This document shows positions 1-64,000 of a DNA stretch of 64,000 bases, piece after piece. Made by a program: the position numbers and the translations under genes. The stretch's first letter is position 1. Each line of letters opens with the position of its first letter. The stretch comes from Rhizomys pruinosus (Eukaryota > Chordata > Mammalia > Rodentia > Spalacidae): NCBI GenBank assembly GCA_009823505.1, contig VZQC01013302.1, positions 5,993,523 through 6,057,522 of the forward strand, read 5' to 3'. The notes beneath the pieces are model-generated. The model saw nothing but the letters and a program-made list of their open reading frames with translations. It ran no database searches and was not told the DNA's origin.

Positions 1-429
1 GAAACTATGCTCTCTAGTTAGGTTTCACTCATATTTTTTTGAGCCAGCATCTCCTACAAGAATTGGGGACCTTGAACTTACAATCTAGGCCCATACCACT
101 AGAAGATCTATTCCTTTGATCACTAGATCAAGAATATCTTACACACTCAATGTAGGATAGACTTCTCAAACCTTCTCATTGTTTGAAATGAGAATAGCAT
201 GCTGTTTCCAGCACTTGGATATATTAATCCAAATACATCCGCATTTATTCACTACCTTGTGTGGCCAGCAAGGGCATGGTGGGTTTTAAGGGATTAATGT
301 CAGATGCTCAGGTTACAAGAGGTGTAGTTGTCTCAGTGAGTCTTTTTACATAATAAAGAGTAACTTTTGCTTGCAAGGTTAAGTAAAAGTCATTAGTCCA
401 GATTATATCCACACTGTAACATTCATTAC
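1..429. other. Unassigned AT-rich DNA
   Basis: I see no coding exon, SINE head or tail, or LTR boundary here. Parts around 190-330 may be an older L1 3' region continuing into the next feature, but the match is too weak to assign. Confidence 0.3.
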
Positions 430-960
430 TACAGTTACAGAAATCCACAACTGTTCAAACTATAGAGAATAAATGACTGTGGGATACCCAGCATCACTAG
501 GTCATCTACAATCCAATGCCTACACATAAGACTCAGGGAACACAGTGGCAAAGGGTGCAGAAACATTATGAAAACCAGAGGAAGAAGAGTCCAACTTCTA
601 CATAATACCTTCCAGATATGGCAGGAAAGCTACTACATCCATGAAATCTCATCAGTACGGTTGCCCAAGCAAGATATGAGCAATGACAGTACAAGCTGAC
701 ATGCCAATGGGGTTGGGAGAAATTTCACAGAGTCTCACTTCTAGCTGAAGTACTGCAGGTGATAAATGAACTTTGTGGGAGGGGAATTCAATCAGTTTTC
801 TCCAAAAATGAGCTCCCCGAATCATTATCCAGTCACAAGTGCCCAAACTTTAACACATGCACATAAAAGAAACATTAATTAGACTCAATAATTTGTGTAT
901 ATGTATTTATATGTATGTAAAGAACAGGTTGTTAATTTGAGAGGGAAGAGATTTTTTGGA
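430..960 (+). mobile_element. Old rodent L1 (Lx-like) 3' region
   Basis: Phrases such as 'agactcagggaacacagtgg' near 530 and the AT-rich stretch with repeated tatgtat near 890-920 resemble the 3' parts of old rodent Lx-type L1 elements. The same kind of sequence recurs near 32.8 and 45.6 kb. There is no open frame of note. The family name is from memory of consensus appearance, so it is tentative. Confidence 0.4.
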
Positions 961-1050
961 GCTACAGGGTGAGAGAAACAGACAGAAAACATCTAAATAG
1001 AGAATGTATGATTGGATTTCTCAAAAAAATTATAATTCAAAAGGACTTCT

Positions 1051-1283
1051 AGTCTCCGGAGAGATGGCTCAGTATTGAGAGCACTGGCTCCTATGGCAGA
1101 GGACTTAAGTTTGACTCCCAGCACCCACACCACATCTAAAAACTCTCTCCAACTCCAGGTCCAGAGGTATCCAGTGCTATCTTTTGACATCCTCAGACAT
1201 GGTGCAGCATGGGTTCACTGACATACATGCAAGCAATGCATTCATACACAAAAATTAAAATAATACATAAACATTAAAAAAAA
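1051..1283 (+). mobile_element. B2 SINE
   Basis: The head 'ggagagatggctcag' (tRNA-derived A-box region) is followed by 'gagcactggctcc', a B-box-like 'gtttgactcccagcacccac', and a 3' part ending in an A-rich tail with aataaaa-like runs near 1255-1283. Several positions differ from the B2 heads at 44.9-45.5 kb, so this is an older copy. Confidence 0.85.
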
Positions 1284-1500
1284 AACATTCCCACAGACTT
1301 GGTCAGTGGCTATTTCCCATAACCTTTGGGAAATAAAGAAGAAAGAAGACAAAAAAGAGAAAAAGGTAACATGGAAGATACAGACAAAAACATCAAGCTG
1401 TTATACAAATCTACTACAATCATACCAACAGTCTTATTAAATACAAAGATCAAAACTCAACGTCAGTCAGAACTTGATAAAGACCTTAAAAAGTACCATT

Positions 1501-1651
1501 TGCCAGGCGTGGTGGTGCACATCTTTATTCCAAGCACTTGGGAGGCAGAAGCAGGCGGATCTTTGTGAGTTCAAGGCCAGCCTGATCTACAGAGTGAGTT
1601 CCAGGCTAGCTGGGGCTACAGGGAGACCCTGTCTTGAAAGGACCAAAAAAA
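1501..1651 (+). mobile_element. B1 SINE, near full length
   Basis: It runs from 'gccaggcgtggtggtgcaca' through 'cacttgggaggcagaagcag' and 'gttcaaggccagcctg' to 'gagaccctgtcttgaaag' and an A tail. The flanks repeat 'aaaaagtaccatt' (left about 1488-1500, right about 1649-1661), a target-site duplication. It sits exactly at the left edge of the L1 that follows, so the same target sequence was used twice. Confidence 0.92.
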
Positions 1652-1667
1652 AAGTACCATTCAATTT

Positions 1668-3395
1668 ATATATTCTGGATGTTAAGCCTCTGTCAGATAT
1701 ATTACTGGTGAATGTTCTCTCTCATTCTGTGGGTTTTCTCTTCTCTGAACAGAAGCTTTTGAATTTAATGTGGTCCCACTTGTCTATTGTTGAACTTGTT
1801 TCCAAGGCAGCTGCTGTCTGATTTAGAAAGCCTTTTCTTACGACCATATTTTGTAGGTTACTGCCTATGTTTTCTTCTATCAATTTCAGAATTTCTGGTT
1901 TCACATTGAGGTCTTTGATCCATTTGGAGCTTATTTTTGTGCAGGGCAAGAGATAGGGGTTCAGCTTCATCCTTCTAGAAGTGGTGATCCAGGTTTCCAG
2001 CACTATTTGCTGAAGATGCTGTCTTTCCTTCATTGAGTCTTACTGGCCCCTTTGTTAAATATGAGGTGGCTGAAATTGCATGTGTCCAAGTTTGGATGCT
2101 CAATTTTGTTCCATTGATATATGGGTCTGTTTTTGTGATAACATTAGGGTGTTTTTATTACTTTAGCCCTGTAACATAGTTTGAAATCTGGTATGGCAAT
2201 TCGTCCTGTATTGCTCTTTTTGCTCAGGGTTGCTTTCACTATCTGGGGTCTTTCATTTTTCCATATGAATTTAAGGATATTTTTTTCTAAGTCTGAGAAT
2301 AAACTCATGGGGAGTTTGATTGGGATTGCATTGAATCTGTACATTAGTTTAGGAATCATGGACAATTTTACTATATTATTTTTCCAATCCTTGAGCATGG
2401 CAGGTCTTTCCATCTTCTGGTATCTTCATCAATCTTCAGTAATTTAATTGTAGAGATCTTTGGTGTCTTTGGTGAGGTATTCTGTATTTTTGAGGCTACT
2501 GTGAATGGGCAGTTCTCCCTGCATTCCTTCTCCAATTGCTTGTTGTTGGCATAAAGAAAGGCAACTGATTTTCCTAAGTTAATTTTGTAACCCACTACTT
2601 TACTGAAACTTTTGATCATTTCTAGGAGTTTCTTGAGTCCTTTAGGTAAACTATCATGTCATCTGCAACAAGGTATAGTTTGACTTGTTCTTTTCCAATT
2701 AGTACTCCTTTAATTTCCTTTTCTTGTCTTATTGCTCTAGCAAACATTTCAAGCACTATATTGAAGAAGAATGGAGATAGGGGCAGCCTTGCAGGGTTCC
2801 TGAATTTAAGGGAAATGCTTCCATTTTTCCCCATTTAGGATGATGTTGGCTGTGGGTTTGTTGTATTCAATTATATTAAGCTGTGTTCCCTCCAGTCCAA
2901 TACCTTCTAGGACTTTAAGCATGAAGACATGCTGGATAATATTGAAGGCTTTTTCTTTAATGATTGAGATGATTATGTGGTTTTTGTCTTTCAGCCCATT
3001 TATGTGCTTTATGACATTTTTTGACTTGCACATGTTGAACAATCCCTGCATCTCTGGTGTAAACCTGACTTGGTCATGGTAAATTGTCTTTTTGATATGT
3101 GCCTGTATGTGGTTTGTGAATATTTTGTTGAGAATTTTTTCATCTTGTTTCATTAATGAAATGGGCCTATAGTTTTCTTTTTTGGTTGTATCTTTACCTG
3201 GCTTTGGCTTTAGAGTTTTGCATACTTCATAGAAATAATTTGGAAGATTTCCCTCAGTTTCTATCCTTCTGAACAATTTTATTAATAGTGGTTATTTGTC
3301 CTCTTTAAAATTTTTATAGAACTCTGCCATAGTGCATCTGGGCCTGGGCTTTTTGAATTACTTTTTCAATTTCAATCTCTTCTTGATTAAGCATT
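1668..3395 (-). pseudogene. L1 ORF2 fragment, reverse transcriptase to C-terminal part (inverted segment)
   Basis: Read on the minus strand, the broken frames follow ORF2 order. An RT start region with 'ENYRPISLM' lies near 3170. The catalytic box lies near 2670 and reads 'VADDMIVYL' where an active element has FADD. '[10 protein letters not shown]' lies near 2270 and 'RRMKLNPYL' near 1970. Stops and frameshifts break it into at least five frames. It cannot encode an active enzyme and is a dead 5' segment of the twin-primed L1. Confidence 0.85.
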
Positions 3396-3890
3396 AATAA
3401 ACGAGATGCAAATTAAAACCAGCTTAAGATTTCATCTTAGTCCAGTAAGAACAGCTAAGATTAGGAAAACAAATACACCAAATTCTAGAGACCTTGTGAG
3501 GAAAGGGGAACACTCATTCACTGCTTGTGGGAATAAAAACTCATGCAACCCATATGGAAAGTGGCATGGACAATACTTAAAAGACTCAAAATAAACCTAC
3601 CACCTGACCCAGTCATACCACTCCTGGGTATATACCCACAAGATTCAACCTGTCCCAGAGAAAGATGAAAAACTGTGTTTATTGCAGCTTTCTTCACAAT
3701 AGTGAAAATCTAGAAGCACCCCAAGTGACCCTCAACTGATGAGTGGATAAAGAAAAAATGGTATATCTACACAATGGAGTTCTATGCAGTAGTGAAAAAG
3801 ATGACATCATGAACTTTGTGGGTAAATGGATGGGACTAGAAACCATTTGCTAAGTGAAGTAACACAGTTGAAAGGCAAAGTGAGCAACCT
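3396..3890 (+). pseudogene. L1 ORF2 C-terminal fragment (sense segment)
   Basis: The sense strand shows the familiar end of ORF2: 'MQIKTSLRF' at 3406, then a zinc-knuckle-side region with 'gggaataaaaactcatgcaa', 'cctgggtatatacccacaag' near 3627, and 'aatggagttctatgcagtag' near 3773. Stops interrupt it. It continues directly into the 3' UTR of the same L1. Confidence 0.8.
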
Positions 3891-4388
3891 TAATGCTATA
3901 TAATTTTTTTCATCTGAAAGCAACTGTACAGTTAAAATGTGAATCTCTTAATGGGCTTTAGAATTAAACTACCACTTATTTTCAGACTTCATAATTTTAG
4001 TATATGGGTGGAGGGTATGTATACATATTTTTGACTAATATAAAATTAAGAGGAAAAATGTGAATTCTTAAAGAAGTATTGGAATTAACTTATAGTTTAT
4101 TTTCAGACATCATAATTTTGGTATATGTCTGATATATTCATGTTTTAGAGCAATGCAAATTGGAGGGAACAGCAACAACAAAAGACTGAATCAAGGACTG
4201 AGTGAAGCAGTCAAATTCTGCTCAAAACAGTAAATCTCTGCAAAGGAGAACTTTAAAAGGACAGAAAAAGATGCAAGACATGTATGGAAGAATGCATGAG
4301 TTCTGGTGGGGTGAGGGGCAAGGAGGAGGAAATGAGTCTAAAATTGGATTGAGAAATGTTGAAAAAAAATAAAAAGTATCATTCAAAT

Positions 4389-4734
4389 ATTTCCTTAAAA
4401 CATACCATTCAAGGCTCTGTCAATTTTCTCACCGTGGGCGGAGGGCACCGAATCCATAGGACAACTCTAGGAAGCTGCGATGGAAGAGAGATATACTGCT
4501 CAGCATGTAAGTGATATCTTATGCTCATCACTTTGTAGGCAAGTCTGATTAAATATTTTAGGTCCTCCGAAACAATAAAATGACCATTCAAATACACAGT
4601 GCCCACAAGAAACATGCAAGCATATAAATCAGTTAAAAGGAGATGAGATGATGAGAAAAGATGCACCTTGCTAATCCTAGGAAGGACTGTTTCAATAATT
4701 GCTGGAGTGGATTTTCTGACAAAATATTAAAGAA
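4389..4734. other. Single-copy-looking DNA with an unrecognised minus-strand ORF
   Basis: No repeat family was recognised. An 85-codon open frame runs on the minus strand (4409-4666) with mixed, protein-like composition, but I recognise no domain and see no second exon. It may well be chance. Confidence 0.3.
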
Positions 4735-4737
4735 CGT

Positions 4738-4910
4738 AACTTCCCCGGTGTGATGGAGCATGTCTTTACTCTCAGCACTATGGAGCCAGAACTAGGCAGA
4801 TCTCTGTGAGTTCAAGGCCAGCCTGGTCTACAGAGTGAGTTACAGGACAGCTGAGGCTACAGGAAGACCCTGTCGCAAAAAGACCAAAACCAAAACAACA
4901 AAAAACAACA
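4738..4910 (+). mobile_element. B1 SINE
   Basis: The diverged head 'ccccggtgtgatggagcatg' is followed by the core 'gttcaaggccagcctggtct', 'agagtgagttacaggacagc' and 'gaccctgtcgcaaaaagacc', with an A-rich tail. Confidence 0.88.
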
Positions 4911-5049
4911 ATATAGAAGATAATTTATAAAAAGATGAAGAATCGTTCAAGAGGAAAACATCAAGCTACAATAATCACATGAAGCCTGATTAGAAGGAAA
5001 TTTCATATGAAATTCTTGTAATATCAGTTGCATTTATAAATGAGTCTAA

Positions 5050-5282
5050 TATATAATCCTTTTAAAATATAGTTTATTTTTATTATATGTTTATGGATGA
5101 TTTGCCTTAATATGTGTAAGTGCACAATATGTGTGAAATGCCTGGAGGACTGGAAGGTGTCAGATCCCCTCGACCTCCAGATATGAATGGTTTTTAGCCA
5201 CCCAGTTCATCCTGAGATTTGAACCTAACTCTTCTGCAAAAGCAGTCAGTCATCATAACCACTGAACTATCTCTCCAGCCCC
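5050..5282 (-). mobile_element. B2/B3-type SINE, antisense
   Basis: The plus strand ends with 'gaactatctctccagcccc', the reverse complement of a B2-type head. 'gcagtcagtcatcataacca' precedes it and a T-rich (A-tail) region begins near 5050. It diverges more from the B2s elsewhere in the window and could be the related B3 family. Confidence 0.75.
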
Positions 5283-5337
5283 TTAATTTATATTCTTGTT
5301 TATATATTTGTACACTAATCTGAAGTTACAAACTCAT

Positions 5338-5460
5338 GATGAACTGACTGGTGAAATGGTTCAGTGGGCAAAGGTGCTGTCTGACAAATCTGATGAAATG
5401 ATTTTAATTTCTAGTATCAAATGTTGGAAGGGGAGACTAGATTTTAACAAACTGATGTCT

Positions 5461-5491
<31 letters not shown>

Positions 5492-5515
5492 TCAATCCCA
5501 TAAAAATTAGAAAAT
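5338..5515 (+). mobile_element. Diverged tRNA-derived SINE (B3/B4-like) with (CA)n tail
   Basis: The head 'actgactggtgaaatggttc' followed by 'agtgggcaaaggtgctgtct' matches the general rodent tRNA-SINE layout 'gatggctcagtgggtaaagg'. It ends in a (CA)n run at 5464-5491 and 'aaaattagaaaa'. The family is uncertain. Confidence 0.6.
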
Positions 5516-5964
5516 ACATAATGCAATCATTATGTATATATATTCCTTAATAAACAATGATAAATGTTTAATAAACTATATATATTCCTTAATAAATAAT
5601 GATAAATGGCATAAGAGTTCTGTGCAATTCTAGTGTCAGTGCTTTGGTCTATCTGTTATCTCTGCAATATCCTCATAGCTTTAGTATATATATGTTTTTA
5701 TCTTGGAGGTGAATTAAAATCTCAATTTTTCATTTTCTTCATAGACTTTTTTAGACTGCTCCTTCTGTCTGTAAAAGCTTAAAATAGGTGGTCAAGAGAC
5801 ACACATGTTGACTATGGAAATATATTTCATTTTTCATGTAACAAGAATTTTTTTCCATCTTTAAGTTACATTGAAACCTTGATTTATATGTAGTATTATT
5901 TATTCTTTGGGCTGATATGCATATGTTATTCGAGGATGTATATAGCACCCATCTTAGACACTTA
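5516..5964. other. Unassigned DNA with a short tandem duplication
   Basis: A ~40-bp AT-rich unit containing 'attccttaataaa' and 'aatgataaatg' occurs twice (about 5532-5570 and 5576-5611). I recognise nothing else up to the L1 3' end. Confidence 0.4.
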
Positions 5965-6405
5965 TTGTTTTATTAGTGTTATTCAGAATTCAGGGTGGAT
6001 TTTAAAAATTAATTGTATACAGTCATGGTAGAATCATTGGCTCTTACGTGGGAAGTTTCAATCAATGTGTGTAATAATTATACATCACATTCACTATATA
6101 TAAATTATATATTATTTTATCAATATATGTATTCCTTGGACAATCCATTATTTCTAATCTACCTACCCAGATAACAATCCTGAATTGGTAACAACAACAA
6201 TAAAAGACGTTCAAAGAACTGACTAAAACAGTAAACTTCTGCAAAAAAAAATTTAAAAAAGACTGAGAAAAAGATGTAAGACAGTAATTACTCTGTATGG
6301 CAGAATGCATGAATACTGAGGGGGAAGCAGCAATGAGGGGACAGTCCTAAATTTGAGTAAGAAATGTCATATGAAATTCACAAAAGCTCAATAAAAAATA
6401 AGAAA
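5965..6405 (+). mobile_element. L1 3' UTR end, short-type
   Basis: It contains 'ggtaacaacaacaataaaag', 'cagtaaacttctgcaaaaaa', 'tatggcagaatgcatgaata', a purine-rich tract and the terminal 'ctcaataaaaaataag'. This 3' end structure (CAACAA, GAATGCATGA, G-rich, AATAAA-A) is shared by most L1s in the window. The left limit is uncertain. Confidence 0.7.
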
Positions 6406-6937
6406 GAAAAGATGGAGGGATGTAAACTGAAAAATTTCCCCAGGACTGCCATAAAAACATATAAACTTGGTGGATTATGTTTGTCACAGTTGTGGACAAT
6501 AGAAATCAAAGATCAAGGTATTATTTTGAAAGCTCTAGAAAATCTTTCCTTCCCAGTTCGTAGCTTTTGGTGGTCATTGCTAATTTTGGCATGCTTTCAT
6601 TTTGTGGCAGGATAACACCAATCAATTCCTTTTGAATACCATTTTCCTTCAGTGTATTTCTTCCTGCAAATTATTCATTTTCTAAGTACACCAGTCACTG
6701 TATTAGAGCACAATATTATCCAGTATAACTTTATCTTAACTCAATACTATCTGGAAAAAATTAAATTCCAAATAAAGTCCTAATCACAGAGTTAGGACTA
6801 CACAATTCAATCTAATGTCATATACTTTCTTATTTCACATAATTCATACAGGTTTTATGTGCAAAATATAATCTCATTATCACATTGTCAGCATCAACTT
6901 CAAATTCAAAATCTTAATCTAAATATAGTCAATACAA
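6406..6937. other. Unassigned AT-rich DNA
   Basis: An 83-codon open frame (6364-6615) starts inside the L1 tail and has no recognisable domain. No repeat family was recognised. Confidence 0.3.
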
Positions 6938-7105
6938 AACTCACAAGAGGGCTGCCTTATTGGCTCATCCATTTAGGGTTTAGTCCTGGAACTCAGAAGA
7001 GGCAGGCAGATCTCTGTCAGACTGAGGCCTACCTGGTCTACACAGCAAGTTCCAGACTATGTAGGTGTACAAAGAAACCCTGACTACCCCCTCCCAAAAA
7101 AGTCA
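6938..7105 (+). mobile_element. Diverged B1 SINE
   Basis: The recognisable pieces are 'ggcaggcagatctctgtcag', 'cctacctggtctacacagca' and 'agttccagactatg', ending in 'aaagaaaccctgactacccc'. The head is poorly conserved, so it is an old copy. Confidence 0.7.
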
Positions 7106-7261
7106 CAAGAATTATCTGCTAATCAACTAACTTAAAGGCAAGTCAATTTAAATTAAAGAAGTTGCTAGAGGATGGCGAATTGTCAAAAGTTATGTGAGAT
7201 TGCTTTCCTTTGATCACTAGAACTTGATAAGACCTTACTCTTGAGAACACCACACTCTTTT

Positions 7262-7510
7262 TTCTAATTTTTTATAAATTTTATTTATTTCTGTATGTGT
7301 ATGAATGTACTGTCTGCATGCAAGTCTGTGCACCCGTGTCGTGCAATGCCGCAGAGGTCAGAAGAGGGTGTCGGATTCCCCTGGAACTGGAGTTCTCCTG
7401 GAAGTGGAGTTTCAGACGGTTCTCAACCGCCATGTGGGTGCTGGGGATCAAACCCGGGTCCTCTGCAAGAGCGATTGGTGCTCTTAACCACTAGGCCATC
7501 TCTCCACAGA
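7262..7510 (-). mobile_element. B2 SINE, antisense, full length
   Basis: The plus strand goes from 'tttatttatttctgtatgtg' (tail side) through 'aatgtactgtctgcatgcaa' and 'ggtgctggggatcaaacccg' to 'aggccatctctccaca' (head). The flanks 'accacactctt' and 'accatactctt' look like a slightly decayed target-site duplication. Confidence 0.92.
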
Positions 7511-8599
7511 ATACCATACTCTTAAATCATGTGTCATGGAGAAATCTAGTGGTCACTGACCAACAAGCTTCCTCCAAACTGGTTATTTTTCATAATACTG
7601 AAAGATACTATACAGAGAGCTAAGAGGAAATATCCCCAATTCCCTATGCAGCTATGAACCCATGAACTACAATAACAATTGACATTGTAAGATATGATTA
7701 TGCGTGTATTAGTGGCACAGATGTTATGAAAGTAACTCACCAATCTTTAATTGTATTTAAAGGCATGCTCCATGCAAAGAAACACATGTCTGATACTATA
7801 AATCTGGTCAATACTCTATCTTTAGGGAACTTATAAGCTCTCAGGGTGAGCTTACTACTATTATTCTTTTGCTAAGTGGAGATTATAGCAAATTACCTTC
7901 TAAATACATAAATATATGCTCACAGATTAATGCAACTCTTAGGCTTCATCAAAGAAGATATTTTGTACAGCAGAAGATGGTTAATTAAAAAGAAACTCAC
8001 AACTGGTTAAAATGTAATCAATAAGCGACTAGTTACTCAACCAGAAATGGGACATATATATCATATACACCAATTGCCAAGTATCAGAGACCATCGTAAA
8101 AGTAGGAACATAAAAATTATAAGAGCTAGAGATCAGAGTACCAGACCAAAATAGTGTCTTTTGGATATGACAAGAACACTATACTTATGAAGTCTCAGCA
8201 CCTGTGGTTGTCTGCACAAAGTTAGGAAAGCCAGCATTCTAGCATGGAGGTTAGAAGGACACAGAAACCCCTACCACTAGCAGATGAGCAACTTTACATT
8301 TGATGGCTTCTAGGACAGGAGGTTTAACAGAAACAATGGACAAAAATTTTGAATGAGTTTTAACATTTTCCTTCCACCATCACTGTCACCCATATTTGAA
8401 ACTATAATGTAATTATCTCAGCTTAACTTAAAATAATAATAATTCTTTAAGAATTTCATGCAGGTGTACAATATGTTTTGATTTTAATGTAATTGCCTTA
8501 TTTCAAACTCCTCCTGGATCCATTATTACTCTATTTTGTTCAAACTACATGTTTTCTCTATTTTGTTTACTTTCTCTCTTTCTCTCTCTCACTTTCTCT
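7511..8599. other. Unassigned DNA
   Basis: Phrases such as 'gcaaattaccttctaaatac' and the region 8140-8300 hint at an old Lx-type L1, but I cannot set limits or a family. No gene is seen. Confidence 0.3.
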
Positions 8600-8662
8600 T
8601 TTGGTACTCCTTTTGAGACAGGGTTTCCCTTGTAGTATCATCTGGCCTGGAACTTGATACAA
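8600..8662 (-). mobile_element. B1 fragment, antisense
   Basis: 'ttgagacagggtttccctt' followed by 'tggcctggaacttg' is the reverse complement of the 3' half of B1. Only about 60 bp remains. Confidence 0.65.
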
Positions 8663-8784
8663 TGTTGTTGTTGATTTCTCAAATGGATTCAGGGTTCAGA
8701 ACACTTTTGAGATGTAGACATATAGTTTTGTTTGCTGTCTAAAAATCTCCAAATGCACAGTTATGCTTTAGTTAAATATTAGAA

Positions 8785-9170
8785 GGGTTAATTTTACATG
8801 GCAACTTGGTTGAAATAGTGTTGATGTATTTGGTTAAATATTTTTGCTACTTCTGTAAAGTTAATTTTTTAAAATATAAAATTACCTTTAGAATTTTTGA
8901 ATGTTAAGTAAAGCAGACTTCATTCTGTAATGTTAATGGGGCCAAGTTTCATCCAATCAGCAGAAGGTCTTTACAAAACAAGATGGAATTTCCCAAACGA
9001 GAAAAAAATTTCATCAGCACAGTTCCTTAGAATTTAATTCATAGCTCTTCCTTTTATCTCCAGCCAACTGGTCTTTATTTCTTTATGAAATGTTGGACTC
9101 TCTAAGATTTTATCATTGTGTGACTCAATCTTTGGATCTTTCTCTCTCTCTGTCTGTCTTTCTCTCTCTG

Positions 9171-9232
<62 letters not shown>

Positions 9233-9370
9233 CTCTCTCTCTCTCTCTCTCTCTATATTATATATTATATATTTTTATATATATTATATATAATCAGTAT
9301 ATACAGAGAGGATATATATTATATATATATACTATATATATTATATTATATATATATATATAGAAGGAGT
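8785..9370 (+). mobile_element. ERVL LTR, MLT2-like, with expanded microsatellite
   Basis: The order of motifs matches the MLT2 LTR class: 'ggttaattttacatggcaac', 'taagtaaagcagacttc', 'ggccaagtttcatccaatca', then a CT-rich and TA-rich region in place of the usual polyadenylation-side tract. No internal retroviral sequence is seen, so it is a decayed solo LTR. The start is approximate. Confidence 0.65.
9137..9365. repeat. (CT)n / (TA)n compound microsatellite
   Basis: CT and TCTG runs (9137-9212) are followed by alternating TA, CT and TATA blocks to 9365. The translated serine-leucine frames here are only the repeat read as codons. Confidence 0.95.
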
Positions 9371-9599
9371 GACTCGGTATGGTGTTATTGCTATTTCTCT
9401 AGAAGAAAATGGCTAAGACAAATGAAGTGTATTCTGTCTACTTACCCTAGAGAAAAAAATTTTCTTGTATTCTCACCCAAATAAGTATTAAAAGTGGCTT
9501 GACAAATTTCTCTCTTCTTACCACATACTTCTGCCAACCATCCAAGCAGATATGACTCCCTGAGACTGTATCAAAACTATTTTTCAAATATATTCTCTT

Positions 9600-9805
9600 T
9601 CTGGGCTGAAAAGATGGTCCAGAGGTTAAGAATGCTAGCAGCTTTTTCAGAGGACCGGGATTCACTTTCCAGCACCCACATGGTGGTTAACAACCATCTG
9701 TAACTCCAATTCCCAGGTATCTGGTGCCCTTTTCTGGTGTCCATAGCATTGCATGCATGGATGCAATGTAGACAAATATACACATTAAATATATTATAAA
9801 ACAAT
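9600..9805 (+). mobile_element. B2 SINE
   Basis: The head 'ctgggctgaaaagatggtcc' is followed by 'aggttaagaatgctagcagc', 'agcacccacatggtggttaa' and 'tgtaactccaattcccaggt', ending near 'tacacattaaatatattat'. It is diverged. Confidence 0.85.
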
Positions 9806-11232
9806 TCTGGTCACTTTTCTTTATCACTGCAAATTCTATGTTTTTCTACCATTATCTCACACTGAAGCTATGACAATAAATTCAAAATCATCTTTTTCAG
9901 TCCTGACTTGTCACCACAGGAGAACACTTGTCCTTAAAATGCCAAAATGGGATGTCTCAAATACAAACCTAGGTATGCTACCTCTGTTCTAAAACAATCT
10001 CTGTGGCTCAGCATCTGCCTTTTTTCCTTAATGTTGTCTAAAAACATTGTTAGACTATGCATGAACCAGTTCCAGTGTCATCACTTGGGAACTTGTTATA
10101 ATTGCAGAATATTTTACTAAATCTTAGATAAACAGAATGAGAGCCTACATTTTTGCAAAGACTTCAGGTAATTGTTGTTCATTAAAATTTCAGCAATCCC
10201 TTGAATCAGGGTTCCTAAAGCCAATTAATGTGTTTGTTAAATCTGGAGGCTGTTAAAAAAATATTTATTCTATACCAAACCCGCTGTATACAAATGTCCA
10301 AATACAGTATCAAGTTATCTACATTTTTACAAAGTTCCTGGGAAACTTGGGACAATCTGCAAGATTTGTGGTCCCAAAGTAACAGTGTACACCACAGATT
10401 CCCAATGCTTCAGTCACATATTTTCATGTTTTTTTTTTTTCTTTTTATGTCAGTTTGGGAATGCTTCAATGTCTTGTCGCAAGGAATGATTTTGCCTAAT
10501 AGACACTTCCCTGCTTTTATCTCCATTTGAAAATGTATTATTCATCATTTAAATCCAAGTTAACTTTCTTAAAACTTTTCCAAGTTAATTCAGAGATAAT
10601 TTATTATTTCTCGAACACTTCTAAATTTTTTGTGTAACAGTGTGTTATAGTATTTAATTACATGATGACTGTTATGTACAGAGCATGAGTCACATATTTT
10701 CTCCTTAATTATGCCATGAGTTCTAAATTTTATGCACATGCATAAGTCCCTGGGCACAGTAAATCCTCATTATATAGCTGATAAATGCTTGTTGAATAAA
10801 TGAATTGATATCCTGTCATGTTATTAAGTTTGAACAATCAATACAAACATTTCTAGAACTTAAATATATAATACTATTAAAATAATATCATCCATAAATA
10901 TTATTTTTGAGAAACAAAATGTTAGAATTCCTGAACCATTTTCTTCTCTTCCATTTTGTTCCCTCACACTTAAATGTTCTACTGGTACTATAAAAGCACA
11001 TGCATTTGTCTTTCTTACTCCTGTCAAATTTTATACACGGAGTATCTTTTGTGTTACCAGAAAGGGTTTATAGCCAGAGGGACCCTCTCATTTCACTCTA
11101 TAATATTCTTGTATCTTCCATTGAGAACCAAAGAGCAGAACTGTATCATTCACTCTAAACTTTCTGAAGTCATTTCTATTTCATGTTGCCATTACAGGCA
11201 ATTTTTAAGCATTGCTTTAAACTGTCAACATA
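9806..11232. other. Unassigned AT-rich DNA
   Basis: I recognise no repeat boundary and no exon. The 100-codon frame at 10228-10530 has no domain and low-complexity phenylalanine runs from a poly-T. This may be real unique DNA between insertions. Confidence 0.3.
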
Positions 11233-11237
11233 ACAGG

Positions 11238-11602
11238 TGTGGTGGTTTGAATGAGTGTCTCCCCATAGGCTTTAAGTATTCAGACATTTTGTCTCCAGTT
11301 GGTGGCACTGGTCTTGGATGTCTTAGAAGGTGTGGCTGTTCTGGAGGAAGTACGTCATTGGGAGGCAAGCTTAGTGAATTTAACAAGCCTTGCAGGCTCC
11401 AACTTCTAGCTCTCTCTGATTCCTGTGCTCATTGTAAGATGTGAACCTCGGCTTGCTACTCCAGGTCCAGCCGCCATGCCTCCCACCACAATGGACTCTA
11501 ATTCCCTGGAACTGTCAATTTTAAGCTGAAATAAACTCTTCCTTTTATAAGTTCCCTTACTCATGATGGTTTTATCACAGCAACAGAAAAGTGACTAATA
11601 CA
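11238..11602 (+). mobile_element. MaLR 5' LTR
   Basis: It starts 'tgtggtggtttgaatgagtg', has an AATAAA at about 11531 ('gaaataaactcttcc') and ends 'agtgactaataca', so it has TG...CA termini. The same LTR occurs at 12972 and twice at 47.6-50.1 kb. MaLRs are non-autonomous ERVL-related elements. The subfamily is not resolved. Confidence 0.85.
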
Positions 11603-12971
11603 GTTATTTGGTACAAGAGAGTGGGCTGTTGGCTGTGAAGAACCTGACCATGTAGATGTTTGGAGAAATGTGGAAGACTTTGGAACTTCGGGCTAGAAAA
11701 GCTGTTGACTACTGTAAGCAGAGCTTAAGGGGCCATTCTAGTAGAAGGCTGGAAGAAAGCATTCCTGCAAAAAATGTAGTTCCAGAGGAAAATAAAGACT
11801 TAGGCAGCAACTGGGATATTTTGCTAAAGAGTCTGGCAGCAGTATGTCCACAGCCCAAATGCTTGCCTGATGCTAAGCAGAAAAGCAATGGACTATTGTC
11901 TTTGGCAGAGGATATTTCAAGACAGCCTAAGGTAGAAATGCTGGTGTGGCTACTGATGGTGAATATTGTGCAGATCTACAGTGAAGAAGAGCAGATTGGG
12001 GCAGAAAGAAATGCAGAATGTACAGTTTGGATCTGAAAACTGCACTAGGAAGATTAAAGGTAGGGCCAAGGCATGTGAAGGAGAGGTTCCTTTTGGTAAG
12101 GAGACTAAAGTGATTAAGGAGAGGCCTAGCTATTTGCAAGTAAACAACAGAATTAGCACCTTCAGGGCAAGACCACACCCAGCTAAGCCTCCAATTTTTG
12201 AAAGGAAAATACTGAAAGCTTTTTCTATTCCAACAAGTCCAGGGCAGAGAAAATTTGCAAATGTGGTTAAAGTAGGAGAGAGTCCATCCTGAACTTGAAG
12301 CCAAACCTGGCAGTTTCATTCATGAGGTGCTTGATTTAGAGGCATGAAGTTTGCAAGAGTGAAGGGGTCATCAGTTCTTCCTCCACAGTTTCAGAGAGCC
12401 ACTGAGGCCAGGCAGAGTGCAGCAGGGGTGTCCCTGAATAAAGAAGGCCCTGATAGGCCATTGCGTGAAGCTGTGAAAGTGAAGCCTAGTTGGCAGCAGA
12501 GACCCCAAGAAGACATTCGAGATGCCAGAGCTGTGAGATATTTGCCAAGGAGAGCTGCTACAGGGAGTGGTACCAGCCTAAGAAAGAGATGTATGTTGCA
12601 AGCAAACCTGGAAGAGCTGAGCCATCTAAGCCCTTTGGAAGTCAAGTCACAGATGTTGCATATGGAGCAACTGGATTTGGTGTTTGCCCTGCTGGTTTTC
12701 GGTCTTGTTTTGGTTCAGTATTTCCTCAATATGCCTCTATTCCTCCATTTTGGAATGGGAATGTGTATTCAGTTCCACTGTATTTTGGGAGTATGTAATT
12801 TGCCTTTTGATTTTACAGGAGCTTACAGTTAAGAGATTGTCCTGTGTCTCAGAAGAGATTTTGGATGATACACTTTTGAAGAGAATTGAGACTGGTAAAG
12901 ACTATGGGGACTTTTAAGGATGGACAAAATGCATTTTGCATTTTATATGGCCTATGAGCCAGGGAGTGGAA
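11603..12971 (+). mobile_element. MaLR internal region
   Basis: It begins 'gttatttggtacaagagagt' directly after the LTR and includes 'aatgtggaagactttggaac' and 'gggatattttgctaaagagt'. These match the non-coding MaLR internal sequence in type and also match 47986-49490 here. Open frames of 126 and 162 codons occur (11656-12036, 12344-12832), but MaLR internals are not known to code for protein. Confidence 0.8.
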
Positions 12972-13278
12972 TGTGGTGGTTTGAATGAGAGTGTCCCCCC
13001 ATATGCTTTAAGTATTTAGACATTTTGTCTCCAGTTGATGGCCCTGTTCTTGGAGGTCTTAGAAGGTGTGGCTGTGCTGAAGGAAGTACATCATTGGGGG
13101 CAGGATTAGTGAGTTTAACAAGCCTTGTGGTCTCCAGCCTTTTGCTCTCTCTGCTTCCTGTGCTCATTGCAAGACGTGAACCTCGGCTTGCTGCTCCAGG
13201 TCCAGCTGACATGCCTCCCACCATAATGGACTCTAATTCCCTGGAACCGTCAATTGTAAGCTCAAATAAACTCTTCTT
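12972..13278 (+). mobile_element. MaLR 3' LTR, first part
   Basis: It is homologous to 11238-11545 and runs to 'ctcaaataaactcttctt', where it stops at a T run. The missing last ~80 bp of the LTR appears at 17899-17981. The sequence between looks like one retroposed insertion. Confidence 0.8.
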
Positions 13279-13285
13279 TTTTTTT

Positions 13286-14352
13286 ATTTGTCTCATTATA
13301 TTTATTCATCAAAACCATAAACTGATGGGTCTAGAAATGGTACATGTGGCAAAAACTAGAGAATTTAGGAAAACATATGAATATTTACCTTGAGAAATTA
13401 AATGAGAAACATTGAGAAAGTTTGATGAGCATTGTCAAATATCATTGGTTTAATCATATAGGATGATATTAAAATATAGAAGAAAATTTAATTAGTATTT
13501 CTTATGTTTTTATCGGTTCAAGATGCTCGACTAACTTGCATAGGCAAAATGAGGAGATAGATATTCAATTTTTTCATATATCACCGTTTTAGCACAATAG
13601 AATAAGGAAACCACATTTAAATAAAAGTGAATTCTATGACAAATTAAAAAGCCTCATACTAGGAAAATATGACAGTGTTCCATGAGGACTTATTTGGGTT
13701 TTGATAAATTGAATTTATTCATATTTTAACGCATGGAATAATAGATATTCATGGAGAAATTTGAGGAACAAATTTGGAATTACTCATTAGTTCTTAGGTT
13801 TATAAATTACAGGGGAGCAAGAAAAAGAAACCATAATATCTTCATTTTTCTCCTCATTAACAGGAATTAATGTAAGAGAAGTGGATTACCCTCATGTTAA
13901 AAGAAAAGAAAGAAGACAAACTCAAAACTCACTGTGAGTAAACCCTTCAAGGGAAGATTTTACATTGGAAAAATGTTGGAAGTGGATGTCCATAACAGAA
14001 AAGAAACATGCAAATAAAATGGAATAAAAGGTACACATTGTACAAAATCACATTGTCAGCATAAAGTATTGCAGTCTCATGCAGCTCTTTTACTACTGAC
14101 TAATAACTAATAAACACTTTGGGAAAGAAATTAAATCCAATGAAGTACAATTTATTTCTTGAGTTCTATGGAACTACCTGTGAGATAATTTTTAGTGTTA
14201 TAAATCTCATCAGAAATGCACCAGAATAATGGGAAATTGAACTAAAGAACAAATATAAGTGTTATGTATCCCCTTAAGTCAACATAAAAGTCAGTGAGTA
14301 TATTTGAATAAAAACGAATAAACAAAGCATGCTGAAATTTTCATATCTGCAG
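13286..14352. other. Non-repeat flank carried with the L1; upstream region of the OR fragment
   Basis: No SINE, LTR or L1 was recognised. On the plus strand it leads into 'atatctgcag' just before the ATG at 14353, a splice acceptor of the kind found before OR coding exons. So it is probably intron or 5' flank of the OR source gene. Confidence 0.5.
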
Positions 14353-14514
14353 ATGGAGAACACGTTAAAAGAGAAAATATCAAATACCGCAACAATGACA
14401 GAATTTATTCTTCTGGGATTTTCTGATATTCCCCGACTCAAGTGGCTTCTGTTTAGGATAATTTTCCTCCTGTACCTGTCTATTCTAGTGTGCAACAGCA
14501 CTATAATTTTATTT
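14353..14514 (+). pseudogene. Olfactory receptor, N-terminal ~54 codons only
   Basis: The ATG at 14353 (a second in-frame ATG lies at 14329) starts a frame reading 'TMTEFILLGFSDIPRLKW', the extracellular N-terminus typical of class II olfactory receptors. A hydrophobic TM1 follows with 'FLLYLSILVCNSTIIL'. The usual Gly-Asn of TM1 is Cys-Asn here. The frame then runs into antisense L1 tail at about 14513 and stops at 14704. None of TM2-TM7 (no MAYDRYVAIC, no PMLNPFIY region) appears in the window. It cannot make a receptor. An OR exon is clear; the subfamily is not assignable. Confidence 0.85.
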
Positions 14515-16840
14515 ATTTATTTTTTAATTGATGCTTTGTGTATTTCATACATCATTTTCCAATTCAGTTCAGGCATATATCCCCTTCCCTTCCCCCCACC
14601 CCACCTCTACCCATCCCAGATCATGCAATCTGCTGTAAGTTTTCTGCATCTTTCTCTGCTTTTTTGTTTTGTTTTCATTTTTTTAACAATAAGTGATAAT
14701 TTGTGAGTACAAGCATCCTTCATGTAAAACCAATTTGCAAGCAGTTGTGCCCAAACCACCCCAGCTCATGGGTTCCACCATCCAGCATGGGGGCTTGTAT
14801 GTTCAAACAAGTTGATCAAATGAGTGTCCAATCTATATTATTGTAGTTTCACCATTAACCCCAATTGCAGCCCTTACATTCTACCACACCCCCTCTTCCG
14901 CGGATTGTTCCCTAGGCTTAGAAAAGGATGAGAAGCAAAACAGTCTACTTTCTCTGGAGCTGTTGTCTTGGTCTCTAGTCAATTCTGGCTGTTATCTTTC
15001 ATGGGCTGCCAGCCTGTCCAGGCATAATCTTTCGATCCTACTAATGAAGCACATGCAATTAGATATATAGGTTTAAACAGTATATATATAGCCTTCTTGA
15101 TCCTATAATGAAGGCACACACGCAATAAAGACTATGAGTATTTAAACAGGACGTAATTGTTGGTAGGTTCTTGGTATAGACACAGATGTGTTGGATGGTA
15201 TGTTAATTTCTGAATTACATTTTCTTCTGTTAAGTATGCAGGGTCTTCGTGGTGTTATAACATCTCATCAACATTAGAGGATGTAAGACTTGTGCATCAG
15301 CCTGGGTCATTCCTTCCAAGGAGAGAAGCCAATAGCAACTAATTTGGGATAATACAGACATATGGCTGCCCACTGCTGCACAGTTTTTCCGGCGGTGAGT
15401 GGAGGTGTGCTGGTGCTGACGGAGAGTTCTTGCTTGACTCAGGAGACCTATATTTTGGCTTGTATTGTTTATTTAGTGGCCTTTGGTAGACACTCGATCT
15501 GGCTTTGCAGAAGACCATATGTATCTTGCAAGTTGCATTCCTATACACATTTCCCATGTTTATATCATGGTCTTCATACAGCAGGGCCTTATCGCCTCTC
15601 TTCCTGATATATCAGTTTGAGGCAAGGAGCCTTTACCTTTTGTGGGGGCCTTGATACCCTGCCAACAATCTCCTTGGCTAGAATAATCATTGTTGATTGT
15701 CAGAGCTCTAGTATAATATATTTTGTTACTGCAATAGCTTTAAGGAGACTTCTACGCACTATATTTGTGTCTGATAGAGAATAATCCCTTCTAGGATTTC
15801 GTACTGTCCATTAGTCAATTAAGAAGGCAGCTTTACTTGATTTACAGAGAATACCTACTAACAGCTGGTCTACATCTACAGTGGAGAAGTGAACCTCATC
15901 AGTCGTCATACTTCTCTCCTTGTTCTATGAGGGGGGGTAAGAAAAGTCTCCTTGTATTAAACCTTTGCAGCACCTAGAAGGCAAACTTCGTTAGGAATCA
16001 TTAAAAATAGTTGTTACTGGAAGATCCAAAGAGGGGCCATGTCGCAGCAGCATGATGGCATCTCTCCCCACTCACTGCTCTACATGTCGAGGAGTCTCAT
16101 GACAACCGTCTCTTGAGCACTCTGCGTAACCTCTCTGCAAAGCCGCGACCTCTCTCCTCAGCCATCAAGTTCTGGTGACACTTCTGGCCTGTTGGAGAGA
16201 ATACAAATCTCTTCCCGTAGTTAGTTTTAAGATTTGGGTTGCAAGGTTTTTTGAATTTTCATGTTCTATCTATACCCTTTTTATTTTAAGGATTTTAATT
16301 TTTGACCATGAGTCATACATGTAGGTTGGAATCAAGGGCACAGTTTCATCAAGTTCACCCATAGCTGTTTTGGATTAACTGTAATGGTTGATTACTTGGG
16401 AAACAACGCGTTATTTTTGGGTAGGTTCATCTATCATCTGTCCTAATAGGATACATATGATAGTTTATGTAACCACATACGTCCTAGTTTATGCTATTGA
16501 CGGCATTAATTATAGAGAACTTTGTTTATACCAATCCCAAATATTGTGTATATCAATTTTAATCTAAAAGTAATGTGGACAACAGTAAAATTTATATTCA
16601 CCAATTAACTCAGATGCATTATACTGTTTTTATCAGCCCTCAAACCAATGTTGTCCAATTGCACATATTTAGCTTTTCTAAATCCTAGAAATTATGTATC
16701 CTGTAGAAGAGTCTCCGGCAAAAGCTGCCTGTCTATACTGTGTTGAATCACTCAATTAAAACATGGCACCAATCGAAGTATGACACCGTTGTCCCTCTCC
16801 ATCACCACATCCCACCCGTCCCAGTACCACTTTCAGTCAG
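14513..16840 (-). mobile_element. L1 3' UTR, long type
   Basis: This antisense copy is homologous to 27380-29640 and 57303-59476. Shared marks on the plus strand include 'tgatgctttgtgtatttcat' (3' end), 'aatctgctgtaagttttctg', 'tcactgctctacatgtcgag' (diverged) and 'aactcagatgcattatactg'. It contains a tandem ~60-bp duplication near 15030-15150. Many small indels relative to the other copies suggest poor base quality. Confidence 0.85.
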
Positions 16841-16844
16841 CCAT

Positions 16845-17895
16845 CATATGTAAAAGTCAGTTCCAAATGGATCAAAGAACCTCAACGTGAAATCTAAAAT
16901 CTGGAGGTGATAGAGGAAACTTGGCAGCAGACTACAGACGTAGGTCGTAGGAAAAGACTTCTTAATCAGACAAAGCTGGCAAGAAATAAGGTCGTATTTG
17001 CACAAATGGGACCTCTTTAAACTCAAAAAAGCTCGTAATAGTAAACATTAGAAAATGAAGAGGAAACAAAAGGAGGAAATGCCAAGACCACGTAGAATGA
17101 GACCAGTCTCAGCGATAACGTTACCAATAGCATATCACGGTAGCTACTCAACCCTAAACAAATAGAAGAAAGAAGACAAATATCACTCAGAAGATGGAGC
17201 AAAGTCTGACACAGAGTTCACAGAGGAGATAAGAGATCTTTTTACGGTGAGCGACACCTTAAGAAATTTGAACACTCAGCTAATTATTAAGGAAGACAAT
17301 ATAATAAACACCGGTAAGATATGCATCTTAAAAACTCATAGAATGCTAGATCAAAGAAAACAAATATAGCCAAGTGCTGGAAGTTGTGGGGGAAGAGGAA
17401 CACTCATCCCTTATGCTGTGGGAATGTAAACCTTGGCACGACCTATGGAAAACAGTGTGGAGAACCGTTTAGAGACTCAAAATGAGATCCTGCCATTTGA
17501 TTCCATATACCATCTGGTATATACCCACTTAGGATCAATTCTATACAGGAGATACAGATGCACAGCTATATTTATTGCCATCTCAGTTCACAATAGCAAA
17601 AAACTGGAGCCAACCCAAATGCCCCCACTGGATGAGTGGATAGAGAAAATGTGGTACAGTACACAATGGAGTAATCTATGCAGCAGTAAAGAAAGACAAC
17701 ATCAATAACTTTGTAGGATAATGGATGGAGCCTCGAGAGACATCATGTTAAGCTGAGTACAACCCAAAAGCAAGCGACAAATGGTATCCTCATATATTGG
17801 ATCTCAGCTACCATAACCGCAGTTTATATATAATCATTTCTTGTCGTGAGAGGGATCATTAAGAAAGACAACAACAGAAAAGATTGCATCAGAAG
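16845..17895 (+). pseudogene. L1 ORF2 C-terminal segment, inverted relative to its 3' UTR
   Basis: The sense strand shows 'tccaaatggatcaaagaacc', 'ttgcacaaatgggacctctt', 'gtatatacccacttaggatc' and, in the frame at 17433-17708, '[16 protein letters not shown]'. All are late ORF2. It ends near 17890 at 'gattgcatcagaag', the start of the 3' UTR, where the antisense block also ends. Opposite orientation with touching L1 coordinates shows twin priming. Frameshifts are dense. Confidence 0.8.
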
Positions 17896-17898
17896 GCT

Positions 17899-17981
17899 GA
17901 ACTAGAAATCAAATCCTCTGTTTATAAGTCTTCTCTTGGCATGGTGGTTTTGATCCAGCAACATAAAAGTGACTGAATACA
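17899..17981 (+). mobile_element. MaLR 3' LTR, last part
   Basis: 'tttataagtcttctcttggc', 'atggtggttttgatccagca' and 'aaaagtgactgaataca' match the last ~80 bp of the LTR at 11520-11602, with small indels. It probably completes the LTR begun at 12972. Confidence 0.65.
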
Positions 17982-18530
17982 ATAGCGCATCTCTCTAGGA
18001 CTAGAACAGCGATGTAATTTCTCCAGGCGATGTTTCGCATTATAGCTTGATGTCAGAAAGGGTCATGTCCTAAGATTATTTATCATTTCATTGTTTTTCA
18101 AATGAAACCCCATAATCATTAGTTCCTCAGCTTCTTCACCTTGATTTTCTTACAACTGTTGAGAGTGGCCAATTATAATGCTGATTCTCCAGTTTCATGC
18201 GGAAAAAAAAAATCAAAACTACAACAGAATAAGATAAAGGGAATTAAATGCAAGTCTTTAAATGCAACAGACCATCTCTCTAAACTCGCACTATCGATTA
18301 CGAAGCTGAGTTAATTTGCATCACTGGTTGCTTTTCTGTAGTTTTAAAGTTCAAGTTGGTTCACTGGGGTATCAGAATCTTTTCACTATTTTGACTCCCT
18401 TTTAGTTGTTTCCAGGCAACTACCATGATGTTGTCTCATATGCCATATTAAATACTATGACTCATATCACCTCTATGGACTTCTAACCGAGAAATTCTAT
18501 TGCAGTATAGTTTTTCCTAACTTCTTTCTT
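17982..18530. other. Unassigned DNA
   Basis: I recognise nothing. If the OR gene were native here, its TM2 onwards could be expected in this stretch, and it is not seen. Confidence 0.35.
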
Positions 18531-18784
18531 CTTCTTTTTTTTTTTTTAATTATTTCTGTATGTGGGTATAATGTACTGTCTGCATGCAGTCTGTGCACAC
18601 GTGTTCGCAATGCGCGGAGGTCAGAAGGGCGTGTCGGATTCCCCTTGGACTTGAGGAAGGTTCTCCGTGGAATTGGAGTTTCAGTATGGTTGCTCAGCCG
18701 CTATGTGTGGTTGCTGGGGATCGAAACCGGGTTCTCTGTAAGAGCAGTGGCACTCTTAACCGTAGGCCCATCTCTCCAGCCTAC
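18531..18784 (-). mobile_element. B2 SINE, antisense, indel-rich
   Basis: It runs from 'taattatttctgtatgtggg' to 'aggcccatctctccagcc'. Compared with the clean copy at 32289-32536 it has about ten single-base insertions or deletions spread along its length, a pattern more like uncorrected read errors than age. Confidence 0.9.
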
Positions 18785-18835
18785 CTTTTCTATATGATCA
18801 GAAACTTTCTTTCTCCCATTATATGGCTAAACACA

Positions 18836-18967
18836 ACAAACACACACACACCCCCACACACACAACCAGAGAGAGAGAGAAGCGAGAGAGAGACGAGAGA
18901 AGAGAGAGAGAGAGAGAGGAAGTTTTTGTTAATTTTCCTTAAGTTTTTTTTTTTTTTTTTTTTTTTT
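18836..18967. repeat. (CA)n, (GA)n and T-run simple repeats
   Basis: CA-rich at 18838-18866, GA-rich at 18868-18919, then a 21-base T run ending at 18967. The T run may be the tail of a lost antisense SINE. Confidence 0.9.
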
Positions 18968-19365
18968 GCGGGACACATTTCATGAAAGCACTTCAATTGC
19001 TGGCATTTTCAAAGGGTTTTACTTTAAAGAAAATGAAGAAAAAAGGACATTTGCTACACTAGACATCTGCAATCAAGTCCTGTACCATAAATCGGTGCCA
19101 AAACATGTTTAAATTATAATTAGTCAATAAGGAAATCAAGACAACACTTTCAAGGTGGTTTTCATAAACAACTTAAGATCATCAAAGAATGAGTTACTCC
19201 CTCTCCCAAAAAAGAATAACATCTATGCTTATTACAAATATGAATTATTCATTTGGCAGTTAAGGAAATATAAACTTTTTTGAAATAAAAAACTGCTAAA
19301 TTTGGGAGATGGTACGGTATGAAAGTATCACCAAATCCCTTTCAAATTTCAAGAGAAATAATGAT
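18968..19365. other. Unassigned DNA
   Basis: AT-rich, with no repeat or exon recognised. It is the left flank of the first duplicated block. Confidence 0.3.
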
Positions 19366-19574
19366 CTTTTACTGTTTTAAAACTAATTACCTGATAATGG
19401 GATTTTTATTAATTACACACCAGAATCTTTTTCATAAGCAGATCATGAAAGAAGTTACTATATTAAAGGGGAAATAAATTCACTTTCAAGTATGATTATA
19501 TTATCAGAATACAGATACTTTTATTTTCAAGAAATTAAAGTGTAGAACTCAAGTACATGTCAAGAGATTGCCAA

Positions 19575-19725
19575 ATGACAGGCATGGTGTTACACTACTG
19601 GAATCAAGCATTTTCAGGACTATAGGCAGAGGATCAAAAGATGGAGTCTACTAGGAGCTACATAGAAAGATCATGGTCAGCCTGGAGCTACAGAGAGAGG
19701 AGAAAGAAAGCAAGAAATAAAGAGA
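19575..19725 (+). mobile_element. Old B1-like SINE
   Basis: 'gacaggcatggtgttacact', 'gaatcaagcattttcaggac' and 'catggtcagcctggagctac' show a much diverged 7SL-type SINE. The second copy lies at about 22815-22965. Confidence 0.5.
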
Positions 19726-20253
19726 GAGAATCTTGAAATAGCATTTATTTTACTAAAATTATTCAAAAACTTGTTAGGGGACTTAGATAAGCTTAAGGCA
19801 GATGTTTTTAAGTTTTATTAAATGTAGACTTCAGAAGATAAAGGAACAATACAATAAATAATGAAACTTATTCCCAAGACAATGGAACAAACTGTAAAAA
19901 GTTCAGAAGAGTTACATAATATCATGTGTTAATGTCACTGCATAGATCTTCCAAGCAACTGAACTTATTCTGAGTATAAGAACCGAGGTGATTTTAGATG
20001 TATGAAGAGATCTAGAGAAATATATTGTAGAAAAGCAGTGTGTATGTTCAGTCGATAGTAGATATTTCTGACTAGAGCAAATAGACCCTGTTAGGAGACA
20101 GGGAAACATAAGACTGGAGAAATCTACAGGAGTAGGAAATCGAAATCCTTGAATACCATCTAAAAAAATTTGCGGATGTTTTATCCATTAAAATGCATGA
20201 ACAAGAGTTAATTATAAATGAAAAACAAAGAAAAGTATTTCATACCATGAAGC

Positions 20254-20418
20254 TTTTTTTTTTTTTTTTTTTGGTGTTTTCGCCAGACATGATCTCTCCT
20301 GTAGCCCAGCTGTTCCTGGAATTCACTCTGTAGACCAGGCGTGGCCTTGATTCACTAAGATGACGCGTTTTGCCTCCTTAGGTGCTACGGAATTAAAGGC
20401 ATGCGCCACCACGCTGGG
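20254..20418 (-). mobile_element. B1 SINE, antisense
   Basis: A T run, then 'agcccagctgttcctggaat', 'tcactctgtagaccaggc' and 'aaaggcatgcgccaccacgc'. It forms an inverted pair with the next B1. The copy in unit 2 is at about 23499-23668. Confidence 0.9.
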
Positions 20419-20453
20419 AAGCTTTTTTTTTTTTTTTTAAGTATGAAAATTTG

Positions 20454-20596
20454 GGGCGACAGGCGTGGTAGCAACTTTTAATCCTAGCACTTGGGAGGCA
20501 AAGACAGGTGGATCCCTAGAGCTCACTAGCTAGCCAGGCAAGGCTTTTTGGTGAGCTCCAGGCCAGCTCTGGGTGCAGGGAGATCCTATCTCAGAC

Positions 20597-20627
<31 letters not shown>
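20454..20627 (+). mobile_element. B1 SINE, sense, damaged
   Basis: 'gacaggcgtggtag', 'cctagcacttgggaggcaaa' and 'gatcctatctcagac' with a long A tail. It contains an odd insertion near 20520-20550 that is absent from the unit 2 copy (about 23703-23872). Confidence 0.85.
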
Positions 20628-20629
<2 letters not shown>

Positions 20630-22557
20630 TGAGCTATAATTATGGGAAAAACACAAATACTTGAATAAAGCAGAACTTAGTAATAGATTTAATGTGGAGC
20701 CAAGAAAGACATAAATACATACACAACTTTAGACTTAGGAGGCTGATTTATGGGTGAATGATTATTTACCTGTCAAAAAGAAAATTTTCACTAATGTGAA
20801 TTATTTCCATGCAGGTTTTACCAATTAGACAATATGTATTTGGTAAAAGTCATTCCAACAGGAATATTTCTAATGATTTCCAACTTGCAAAGTTATATAT
20901 GATTTACATAAACCCCCAAACAATTACGCCACAACTATACTACTAGGTATCTACTATTATGAAAATAATATTTCAAAAGTGGTATAATTTATCTATGCCT
21001 ATTTTCTTTCCATAGTCCATCTTCAAAAACTTCTAAATTGAGGGCAATTTTATAAATTCAAGCTGGGTCACATACGTATATGACATAATTGTAAAGCTCT
21101 CATTTTTTCTTTCTTGTATTCTCTAACCTACCAAAATTTAAATATTTTGAACTTGTTTTAGCACTCTTTTTTTTTTCAGAATTCTGCAGTGACTACATGT
21201 ATTGTAATCAATTTCACAACCTGTACTGATAATAACTGAAGTATAATAGATGAATCCTGTTAGAAAAGGCAGATGATCAAGTAATCTTTAGAATTAGAAT
21301 ATATTTTACAATTTCAATGAAACTGAGAGCACATTACGTTTCTATACAGTGTGAGAAGTGCCATGAAAAAGATAAGTTTTTCAAACTACTGTTTCCCAAA
21401 CTTATACACTATATATCACAGAATAAAAAATTATTTTGCACCAAGGTAAACAATTATAGGGTAGATTTATCATTTGTTTTGCTGTCTTGGTCAGATTTGC
21501 TGTGCTATAATACAGTGCTTGAGATTGAACAGTTGATAATAATGAGAAATTTACTTTCTTAAAGTTCTTAGGCAGGGACATCCAAGGAAATGGTGTCCGA
21601 ATTACATTTGGGTAATGTTGATATGTCTTTTCGTGGTAGAAGTCAAAAAGGCAAGAGAGGATAAATATGCCCTCATATGGCAAAGGAAAGAAAAAACATA
21701 GAATCCTCTCCCACAAACCCAACTTGTGGTAATACTAACCCATTCATGAGGCTAAATGCCTAATAATCTAAGCACCTTCCAAAGGAACACATCTTTTAAC
21801 AGTTCCATCAAGGATTGTTCTTTCAGTGCATCAATTTTAGAGAGGAAAGATTCAAATCATACCACCTGTGAACATAGTGTTTTGCATTTAGTCAATAGGT
21901 AATGGCTAATCAAATGGAATAAGTCCTAATGGTACAATTTAAAATATTGTCTCACATCATAAGGAGAAATAAATTTCAGTAGTCAACTGGTCAAATATTT
22001 CACTTTAACATTAGGTTAAACTTTCTAACCACTTATAGGATGAACTCAGTAAATTGTTTTGATACTCATTAATAATAGATATTTATGTATCCCTATTCTT
22101 GACCATTTGCCAGCTTGTAATTCCATATTTCTAATTTTCAGATTTGACATTGGCACTTAGCATATAAGATATTTTACACAACTGTAACTAAATGATAGAA
22201 AATATTTGGCAAATAAGTGATAATATTTATGAGAACCTTCATTCTTTTCTGCCTGATAAAAAGGAAAGAAATTTGTATTATAAATCAAGAATATGTTGTA
22301 GGTGAGAGAAAATTGTGATGGAGAATAAAAAAGCAGAAAATAATTTTTAGTCTATTTATGGTAGACTAATTCTAAGTTGTTGAAAGTATGCAACAGCTAT
22401 GAACTATAAAAACAGCATAATGCCTACAAAGTATACCAGGGAGGGTTGCAAAGATTGTGCATGAAGGAGCAACAAAATACCCATGGCTAAGTGACTAAAA
22501 GGCCAATATTATCACAACTTGGAATACATTCACACAAATTATATATTTCTGCATATA

Positions 22558-22591
<34 letters not shown>

Positions 22592-22592
22592 N
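22592..22592. other. Single N at the duplication junction
   Basis: A single undetermined base lies between the AT run and the start of the second unit. It marks a sequence join. Confidence 0.95.
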
Positions 22593-23498
22593 CTTTTACT
22601 GTTTTAAAACTAATTACCTGATAATGGGATTTTTATTAATTACACAAGATCTCACTCATCTCCTCTCCCTTCTTTTCTTTTTTTCATAAGACCGATCATG
22701 AAAGAAAGTTACTATATTAAAGGGACATACCTTCACTTTAAAGTCTGATCTATTATCATAGAACTTATTTCAAGAAATCAAGTGTAGAAACTCAAGTACA
22801 TGTCAAGAGATTGCCAAATGACAGGCATGGTGTTACACTACTGGAATCAAGCATTTTCAGGACTATAGGCAGAGGATCAAAAGATGGAGTCTACTAGGAG
22901 CTACATAGAAAGATCATGGTCAGCCTGGAGCTACAGAGAGGGAGAAAGAGAAAGCAAGAAATAAAGAGAGAGAATCTTGAAATAGCATTTATTTTACTAA
23001 AATTATTCAAAAACTTGTTAGGGGACTTAGATAAGCTTAAGGCAGATGTTTTTAAGTTTTATTAACTGTAGACTTCAGAAGATAAAAGGAACAATACAAT
23101 AAATCATGAAAATTATTTCCCAAGACAATGGAACAAACTGTAAAAAGTTCAGAAGAGTTACAACTATCATGTGGTATGTCCCACTGCATAGATCTTCCAA
23201 GCAACTGAACTTATTCTGAGTATAAGAACCGAGGTGATTTTAGATGTATGAAGAGATCTAGAGAATCTATTGTAGAAAAGCAGCTGTGTATGTTCAGGCG
23301 ATAGTCGATATTTCTGACGAGAGCAAATAGACCTGTTAGGCGACAGGGAAACATAAGGACTGGAGAACTCTACAGGGAGTAGGAAAATCGAAATCATTGA
23401 ATACATCTACAAAAAATTGCGGATGTTTTATCCATAAAATGCTGAACACGAGTTTAATTATAAATGAAAAACAAAAGAAAGATTTCATACCATGAAGC

Positions 23499-23668
23499 TT
23501 TTTTTTTTTTTTTTTTGCGTGTTTTCGCCGGACAGATCTCCTGTAGCCCCAGCTGTTCCTGGAATTCACTCTGTAGACCGGCTGGCCTTGATTTCACAGA
23601 GATGAAACGGGGCGTTTTTTGCCTTCCAAGTGCTAGGAATTAAAGGCATGCGCCACCCACGTCTGGCG
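23499..23668 (-). mobile_element. B1 SINE, antisense (unit 2 copy)
   Basis: Counterpart of 20254-20418, with the same insertion point after 'ccatgaag'. It differs by scattered one-base changes. Confidence 0.9.
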
Positions 23669-23702
23669 AAGCTTTTTTTTTTTTTTTTAAGTATGAAAAT
23701 TT

Positions 23703-23872
23703 GGGGGACAGGCGTGGTAGCCACACTTTAATCTAGCACTTGGGAGGCGAAAGCAGGGCGGGATCTTATGAGTTCCAGGCCAGCTGGGACACAAAGTGAA
23801 GTCCAGGACAGCGGCGTGGCTATAGAGAGAACCTATCTCAACAGACCAAAAAAAAAAAAAAAAAAAAAAGTT
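23703..23872 (+). mobile_element. B1 SINE, sense (unit 2 copy)
   Basis: Counterpart of 20454-20627, with a 20-base A tail. 'gagttccaggccagctggga' is closer to standard B1 than the unit 1 copy. Confidence 0.9.
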
Positions 23873-25970
23873 TTGAGCTATAATTATGGGAAAAACACCA
23901 AAATACTGAATAAAGAGCAGAACTTCGTTAATAGATTTAATGTGGAAGCCAAGAAGAATAAATTACTACATACACAACTTTAGACTTAGGAGGCTGATTT
24001 ATGGGTGAATGATTATTTACCTGTCAAAAAGAAAATTTTCACTAATGTGAATTATTTCCATGCAGGTTTTACCAATTAGACAATATGTATTTGGTAAAAG
24101 TCATTCCAACAGGAATATTTCTAATGATTTCCAACTTGCAAAGTTATATATGATTTACATAAACCCCCAAACCCAATTAGCCACAACTATTACTACTAGG
24201 TATCTAATATTATGAAAATAATATTTCAAAAGTGGTATAATTTATCTATGCCTATTTTCTTTCCATAGTCCATCTTCAAAAACTTCTAAATTGAGGGCAA
24301 TTTTATAAATTCAAGCTGGGTCACATACGTATATGACATAATTGTAAAGCTCTCATTTTTTCTTTCTTGTATTCTCTAACCTACCCAAAATTAAATATTT
24401 GAAACTTGTTTTGCCACTCTTTTTTTTTAAATTCTGCCGTGACTCACATGTATTGTAATAATTTCACAACCTGTACGGATCCTAACTGAAGTATCCTGAT
24501 GACTTCTGTTAGAAAAGGCCGATGATTCAAGTACTCTCTTAGAATTTAGAAATATATTTTACACTTTCAATGAAATGAGAGCACCATTACGTTTTCTTAC
24601 CGTGTGAAAGGCCATGAAAAAAGATAAGTTTTCAAATACTGTTTCCCAAACTTATACACTATATATCACAGAATAAAAAATTATTTTGCACCAAGGTAAA
24701 CAATTATAGGGTAGATTTATCATTTGTTTTGCTGTCTTGGTCAGATTTGCTGTGCTATAATACAGTGCTTGAGATTGAAAGTTGATATAATGACGAAAAT
24801 TTCTTTCTTAAAAGTTCTTAGGCAGGGAACATCCAAGGAAATGGTGGTACGCATTACATTTGGGTCTGTTGATATGTTCTTTCGGGGTGGTAGAAGTCAA
24901 AAAGGCCAGAGAGGATAAATATGCCTCCATAGGCAAAGGACAGAAAAAAAAATAGGCCTCCTCTCCCACAAACCCAACTTGTGGTAATACTAACCCATTC
25001 ATGAGGCTAAATGCCTAATAATCTAAGCACCTTCCAAAGGAACACATCTTTTAACAGTTCCATCAAGCGTTGTTCTTTCAGTGCATTCATTTTAGAGAGG
25101 AAAGCTTTCAAATCATACCACCTGTGAACATAGTGTTTTGCATTTAGTCAATAGGTAATGGCTAATCAAATGGAATAAGTCCTAATGGTACAATTTAAAA
25201 TATCTTGTCTCACCTTCATAAGGAGAAATAATTTCAGTACGTCAACTCGGTTCCCAAATATTTTATTTAAATTAGGTTAAACTTCTAACCATTAAGGATG
25301 AACTGTAAATTGTCTTTTGATACTCATTAATAATAGATATTTATGTATCCCTATTCTTGACCATTTGCCAGCTTGTAATTCCATATTTCTAATTTTCAGA
25401 TTTGACATTGGCACTTAGCATATAAGATATTTTACACAACTGTAACTAAATGATAGAAAATATTTGGCAAATAAGTGATAATATTTATGAGAACCTTCAT
25501 TCTTTTCTGCCTGATAAAAAGGAAAGAAATTTGTATTATAAATCAAGAATATGTTGTAGGCGAGAGAAAAAATTGTGATGGAGAAAAAAAAGCAGAAAAT
25601 AATTTTTAGTCTATTTATGGTAGACTAATTCTAAGTTGTTGAAAGTATGCAACAGCTATGAACTATAAAAACAGCATAATGCCTACAAAGTATACCAGGG
25701 AGGGTTGCAAAGATTGTGCATGAAGGAGCAACAAAATACCCATGGCCTAAGTGATAAAAGGGCCAATTTCACAACTTGAATACATTCCACAAATTTATAT
25801 ATTTCTGCAGATAAACATATATTATCTATATATCTCTCTATATATTCTATATAATATATATCACATATTAGACGGAGATGTTTGTCCCCAAGTTCGAGGT
25901 CATACCTACAGAGAACGCTTGTTGTAAAATTCTCTGAAGTTTTGAAATGAAAGGTTTTTTTAAGGCAAAT

Positions 25971-26117
25971 ATGGACTGGGCATGTTGGCATATGCCTTTA
26001 TTCACAGCACTCTGGAAGCATAGGAAGGCAGATGTCTGTGAGTTCAAAGTCAGCCTGGTCTACATAGGGAGCTCTAGGCCAGCTGGTAATAAAGGGAGAT
26101 CCTGTCTCAAAAAGACC
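25971..26117 (+). mobile_element. B1 SINE
   Basis: 'gactgggcatgttggcatat', 'gttcaaagtcagcctggtct' and 'agatcctgtctcaaaaagac'. Its tail runs straight into the left target-site copy of the next L1. Confidence 0.88.
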
Positions 26118-26171
26118 AAAAAGAAATAAAAGGTCAAATATGGAACAGAACACAGATGGATTCTAACACCA
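26118..26171 (+). repeat. Left 54-bp target-site duplication
   Basis: The 54 bases starting 'aaaaagaaataaaaggtcaa' and ending 'gattctaacacca' recur exactly at 26647-26700. Up to about 7 leading bases could be A-tail overlap, leaving at least 47 bp of true duplication. Confidence 0.9.
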
Positions 26172-26646
26172 GTAGACTGTTTTGCTTCTCATCCACCTGG
26201 ACCCCTTTTCTAAGCCTAGGGAACAATCTGCGGAAGAGGGGGCACACTAAAATGTAAGGGCTGCGATTGGGATGAATGGTGAAACTACAACAATATAGAC
26301 TGGACACTCATTTGATCAACTTGATTGAACATACAAGCCCTCCCTGCTGGATGGTGGGACCCATGAGCTGTGTGGGTTTGGGCACAACTGCTCGCAAATT
26401 GGTTTTACATGAAGGATGCTTGTACTCACAAATTATCACTTATTGTTAAAAAAATGAAATAAAAAACAAAACAAAACAAAACAGAAAGATGCAGAAAATT
26501 TACGGCAGAATGCATGATCTGGGATGGGTAGGGGTGGGGTTTGGGGAAGGGAAGGGGATATATGCCTGAACTGAACTGGAAAATGATGTATGAAATACAC
26601 AAAGCATCAATAAAAAAATAAATAAATAAAATAAAATTAGCATTAA
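26172..26646 (+). mobile_element. L1 3' UTR insertion, long type, strongly 5'-truncated
   Basis: A 475-bp piece homologous to 29190-29640: 'gttttgcttctcatccacct', 'gaacaatctgcggaagaggg', 'gcatgatctgggatgggtag', a G-rich tract and an A-rich tail with AATAAA. The TSD copies sit directly at both ends. Confidence 0.9.
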
Positions 26647-26700
26647 AAAAAGAAATAAAAGGTCAAATATGGAACAGAACACAGATGGATTCTAACACCA
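26647..26700 (+). repeat. Right 54-bp target-site duplication
   Basis: An exact copy of 26118-26171, immediately after the L1 A-rich tail. Confidence 0.9.
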
Positions 26701-27375
26701 AGGATGGTGTAGGAATATAAGGAAACATAGGCTTTGAGGGATCTGGGAACTTCCTCATGAACTTGTATCATAGTGTTAACAGGAACAAGACTCAAACGGT
26801 CTCAATCAGCCAAAAACTCAACCTTCGATGCCGGACGGGGACTACTGCAATACCCAGCTTGTGGGCTAAACAGCTAAGGGCATTTCAGCGTCATCAGAAT
26901 ATAGAATGCCATTTTTGGACTACCTGGGCTGTATCATGGAGGCCATTACAGGGGAATCAAGATAATATGCGTGCTTACTGGACTTCATTTGGGGGACCAT
27001 GGGAGGGAAAGACCCCAATGTGGGAACAAAAGTGCAGGATTGAGGGTTGTTTGGGATTACCAAGGAGGAACCTTTGAGCACTTCCTTAAGGAAAACGTGA
27101 CACTTTTAGGAAAAAAATCCTCCAATTCAAGTGATATGTTTATGTATGTATGTATAGGTTTATGTATATATACTGTGGCAATACAAATTGGAGAGAACAA
27201 CAACAAAAGAACTGAAAAAATCTCTGGAAAGACTCAAAAAAAGATTCAGGGCGTGTAGGGCAGAGTGCAGGGATTCGGGTGGGGTGGGAAGCATGGAAAG
27301 GGAAGCGACTCTAGATTCCATTGAGAAATGATGTATGACTTATGAAATAAGTTTAATAACAATAAAAAAATAGCA
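26701..27375 (+). mobile_element. L1 3' end, short type, with an unfamiliar upstream part
   Basis: The end is a standard short-type L1 3' end: 'gagagaacaacaacaaaag', the G-rich 'cgggtggggtgggaagc', 'attgagaaatgatgtatgac' and an AATAAA tail at 27360-27370. The upstream ~400 bp (26701-27110) is not recognised. It contains a 106-codon frame at 26757-27077 with no known domain. It may be L1 3' UTR of another subfamily. Confidence 0.6.
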
Positions 27376-27379
27376 CACA

Positions 27380-29640
27380 CACAAAGAATGGGAAAAATGG
27401 GTGCATATTTAATTGACGTGAGTTCAACAAGTATCCAGTTTTGTCCAGACTCTGTCTACAGGATACATGGTGTTTTAGGACTTAGTAAAAGTAAATATGT
27501 GCATATTAAACAACATTGGTTTAAAGGCTGATAAAAATGGTAATGCATCTGAGTTAATTGGTGATATAAATTGCTGTTGTCCACATTAGCCTTAATTAAA
27601 AACTGTATAACAATTACTCTGGGATTGGTATAAACAAATGTTCTCTATAATTTTGCTGTCATATAGTATCACCTGGTAGCAATCTCTTTCACCTATAGGA
27701 TGATTTAATTTAAAAATAAAGTTTGTTTCCCAAGTTAATCACATACAGTAACCCAAAACAGCATGGGTGAACTTGATGAAATCTGTGCCTTGATTCCACC
27801 CTATAGGTATATATAATACAACTGCTTTTTTGAGACTCATGGGTCAAAAATAAAAACCTAAAATAAAAAAGGAGGATATAGATAGATATGAAAACTTTTT
27901 GTCAAAAAACCTTGCAACCCAAATCTTAAAACTAACTATGGGAAAGGATTTGTATGTTCCAACAGGCCAGAGTATCACCAACTTAATGGCTGAGAAAGAA
28001 AATGCAGCTTTGCAGTGAGTAGGATGTACCAGAAAGTGCCAGCAGAAGGATTGACTCCTCTGGGCATTGAAGGGAAGAAATGCCTCAGATTGCTGCAGAC
28101 ATCAGGCCCCTCTGTGGATCCTACTAGTAACAACTATTTTTAATGAATCCTAACGAAGCTTACCTTCTAGGTGCCGCAAAGGTTTTAATACAAGAGACTT
28201 TCTTAACTCCCCCCCAAAGAATAAGGAGAAATAAGAGGATGATGAGGTCATTCTCCAGCTGTAGATTGGAACCAGCTGTTATAGAAGTGTTCTCTTGTAA
28301 AATCAGTAAAACTGCCTTCTTTAATTGACTAATGGACATAGAAACTGTGAAAAGGATTATTTTCTATTCAGAACCAAATATAATGCTAAAGTCTCCTTAA
28401 GCTATGCACTTAAACAAAATATATCAATACAGGAGCTCTGACATCAACAATGGATTATTCTACCAAGGAGATGTTGGCCAGGGGATCCAAGCCCCCACAA
28501 ATGGTAAAGGCTCCTTGCCTCCTAACTGGGATATCTGCAGGAAGAGAGGCGATAAGGCCCTGCTGTTGAAGACCTGATACAAACATGGGAAAGATGTATG
28601 GAGACCGCACTTGCAAGTATACAGATGGTCTCTGGAATGCCAGAGAGTGTTACCAAAGGCCACTAAACCAATAAAGCAAATATAGGTCTCCTTGAGTCAA
28701 GCAAGACTCCTCCGTCAGCACCAGCTACACCTCATCTGCCTGGAAATACTGTGCAGCAGTGGCAGCCATATGTCTGTATATCCCAAATCTAATTGGCTAT
28801 TGGCTCTCTCCTTGGAGGAATAACCCACGGCTGATGCCACAAGCTTACATCCTCTAATGGTTAGGAGATGTTATAAACCACACGAAGACCCTGCCATACT
28901 TAACAGAAGAAAATGTAATTCATGAATTAACATACCATCCAAACATCTGTGTCTATACCAAAGTAACCTACCATAACAATTAGTACTGTTTAAATACCTA
29001 TATATCTAATTGTGTGTGCTTCATTAGTAGGATCGAAAGGCTATATATTATACTGTTTAAAACCTAAATATCTAATTGCATGTGCTTCATTAGTAGGATC
29101 GAAAGGTTATGCCTGGACAAGCTGGCAGCCCATGAAAGAAAACAGCCAGAACTGACTAGAGACCAAGACATCAGCTCCAGAGAAAGTAGAGTGTTTTGCT
29201 TCTCATCCACCTGTGCCCCTTTTCTAAGCCTAGGGAACAATCTGCGGAAGAGGGGGCGTGGTAGAATGTAAGGGCTTCGATTGGGGTTAATGGTGAAACT
29301 ACAACAATATAGACTGGACACTCATTTGATCAACTTGATTGAACATACAAGCCCCCCCTGCTGGATGGTGGGACCCATGAGCTGTGTGGGTTTGGGCACA
29401 ACTGCTTGCAAATTGGTTTTACATGAAGGATGCTTGTACTCACAAATTATCACTTATTGTTAAAAAAAAATGAAAACAAAACAAAAATAAAACAGAAAAA
29501 TGCAGAAAAGTTATGGCAGAATGCATGATCTGGGATGGGTAGGGGTGGGGTGGGGGGAAGGGAAGGGGATATATGCCTGAACTGAATCGGAAAATGATGT
29601 ATGAAATACACAAAGCATCAATAAAATAAAATAAAAAAAT
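27380..29640 (+). mobile_element. L1 3' UTR, long type (~2.26 kb), 5'-truncated
   Basis: Homologous throughout to the 3' UTR of the L1 at 57.3-64 kb: 'acatggtgttttaggactta', 'aatgcatctgagttaattgg', 'gtgaacttgatgaaatctg' and 'gaagcttaccttctaggtgc'. It ends with the shared G-rich tract and AATAAA tail. There is no ORF2 sequence at its left end, so truncation fell near the ORF2 stop. A ~66-bp unit is tandemly duplicated at about 28985-29108. Open frames inside are short and match no domain. Confidence 0.88.
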
Positions 29641-29895
29641 AAACCAAGAAATGAAAAGCAAATGATTACTGCATGGTGAGGGGGAGTAGATCTTCTTTAA
29701 GGGTGTGACTCTAGAGAAGCTGTCTAGACTACAGTGGATGAACACAGAGGGACATCTGGATAAAAATGTTTGGCCTGACCATGGATGAGGAATACCTGAA
29801 ATCTGGTGGAGGGGCTATGGTGGATAGGAAAGGGGTAGAGGATCTAAATTTGATTAAGGTGTATAATATGAAATGCACAAAAACTCAGTAAGAAT
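29641..29895 (+). mobile_element. Old L1 3' end
   Basis: 'acagtggatgaacacagag', 'gaaatctggtggaggggcta', 'gattaaggtgtataatatga' and 'gcacaaaaactcagtaagaa' fit an older L1 3' end with a lost tail. Confidence 0.55.
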
Positions 29896-30262
29896 CAGAG
29901 AGACCAAAGAAAGACAGAAAAGATAACAGAAGATCCCAGAATGGTTGATCTCAGAAAATAAATAATAAAAGTTCGTGTGGACAGACTGCCCTTAAATTTG
30001 ATGGCTTGGAAAAGTACTAGTTCATTCTAACATGAGGAAATGAAAGAAGCAGGACTTATATAAGCATGATTCTCATACCAAAAAATGTGAAAATAATGAC
30101 ACCATCAAGTAAGGCACAACGTATGTTACAGAATGCCTGAAGTCCAGTGGAGGAGGGTCAAGGGGAGTGCAGATAGGGGAGGAGATCTGGATAAGATCAA
30201 GATGTTTTGTAAGTACTTCATAAAAATTATATAAAAAGGAAATTTAAAAAATAAGTACATCT
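29896..30262 (+). mobile_element. Old L1 3' end
   Basis: 'cagaatgcctgaagtccagt' and 'ggaggagggtcaaggggagt', then 'ttcataaaaattatataaaa', repeat the L1 3' end pattern again in the same orientation. Decayed. Confidence 0.5.
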
Positions 30263-30390
30263 TTTAAAAATTAAGAAATCAAGTATTAAAAATGGATCAC
30301 AGAGTCCACAGGTTTTGGATAAATCAAGAATTTATTTTCAAACCAAATATCTAAGATGAGACTGGAAAGAATGTATAATATATCCATTTA

Positions 30391-30706
30391 GGGGGTTGGA
30401 GAGATGGCTTGGTGGTTAAGAGCACAGACTACTCTTGCAGAGGACCTGAGTTCAATTCCCATCACCCATATGGCGGCTAAGAACTATCTTTAAGCCAGGA
30501 GTGGTGGTGCATGCCTTTAATCCTAGCACTTGGGAGGCAGAGGCAGGTGGATCTCTATGAGTTCAAGGCCAGCCTGGTCTACAGAGTGACCAGGCCAGCT
30601 GGGGCTATATGGAGACCCTCTCTCAAATCAATCAATCAATCAATAAGTAAATAAATAAATAAATAAATAATAAAAAATAAAAACCACTATTAAAAAATAA
30701 AATAAG
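30391..30706 (+). mobile_element. B2-B1 chimeric SINE
   Basis: A B2 5' half (head 'ggggttggagagatggcttg' to 'ggcggctaagaactatcttt', 30391-30492) joins directly to a B1 that begins 'agccaggagtggtggtgcat' and ends in a CAAT/AAAT-rich tail. The B2 3' half is not found after the B1. Flanks 'atatccattta' (30380-30390) and 'atgtccattta' (30707-30717) bracket the whole composite, which suggests one insertion event. Confidence 0.75.
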
Positions 30707-30769
30707 ATGTCCATTTAACTCAGTAATCTAAGAAAAGTGACCAAATAAAAAATGGACAAGGTATTGAGT

Positions 30770-31400
30770 ATATTTCTGTGACAATTTTCCTCTCGTCTTT
30801 AATATTTTCGCAGAAAAAATTGATAAATAGCCCATAAGTATGTGAAAGAATATTAAAATCATTATACATTAAATAAATGTAAGTTAAATATATAGTTACC
30901 TATAACTAAAAATAGAAAATAGCAAGTTTTGATAAAGATGTGGGGAAATTATGACTTTTAGATACTGCTGGTGAGTATATAACATGGTGTAACCACTTTG
31001 ATAAATAGACTGACAATTCCTCAAAATGTTACTTTTGCTACTTCGGTATCTTCTTCAAAGAATTGGAAGTTTATTGATCCAAGTGCATAAATTAATATAA
31101 TTACATAAATAATTAATTCTTAAATTTATTTTTGGTCATTATGATTGGGTGATTTTTTTTATTTTTTTATTCCCATATAGTGGAATATTGTTTTATAATG
31201 AAGTTATGAAGTACTGCTATATGCTAGAACAGAGAAAACTAAGAACCATCTGCCAAGAAACATCAAGGAAGTATAACAAGTCACATATTATATACTTATA
31301 TGCATGTCCAAAAGAAGTAAATCTGTGGAGACAGAAGTTATATTAGAAATTTCCAGAAGTTGAAAGGAATGTGAGTACTATTGAGAAATAATATATATTT
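30770..31400 (+). mobile_element. Ancient L1M fragment (ORF2 end)
   Basis: 'aatagcccataagtatgtga', 'gataaagatgtggggaaatt', 'gatactgctggtgagtatat' and 'tcccatatagtggaatattg' follow the order of the C-terminal ORF2 region of old mammalian L1M elements. Heavily mutated. The copy in unit B is at 36119-36749. Confidence 0.7.
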
Positions 31401-31549
31401 GGAGGTACTGAAAATGTTCTAAAAGTACATTTTAGTGACATTTACTCAACTGTATGAATGTAATTGAACCATTGAATCATATATTTTGAATGAGTGAAAT
31501 TTACTGTGGTTAACTATGAAAAGATGCTTTATGTCTATGTCATCAGAGA

Positions 31550-32025
31550 AACCGAATTAAAATGACATTAACACACTACCAGCTAACCTTTAGAATGATG
31601 AAAATAGAAATATCAGGAAACCATGAATACTGACAGTAACATAAACTAGAATTCCCATTCATTGATACTTGGAATAAAAGTGATGCAGCAACTTTGCGAG
31701 ATAGATTAATAGTTTCACACAAAACAAGTATATACATACCTTGTTTTGGAGCAGTGTTCTCAAAGGAGTTTACCAAAACTTGGAAATAACCAAGATGTTC
31801 GTCAATAAGCAAATAGATGAACTGTGGTTTCTGCAAATAATGGAGAATTATTCAAAACTAAATGGAAATGAGCTTACATGACATTAAGAAAATAAGGAAA
31901 ATTTTTCAATTATGCTCCCAAGTGAAGAATAGACATGAACTACACACTGAACAATCCTAAGTGTATGATATTGTGGAGAAGGGAAACTATAAGGACATTA
32001 AAAACTCAGTTGCTGTCAGGTGTTA
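31550..32025 (+). mobile_element. Ancient L1M fragment
   Basis: 'aaaacttggaaataaccaag', 'agcaaatagatgaactgtgg' and 'ggagaattattcaaaactaa' match the old L1M end of ORF2, partly overlapping the previous fragment in L1 coordinates, so it is a separate insertion. The copy in unit B is at 36899-37374. Confidence 0.7.
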
Positions 32026-32288
32026 GAGTATATAGCTGGTGTCAAAATTAAGCTTTGATCAATGGAGGACTTGGAGCAATGGATCTGGATCTGACTTGGA
32101 AGCCTGCTCCTTAAAGATTAGCTCTTGTGATTTCAGAGGATAGTATAAAGCTGCGAAGGAAGAAAATCAATCAATGGCACAACACAGCAGCAAAGCCTAA
32201 TAACCACAACTATGACTGGCAGTGAAAACTATCCTGTTGGTGCGTTAGTGACACTTTTATCTTGGAAGTAATAAATGTCTAATTAGAT

Positions 32289-32536
32289 TTTTTTAATTTT
32301 TTTTTATTTTATTTCTGTATGTGTATGAATGTACTGTATGCATGCACGTCTGTGCACCCGTGTCGTGCAACGCCGCGGAGGTCAGAAGAGGGTCTCGGAT
32401 TCCCCTGGAACTGGAGTTCTCCTGGAATTGGAGTTTCAGACGGTTCTCGGCCGCCATGTGGGTGCTCGGGATCGCACCTGGGTCCTCTGTAAGAGCGGTC
32501 AGCGCTCTTAATCGCTAGGCCATCTCTCCAGCCCAC
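32289..32536 (-). mobile_element. B2 SINE, antisense, young-looking
   Basis: Full length with clear head 'aggccatctctccagccc' and intact CpG sites. Perfect 16-bp target-site duplication 'aaatgtctaattagat' at 32273-32288 and 32537-32552. Confidence 0.97.
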
Positions 32537-32559
32537 AAATGTCTAATTAGATGTAAAGC

Positions 32560-33440
32560 CCAGCCAATGAGATGGAACTCATGGCTGGAGAATTCATAGA
32601 TGTTAGAGAAAACACTACACTGGTCACATCCCTAGAAAAATGTAAATTCTTATTTTATTCTAAACGTATAATCCTTATATTTAAAGACAATTTTACACCT
32701 CACCACTCATCATGAAGTTTCTTTTGTAACTGATGGAGACAATTATAGAGTTGCAGAATTGGTCAAACATAGAGAACAATTATCTGTGAGATGTCCCACA
32801 CAATATGACACATCTACAATGCAACCTCCATACCTAAGACTCAGGAAAACTTACGAACTAGTAGCAGAGAGACTATTAAGAGAGACTATTAATGCATCTC
32901 CCAACTCTCATCAATGAAGTTTCCTCATGGAAAAGAAAGTGATTAAAAGAATAAAGCCACAACTGCCTAAATTGTAGAGAAGAGATTGCAGATTCTTACA
33001 TTAAACTTCTGCCACTCAAGGCCAAGAGAACACTGCAGAATAAAGAGTGTAAAGGTGCTTATATGAACTTACAGCAATGGTGACACAATGCACCAGACAC
33101 ATGCAAGCTCAAACCAGACAAACCCCAGCATAGAAGTGGGGAAATCAGTAAGAAGCCACAATTTTAGCTGAGGAACTACTGGCAACTTGTTACTGCTGGT
33201 CTAGGGAGAGTTGATATTCTTTAATGAGGTGATGCTAGATTGGTTGATGAGGCTCTAGGAGATGAACTCACTCTGAAGGATATTGGGGTACAGAAACATA
33301 TCACTATGTGTCTTAATATATATGACAGAATTCATGGAAGCCAATGGGAGATATTGGGGTTCAGGTAAGGGAGACATTCTAAATATTATCAATATATGTT
33401 ATATGAAATATATGAAAGTTCAATAAAAAATAAAATAAGT
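32560..33440 (+). mobile_element. Rodent L1 (Lx-like) 3' region
   Basis: 'catacctaagactcaggaaa' and the surrounding order match 430-640 and 45595-45660. The end near 33300-33440 ('gacagaattcatggaagcca', 'agttcaataaaaaataaaat') is an L1 3' end. The copy in unit B is at 37909-38789. Two elements may be merged here. Confidence 0.5.
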
Positions 33441-33715
33441 TGAAAATAGCAAGATGTAAATAAATGGATAAATTGGGAGAAAATGTGCAACAAGTTAAGA
33501 TGTGCAAACCCAGAAACTATTACACATAAAATCATTCTTAGAGGATTTTCCGCATAATGTTGTCTTATTGTAACTGCTGCAAAATCTAGGCTTAAGTTAT
33601 ATTCCACTTCTATGCACAGAAAAGGAGATATCTCCCAATACTAACATTCAGCATCAAGATATTATTTATTGAGGGACTGACTATATCCTTGAGGCAGTGT
33701 GTCTTGTTAGACCTT

Positions 33716-34122
33716 TGTGCTGGATAGCTTTAGTGTCAACTTGGCACACCTGGATTGAGGGAGCCTCAATTGGGAAACTGGCTCCATTGGATTGGCCTGT
33801 GGTCACATCTGTGGAGTATTATCTTGATGGTCGAGCAGAGTGGGAGAGCCCAGCTCATAATGAGTAGTGCCACCCTGGGCAGGTTATTGTGTACGGTATA
33901 AGAAGGCAGGCTGGGCATGAGCCAGGGGAGCAAGCCAGTGAACAGCACTCCTCCATGGCTTGTGCTTCAGCTTCTGCTTCCAGGTTCCTGCCCTGAGTAC
34001 TTGCCTTGGGCTCCCTGAGTGAGAACTGTGACTCAGAAGATGTAAGCTGAATAAACCGTTTCCTCCCCAAGTTGGTGTCAGTCAGAGTGTTTTGTCACAG
34101 CAATGGAAGACAAACTAGAACA
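33716..34122 (+). mobile_element. Solo LTR, MaLR/ERVL type
   Basis: 407 bp with TG...CA ends: 'tgtgctggatagctttagtg' to 'agacaaactagaaca'. It has 'gctgaataaaccgtttcctc' as polyadenylation region. The 5-bp duplication 'acctt' at 33711-33715 and 34123-34127 fits ERVL-type integration. No internal sequence. Confidence 0.85.
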
Positions 34123-34127
34123 ACCTT

Positions 34128-34912
34128 CTACAAAGGAAGTATTAAAATCAAATTAAGAATATATAGAAGGATATTAATTAATCCACATTTGGAGTATAGA
34201 TTTTTTTTTATTTCTAGCCCCTTCTCCTGTTAGTTTATCAATGTACCAAAAATTCACTAAGTCCTTCTGATTTTCTAAGTCTCTTGTGCATAAAGTGCTG
34301 ATTAAATAGACTTATATTTTAGATCAGTTCTCTTAAATACTGAAGGGAAGACATCAAATTTCTCCAACAGTGAAACTACTCTGTACGTTAGTATAGTAGA
34401 AGCAAGCATTTGGTCACATATTTTCTCAAACCCACAATTTGCACTATTAAAATTAAACAATAATGTAGACTGTGGACTTTAGTTAACACTGAATATAAAT
34501 ATATATTCACCAAGTATAGCAAACATTTCACTGTGCGGTAAGATGATCAGGGTTACTATACATATTTCTTGAAGAAGCTACATGAGAAATCTCCATATTT
34601 TTCTTTACTTATGCTGCAAGAATAGGACCACTCTAAAGAACAAAAAAGTGTACATATGTTAATATTTTGTGATATTGGGGTAGACAGTATTTTTAGATAG
34701 AAAAATAGTAAATGAAAGGAAAACAATACAAATTTATTTCATCAAAACTAAAACTAAAGAAAAGAACAAACCTAAAGTATACAACTCTGATTATAAAAGC
34801 ACCACTAATTATTGGAAAAAGTAAAATCACATATTAGGTAAAATATTTGTAAAATGTATAGTGGTCAAACTACATATAATCATATATGTATATATTTTTA
34901 TTTATTATTATT
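34128..34912. other. Unassigned AT-rich DNA
   Basis: No repeat or exon recognised. It is duplicated at 39477-40261. Confidence 0.3.
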
Positions 34913-34913
34913 A

Positions 34914-35064
34914 TTTTTGGTCTTTTCGAGACAGGGTCTCCATATAGCCCCAGCTGTCCTGGAATTCACTCTGTATACCAGGCTGGCCTTGAACTCACAA
35001 AGATCTGCCTGCCTCTGCCTCCCAAGTGGTAGGATTAAAGGAGTGTGCCACGACGCTGGGCTGA
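34914..35064 (-). mobile_element. B1 SINE, antisense
   Basis: 'cttttcgagacagggtctcc', 'tcctggaattcactctgtat', 'ccaggctggccttgaactca' and 'gtgccacgacgctgggct'. Full length. Confidence 0.95.
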
Positions 35065-35604
35065 GGAAATCATGGCTTAAAGAACAATGTGGACATAATA
35101 TCTGTCCAGTTGTTGTATTATATTTGGGATGTTATACATGTCAATTTATGTAGGAGGTAGAACATACTTAAATACTTTCTTAGATTTATTTATAACATAA
35201 GTATTTGAACATTGTGATATGTGGGTTACCCTCTATTTTTATTGTTGTGCTAGGTTATGTGTTAAGAGTGGGTCAGGGCTCTATTATAATAAAATATCTA
35301 TTTTGATTTTGTTTATATTAATGGAAGAGTGAAGGTTTCTAAACACATTTTTCATACATTAAAGGGCACAAACTTCAAATGTACACTTTGATGGGTTTTG
35401 ATTAATACACAACCCAGAATGACTGCCAGAAAATGAATACATTAAAGTATCTCAATTCTGTCTCCCTAGAAAGTTCTTTTTGTTCTCTTTCTGACACATA
35501 ATCACCTTAATCATTGATGCATTCTTATTTCTAAAACCATAGGTGAGTTTTATTCTAGAATTTAATATAAAAAACTGTGAAGATACAAATTTTGTGTTTG
35601 TTCC
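35065..35604. other. Unassigned DNA up to the gap
   Basis: Possibly old L1 or unique sequence; nothing firm is seen. It ends at 'tttgtgtttgttcc' against the N run. Confidence 0.3.
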
Positions 35605-35732
35605 NNNNNNNNNNNNNNNNNNNNNNNNNNNNNNNNNNNNNNNNNNNNNNNNNNNNNNNNNNNNNNNNNNNNNNNNNNNNNNNNNNNNNNNNNNNNNNNN
35701 NNNNNNNNNNNNNNNNNNNNNNNNNNNNNNNN
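35605..35732. other. Assembly gap (128 N)
   Basis: A run of 128 undetermined bases. Left of it is unit A. Right of it is antisense L1 ORF2. Confidence 1.
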
Positions 35733-36108
35733 TTTTAGCTGCAGTGTTAGATCATTCACTTGTGCTCTTTCTGTTTTTTTAATGTAGGCACTTAGAGCTA
35801 TAAACTTCCCTCTTAGGATTGCTTTTAAAGTGTCCCATAGATTTTGCTGTGTTGTTTTATCATTGTCATTCAGTTCCAGGAATGTTTTTATTTCTTTTTT
35901 TATTTCTTCCTTGACCCACTCATTATTCAGGAGAGTGTTGTTTAGTCTCCATGTGTTCCTGTAGGTTGTAGGGTTTATTCTGGTGTTGATATTGAGTTTT
36001 ATTGCACTGTGGTCTGATAGAATGCATGAGATTATTTCAACCTTTTTATATTTGTTGAGTTTTTCCCTGTGTCCCAGTATATGGTCTATTTTGGAGAATG
36101 TTCCATGA
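35733..36108 (-). pseudogene. L1 ORF2 fragment, end of endonuclease domain and linker
   Basis: On the minus strand the frame includes '[17 protein letters not shown]', '[18 protein letters not shown]' (the Ser-Asp-His of the APE-type endonuclease) and '[16 protein letters not shown]'. It is closely related to 62815-63215. The open frame is unbroken for this stretch, so the element is young. It breaks at 36108 against unit B sequence, a typical 5' truncation point. The 3' part of the element is lost in the gap. Confidence 0.9.
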
Positions 36109-37637
36109 GGTATTGAGTATATTTTTGTGACAATTTTCCTCTCGTCTTTAATATTTTTGCAGAAAAAATTGATAAATAGCCCATAAGTATGTGAAAGAAT
36201 ATTAAAATCATTATACATTAAATAAATGTAAGTTAAATATATAGTTACCTATAGCTAAAAATAGAAAATAGCAAGTTTTGATAAAGATGTGGGGAAATTA
36301 TGACTTTTAGATACTGCTGGCGAGTATATAACATGGTGTAACCACTTTGGTAAATAGACTGACAATTCCTCAAAATGTTACTTTTGCTACTTCGGTATCT
36401 ACTTCAAAGAATTGGAAGTTTATTGATCCAAGTGCATAAATTAATATAATTACATAAATAATTAATTCTTAAATTTATTTTTGGTCATTATGATTGGGTG
36501 ATTTTTTTTATTTTTTTATTCCCATATAGTGGAATATTGTTTTATAATGAAGTTATGAAGTACTGCTATATGCTAGAACAGAGAAAACTAAGAACCATCT
36601 GCCAAGAAACATCAAGGAAGTATAACAAGTCACATATTATATACTTATATGCATGTCCAAAAGAAGTAAATCTGTGGAGACAGAAGTTATATTAGAAATT
36701 TCCAGAAGTTGAAAGGAATGTGAGTACTATTGAGAAATAATATATATTTGGAGGTACTGAAAATGTTCTAAAAGTACATTTTAGTGACATTTACTCAACT
36801 GTATGAATGTAATTGAACCATTGAATCATATATTTTGAATGAGTGAAATTTACTGTGGTTAACTATGAAAAGATGCTTTATGTCTATGTCATCAGAGAAA
36901 CCGAATTAAAATGACATTAACACACTACCAGCTAACCTTTAGAATGATGAAAATAGAAATATCAGGAAACCATGAATACTGACAGTAACATAAACTAGAA
37001 TTCCCATTCATTGATACTTGGAATAAAAGTGATGCAGCAACTTTGCGAGATAGATTAATAGTTTCACACAAAACAAGTATATACATACCTTGTTTTGGAG
37101 CAGTGTTCTCAAAGGAGTTTACCAAAACTTGGAAATAACCAAGATGTTCGTCAATAAGCAAATAGATGAACTGTGGTTTCTGCAAATAATGGAGAATTAT
37201 TCAAAACTAAATGGAAATGAGCTTACATGACATTAAGAAAATAAGGAAAATTTTTCAATTATGCTCCCAAGTGAAGAATAGACATGAACTACACACTGAA
37301 CAATCCTAAGTGTATGATATTGTGGAGAAGGGAAACTATAAGGACATTAAAAACTCAGTTGCTGTCAGGTGTTAGAGTATATAGCTGGTGTCAAAATTAA
37401 GCTTTGATCAATGGAGGACTTGGAGCAATGGATCTGGATCTGACTTGGAAGCCTGCTCCTTAAAGATTAGCTCTTGTGATTTCAGAGGATAGTATAAAGC
37501 TGCGAAGGAAGAAAATCAATCAATGGCACAACACAGCAGCAAAGCCTAATAACCACAACTATGACTGGCAGTGAAAACTATCCTGTTGGTGCGTTAGTGA
37601 CACTTTTATCTTGGAAGTAATAAATGTCTAATTAGAT

Positions 37638-37885
37638 TTTTTTAATTTTTTTTTATTTTATTTCTGTATGTGTATGAATGTACTGTATGCATGCACGTCT
37701 GTGCACCCGTGTCGTGCAACGCCGCGGAGGTCAGAAGAGGGTCTCGGATTCCCCTGGAACTGGAGTTCTCCTGGAATTGGAGTTTCAGACGGTTCTCGGC
37801 CGCCATGTGGGTGCTCGGGATCGCACCTGGGTCCTCTGTAAGAGCGGTCAGCGCTCTTAATCGCTAGGCCATCTCTCCAGCCCAC
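37638..37885 (-). mobile_element. B2 SINE, antisense (unit B copy)
   Basis: Identical counterpart of 32289-32536 with the same 16-bp target-site duplication. Not an independent insertion. Confidence 0.97.
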
Positions 37886-39064
37886 AAATGTCTAATTAGA
37901 TGTAAAGCCCAGCCAATGAGATGGAACTCATGGCTGGAGAATTCATAGATGTTAGAGAAAACACTACACTGGTCACATCCCTAGAAAAATGTAAATTCTT
38001 ATTTTATTCTAAACGTATAATCCTTATATTTAAAGACAATTTTACACCTCACCACTCATCATGAAGTTTCTTTTGTAACTGATGGAGACAATTATAGAGT
38101 TGCAGAATTGGTCAAACATAGAGAACAATTATCTGTGAGATGTCCCACACAATATGACACATCTACAATGCAACCTCCATACCTAAGACTCAGGAAAACT
38201 TACGAACTAGTAGCAGAGAGACTATTAAGAGAGACTATTAATGCATCTCCCAACTCTCATCAATGAAGTTTCCTCATGGAAAAGAAAGTGATTAAAAGAA
38301 TAAAGCCACAACTGCCTAAATTGTAGAGAAGAGATTGCAGATTCTTACATTAAACTTCTGCCACTCAAGGCCAAGAGAACACTGCAGAATAAAGAGTGTA
38401 AAGGTGCTTATATGAACTTACAGCAATGGTGACACAATGCACCAGACACATGCAAGCTCAAACCAGACAAACCCCAGCATAGAAGTGGGGAAATCAGTAA
38501 GAAGCCACAATTTTAGCTGAGGAACTACTGGCAACTTGTTACTGCTGGTCTAGGGAGAGTTGATATTCTTTAATGAGGTGATGCTAGATTGGTTGATGAG
38601 GCTCTAGGAGATGAACTCACTCTGAAGGATATTGGGGTACAGAAACATATCACTATGTGTCTTAATATATATGACAGAATTCATGGAAGCCAATGGGAGA
38701 TATTGGGGTTCAGGTAAGGGAGACATTCTAAATATTATCAATATATGTTATATGAAATATATGAAAGTTCAATAAAAAATAAAATAAGTTGAAAATAGCA
38801 AGATGTAAATAAATGGATAAATTGGGAGAAAATGTGCAACAAGTTAAGATGTGCAAACCCAGAAACTATTACACATAAAATCATTCTTAGAGGATTTTCC
38901 GCATAATGTTGTCTTATTGTAACTGCTGCAAAATCTAGGCTTAAGTTATATTCCACTTCTATGCACAGAAAAGGAGATATCTCCCAATACTAACATTCAG
39001 CATCAAGATATTATTTATTGAGGGACTGACTATATCCTTGAGGCAGTGTGTCTTGTTAGACCTT

Positions 39065-39471
39065 TGTGCTGGATAGCTTTAGTGTCAACTTGGCACACCT
39101 GGATTGAGGGAGCCTCAATTGGGAAACTGGCTCCATTGGATTGGCCTGTGGTCACATCTGTGGAGTATTATCTTGATGGTCGAGCAGAGTGGGAGAGCCC
39201 AGCTCATAATGAGTAGTGCCACCCTGGGCAGGTTATTGTGTACGGTATAAGAAGGCAGGCTGGGCATGAGCCAGGGGAGCAAGCCAGTGAACAGCACTCC
39301 TCCATGGCTTGTGCTTCAGCTTCTGCTTCCAGGTTCCTGCCCTGAGTACTTGCCTTGGGCTCCCTGAGTGAGAACTGTGACTCAGAAGATGTAAGCTGAA
39401 TAAACCGTTTCCTCCCCAAGTTGGTGTCAGTCAGAGTGTTTTGTCACAGCAATGGAAGACAAACTAGAACA
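39065..39471 (+). mobile_element. Solo LTR, MaLR/ERVL type (unit B copy)
   Basis: Identical counterpart of 33716-34122, with the same 'acctt' duplication. Confidence 0.85.
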
Positions 39472-40262
39472 ACCTTCTACAAAGGAAGTATTAAAATCAA
39501 ATTAAGAATATATAGAAGGATATTAATTAATCCACATTTGGAGTATAGATTTTTTTTTATTTCTAGCCCCTTCTCCTGTTAGTTTATCAATGTACCAAAA
39601 ATTCACTAAGTCCTTCTGATTTTCTAAGTCTCTTGTGCATAAAGTGCTGATTAAATAGACTTATATTTTAGATCAGTTCTCTTAAATACTGAAGGGAAGA
39701 CATCAAATTTCTCCAACAGTGAAACTACTCTGTACGTTAGTATAGTAGAAGCAAGCATTTGGTCACATATTTTCTCAAACCCACAATTTGCACTATTAAA
39801 ATTAAACAATAATGTAGACTGTGGACTTTAGTTAACACTGAATATAAATATATATTCACCAAGTATAGCAAACATTTCACTGTGCGGTAAGATGATCAGG
39901 GTTACTATACATATTTCTTGAAGAAGCTACATGAGAAATCTCCATATTTTTCTTTACTTATGCTGCAAGAATAGGACCACTCTAAAGAACAAAAAAGTGT
40001 ACATATGTTAATATTTTGTGATATTGGGGTAGACAGTATTTTTAGATAGAAAAATAGTAAATGAAAGGAAAACAATACAAATTTATTTCATCAAAACTAA
40101 AACTAAAGAAAAGAACAAACCTAAAGTATACAACTCTGATTATAAAAGCACCACTAATTATTGGAAAAAGTAAAATCACATATTAGGTAAAATATTTGTA
40201 AAATGTATAGTGGTCAAACTACATATAATCATATATGTATATATTTTTATTTATTATTATTA

Positions 40263-40413
40263 TTTTTGGTCTTTTCGAGACAGGGTCTCCATATAGCCCC
40301 AGCTGTCCTGGAATTCACTCTGTATACCAGGCTGGCCTTGAACTCACAAAGATCTGCCTGCCTCTGCCTCCCAAGTGGTAGGATTAAAGGAGTGTGCCAC
40401 GACGCTGGGCTGA
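40263..40413 (-). mobile_element. B1 SINE, antisense (unit B copy)
   Basis: Identical counterpart of 34914-35064. Confidence 0.95.
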
Positions 40414-41039
40414 GGAAATCATGGCTTAAAGAACAATGTGGACATAATATCTGTCCAGTTGTTGTATTATATTTGGGATGTTATACATGTCAATTTATGT
40501 AGGAGGTAGAACATACTTAAATACTTTCTTAGATTTATTTATAACATAAGTATTTGAACATTGTGATATGTGGGTTACCCTCTATTTTTATTGTTGTGCT
40601 AGGTTATGTGTTAAGAGTGGGTCAGGGCTCTATTATAATAAAATATCTATTTTGATTTTGTTTATATTAATGGAAGAGTGAAGGTTTCTAAACACATTTT
40701 TCATACATTAAAGGGCACAAACTTCAAATGTACACTTTGATGGGTTTTGATTAATACACAACCCAGAATGACTGCCAGAAAATGAATACATTAAAGTATC
40801 TCAATTCTGTCTCCCTAGAAAGTTCTTTTTGTTCTCTTTCTGACACATAATCACCTTAATCATTGATGCATTCTTATTTCTAAAACCATAGGTGAGTTTT
40901 ATTCTAGAATTTAATATAAAAAACTGTGAAGATACAAATTTTGTGTTTGTTCCTCAGTGAAGGCCTTCTCAGCTTTATCTATGTTGGTACACATATGTTT
41001 GATATTATAAATTAATTATCAATTCATGTTTTACTAATT

Positions 41040-41560
41040 AATTTTATTCTATTATATGAGTATAACAAAATTTGTTTTCCACTCAATTGGCGTGGATTTA
41101 TTCCTCTAGTCTGGGGCTATTATGAATAAAATGGCTATGAATAATTTCACACTTATGAGATTTTATATACAGAGTTCAATATAAGTTTTTATCTTCATTG
41201 AGTAAATCCTTAGGAATATATATATGTATATATATGTATATATATATATACATATATATATAATATTAATATGTATCGATTATATATATATATCATATAT
41301 ATAACAAATTAATATGACTGATGATACGTCAAATGGTTATCCATGTAGGCATATTGCTTATCATTCCTATTAGCAATGTATGAAGGTCTTAGTGCTCTTC
41401 CTCCATGCTAACTTAGTTTCACCAGTTTTTATGTATTTTTAATTTTAGTTATAATAGTGGATATGAAAAAATAAATTGTTAGGATTTTGGTTTACATTCT
41501 CTTGATGTATAATATTTAGACCAAAATCTATATTATGTTCACCAAGAACAAGATAGGATG
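41040..41560 (-). mobile_element. Ancient L1M fragment with AT microsatellite
   Basis: The plus strand shows 'tctggggctattatgaataa', 'gagtaaatccttaggaatat', 'cctattagcaatgtatgaag' and 'tttacattctcttgatgtat', the reverse complement of old L1M ORF2. A TA-rich microsatellite (41215-41305) sits inside. Confidence 0.7.
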
Positions 41561-43370
41561 GTAGTTCCATTTGTCTCCTAATGAAGCACAAAGCAAACTT
41601 CTCAGAGTCAAGAGGCTAAATCCCAAACTTCAAGTGTTACTCCCTATAATCAATATCACACGATTACATCAGACCTTGGGACAAAAAGCTACATACCTTT
41701 ATGTCTTGGCAAAGTTATTTAACATGGAAATTTCCTAAAGGGTCAGAACTTTTTTTTTTTAGTAAGAATTCATATCTATTGGTACTTGTTGTCTATTGCC
41801 GAGGGAATTCAAAGATTTTTCAAAGATACTAGTTCCTTTCTTCAAAGATATAACAAAAATAAATTGGGTTCTAGCCCTAGTGAATAATAAAAACACCATA
41901 TAATGACCAGAATTCCAATTTGTTAGAACTCAAGAAATTTCCCTGTGCCGTATTCATGTGAGGACAGCTTCAGTTATATTTTGTATCAAGTTGCTTGTGT
42001 GAGTTTACCACAAATACCTCTCAAAATTGTTCCTTTGGTAATTTTCAAAATATATTAGATATTTCTGAAAGAAAATACACACATTATATATATATATATA
42101 TCCTGGCAAACTGTTTATAAATGAGTGATAAGTCTCAGTTATTTCTCCAAGATAGAAATGATTTAACTAAGATTTTTATTCAAAGAAACTGACAGAAAGA
42201 AGTAACAGTTCTTTTTCCTGTAAAGAATTTGACAACACTGCCTTCCTGGATGTACTCTAAAAAGCCTTATCTATGGAATCTTGCGTTCTTATCCAAGGAT
42301 GAACCTTTTTTAAATTCAAAAGTGAAATCAAACCAACATAGTTTGCCTTTACATGTTTGGGAACCATCACATTTCTTACCTGATTTATTGAGGAAAGGGA
42401 ATTTGGAAGCACATGAAAGTATACTCAAGGCTTTCTTTGCTATGTAAAGGTACTTTCATGGTTGTTTGAGATTTACTCTTGAAACTCTGTAAGAGATTGC
42501 AAAGCTTTCCCAGGTAAAGAGTTCCAGGATGGGAAAGAATTTATTTGAAAATCTATGATGGTTTTCTCATTCACAGTAAGGCTAGGTAAAGGACACTAAA
42601 ATGATCAGTCTTTTTATTAGCAGCCTTGGATTTAACAATACAGATAATAAAAAAGTCAACAGCAGACAAACAAATAAACAAACTAACAACTAGAGAGCTA
42701 CCAGCTTAGAAAAAAGTGTGTACAAATTTGACAAAGATCACACACCAGGGTAGTCCCAGTTGATGTCATCATCTTACCCTAATTGCTGATGCCAACTTGC
42801 TTAAAATGACTACATCTTAGACTTCATAAACATTTTTCATCCTCCCAATATTTAGGGAAATTATTACAAAAATATAAATATATCAACAATAATAAAACTT
42901 AAGGAGTTGCTGCACTCATTTTAATGAAAATAAGTCTCAAACTGTCAGGGTTACTGGGATTTCTCATTCATGATCTAGAAGTAAAGAAACTGAAATATTT
43001 CAAAGATGCTATAAGGTTAAGCAACATTTACAACATTTGAAAAGTTTTAATATATCACAGCATTTCACAAAACATACAGAAATAGTACAGAGAACCTCAT
43101 CATGAAACATTTGTCATTTGTCAGAGTCACCAATTGTCATAATGTATTACATTCAATTTATCATGCTAGCCTCCTGTGGAAACAAAATTCAAGGATTTAG
43201 TATTTGCTGAAAGCTATAATTTATTGTAGTGTATTACCTAATTAGAGCATGAGATGATCTAAGATGATGACAGTAATAATAATAATAATAATAATAATAT
43301 AATTATTATACTTTGCAGTTTAAAAATGAGTAAACTAAGGTCACAGAACTAAGACATGTCATATCCAGGA
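41561..43370. other. Unassigned DNA
   Basis: No exon or repeat limits recognised. An ORF of 72 codons (42229-42447) has no domain. An (AAT)n run lies at 43277-43300. Confidence 0.3.
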
Positions 43371-43384
43371 ATAATAGTCTATTG

Positions 43385-44070
43385 TGTATAAGTACCACAT
43401 ATTCACTGTCCATGCAACAATTGATGGACATCTAGGTTGTTACCAAATTCTGACTACTATGGAAAAGGCAACAATGAACATTGATGAAGATGAATATCTG
43501 GAGTAGTGGGGAAAGTGTTTTGTGTCTATGAACAAGAGCATAATGACTATATTATATAGTAGATCCATTTCAAGGTTTTTGAACAATCTGCAGACAGATT
43601 TTCATAGTGGCTGTACCAATTTTCACTGTGTTCAGCAGTCTATGAATTCCCCTTTCTCTGCACCCTTGCATCTTGAGTCATTGTTTGGTTTTTGAACCAA
43701 ACATATTAGCCATTCTGTGTTGGGTATATGGAATGTCAAAGTGATTTTGATCTGCATTTCCATGATGAATAAATATGTACAGCATTTTTAATTATTTAAC
43801 ACTCACTTGCATATCATCTTCAGTGAACTCAATGCCCCACTTTTTTGGGGGGGTTATTGGTAGGAATTTTTTGATATTTGGATTTCGTGGTTTTTGTATA
43901 TTCTAGTATACACTACTCCTGTGTCAGAGGTATAGCTAGTAACGTTTTCTGTAGGCTGTTTTTTCACTCAAATGATGATGACCAGCACCATTTTCTGAAA
44001 ATACTTTCTTTCCTCTACTGTACAATTTTGGCTCCTTTGTCAAAAAATCAGAAGGTGATAAGTGATTGAA
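43385..44070 (-). mobile_element. Old L1 ORF2 fragment
   Basis: The plus strand reads 'attgatggacatctaggttg', 'gttttgatctgcatttccat' (adapted order) and 'tttggctcctttgtcaaaaa', which is antisense late ORF2. Decayed. Confidence 0.7.
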
Positions 44071-44894
44071 ATGTTATATATGCATGATTCAAATTAAAAA
44101 TAAAGACACTTAAGGAAACAATAAATGTTCATGGAGGGAGGCTTCCTGAGGATGGATGGTAGAATGCAAAAAGGGAACATTAGAGTAGAAAATGTTAAAT
44201 AGTGTAGAGAATGGGCAGAAACACAGAGGAGGGCATATGGGTAGGGATAGTTAACACTAAAGGCATTAAAAAAGCTATATGTAATCCTACCACTCTATAA
44301 GATTCTTAAAATATATAAATATACATTCTAAAAGACTAAAAGTAGCCTCTTAATGAACTTTTCTTACCACCATATGCAAATAAATCCTCAATGATGGTAA
44401 GGCACTGCCTCTCTAGAAGCTAAAGGACTCATCAGTTCTCAAAGGGGATTCATAGATTCTTAAAGAACATTGATCATGATCCTTGCTCTTGGTTATCCAC
44501 TGCAACTTGGTGCTAAGTGTTGAAGACACTGCACACATGAACTGTAGAATAAAGAAGGAGAACTCAAGCTTGTTCTGAATCCAAAGCCTCATCTCCACTG
44601 GCTAGTTTTCAAATGCTGGAAAGTGCCATGCATGCTATTGGAAAGAAAAAAAAACTGTTATGAACCTTACCCAGAGGTGAATCATGTGAAATACAACAAC
44701 TGGTCTGGCAAGATATTCCCATAGGTGCAAATATGGCATGAATGTAATGTAAGTCAATAACCACTTTCTATGAAAATTAGGATGGAACCAGTATCAGCTA
44801 TTGCTATAAAGCTTAATAACCTGACGCTAGACAGGTCTCAGTACATAGGGGAGGACAGCGTAATACCAGTTTTCCACTAAATATGTATGATCTT

Positions 44895-45110
44895 TTTTAT
44901 ATGCATTTTTTATGTGTATGAATGTACTGTCTGCATGTAGGTCTGTGCACCTGTGTCATGCAATGTCGCGGAGGTCAAAACAGGGCATTGGATTCCCCTA
45001 GGACTGAAGTCAAAGACGGTTCTCAGCCACCATGTAGGTGCTGGGGATCGAACCCAGGTCCTCGGCAAGAGCAGTCAGTGCTCTTAACCGCTAGGCCATC
45101 TCTCCAGCCC
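44895..45110 (-). mobile_element. B2 SINE, antisense
   Basis: It ends 'aggccatctctccagccc'. Perfect 14-bp target-site duplication 'atatgtatgatctt' at 44881-44894 and 45111-45124. About 30 bp of the middle is missing compared with 45326-45571. Confidence 0.95.
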
Positions 45111-45325
45111 ATATGTATGATCTTAAACTCACTCCTTGTAGTTTATTCTTATACACATAGATTAATGCATCTCTCTCTCTCTCTCACTGGAGACATTTCT
45201 TTATACAGCAGATGGTGATTAACGAAGAATCCCACAACTGGCCAATGTACAGAGAAAAAAAAAAAAGATATAACATCAGAGTGCTTATTCCTGAATAGAA
45301 TTCCTATATCACACTTCTGCCTTCT

Positions 45326-45571
45326 TTTTTTTTTTTAATTTTTATTTATTTCTGTATGTGTATGAATGTACTGTCTGCATGCAAGTCTGAGCACCCGTGT
45401 CGTGCAAAGCCGCGGAGGTCAGAAGAGGGTCTAGGATTCCCCTGGAACTGGAGTTCTCCTGGAATTGGAGTTTCAGACGGTGCTCAGCCGCCATGTGGGT
45501 GCTGGGGATCGAACCCGGGTCCTCTGTAAGAGCGGTCGGCGCTCTTAACCGCTAGGCCATCTCTCCAGCCC
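45326..45571 (-). mobile_element. B2 SINE, antisense, young-looking
   Basis: Full length, CpG-rich, with a perfect 16-bp target-site duplication 'cacacttctgccttct' at 45310-45325 and 45572-45587. Confidence 0.97.
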
Positions 45572-45749
45572 CACACTTCTGCCTTCTAAGGCTCAGACAT
45601 CCTTGTGGAAGAGATGGCAGAAAGATCATAAGAGCCAGAGATTTTCTTTTATATCTTCTTTTATTTTATGTCTTCTCAAAGTATTTTTTTGATTGTTTGT
45701 TTGTTTTCTTGCTTGCTTGGTTTTTGGCTGTTTTTGCTTTTTTGTTTTT

Positions 45750-45845
45750 GTTTTTAAGACAGGGGTCCCTATAGCCCCAGATGGCCGGGAACTCACTCTG
45801 CAAGAGCAGTCAGCGCTCTTAACCGCTGAGCCATCTCTCCATCCC
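45750..45845 (-). mobile_element. B2-B1 chimeric SINE, short
   Basis: On the minus strand it starts with a B2 head ('gggatggagagatggctcag' then 'cggttaagagcgctgactgc'). At the shared word 'cagag' it switches to the 3' part of B1 ('agtgagttcccggccatctg', 'gggctatagggacccctgtc') and ends in an A tail. No B2 tail is present. Confidence 0.8.
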
Positions 45846-46320
45846 TTATCTCTGTCCCCCTGCCCACCAACCCCAGACTTGGTTAGTTCACTTCCTTGTT
45901 GATTTACTTTCTTTCCTTTCTATCCATGAAGGGGCCAGAGCCATCTATCTTCAAACAACGCTCCATGGACTCAGAACTCTTGACATCAAGGATGACATGA
46001 CAAAGAGCTGCAGCCTGGTGCTTGCTGCTGAAACTGAATTTAGTTTGTATCACTCTGCGTGACAATGTGGCAACACACAAAGATGTGGGGGAGGGTCCCT
46101 CACCTTTGCCCTTTTCCAGTGAACTCAATAAATAATTGTTGTTGCTTGAATAACACCTTGCTGCGGGATCTGGTGCGGGTAGGGGCAACCACACTCCTGG
46201 TCAGCACCCTCCATTGTGCGTGTGTGCATGTGTGTGCATTAGTCACACAATGCCTTTTAGTTTGTTCTTTTGGACACATCACAATCTTTTCCTAGTTTTC
46301 TGTAGTTTTAGTCATTAAAT
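45846..46320. other. Unassigned DNA, possibly LTR-derived
   Basis: 'gtgaactcaataaataattg' followed by a C-rich part near 46150-46210 looks like a polyadenylation region plus U5 of some LTR. I cannot name it or set its ends. Confidence 0.3.
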
Positions 46321-46335
46321 GGGTGTCCCTTTCTT

Positions 46336-46539
46336 TTTTTTTCACATAGATTTATTTTTATTTTTTTTAACAAATCTAGGCCCGTGTTCCTGCCAATTCC
46401 CCACCCCGTCAGAGCTCATGCATTCTGCCAAACATGCTTTTCATCTCTTTCTCAGTCTTTCTCAATATTCTCCATGAGGAAGTTGAATGTTTTGAGCAGA
46501 AGTTCACTGTTTCAGTCAGTTTTTTGATGCAGTCCTTTC

Positions 46540-46580
<41 letters not shown>

Positions 46581-47258
46581 CCAATATGCATTATGCCCAA
46601 CTGCTTTGGACAAAAGCTCAGGGGGCCCTACACAAGAAATACTTACAACTAGCTAATTGGCACTAGCATCCACAGATGAGGGATACCATTCGTCGTTTGT
46701 TTTTCTGGGACTGTTTTACTTCACTCAGGATGATGTCCTCTAGCTTTAGCCATTTTCCTGCAAAGCTCATGATGTCGTCTTTCTTTACTGCTGCATAGAT
46801 CCAAATCTGAGCACATACAATTTCAGCCATCTTATATTTGACAAGGGGGCCAAGAAGCTACAATGGAAAAAAGACAGCATCTTCAGCAAGTGGTGTTGGC
46901 AAAAATGGATCACAACTTGTAGAAGAATGAAATTAAACCCCTACCTCTCTCCCTGTACAAAAGTGAACTCCAGATGGATCAAAGACCTCAACGTGAAACC
47001 CCAAACTCTGAAGGTGATAGAAGAAAAAGTTGGCAGCAGTCTACAAGACATAGGAAAAGACTTCCTAAATCAGAAAGCAGCTGCACAAGAATTAAGGCCG
47101 ACAAATGACAAATGGTACCTCATTAAACTCAAAAGATTCTGTACATCAAAAGAAATCAAGGAAGTGAAGAGAAATCCCAGAGTGGGAGGAAACTTTCACT
47201 GCATATACATCTGACAAAGCATTGATTTCCAGAATATATAAACTACTCAAAAAACAAA
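46336..47258 (-). mobile_element. Twin-primed L1 with a perfect 15-bp duplication
   Basis: The left part (46336-46799) is the antisense short-type 3' UTR and ORF2 end. The right part (46800-47258) is ORF2 in sense. 'gggtgtccctttctt' flanks the element at 46321-46335 and 47259-47273. The A tail is the T run at 46336-46342. A (GTT)n block at 46541-46579 expands the CAACAA run of the 3' UTR. Confidence 0.92.
46800..47258 (+). pseudogene. L1 ORF2 fragment (inverted 5' segment)
   Basis: The sense frame at 46927-47214 reads '[20 protein letters not shown]' and continues through 'KDFLNQKAAAQ' to 'ITDKALISRIYKLLKKQ'-type sequence. It joins the antisense block at 46799/46800. No active-site residues are included. 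Confidence 0.88.
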
Positions 47259-47273
47259 GGGTGTCCCTTTCTT

Positions 47274-47602
47274 TACATTCACACTCTTCCACTCAACCCT
47301 GGATGAATGGAGGGTCTTCCTCCTCGTCTGTGGGCTTCAGGCAGACTCACTATGATGACCATCTAGCCACCCTGCAACCTGCAGTCCCCCTCTCCCCAAA
47401 CTCTCTCAATCAATCTCTCTCCCTCCACCACCCCACAGAGGAAATCCATCTACTCCTTCAGAATACATGGCTCCTATAACCCTCTTGTAGTTCTGGTTTC
47501 TTATCTGACACTACCGATCTCTTCTTCCAGGGTCCCTGATCACCACCGTGATCTGCCCACAAAGTCATGTCCTCCTAACCCCACTTCTGGCATTCTGGAA
47601 GT
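47274..47602. other. Unassigned DNA
   Basis: C/T-rich, no repeat recognised. It is the common flank between the L1 and the MaLR. Confidence 0.35.
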
Positions 47603-47607
47603 GCATG

Positions 47608-47985
47608 TGTGGTGGTTTGGATGAGTGTCCCCCACAGGCTTTAGGTATTCAGACATTTGTCTCCAGTTGTTGGCGCTGTTTTTGGAGGTATTGGAGGGTG
47701 TGGCCATGCTAGAGGAAGTGAGTTGTTGGGGGCAGGCTTAGGGAGTTTTAACAAGCCTTGTGGTCTCCAGTCTCCTCTCTGCTTCCTGTGCTCTTTGCGA
47801 GATGTGACCCTCGGTTTGCTGCTCCAGATAGAGCCACCACGCCTCCCGCCGCAATGGACTCTAATTCCCTGGATCCACCAATCGTAATTGGTGGACTCTA
47901 ATTCCCTGATCCACCAATCGTAATTCCTTTTATAAGTTCTTTGGTCATGGTGCTTTATCACAGCAACAGAAAACTGACTAACACA
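47608..47985 (+). mobile_element. MaLR 5' LTR (second element)
   Basis: Starts 'tgtggtggtttggatgagtg' and ends 'aaactgactaacaca'. It contains a short internal duplication near 47855-47925 ('actctaattccctg' twice). 'gcatg' precedes it (47603-47607). Confidence 0.9.
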
Positions 47986-49490
47986 GTTATTGGTACCGAG
48001 AGTGGGGTGTTGGCTGTGAACAACCTGACCATTTGTATGTTGGAGAAGTGTGGAAGACTTTGGAACTTTGGGCTGGAAAGGCTGTTGACTATTGTAAGCA
48101 GAGCTTAAAGGGCCATTCTAGTGGAGGCCTGGAAGAAAGCATGGCTGCAAAAGATGTGGTTCCAGGGGAAAATAAAGACTTAGGCAGCAACTGGGATATT
48201 TTGATAAAGAGTCTGGCAGCAGTTTGCCCGCAGCCCAAATGCTTGCCTGATGCTAAGTTGAAAAGCAATGGACTGATGTCTTTGGCAGAGGATATTTCAA
48301 GACAGTCTAATGTAGAAATGGTGGCGTGGGCTTTTAATGGTGAATATTGTCACTATTACAGTGAAGAAGAGCAAATGTGGGGCAGAAAGAAATGCAGAAA
48401 TGTACAGTTTGGATCTGATTAACTGCACTAGGATGATTAAAGGTGGGGCTAAGGTTTGTGAAGGAGAGTTTCCTTTGGATAAGGAGATTAAAGTGATTAA
48501 GGATTAGGGCCCGAGATTTAACAAACAAACAAAAATCATACTTTCAGGGCAAGACCACACCCACTAAAAGCTCTCTAAGCTATTGAAGGCTAAGTGGAGA
48601 AATTGTGAAATGTGGTTGAAATAGGCCCAGTCCATCCCAAATTGCAGCCAAACTCGGCAGTTTCATTCACGCGGATGACTGGATTTGAGGCATGAAGTTT
48701 GCAAGAAGTGAAGGGGTCACCAGTTCTTCCTTCCTATGGTTTCAGAGAGCTGCAGAGGTCCAGGCAGAGTAAGCAGTGGTGTCCCTGCATAGAAGTAGGC
48801 CTGATAGGCCATTGCATGTGAAGGCTGCGAATGTGAAGCCTGGTTGGAACGAAAATCCGCGATAAACGATTCTAGATTGGCCAGAGTCTGTGAGATATTG
48901 CCAGGGATAGCTGCATACAGGGAGGCTGACAGCCTAAAAAGATAGATGTAGCTGCAAGCAAAGCTGGAAGAGCATGAACCATCTAAGCCCTTTGAAAGTC
49001 AGATCCCAAAAGTCGCACATGTGAACTACTGGCTTGGTTTTGCACTGCTGCGGTTCGGTCTTGTGTTTGATTCCAGTGTTTCCCTCACTATGCCTCCTAT
49101 TCCTCCCTTTTTGGAATGGAATCGTGTATTGGTTCCACTGTATGTTGGGAGTTAGTAATTTGCCTTTTGATTTTACAGGAGCTTACAGTTAAGAGATTGG
49201 CCTGAGTCTCGAAGAGACTTTGGACTGTGACTTTTGAATAGGCTTGAAACTGTAAAGACTATGGGGACTTACTTTTAAGGTACTAAATGCATTGTTATTT
49301 GCATTTTTTTTTTGGACAAAATATTACTACATATAATTAACTTTTTTTATAACCATTAAAAGTTTTCCTTTTTTTTCCACATAAATTTATTTTTATTTAT
49401 TTGTTAACAAATCTAGACCCGTGTTCCTGCTCTTTCCCAGCAATTTTGCATTTTAAATGGTCAGGAGCCTATAGGGGCTAGGGAGAGGAA
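47986..49490 (+). mobile_element. MaLR internal region (second element)
   Basis: Begins 'gttattggtaccgagagtgg' and follows 11603-12971 in order. The 129-codon frame at 48033-48422 is the counterpart of that at 11656. The part 48560-49290 has many one-base indels relative to the first element. A short antisense L1 3' end (about 49291-49440) is inserted near the right end. Confidence 0.85.
49291..49440 (-). mobile_element. L1 3' end fragment inserted in MaLR internal
   Basis: 'ccacataaatttatttttat' and 'acaaatctagacccgtgttc' match the L1 tail region at 46342-46390. The first MaLR lacks this block, so it is a later insertion. Confidence 0.7.
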
Positions 49491-50143
49491 TATGGTGGTT
49501 TGATGAGTGTCCCCCATAGGCTCTAGGTATTCAGACATTTGGTCTCCAGTTAGTGGCGCTCTTTTTTGGAGTTCTTGGGGTGTGTGGCTGTGCCAGAGGA
49601 AGTGCGTTGTTGGGGGCAGGCTTAGGGAGTTTTTTTTTTTGTTTTTTTTTTTTTTTTTGGAAATATATATTTTATGAAAAATTTCTTTTTTTTAACATTT
49701 CTTTTTTTATTGATGCTTTGTGCATTTCACACATCATCCTCCAACTCAGTTCAGGCATTATTTCCCCCCTCCCCAGCCCACCCAACCGAGATCATGCATT
49801 CTGCATAACTGTCCTGCATATTTCTCCTCAGGTTTTTTTTTCATTGTTTTAAGGGCTTATAAGTGATAATCCATGAGTACAAGCATTCTTAATACACACA
49901 ATCTCAGGCTGCCGTGCCGAAACCCCCACATCCCCAGCCTCGTGGTCTCCAGTCTCCCTCTCTGCTTCCTTTGCTCTTTGCGAGATGTGACACTCAGCAT
50001 GCTGCTCCATGATCCCCACCATGCCTCCTGCCACAATGACCTCTAATTCCCTGGAACCGCCAATCCTTAGCTCAAATATACTCTTCTTTTATAAGTTCTT
50101 GGCATGGTGGCTTTATAACAGAAACAGAAAACTGACTAATACA
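49491..50143 (+). mobile_element. MaLR 3' LTR, split by an L1 3' end
   Basis: LTR sequence runs 49491-49630 and about 49939-50143, ending 'aaactgactaataca'. 'gcatg' follows at 50144-50148 and matches 47603-47607, so this is the 5-bp target-site duplication of the whole provirus-like element. Confidence 0.88.
49631..49938 (-). mobile_element. L1 3' UTR tip, long type, inserted in the LTR
   Basis: A T run is followed by 'attgatgctttgtgcatttc', 'cagttcaggcattatttccc', 'aagtgataatccatgagtac'. This is the terminal ~280 bp of the long-type 3' UTR. Confidence 0.8.
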
Positions 50144-50312
50144 GCATGGCTGGTCCCTTTTCTGTGATTTTCTGGGTCGGCCAATCCACCTATAAATTCT
50201 AGATATCTCCAAATGCTGACTGACACCCAACCTCCTTTCCCTCAGGAAGGCTGTGTGCTCTCTCTTTAGTTGTAATTATAAATATATAATAATATAATAA
50301 TAATGAATATAT

Positions 50313-50565
50313 GCTGGAGAGATAGCCTATGCGGTTAAGAGCACCGACTGCTCTTGCAGAGGACCCGGGTTTCGATCCCCAGCACTCAATGGCGGAGCTA
50401 GAACCATCTGGGTAACTCTTTTCTCAGGAGAAATCAGTTCTGGGGATCTGACTTCTCCCTCTTATGAGCTCTGCAGCATTGCAATGACATCGGGTGCACA
50501 AACCTACATGCAGACATTACACTCATACACATACAAAAATAATAAAAATTTAAAATAATGATAAT
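50313..50565 (+). mobile_element. B2 SINE
   Basis: Head 'gctggagagatagcctatgc', then 'gcaccgactgctcttgcaga' and 'tacatgcagacattacactc', ending in 'aataataaaaattt'. It contains several small indels. Confidence 0.9.
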
Positions 50566-50644
50566 AAAGGCTATCTGTTGAATGAAGGTTGGATTTCTAC
50601 CTCTTTCTTTATCATCACAGGGTATTGATTGCCTGCACCTGTGT

Positions 50645-50911
50645 AAGGAAGGCAGGCAGGCAGGCAGGCAGGCTGGCACCAGAGTCAAGCAAGGAGTCAA
50701 TCATCAATGCCTGTGGAGAAGAGAGGAAGGCGTTGGGGCTTCCCCTGGAACTGGAGCACAAAAGGGTCCTGCTTAGGTGTAAGGAATTTATATGCCACGC
50801 ATACAAATGTTAGTGGAATGCATGGGAAGGGGGAAGTGAAACAATCCCCATGCAAGGAGAGAAGGAGAGAGAGGAGAGAGAGAGAGTTAGAGAGAGAGAG
50901 AGAGAGAGAAA
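50645..50911. repeat. (GGCA)n and (GA)n simple repeats
   Basis: GGCA units at about 50648-50672, and GA-rich sequence at 50860-50911 with unassigned DNA between. Confidence 0.9.
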
Positions 50912-51067
50912 TGAGCTTAAATTTCTGCACAGCCAAAAAAGAAACATCAACAGATCACCTAGACAACATATGAGAAATTCTGGAGGATAATAACTACAAC
51001 AAATAGAGAGGCAGGCTAAGGAATCGAACGCATGGTTTTCAGAAATTGTTTAGAAATGGCAGAGGGA

Positions 51068-51232
51068 AGCCGGGCAACGGGCACACGTCTTTATCCTAGC
51101 ACTTGGGAAACAAAGACAGGAAGATCTCTGAGAGTTCAAGACCAGCCTGGTCTACCAGAGTGACTTCCAAACAGCTGGGGCTACAGAGAGATCCTGTCTC
51201 AAAAAAGTCAACAAACAAAAAAAACCCAAAAA
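51068..51232 (+). mobile_element. B1 SINE
   Basis: 'agccgggcaacgggcacacg' (damaged head), 'cctagcacttgggaaacaaa', 'gttcaagaccagcctggtct' and 'gagatcctgtctcaaaaaag', with a long A tail running into a T run at 51268. Confidence 0.88.
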
Positions 51233-51640
51233 AAAAAAAAAAAAAAATTGTTTGTTTTTGTTTTTTTGGGGTTTTTTTTTTTTTTTTTTGTTTTTGTTTT
51301 GAGGCAGGCTATAGGGAACCAGGCTGTCCTCTGAGGCTGTAGGAATCAGGCTCATCTGAGGCTAGTGGGAATCAGGCTGGCTGGCTGCTCCCCTGCCTGT
51401 CCCCAATCAGACAGACATTTTCCTCCTCTGTCTGCCTAGATTCGGCTTTACTGCCCCACAGAGATCCAACTGCCACTGGCCCTGTCTCTCGAGTGAGTGC
51501 TGGGATTTTTTATTTTTATTATTGTGTGGTTTTTGTTTTTTTTTTTTTTTGCGGGTTTTTTTTTTTTTTTTTTTTGTCTCCCTGTAGCCTCAGGCCTGGC
51601 CTGGAACTGTGGTCAGTCTTGTGAAATCCGTGAGGCTGGA
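51233..51640. other. A/T homopolymer runs and SINE debris
   Basis: An A run (about 51227-51247) faces T runs (51270-51290, 51537-51575). Between are repeated 'ggaatcaggct' words (51338-51380). It is probably remnants of antisense B1 copies, but not assignable. Confidence 0.4.
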
Positions 51641-51644
51641 GCTA

Positions 51645-51800
51645 TTGCAGGGTGTGGGTGGCGCATGCCTTTTGATCCTAGCACATGGGAGTTAGAGGTT
51701 AGGCAGATCTCTGTGAAGTTCAAAGCCAGCTGTCTACAGAGCAAGTTCCAAGGACACCAGAGTTCTAGGGAGAACCTACCTCAAAAAACCAACAGAAGTA
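51645..51800 (+). mobile_element. B1 SINE
   Basis: 'gcagggtgtgggtggcgcat', 'gatcctagcacatgggagtt', 'gttcaaagccagctgtctac' and 'gagaacctacctcaaaaaac'. The tail has grown into the next repeat. Confidence 0.82.
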
Positions 51801-51844
<44 letters not shown>

Positions 51845-51889
51845 AGAAAGAAAAGAAAAGAAATAGAAAGAAAGAAAAGAAGAAAGAAG

Positions 51890-51949
<60 letters not shown>

Positions 51950-52003
51950 AGAAAGAAAGAAAGAAAGAAAGAAAGAAGAGAAAGAAAGAAAGAAAAGAAA
52001 GAG
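51797..52003 (+). repeat. (GAAA)n microsatellite, ~200 bp
   Basis: GAAA units with interruptions, grown from the B1 A tail. The lysine/glutamate/arginine-rich 193-codon frame over it (51497-52078) is only the repeat read as codons. Confidence 0.97.
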
Positions 52004-52349
52004 GCTATTATGAAGAAGAGATTCGCTTCTCGAGTTTCAACCGCAAAAAGATTTAGGGACCTTACAGTCCCTGAGTAGCCCAGAGGTCAGTCCTGGGAAA
52101 TTATGCTGTTATGTGAAGACATTTATGTCCTGAAAGTGTTCTTGGGTCAAACCCTTTCACTCTGAAATCAGAAATCCTTAGTAATTGCACACAATTACCA
52201 ACAGGTGGCACACGTTCGCCTTAACATTGGAGGAATGGGTGGGTCTTGTCCTTTCCTTGTGAGTTTGCTTTAAAAAGGGAAATCTATGAGGCCAAAACTG
52301 TTTTGTTTGTTTGTTTGTTTGTTTTGTTTTGGTTTTGTTTTGGAGGTGA

Positions 52350-52515
52350 GTGTGTCTTTTTGAGACAGGGCCTCCCTGTAACTCCAGCTGGCCTGGACCA
52401 CATTATGGACCAGGTGAACTTTGTTTTTTTTGTTTTGATTCTTCTTGTTATTATTGGTATTTTTGAGAAAGGGCTCCCTTTAGCCCTAGCTGGACTGGAA
52501 CTCGCTCTGCACATG
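52350..52515 (-). mobile_element. Two B1 fragments, antisense
   Basis: 'tttttgagacagggcctccc' with 'agctggcctggaccac', and again 'tttgagaaagggctcccttt' with 'agctggactggaactcgctc'. Each is a 3' B1 stub. Confidence 0.65.
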
Positions 52516-52948
52516 TGTAAAACTAAGTAAGAGTATATTGGATTTTTTTTTCTTTCTTTGTTTGTTTGGGCTTGTTATGGTGTATTAGGGTCATTTCACC
52601 AGAGAAGACCACTGATGCAGACACAAAAGGAAACAGATGGAAAAAGGCTTTAGTTAGTCAGTTGCAGACGACTGTACAGCGATATTAAGTCCAGGATGTG
52701 TAGGTAACTCCGAGTTGCCATTGGGAGATGTTTCTGTAGGAAAAACCCTATCCAGGGGTGAAAAGTAAAGTGCAGAAGCCATTGGGGGAGCGAATGAGTT
52801 AGTTTCTAAGCAACGGGCGCCCCCCCCCACACACAAACACATACTGACCTCCTGTTCTTCTCACCCTCTGGCCCCGGTTCAGTTGAATTAAAAAGAAAAA
52901 TTTTTCATATATTTTAAGTATGGGCGACCATGCACACGGCTATGGCTT
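52516..52948. other. Unassigned DNA
   Basis: No repeat or exon recognised. Confidence 0.3.
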
Positions 52949-53095
52949 TTTTTTTTTTTTTTTTTGCTTTCCGTAGCCCAAGCTGGCCAGGAACTCTCTG
53001 TAACCAGAATGGAAGTAATTGTAATTAAAGTAATTGGAAACTAATTTTAATATATATTATATATAATATAAAATATATATATATAATATATATGC
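52949..53095 (-). mobile_element. B1 fragment and TA-rich repeat
   Basis: A T run followed by 'agcccaagctggccaggaac' (antisense B1 stub), then a TA microsatellite at 53048-53093. Confidence 0.65.
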
Positions 53096-53440
53096 TGTTT
53101 CATGTGTATTTCTCCCCTAAATCTTCAGATTTCTAAGTCTTGTACAGGAAGATTGTTATCTATGCCATGCTGCAGTGAATTCTGGTTATTTCACACTTCG
53201 TTTGTTCATACGCAGCCTAATATACCTTTATAAATCATTGCACTATTTCAACTTTTTAGAATCTTGATCAGAATCAGAAGCACATCCATGCTTTAAAGAA
53301 TGTCTTTTTATTTGGATTTGGTATTATTTTATTTACTTATTTACTTAATTATTTTAATTCATTTATTTTCCCCCCACATTTTTTTTTGTTTTGTTTTATG
53401 TGTACTAATGTACTATCTACATGGTTTATCCTGGTAGGCT

Positions 53441-53697
53441 TTTTTTTTTAATAACATTTTTTTTATTTAATTATTTTTATTTATTTATTTATTTTATTTA
53501 TTTTTATGTGTATGAATGTACTGTCTGCATAGTGGTTGTGCACCCATGTCTTTTAATGCCATGGAGATCCCCGGAGGCGGGTGGTCTGATTTCCCTGGAC
53601 TGGAGTTAACGATGGTTTCTCAGCTGACATGTGGGTGCTGGGGATCTAACTTGGCCTTGGAGCACTTAACCACTAGGCCCATATCTCCACCCTTTGC
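53441..53697 (-). mobile_element. B2 SINE, antisense
   Basis: It runs from 'tttttatgtgtatgaatgta' to 'aggcccatatctccaccctt'. It splits a block that is uninterrupted in the related copy at 55530-55640. The word 'taggc' is present on both sides (53435-53439 and 53698-53702). Confidence 0.85.
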
Positions 53698-53929
53698 TAG
53701 GCCTTTCAAAAAGACATATGTTGTACACTTTGGTTTCACTAAAGTTGCTGCGGATTGAAGGAGGTGTGGGCTATGGCTTTTTTTTTTTTTTTTTTTCGTC
53801 GTTTTGAAAAGTGCTTTTCTGTAGCCCACCCAACTGGGCCTGGAAATCTCTAAATTGTAAATTAATATAGTTTGAATCATTTTTTAAAAAATGATTTTAT
53901 TTTTTTATTTGTTTATTTTATTTATTATT

Positions 53930-54085
53930 AGTCTCTTTTTCCACAGTGTGTCCCTGACCTCCAGCTGGCCTGGAACTCATTGTTGGAGACCAGGCTGGCC
54001 TTGAACTCACAAATATCTGCCTGCTTCTTGCCTTAGAGTGCTAGGATTAAAGGTTTGTCCCACCTCGCCCACCCAGCCTTTCAAT
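53930..54085 (-). mobile_element. B1 SINE, antisense
   Basis: 'gtccctgacctccagctggc', 'gagaccaggctggccttgaa' and 'gtgctaggattaaaggtttg'. Diverged. Confidence 0.8.
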
Positions 54086-54537
54086 TTTAAATATGAGCTG
54101 CTAGTTATAAATCATAACTCTAAATTTTAACCCCTTTTGCTAAGGTGGGAGTTTTCATTGTAATAATGCAGAGGGAGGATGGGTTTTTTCTTTCCTTTCA
54201 AATCTCTTGTTTGAATTAAACATACAAGAACCTAAGCCTCTGGAGGGGTGAGGGTGGGGAGAAAGGAAAGATGAATGGCTTCCCTATAGTAGCCCCAGCT
54301 GGTCCCCGTGCTGGAAAATCCCTATTCGGGCAGGCTGAACCTTGAAATCCAAAAGTGAAAGGCCCTTCTTTGCACCCCCCTCCCCCCTCCACAGCAATCT
54401 TCCATGCCCAGCCTGTAACCAGTGGGAAAACACAGCCATCTTAAGGTCTAAATCAGAAGCAAGACTACCAGCCTTTCACATCTAGTTCTATCAGAATCCA
54501 TCAGATATGATATTTAGCCTCTCTTACTATGCAGGTC
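54086..54537. other. Unassigned DNA
   Basis: Contains C-rich and G-rich runs near 54240-54400, with no recognisable feature. Confidence 0.3.
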
Positions 54538-55017
54538 TTGCCGGCCGGTGGTGGTGGATCTTTGTGAGTTCAAGGCAGCCTCTCTACTTTGCAAAGTAGT
54601 CTTGCCGGGTGTGGTGGATCTTTGTGAGTTCAAGGCGAGCCTGGAACTCTGTATGTTCAGTGGGCTGGCCTGGAACTCAGAGAGTTCCCCTGGCACGCTG
54701 GGATTAAAGGCCTGGGCCACTCCATTTGCAACACAAGCAAGACAACTGCTTCTGGTAAAGTGACTTGGAGGCCCCCTTAAAGTTCAGAGCTGTCCATACC
54801 ACATATCAGGCCAGCACTCTGTGTAGGCCCCATTTCCTTACATTTATAGGCCTAAGACAACCACTTCCATCTTTTCAGCTGTTCCAGTCCTTAGGAAAAC
54901 CAATCCAAACCAAACCAAAGGAAAACAGAAAACGGGAAATAAAAGGAAGCTCAGCCATGGGGCTGGAATTAAAGACAGGTGCCTCCATGCCTGGCTATGG
55001 CTATTTCTTTATTTGTG

Positions 55018-55067
<50 letters not shown>

Positions 55068-55345
55068 GTGTCTGTGTGTGTGTATTTTAAAGACAGTTTA
55101 CCTGTAGCCTCAGCTGCCTGAAACTCTCTATGTTCAGCAGGCTGGCCTGGACCTCAGAGAGTTCCTCTGAGATTAAAGGCCTGAGCCACTCCATTTGCAA
55201 GACAAGCAAGACATCTGCTTCTGGTAAAGTGACTTGGAGGGCCCCTTAAGGGTCATGGTGTCCATAACACAGACCAGGCCAGCAGTCTGTGTAGGCCCCA
55301 TTTCTGTACATTTTTAAGCCGAAGACAACCACCTCCATCTTTTTG
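54538..55345 (+). repeat. Local duplications with B1-derived words and (GT)n
   Basis: 'gtggtggatctttgtgagtt' occurs at about 54551 and 54609. A ~220-bp block containing 'gcttctggtaaagtgacttg' and 'gtgtaggccccatttc' occurs at about 54655-54870 and again at 55125-55345. A (GT)n tract lies between (55018-55083). The copies differ at roughly one base in eight by eye. Confidence 0.8.
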
Positions 55346-57302
55346 TGTCATTAGGGAAAAACAACAACAAAAAAAAAAACAAAAAAACAAAAAAAAAAAC
55401 CTGAAGCTCAGTCACAGGTGCCACCCCCCTGCCCCTTCCTTGGTTTTCATTTGCTCAGTGGCTGGCATGTCAGGATGATGTCCTATATCCGCATAAAAGA
55501 AAAGTAATAAATTACTGAAATAGATTTTTTTTTGGTTTTATGTGTAAGAATGTATTACTGTGTTTTATCTCGGTAGGCCTTTGAAAAGACATATGTGTAC
55601 AGTTTCCTCCCCCTTTGGTGTCCATAAGGTTGTTGCGGTGAGGATTTCCCACATGGACATATGGGCAGATTTTGTTTTGTTTGATTTTTCTGGATGATTT
55701 GGTATCAGTTCTATTCTTTTTCTTTCTTTTTTTATTAATAATAATAATAACAAAAAAAAAGAAAACAAAAAAGGAAATCCCTGACAAAGCACTGTAGTTT
55801 TCATTTGGGGAAAGACTGTTTTATGATGTATTTTCTCTCTAAGGTTCAGAATCTGTAATTCAGTTCACCACAAAACTATTGGGATTCCAAAGGTATTTGA
55901 AAGAGTGTGGCAATCGCCTGTGTTATTTTGGGAGTCTCTTGGACTACACTGACCAACAACTTGAATGGAGGTTTCTCCTGTCTGGCACTGTATTTCTACT
56001 ATGTCTGGCACTGTATTTCTACTATAGCCTTCAGCTAGACACATGCACTCATGTGTAGATACTCTATGTGTAGGTTTTTATACTTACTAATCCATTTCTC
56101 TCTGTTTTTTCACACCACCACCAACACCTAAGCATTATTTATTTCTCTTCTCTCCTTCCCTGTCTAATCCTCCTCCATCTCCAGCTTAAGTATCTCTCTT
56201 TCTCTCCCCCTTGATAATAACTGTCTCTCTCCTATTACCCCCCTTCCTTGAGTGCCTTCTTCCCTCTTTATCCCCATTGTCCAACAAGGTTCATAACATT
56301 CATTCTTGCAGAAATGATAATGGGGGAATGGAACTGGAGATACTCATGAATGAAATTGTTATACAGATTGACGTGCAGAATAAACTGGAGAAATCAATCC
56401 CAGGCTGGCTTAGCAGGAGCTCCAGCCCATGCTGTATCAACTCTAAAGAATGTGAGTTTATAGGAATCGCCCTGAGATCCAGGAGATATTAACACTGGTG
56501 ACCTTCGTATGCAAGTGCCAAAACTTCCCTCTTTTGAAGTAAAAGATTACGGTCATTCCCAGGTAAAACCTAGGGAGAAAGTCATATAAGTCTACCACGT
56601 AATTGTTTAGCAAAAATAAAGAAGGAGAGTCTTAACTTTGCTCTTAGATTTAAGTACTTTATAGAAGCTGTATAAAACCAGTATGGAATTTCAGTGTTGC
56701 TTCTCCTGTGCAGTTCCAAAATGGTTTGGTTTATATTCTGTTCCATTCTTGTGCTCACATAAAGGTGAGCTTCTAAATATTGGCTATCACAGTATTTTCA
56801 AAAGTGAGATGTTTGTTTAGTTATGTACTATCCAAAATGAAGATTTTTTAATGGTTCACAAATGTAACACTCATTAATTCTTTGCCATGATTGTAATTAA
56901 AAAAAAGACGTGTATTACATGAAAAACAAAACAAAACCACAAAAGGTATTTGACTCAGGTGAAGTACATTCATGCCATGTGCTGAGCACACAGTGGTCTT
57001 GTGCTGTGTGAACTGTTTCTATATATGATTGAGTTTTAACTATCATCACAGATTCTTGAAACAATGTACCACCAAGAACTGCTGAGTCAACAGTACTTCA
57101 TTATTAATAGAATAACAGATATCTAAAATATCAGATTGTTACCATAGGCTTGACTGTCATTTCTGCCAGATCAAAATTTCCTCAGTTTCTTCTTTTTTAT
57201 TTCTTTTCAAATATATTTATTGAGGCTCTATTATGTTTTAGAATAGAACTGCACAATTAAAGTCAATGTAGGCAACATATTTTTAAAATAGGGAAAAAGG
57301 CT
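55346..57302. other. Mostly unassigned DNA
   Basis: Short A-rich runs (55365-55400, 55735-55770) and the copy of the 53.4-kb block at 55530-55640. The 93-codon frame at 56211-56492 has no recognised domain. I see no other feature. Confidence 0.35.
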
Positions 57303-59476
57303 TTCTTTTTTATTTCTTTTTTTCTCTTTATTTTTTCATTTTTTGACAATAAGAAATAATTTATGAGTACAAGCATCATTCATGTAAAACCAATTTTCAA
57401 GCAGTTGCGCTCAAACCCACACAGCCCAAGGGTCCCACCATCCGGATGGGGGGGGAGGCTTATATGTATAATCAAGTTCATCAAATAAGTGTTCAGTCTA
57501 TATTGCTGTAGTTTCACCATTCACCCCAATTGCAACCCTTACATTCTATCACTCCCCCTCTTCTGCAGATTGTTCCCTAGGCTTAGAAAAGGGGCACAGG
57601 TGGACAAGGGGCAAAACAGTCCACTTTCACTGGAGCTGTTGTTTTGGACTCTGGTCAATTCTGGCTTTTCCTTTTATGGGCTGACAGTTTGTCCAGGAAT
57701 AACCTTTCAGTCCTACTAATAAAGCACAAGCAATTAGATACATAGGTATTTAAACAGTACTAATTGTTGTGGTAGGTTACTTTGGTGAAGACACAGATGT
57801 TTGGATGGTATGTTAATCCATGGATTACATTTTCTTCTGTTAAGTATGACAGGGTCTTCCTGTGGTTTATAACATCTCCTAACCACTAGAGGATGTAAGC
57901 TTGTGGCATCAGCCATGGGTTATTCCTCTAAGGAGAGAGCTAATAGCCAATTAGTTTTGGGATATACAGATATATGGCTGCAACTGATGCACAATATTTC
58001 CAGGAAGGTGAGGTGTAGCTGGTGCTGACGGAGGAGACTTGCTTGACTCAAGGAAACCTATATTTGCTTTGTTGGTTTAGTGGCTTTTGGTAACACTCTC
58101 TGGTATACCAGAGTCCAACTGTGCACTTGCAAGTGAGGTCTCAATACATCTTTCCCATTCTTACATCAGGTCTTTGACAGCAGGGCCTTATCATCTCTCT
58201 TCTTGCGGGTATCCCAGTTTACAGGCAAGAAGTCTTTCCCTTTTTTTTTGGGTGGGGGGGGCCTTGGATCGACTGGTCAACATCTCCTTGGCAGAATAAT
58301 CCAATGCTGATATCAGAGCAGTCCTGTATTAATATATTTTGCTTAAATGCACAGCTTAAGGAGACTTTAGTATTATATTTGGTTCTGAATAGAGAATAAT
58401 ACTTTTCACAGTTTCTATGTCTAATTAGTAAATTATAGAAGGCAGTTTTACCATTTTTATAAGTTATTACCTCTATAACAGTTGGCTCCAATTTACAGTT
58501 GGAGAACTACCTCATCATCATCATCATATTCCTCCTTGTTCTATGAAGGGGAGGTAAGAAAGTCGCTTGTATTAAAACTTTGTGGCACTTAGAAGGTAAG
58601 TTTCATTAGGACTCATTATAAACAGTTGTTACAAGCAGGATCCACAGAGGGGTTTGATGCCTGTAGCAGTCTGATGCTTTTCTTCCTTTCAATGTTCATA
58701 TGGGCCAACCTTTCTGCTGGTACTTCCTGGTACATCCTACAAAATGCAAATTTTTATCTTTTCTTTCTAGTTGGTGACATATTGACCTGTGGGAACATCC
58801 AAATCTTTTCATGTAGTTAGTTTTAAGATTTAAAATGCAAAATTTTTGAAAAAAAGGTTTCAATATGTCTGTATCCCCCCTTTTTATTTTAGATAATGAC
58901 CCATGAGTCTCAAAAAGGCAGTTGTAGTACACATACCTATAGGCAGGAATCAAGGCACAGATTTCATCAAATTCACCCAAGCTGTTTTGGGTGACTGTAT
59001 GTCATTAACATGGGAAGCAAATTTAATTCCTTAATTTAAATCATCCTACAGGTAAAAGAAAATGCTACAAGATAATACTGTACAACAGAAAAATTATAGA
59101 GAACATTCGTATGTGCCAATCCCAAAGTTATTGTTATACAGATTTTAAGTAAAACAAATGTGGACAACAACAATTTATATTTCCAATTAACTCAGATGCA
59201 TTACCGTTTTTATCAAAACCTTTAAACCAATGTCATTTAATATACACATATTTACTTTTACTAAATCCTAAAACACCATGTAACCTATAGATAGAGTCTG
59301 GGCATAATTGGATACTTGTTGAACTCACATCAATTAAACACACATTAATCAAATATAGACCCATGTCCCTCTCCCACCCCTCCCAATTCACCATTTCCTT
59401 CAGTTTCCTGATGCAGACTTTCTGTTGTTGTTCTTTTAATATGAATCCCTCTCCAGAAGACATATTTACAACTGGG
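57303..59476 (-). other. Extended L1 3' UTR (~2.2 kb)
   Basis: It directly follows the ORF2 stop and matches 27380-29640 and 14513-16840. Near the ORF2 side it contains a G-rich tract ('gggaggggtgggagaggg' on the minus strand, about 59355-59375) of the kind that normally ends an L1. About 1.9 kb of other sequence follows. No domain is recognisable in the short frames inside. Confidence 0.85.
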
Positions 59477-61020
59477 TTACTGGCAATAGCATCCACAGGT
59501 GAGGGATACCATTCGTCGTTTGTTTATCTGGGTCTGCGTTAGTTCACTTAATATATTATCTTCTAGCTCCATCCATTTACCTGCAAAGTTCATGATGTTG
59601 TCTTTCTTTACTGCTACATAGAACTCCATTGTGTACATGTACCACATTTTCTCTATCCACTCGCCAGTTGAGAGGCATTTGGGTTGGTTCCAGTTTTTTG
59701 CTATTGTTAACAGAGCTGCAATAAATATATCTGTGCATGTATTTCTGCAGTAAGGTGAGTCTTGTGGGTATATACCCAGGAGTGGTATGACTAGGTCAAA
59801 TGGCAAGTTCATTTTGAGTCTTCCAAGGGTTCTCCACACTGCTTTCCATAGTGGCTGTACAAGTTTACATTCCCACCAGCAATGGATCAGTGTTCCCCTT
59901 TCCCCACAACCTCTCAAGCACTTGATATTGTTTGTTTTCTTGATCCTGTACAGTCTCATCCGAGTGAGTTCATATCTTAGAGTGGTAGTAATTTGCATTT
60001 CCCTAATTATTAGTGACGTTGAACAGTTTTTAAGATGTTTCTCAGCCATCTCTAATTCCTCCTTTGTGAAGTCTCCATTCAGTTCTTTGCTCCATCTTTT
60101 GAGTGTTTCATTTGTTTTCCTTCTTTGTTTTTTGAGTAGCTTCTGTACTCTGGAAATTAATCCTTTGTCAGATGTATCTGCAGTGAAGATTTCCTCCCAC
60201 TCTGCGGGTTTTCTCTTCACTTCCTTTATTGTTTCTTTTGATATACAGAAGCTTTTGAGTTTAACGAGGTCCCATTTGTCAACTGCCTATATTATTTCGT
60301 GCAGCTGCAGTCTGATTTAGGAAGTCTTTTCCTACACCTATGTCTTGCAGTGTGCTGCTAAGTTTTTCTTCTATCACCTCCAGAGTTTTCAGTTTCACAT
60401 TGAGGTCTTTGATCCATCTGGAATTGACTTTTGTACAGGGCGAGAGGTAGGGGTATAATTTCATTCTTCTACAGGTCATGATCCAGTTTTGCCAACATCA
60501 CCTGCTGAAGATGCTGTCTTTCCTCCATTGTGTCTTCTTGGCCCCCTTGTCAAATATGAGGTGGCTGAAATTATATGACCTCAGGTTTGGATCTTCAGTT
60601 TTATTCCATTGGTCAACTGGTCTGTTTTTGTGCCAGTAGCAAGCTGTTTTTATGACTATAGCCCTGTAGTATAATTTGATGTCTGGTATACAGATCCCCC
60701 TTGTATTGCTCTTTTTGATCAGGGTTGCTTTGGCTATTCAGGGGCTTTTGTTTTTCCAAATGAAACAGGATTTTTTTTTCCAAGCCTGTGAAGAAACTCT
60801 TGGGGATTTTGATTGGGATTGCATTAAATCTCTACACGAGTTTGGGTAGGATGGACTTTTTTACTATATTTATTTTCCCAATCCATGAGCATGGGAGGTT
60901 TGTCCATCTTCTGATGTCTTCCTCAATTTCCTTTTTCAGGGGTTTAAAATTTTTGTTGTAGAGATCCTTGGTGTCTTTGGTTAGGTTTGTTCCTAGGTAT
61001 TTTATTGTTTTTGAGGCTAT

Positions 61021-61495
61021 TGTATTTGTCAGGGTTCTCTAAAGAAACAGAAGTAACAGGACGAATATATAGCTATATACAATTTATTGATTTGCTCACG
61101 TGACAGAGTTCAAGGAGTCCAATGGTAGCTGCACCACACTGGAAAGGCCGACAGAATCCAGGGAAATGCTCAGTTCACAAGGCTGGATGTCTCAGTAGTC
61201 CCAATCTAGTGCTGAAGGCCCAAATGGATTCCAGGAGATCTGCCGGTCTCAGTATACGCTGGGATCTGAAAGGTTGATCACAGCATCAAGACAAACTCAA
61301 CAGATGAGAGAGGCAAGCCACAGGAGAAAAAGGGACCAGCTCCTTCTGCCATGGCCTTTTATACTGCCTGCCGGCAGAAGGTAACGCCCACATTTGGGGT
61401 GGGCCATCCGGGTTTAGGGGGTCCAATCCAAACATCCTTTTTCTCTTATTTGTTCCTTAGTCCAGTCAAGTTGACACACAGGTTTAACCATCACA
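61021..61495 (-). mobile_element. Solo ERVL-type LTR (MLT2-like) nested in L1 ORF2
   Basis: 475 bp. On the minus strand it starts 'tgtgatggttaaacctgtgt', has 'caatcaataaattgtatata' as polyadenylation region and ends 'agagaaccctgacaaataca'. Exact 5-bp duplication 'gctat' at 61016-61020 and 61496-61500. Removing it restores L1 order. 'ttttatactgcctgccgg' region suggests a TATA-like start near 61360. Confidence 0.9.
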
Positions 61496-63296
61496 GCTAT
61501 TGTGAGTGGGAAGGTCACCTTGTATTCCTTCTTCAGTTGCTTGTTTTTGGCGTAAAGAAAGGCTGCTGAATTTTTTAGATTTATTTTGTATCCTGCCATT
61601 TTACTGAAGTACTTAATCATTTCTAAGAGTTTTCTGGTGGAGTTCTTAGTATCCCTTAGGTAGACAATCATATCATCAACAAAAATGGATAGCTTGACTT
61701 CCTCTTTTCCAATTAGAGCTCCTTTAATTTCCTGTTCTTGCTCTAGCAAGGGTTTCAAGCAGTATATTGAAAAGGAGTGGTGACAGGGGGCAACCTTGCT
61801 GAGTTCTTACCTTTAAGAGGAATGCTTCTGTCTTTTCCCCATTTAGATTGATACTGGCGGTGGGTTTACTGTATATGGCTTTGATTATATTGAGGAGTGA
61901 TCCCTCCAGTCCAATTACCTATAGGAATTTAGACATGAGGCGATGCTGGATTTTTTCAAAGGCTTTCTCTGCATTAATTAAGAAGACGATGTGGTTTTTG
62001 TCTTTCAGTCCATTTATATGCTTGATGATATTTATTGATTTTCATTTGTTGAACCATCCCTGCATCTCTGGTATGAATCCAACTTGGTCATGATGGATGA
62101 TCTTCTTGATGTGAGTCTGTATGCGATTTGCCAGTATCCTGTTTAGAATTTTGGCATCTGTGTTCATTAGGGAGATGCATCTATAGTTCTCCCTTTTGGT
62201 TGTATCTTTACCTGGTTTTGGTAATAACGTGATGCTGGCTTCATAGAAGGAATCTAGGAGAACTCCATCCATTTTTATCCTTCTAAACAACTTGAGTAGT
62301 AATGGTTGTAAGTCTTTTGGAAATATTTTTTAGAATTCTGCCATGAAACCATCTGGGCATGGGAATTATTTGTTTGGGAGGCTACTTATTATATCTTCAA
62401 TTTCTTCATGTATTATTGGTCTATTTAGGCTGATTATCTCTTCATTGTTGAGCTTTGGTGATTTCCAGGATTTCTGATATTCATCCATTTCTTCTAGGTT
62501 TTCAAACTTAGTAGAGTATAGGTTTTTGAAGTATTGCCTTATGATTGTCTGGATCTTTTCATTGTCTGTTGTGATGTTTCCCCTTTCATCACAGATTGTA
62601 TTGATTTGGAATTGTTCCTTCTTTCTTTTGGTTAACTGAGATAAAGGTCTGTCTATCTTGTTTATTCTCTCAATGAACCAACTTTTGGATTCATTGATTT
62701 TTTTTTGTATGGTTTTCTTTGTTTCCATTTAATCAATCTCTGCTCTTATTTTTGTTATTTCTTCTTGTCTTCTGCGTTTAGGGTTCATTTGTTGTTGTCT
62801 CTCAAGTATTTTTAGCTGCAGTGTTAGATCATTCACTTGTGCTCTGTTTTTTTTTTGTTTGTTTGTTTGTTTGTTTTTTATGTAGGCACTTAGCACTATA
62901 AACTTCCCCTCTTAGGAGTGCTTTTAAAGTATCCCACAGGTTTTGCTGTGTTGTATTATCATTGTCATTCAGTTCCAGGAATGTTTTTATTTCTTTCTTT
63001 GTTTCTTCCTTGACCGATTCATTATTCAGGAGAGTGTTGTTTAGTCTCCATGTGTTCTTGTAGGTTGTAGTGTTTATCCTGCTGTTGATGTTGGGTTTTA
63101 TTGCACTGTGGTCTGATAGAATGCATGAGATTATTTCAATATTTTTGTATTTGTTGAGTTTTTTCCTGTGTCCCAGTATATGGTCTATTTTGGAGAATGT
63201 TCCATGAGGTGCTGAGTAGAAAGTGTATTCTCTGGTGATTGGGTGGAATATTTGATAGATATCTGTGAGGTTCATTTGGAGTATTGTATCATTTAG

Positions 63297-63720
63297 TTCA
63301 GATGTATCTCTCTTTATCCTTTGTCCTGTTGATCTGTCTAAAGGACTTAGTGGAGTTTTGAAGTTCCCTACTATTAGTGTGCTGGGGTTAATCTGTGACT
63401 TGTGATCCTGAAGAATTGTCTTTATAAAGTTTGGTGCACCGGATTTTGGTGCATGTATATATTCATGGTTGTGAAATCTTCATCATTAATTGTGTCATAT
63501 CATTTCAGTTCAGATGTCTCTCTGTTTATCCTTTGTCCTGTTGATCTGTCTAAAGGACTTAGTGGAGTATCGAAGTCCCCTACTATTATTGTACTGGGGT
63601 TATTCTGTGGCTAGTGATCATGAAGAGTTGTCTTTATAAACTTTGGTGCACCAGAGTTTGGTGCATATATATTCATGAGGTCTTCCTCATCAATTGTTCC
63701 TTTAATAAAGATGTAATGAC
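63297..63720 (-). repeat. 212-bp tandem duplication inside L1 ORF2
   Basis: 'tttatcctttgtcctgttga' occurs at 63313 and 63525, and 'ggtgcacc' with 'tttggtgcat' follows in both units. 212 is not a multiple of three, so it alone breaks the endonuclease frame. Confidence 0.88.
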
Positions 63721-64000
63721 TCTCTTAGTCTCTTTTGATTTCTTTTGCTTTGAAGTCTATTTTGTCTGATATTAGAATAGCAACGCTTTTTTTTTTTTTA
63801 CCATTTGCATGGAATATTTTCTTCCATCCCTTCACCTTAAGTTGGTGCCTATCCTTGAAATTGAGATGGGTTTCTTGTAGACAGCATATAGATGGGTTTT
63901 GTTTCCTAATCCATTCTCCCAATCTATGCCTTTTGATTGGGGAGTTTAGCCCATTAATATTTAAGGTTATAATTGAAAGATGGATGTTGCTTCCTTTCAT

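Follow-up and report, generated by a model that had tools for sequence, protein, structure and literature searches.

L1 retrotransposons move the DNA downstream of them by 3' transduction, and both this process and L1-borne exon movement are established. Exon shuffling by L1 was reportedly described by Moran and colleagues in 1999. L1 endonuclease prefers to nick after TTTT and before A. Partnered transductions have been defined, and two A tails were recorded in 72% of them (PMC13009371). The twin-priming model addresses 5' inversion, which was present in 165 of 897 human germline L1 polymorphisms, and TTTT/A is counted among L1 endonuclease sites (PMC12016303). Here, we analyze a window of 64,000 nucleotides from Rhizomys pruinosus (C3316:5993523-6057522) in which an LTR is interrupted by an insert that is very probably the product of L1 retrotransposition with partnered 3' transduction in a single event. 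Like a partnered transduction, the insert has a tailed L1 3' end, unique DNA downstream, and a second signal and tail, together with a target-site duplication, an L1-type nick, and a 5' inversion. It differs in carrying the start of an olfactory receptor (OR) exon in antisense and in having a source that was not found in the assembly. As in L1 exon shuffling, a piece of a host coding exon appears to have been relocated through L1 read-through, but the exon here is antisense and incomplete. A search of the open-access literature with limited terms, over titles and the beginnings of abstracts, returned no example of an OR exon moved by L1 3' transduction, and a search of that kind is weak evidence. 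We conclude that the insert is a new example of a known process and that the understanding of L1 is unchanged. What it provides, from one locus and a few genome searches, is a nearly complete case history of L1 read-through relocating part of a coding exon of a large gene family. The parts of the locus are as follows.

11238 to 11602, plus strand: upstream LTR, presumably of the same MaLR-like element, used as the uninterrupted reference (sequence matches to both halves)
12972 to 13280, plus strand: interrupted LTR, left part, as far as the nick TTTT/AT (LTR comparisons)
13264 to 13280, no strand: imperfect target-site duplication, left copy (13 of 17 bases identical to 17906-17922)
13277 to 13285, minus strand: A run ending the insert (9 T in plus-strand reading, about 4 of them the LTR's, from LTR comparison)
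13286 to 14352, plus strand: putatively transduced DNA upstream of the OR coding exon (colinear with C2511:981706-980536, minus strand)
13301 to 13306, minus strand: AATAAA, candidate polyadenylation signal of the read-through transcript (motif scan; AATAAG in the paralogs)
14353 to 14511, plus strand: putatively transduced OR codons 1-53, through TM1, antisense to the L1 (OR structures, tblastn, and the C2511 paralog)
14512 to 14530, minus strand: last L1 bases and the first, internal A-rich 3' tail (same 3' end in other copies)
14531 to 16814, minus strand: L1, non-inverted part (matches to other L1 copies in the window)
16852 to 17901, plus strand: L1, inverted 5' part, in twin-priming geometry (matches 60432-59399)
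17906 to 17981, plus strand: interrupted LTR, right part, whose first bases (to 17922) are the right copy of the target-site duplication

The insert divides a single LTR. We take the LTR to be of the MaLR kind, as the initial annotation did, and the retrotransposon to be L1, in part by comparison inside the window. The LTR runs from 12972 to about 13280, resumes at about 17906, and ends at 17981, with about 4.6 kb between its halves. Against the upstream copy, 12972-13281 is 89% identical to 11238-11546 and 17905-17981 is 80% identical to 11528-11602, and the rejoined halves score 474 and 491 against the intact LTR for two choices of joint. An initial annotation of the window had already described an LTR whose missing tail lies further on, and the matches bear this out with edges now placed at about 13280 and 17906. 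The element's own 5-bp duplication, before 11238 and after 17981, is alike at 3 of 5 positions by eye, and so it is continuity alone that assigns the two halves to one element. The LTR pair has diverged by a K2P distance of 0.107. We note that the window has a further LTR of this kind at 49443-50143, which is likewise broken by an L1 3' fragment at 49697-49930, next to long T runs.

At 11.5 kb and 50.1 kb, intact LTRs show the empty target site as ...ACTCTTC(C)TTTT/ATAAG, and the insertion target fits the L1-type nick TTTT/AT. On the far side, the LTR resumes with the target duplication as the sole repeated part. The copies at 13264-13280 and 17906-17922 are identical at 13 of 17 positions, and 74 of 5000 random 26-mers from the window score equally well. 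A poor copy of the target words after the insert had been noted before; the present coordinates are a better placement for the duplication. The duplication and the nick are thus present, as in 3' transduction, but weak. The right copy sits in an error-laden stretch, which may explain why it is poor.

Aligned with the 29-kb copy across 15.1-16.8 kb, the insert L1 has 314 gap columns and the 57-kb copy has 118 when end gaps are included; identity at ungapped positions is no lower for the insert (92.3% versus 87.3%). In a three-way alignment, the fall begins near 15.1 kb, and the observed/expected CpG ratio is 0.44 in 15.0-18.8 kb versus 0.20 elsewhere in the window. Judged by its gaps and composition, 15.0-18.8 kb probably is unpolished sequence or an assembly error. 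A separate irregularity in the window is a direct duplication of 4846 bp (30759-35604 and 36108-40953, 99.88% identity), the first copy of which ends exactly at an N gap (35605-35732); it may be a spurious duplication that arose at the end of a contig.

The L1 has the anatomy of a twin-primed insertion with an internal tail. Read on the minus strand from the right, the insert consists of inverted L1 (17901-16852), non-inverted L1 (16814-14531), an A-rich tail (14530-14512), 1.2 kb of other DNA, AATAAA, and an A run. Window positions 14508-16760 are 82% identical to the L1 at 29643-27408, and the inverted part, 16852-17901, is 72% identical to 60432-59399. Placed on the L1 copy at 57-60 kb, the two parts end at 59385 (non-inverted) and 59399 (inverted), with 13 bases between. 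The 5'-most L1 position of the inverted part faces the non-inverted part, and the inverted part adjoins the LTR. As in L1 twin priming, the junction of the two cDNAs corresponds to about one L1 position and the inverted part occupies the far, 5' side of the target; the minus-strand L1 with an inverted 5' end that had been proposed earlier is confirmed. The pieces differ in size from those of twin-primed human germline insertions, however, as the non-inverted part of about 2.3 kb and the inverted part of 1.05 kb exceed the medians of 571 and 751 bp (PMC12016303). The first tail, previously put at 14513-14530, lies at about 14512-14530, and two other copies in the window share this L1 3' end (at 26632 and 29643). 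When the L1/OR joint was compared with the genome, all 39 matches outside the window began at the L1 end (query 168-186, window 14502-14520), and 0 of the 39 continued into OR sequence among the best 40 of 1808 candidates scored. A true source would be expected to match the whole joint query and to rank high, though scoring the best 40 of 1808 leaves doubt. The L1 thus ends in a tail of its own inside the insert, as in 3' transduction. Finally, the L1 3' end lies at a K2P distance of 0.055 from the 29-kb copy, and the insert L1 is 97.8-99.1% identical to nine other copies in the genome over 227 aligned bases outside the error-laden stretch.

The DNA beyond the internal tail contains the start of an OR. 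Codons in 14383-14511 match OR structures, with eight matches at E <= 1 that are all to an OR or a consensus OR (best, 1.4e-6), and a tblastn search of the window with an OR probe gave E 3e-5 at the OR start, the only place with E below 0.01. An OR N terminus and TM1 are both present. The initial annotation had called an antisense OR start of 54 codons; the OR start holds, and its length is corrected to 53 codons. Pfam returned no family for the OR start or its extended frame, and a search of a collection of 5.8 billion proteins with the OR start gave five candidates, none at E <= 0.01. Because Pfam is silent, the OR identity rests on the structure and probe matches and, above all, on the comparisons with contig C2511 given below. 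The upstream DNA ends, immediately 5' of the ATG, in ...TTTTCATATCTGCAG, which we take to be splice-acceptor-like, and a closely similar stretch is found in the C2511 paralog. The segment is unspliced, and the 1.2 kb has no match elsewhere in the window at E 1e-4. As had been suggested, TM2-TM7 are not found nearby: in the window, the next-best OR probe match had E 0.04, and four later OR motifs were absent at 3-4 mismatches. The OR piece is therefore a fragment and not a gene, and it most likely is inert, as it lacks TM2-TM7.

The OR fragment is colinear with a gene elsewhere in the genome. A search of 3.67 Gb in 3921 contigs with 13286-14514 gave four matching places, the window itself included, and all four candidates were scored. 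Besides the window, these were C2511:980536-981703, which matches query 2-1226 at 67%, and two further pieces at C2511:968384-968556 (79%) and C2511:969388-969595 (70%). The first C2511 paralog is a full-length OR gene read with a stop and a frameshift. These fall about halfway along C2511:979764-980676 (minus strand), and the paralog is probably a pseudogene or carries sequence errors. The second locus is its tandem twin, identical at 200 of 202 and 746 of 752 bases in two parts with gaps excluded and 92% identical over the gene with indels counted. An OR probe detects only two parts of it, and with its indels the twin, too, is probably a pseudogene.

Window positions 13284-14511 are colinear with the first paralog from 1.1 kb upstream of the gene to about codon 53. 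Between 13200 and 14600, 956 of 1217 aligned bases are identical, and between 14300 and 14511, 168 of 191. Past 14511, the paralog proceeds into TM2 and the window into L1; at the other edge, the paralog proceeds into other DNA and the window has LTR. In our view, the strongest single test of the reading is that homology ends on each side no more than a few bases from the border of the proposed transduced segment. Unique non-L1 DNA lies directly 3' of the L1 and is colinear elsewhere, in paralogs and not in the source itself. The proposal in the initial annotation that L1 read-through moved the OR piece thus gains support from colinearity that ends at the L1 and LTR borders. The distance to the paralog is greater in noncoding DNA than in coding DNA, both by K2P (0.271 versus 0.151) and by differences counted (215/948 versus 20/151; Fisher p 0.0075). 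The lower divergence of coding DNA would be expected if the exon was copied from a gene that was under constraint and functional for much of the time since it separated from the paralog; constraint on the paralog would have the same effect. Set against the divergence of the LTR pair and of the L1 3' end, these distances suggest that the OR lineage of the insert and the C2511 pair had already separated well before L1 mobilization.

How the putative transcript ended is indicated by the sequence at the left border. AATAAA at 13306-13301 on the minus strand precedes a T run of 9 at 13277-13285, in agreement with the AATAAA before a terminal poly(A) described earlier. The LTR's own TTTT occupies 13277-13280, however, which leaves about 5 of the 9 T that can be assigned to the tail with certainty. 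Both C2511 paralogs have AATAAG at the position of the signal, followed by 6 A and a T-rich stretch. These features make a polyadenylation site plausible in the source, and because of the 6 A, some of the insert's A run could be genomic. The insert thus has a signal and a second A tail at its far end, the tail being short and perhaps genomic in part. Earlier on the minus strand there are six further AATAAA, three of them within or at the L1 tail, as well as three ATTAAA, all of which read-through would have had to bypass.

We propose that, at the source locus, an L1 had inserted antisense into an OR coding exon after about codon 53. L1 transcription would have continued beyond the A-rich end of the element and crossed, in antisense, the OR start and about 1.1 kb of DNA upstream of it, and the transcript may have ended at the AATAAA, a signal that is present and whose use we suppose. 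The RNA would then have been copied at TTTT/AT in the resident LTR by target-primed reverse transcription, the established L1 pathway. Twin priming could have yielded the observed inverted 5' end, with duplication of the target; the order of these steps is our reconstruction. Against a single event, the A run (9, about 5 beyond the LTR) is short for an L1 so similar to nine other copies. As far as sequence can tell, the anatomy fits the event, though tail and target duplication are weak.

Perhaps, instead, two RNAs were joined, an antisense OR transcript being primed at the LTR before a switch to, or ligation with, L1 RNA, such that no L1 ever lay in the OR. An L1-bearing source OR was indeed not found in the searches made, and L1 chimeras arising through template switching or ligation have been documented (PMC13174262). 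In that source, however, the chimeras have foreign sequence 5' of L1, whereas here it lies 3' of a tailed L1 3' end; the pipeline used there examines the 5' side, so 3' joins are not excluded by it. Joining of two RNAs also requires an antisense OR transcript that ended at the same AATAAA, and we consider it unlikely.

Still less probable is that an OR fragment entered the LTR by any route and that an L1 later landed at its edge. Nothing was found in favor of such sequential insertions. At 17901-17906 the 5' end of the L1 adjoins the LTR without intervening OR sequence, so that the L1 would have had to land exactly where OR and LTR met; the OR piece, for its part, ends at the other LTR half in a polyadenylation signal and an A run. 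We hold it equally improbable that the assembly merged unrelated reads at the LTR, OR, or L1 borders. The excess of indels and the raised CpG in 15.0-18.8 kb, as well as the near-identical 4.8-kb duplication beside an N gap, could be taken as signs of such an artifact. The left joint and the L1/OR joint, however, both fall outside the stretch in which indels and CpG are raised, and one would not expect chance joins to produce LTR continuity, signal, tail, nick, and twin-priming geometry all at once. Single-event L1 retrotransposition with 3' transduction thus remains the preferred reading.

Where the transduced DNA came from was sought in the same genome. The initial annotation had suggested looking for a full OR gene matching 13286-14514 that carries the same antisense L1; such a gene exists in C2511, without the L1. 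Both the C2511 OR and its tandem twin are uninterrupted at about codon 53, and neither can therefore be the source. An OR copy with antisense L1 at about codon 53 was not found in the genome by the searches made, including the best 40 of 1808 candidates. A TM2-TM7 query taken from the paralog found only the C2511 pair to be close (41 matches; best 40 of 487 candidates). The next nine were 66-70% identical among the matches listed, and partial matches lower in the list had up to 73% identity across about 250 bases and 92% across 53 bases. As an L1-bearing source was not found, we infer the source locus, which may be lost, unassembled, or segregating. Tentatively, and with slightly more reservation than confidence, we suggest that the insert is the sole surviving record in the assembly of an OR paralog and the DNA upstream of it, a gene that an L1 disrupted and that subsequently was deleted or lost. 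A portion of an OR paralog that the assembly lacks is possibly preserved here, which suggests that transduced tags may record source genes no longer present in an assembly.

Two other loci in the genome, L019 and L020, suggested a second case, with an OR piece adjoining an antisense L1 3' end and a closely similar piece on another contig. They were set aside, as the far edge of L019 has no A tail and its near edge continues into what appears to be the end of another OR. We take the two for related, rearranged OR pseudogenes, with L1 in one of them. They have in common a 364-bp piece of OR pseudogene that is 95.6% identical (L020, 1361-1890, on C2478; L019, 1389-1749, on C2085), and the L1 3' end is present only in L020.
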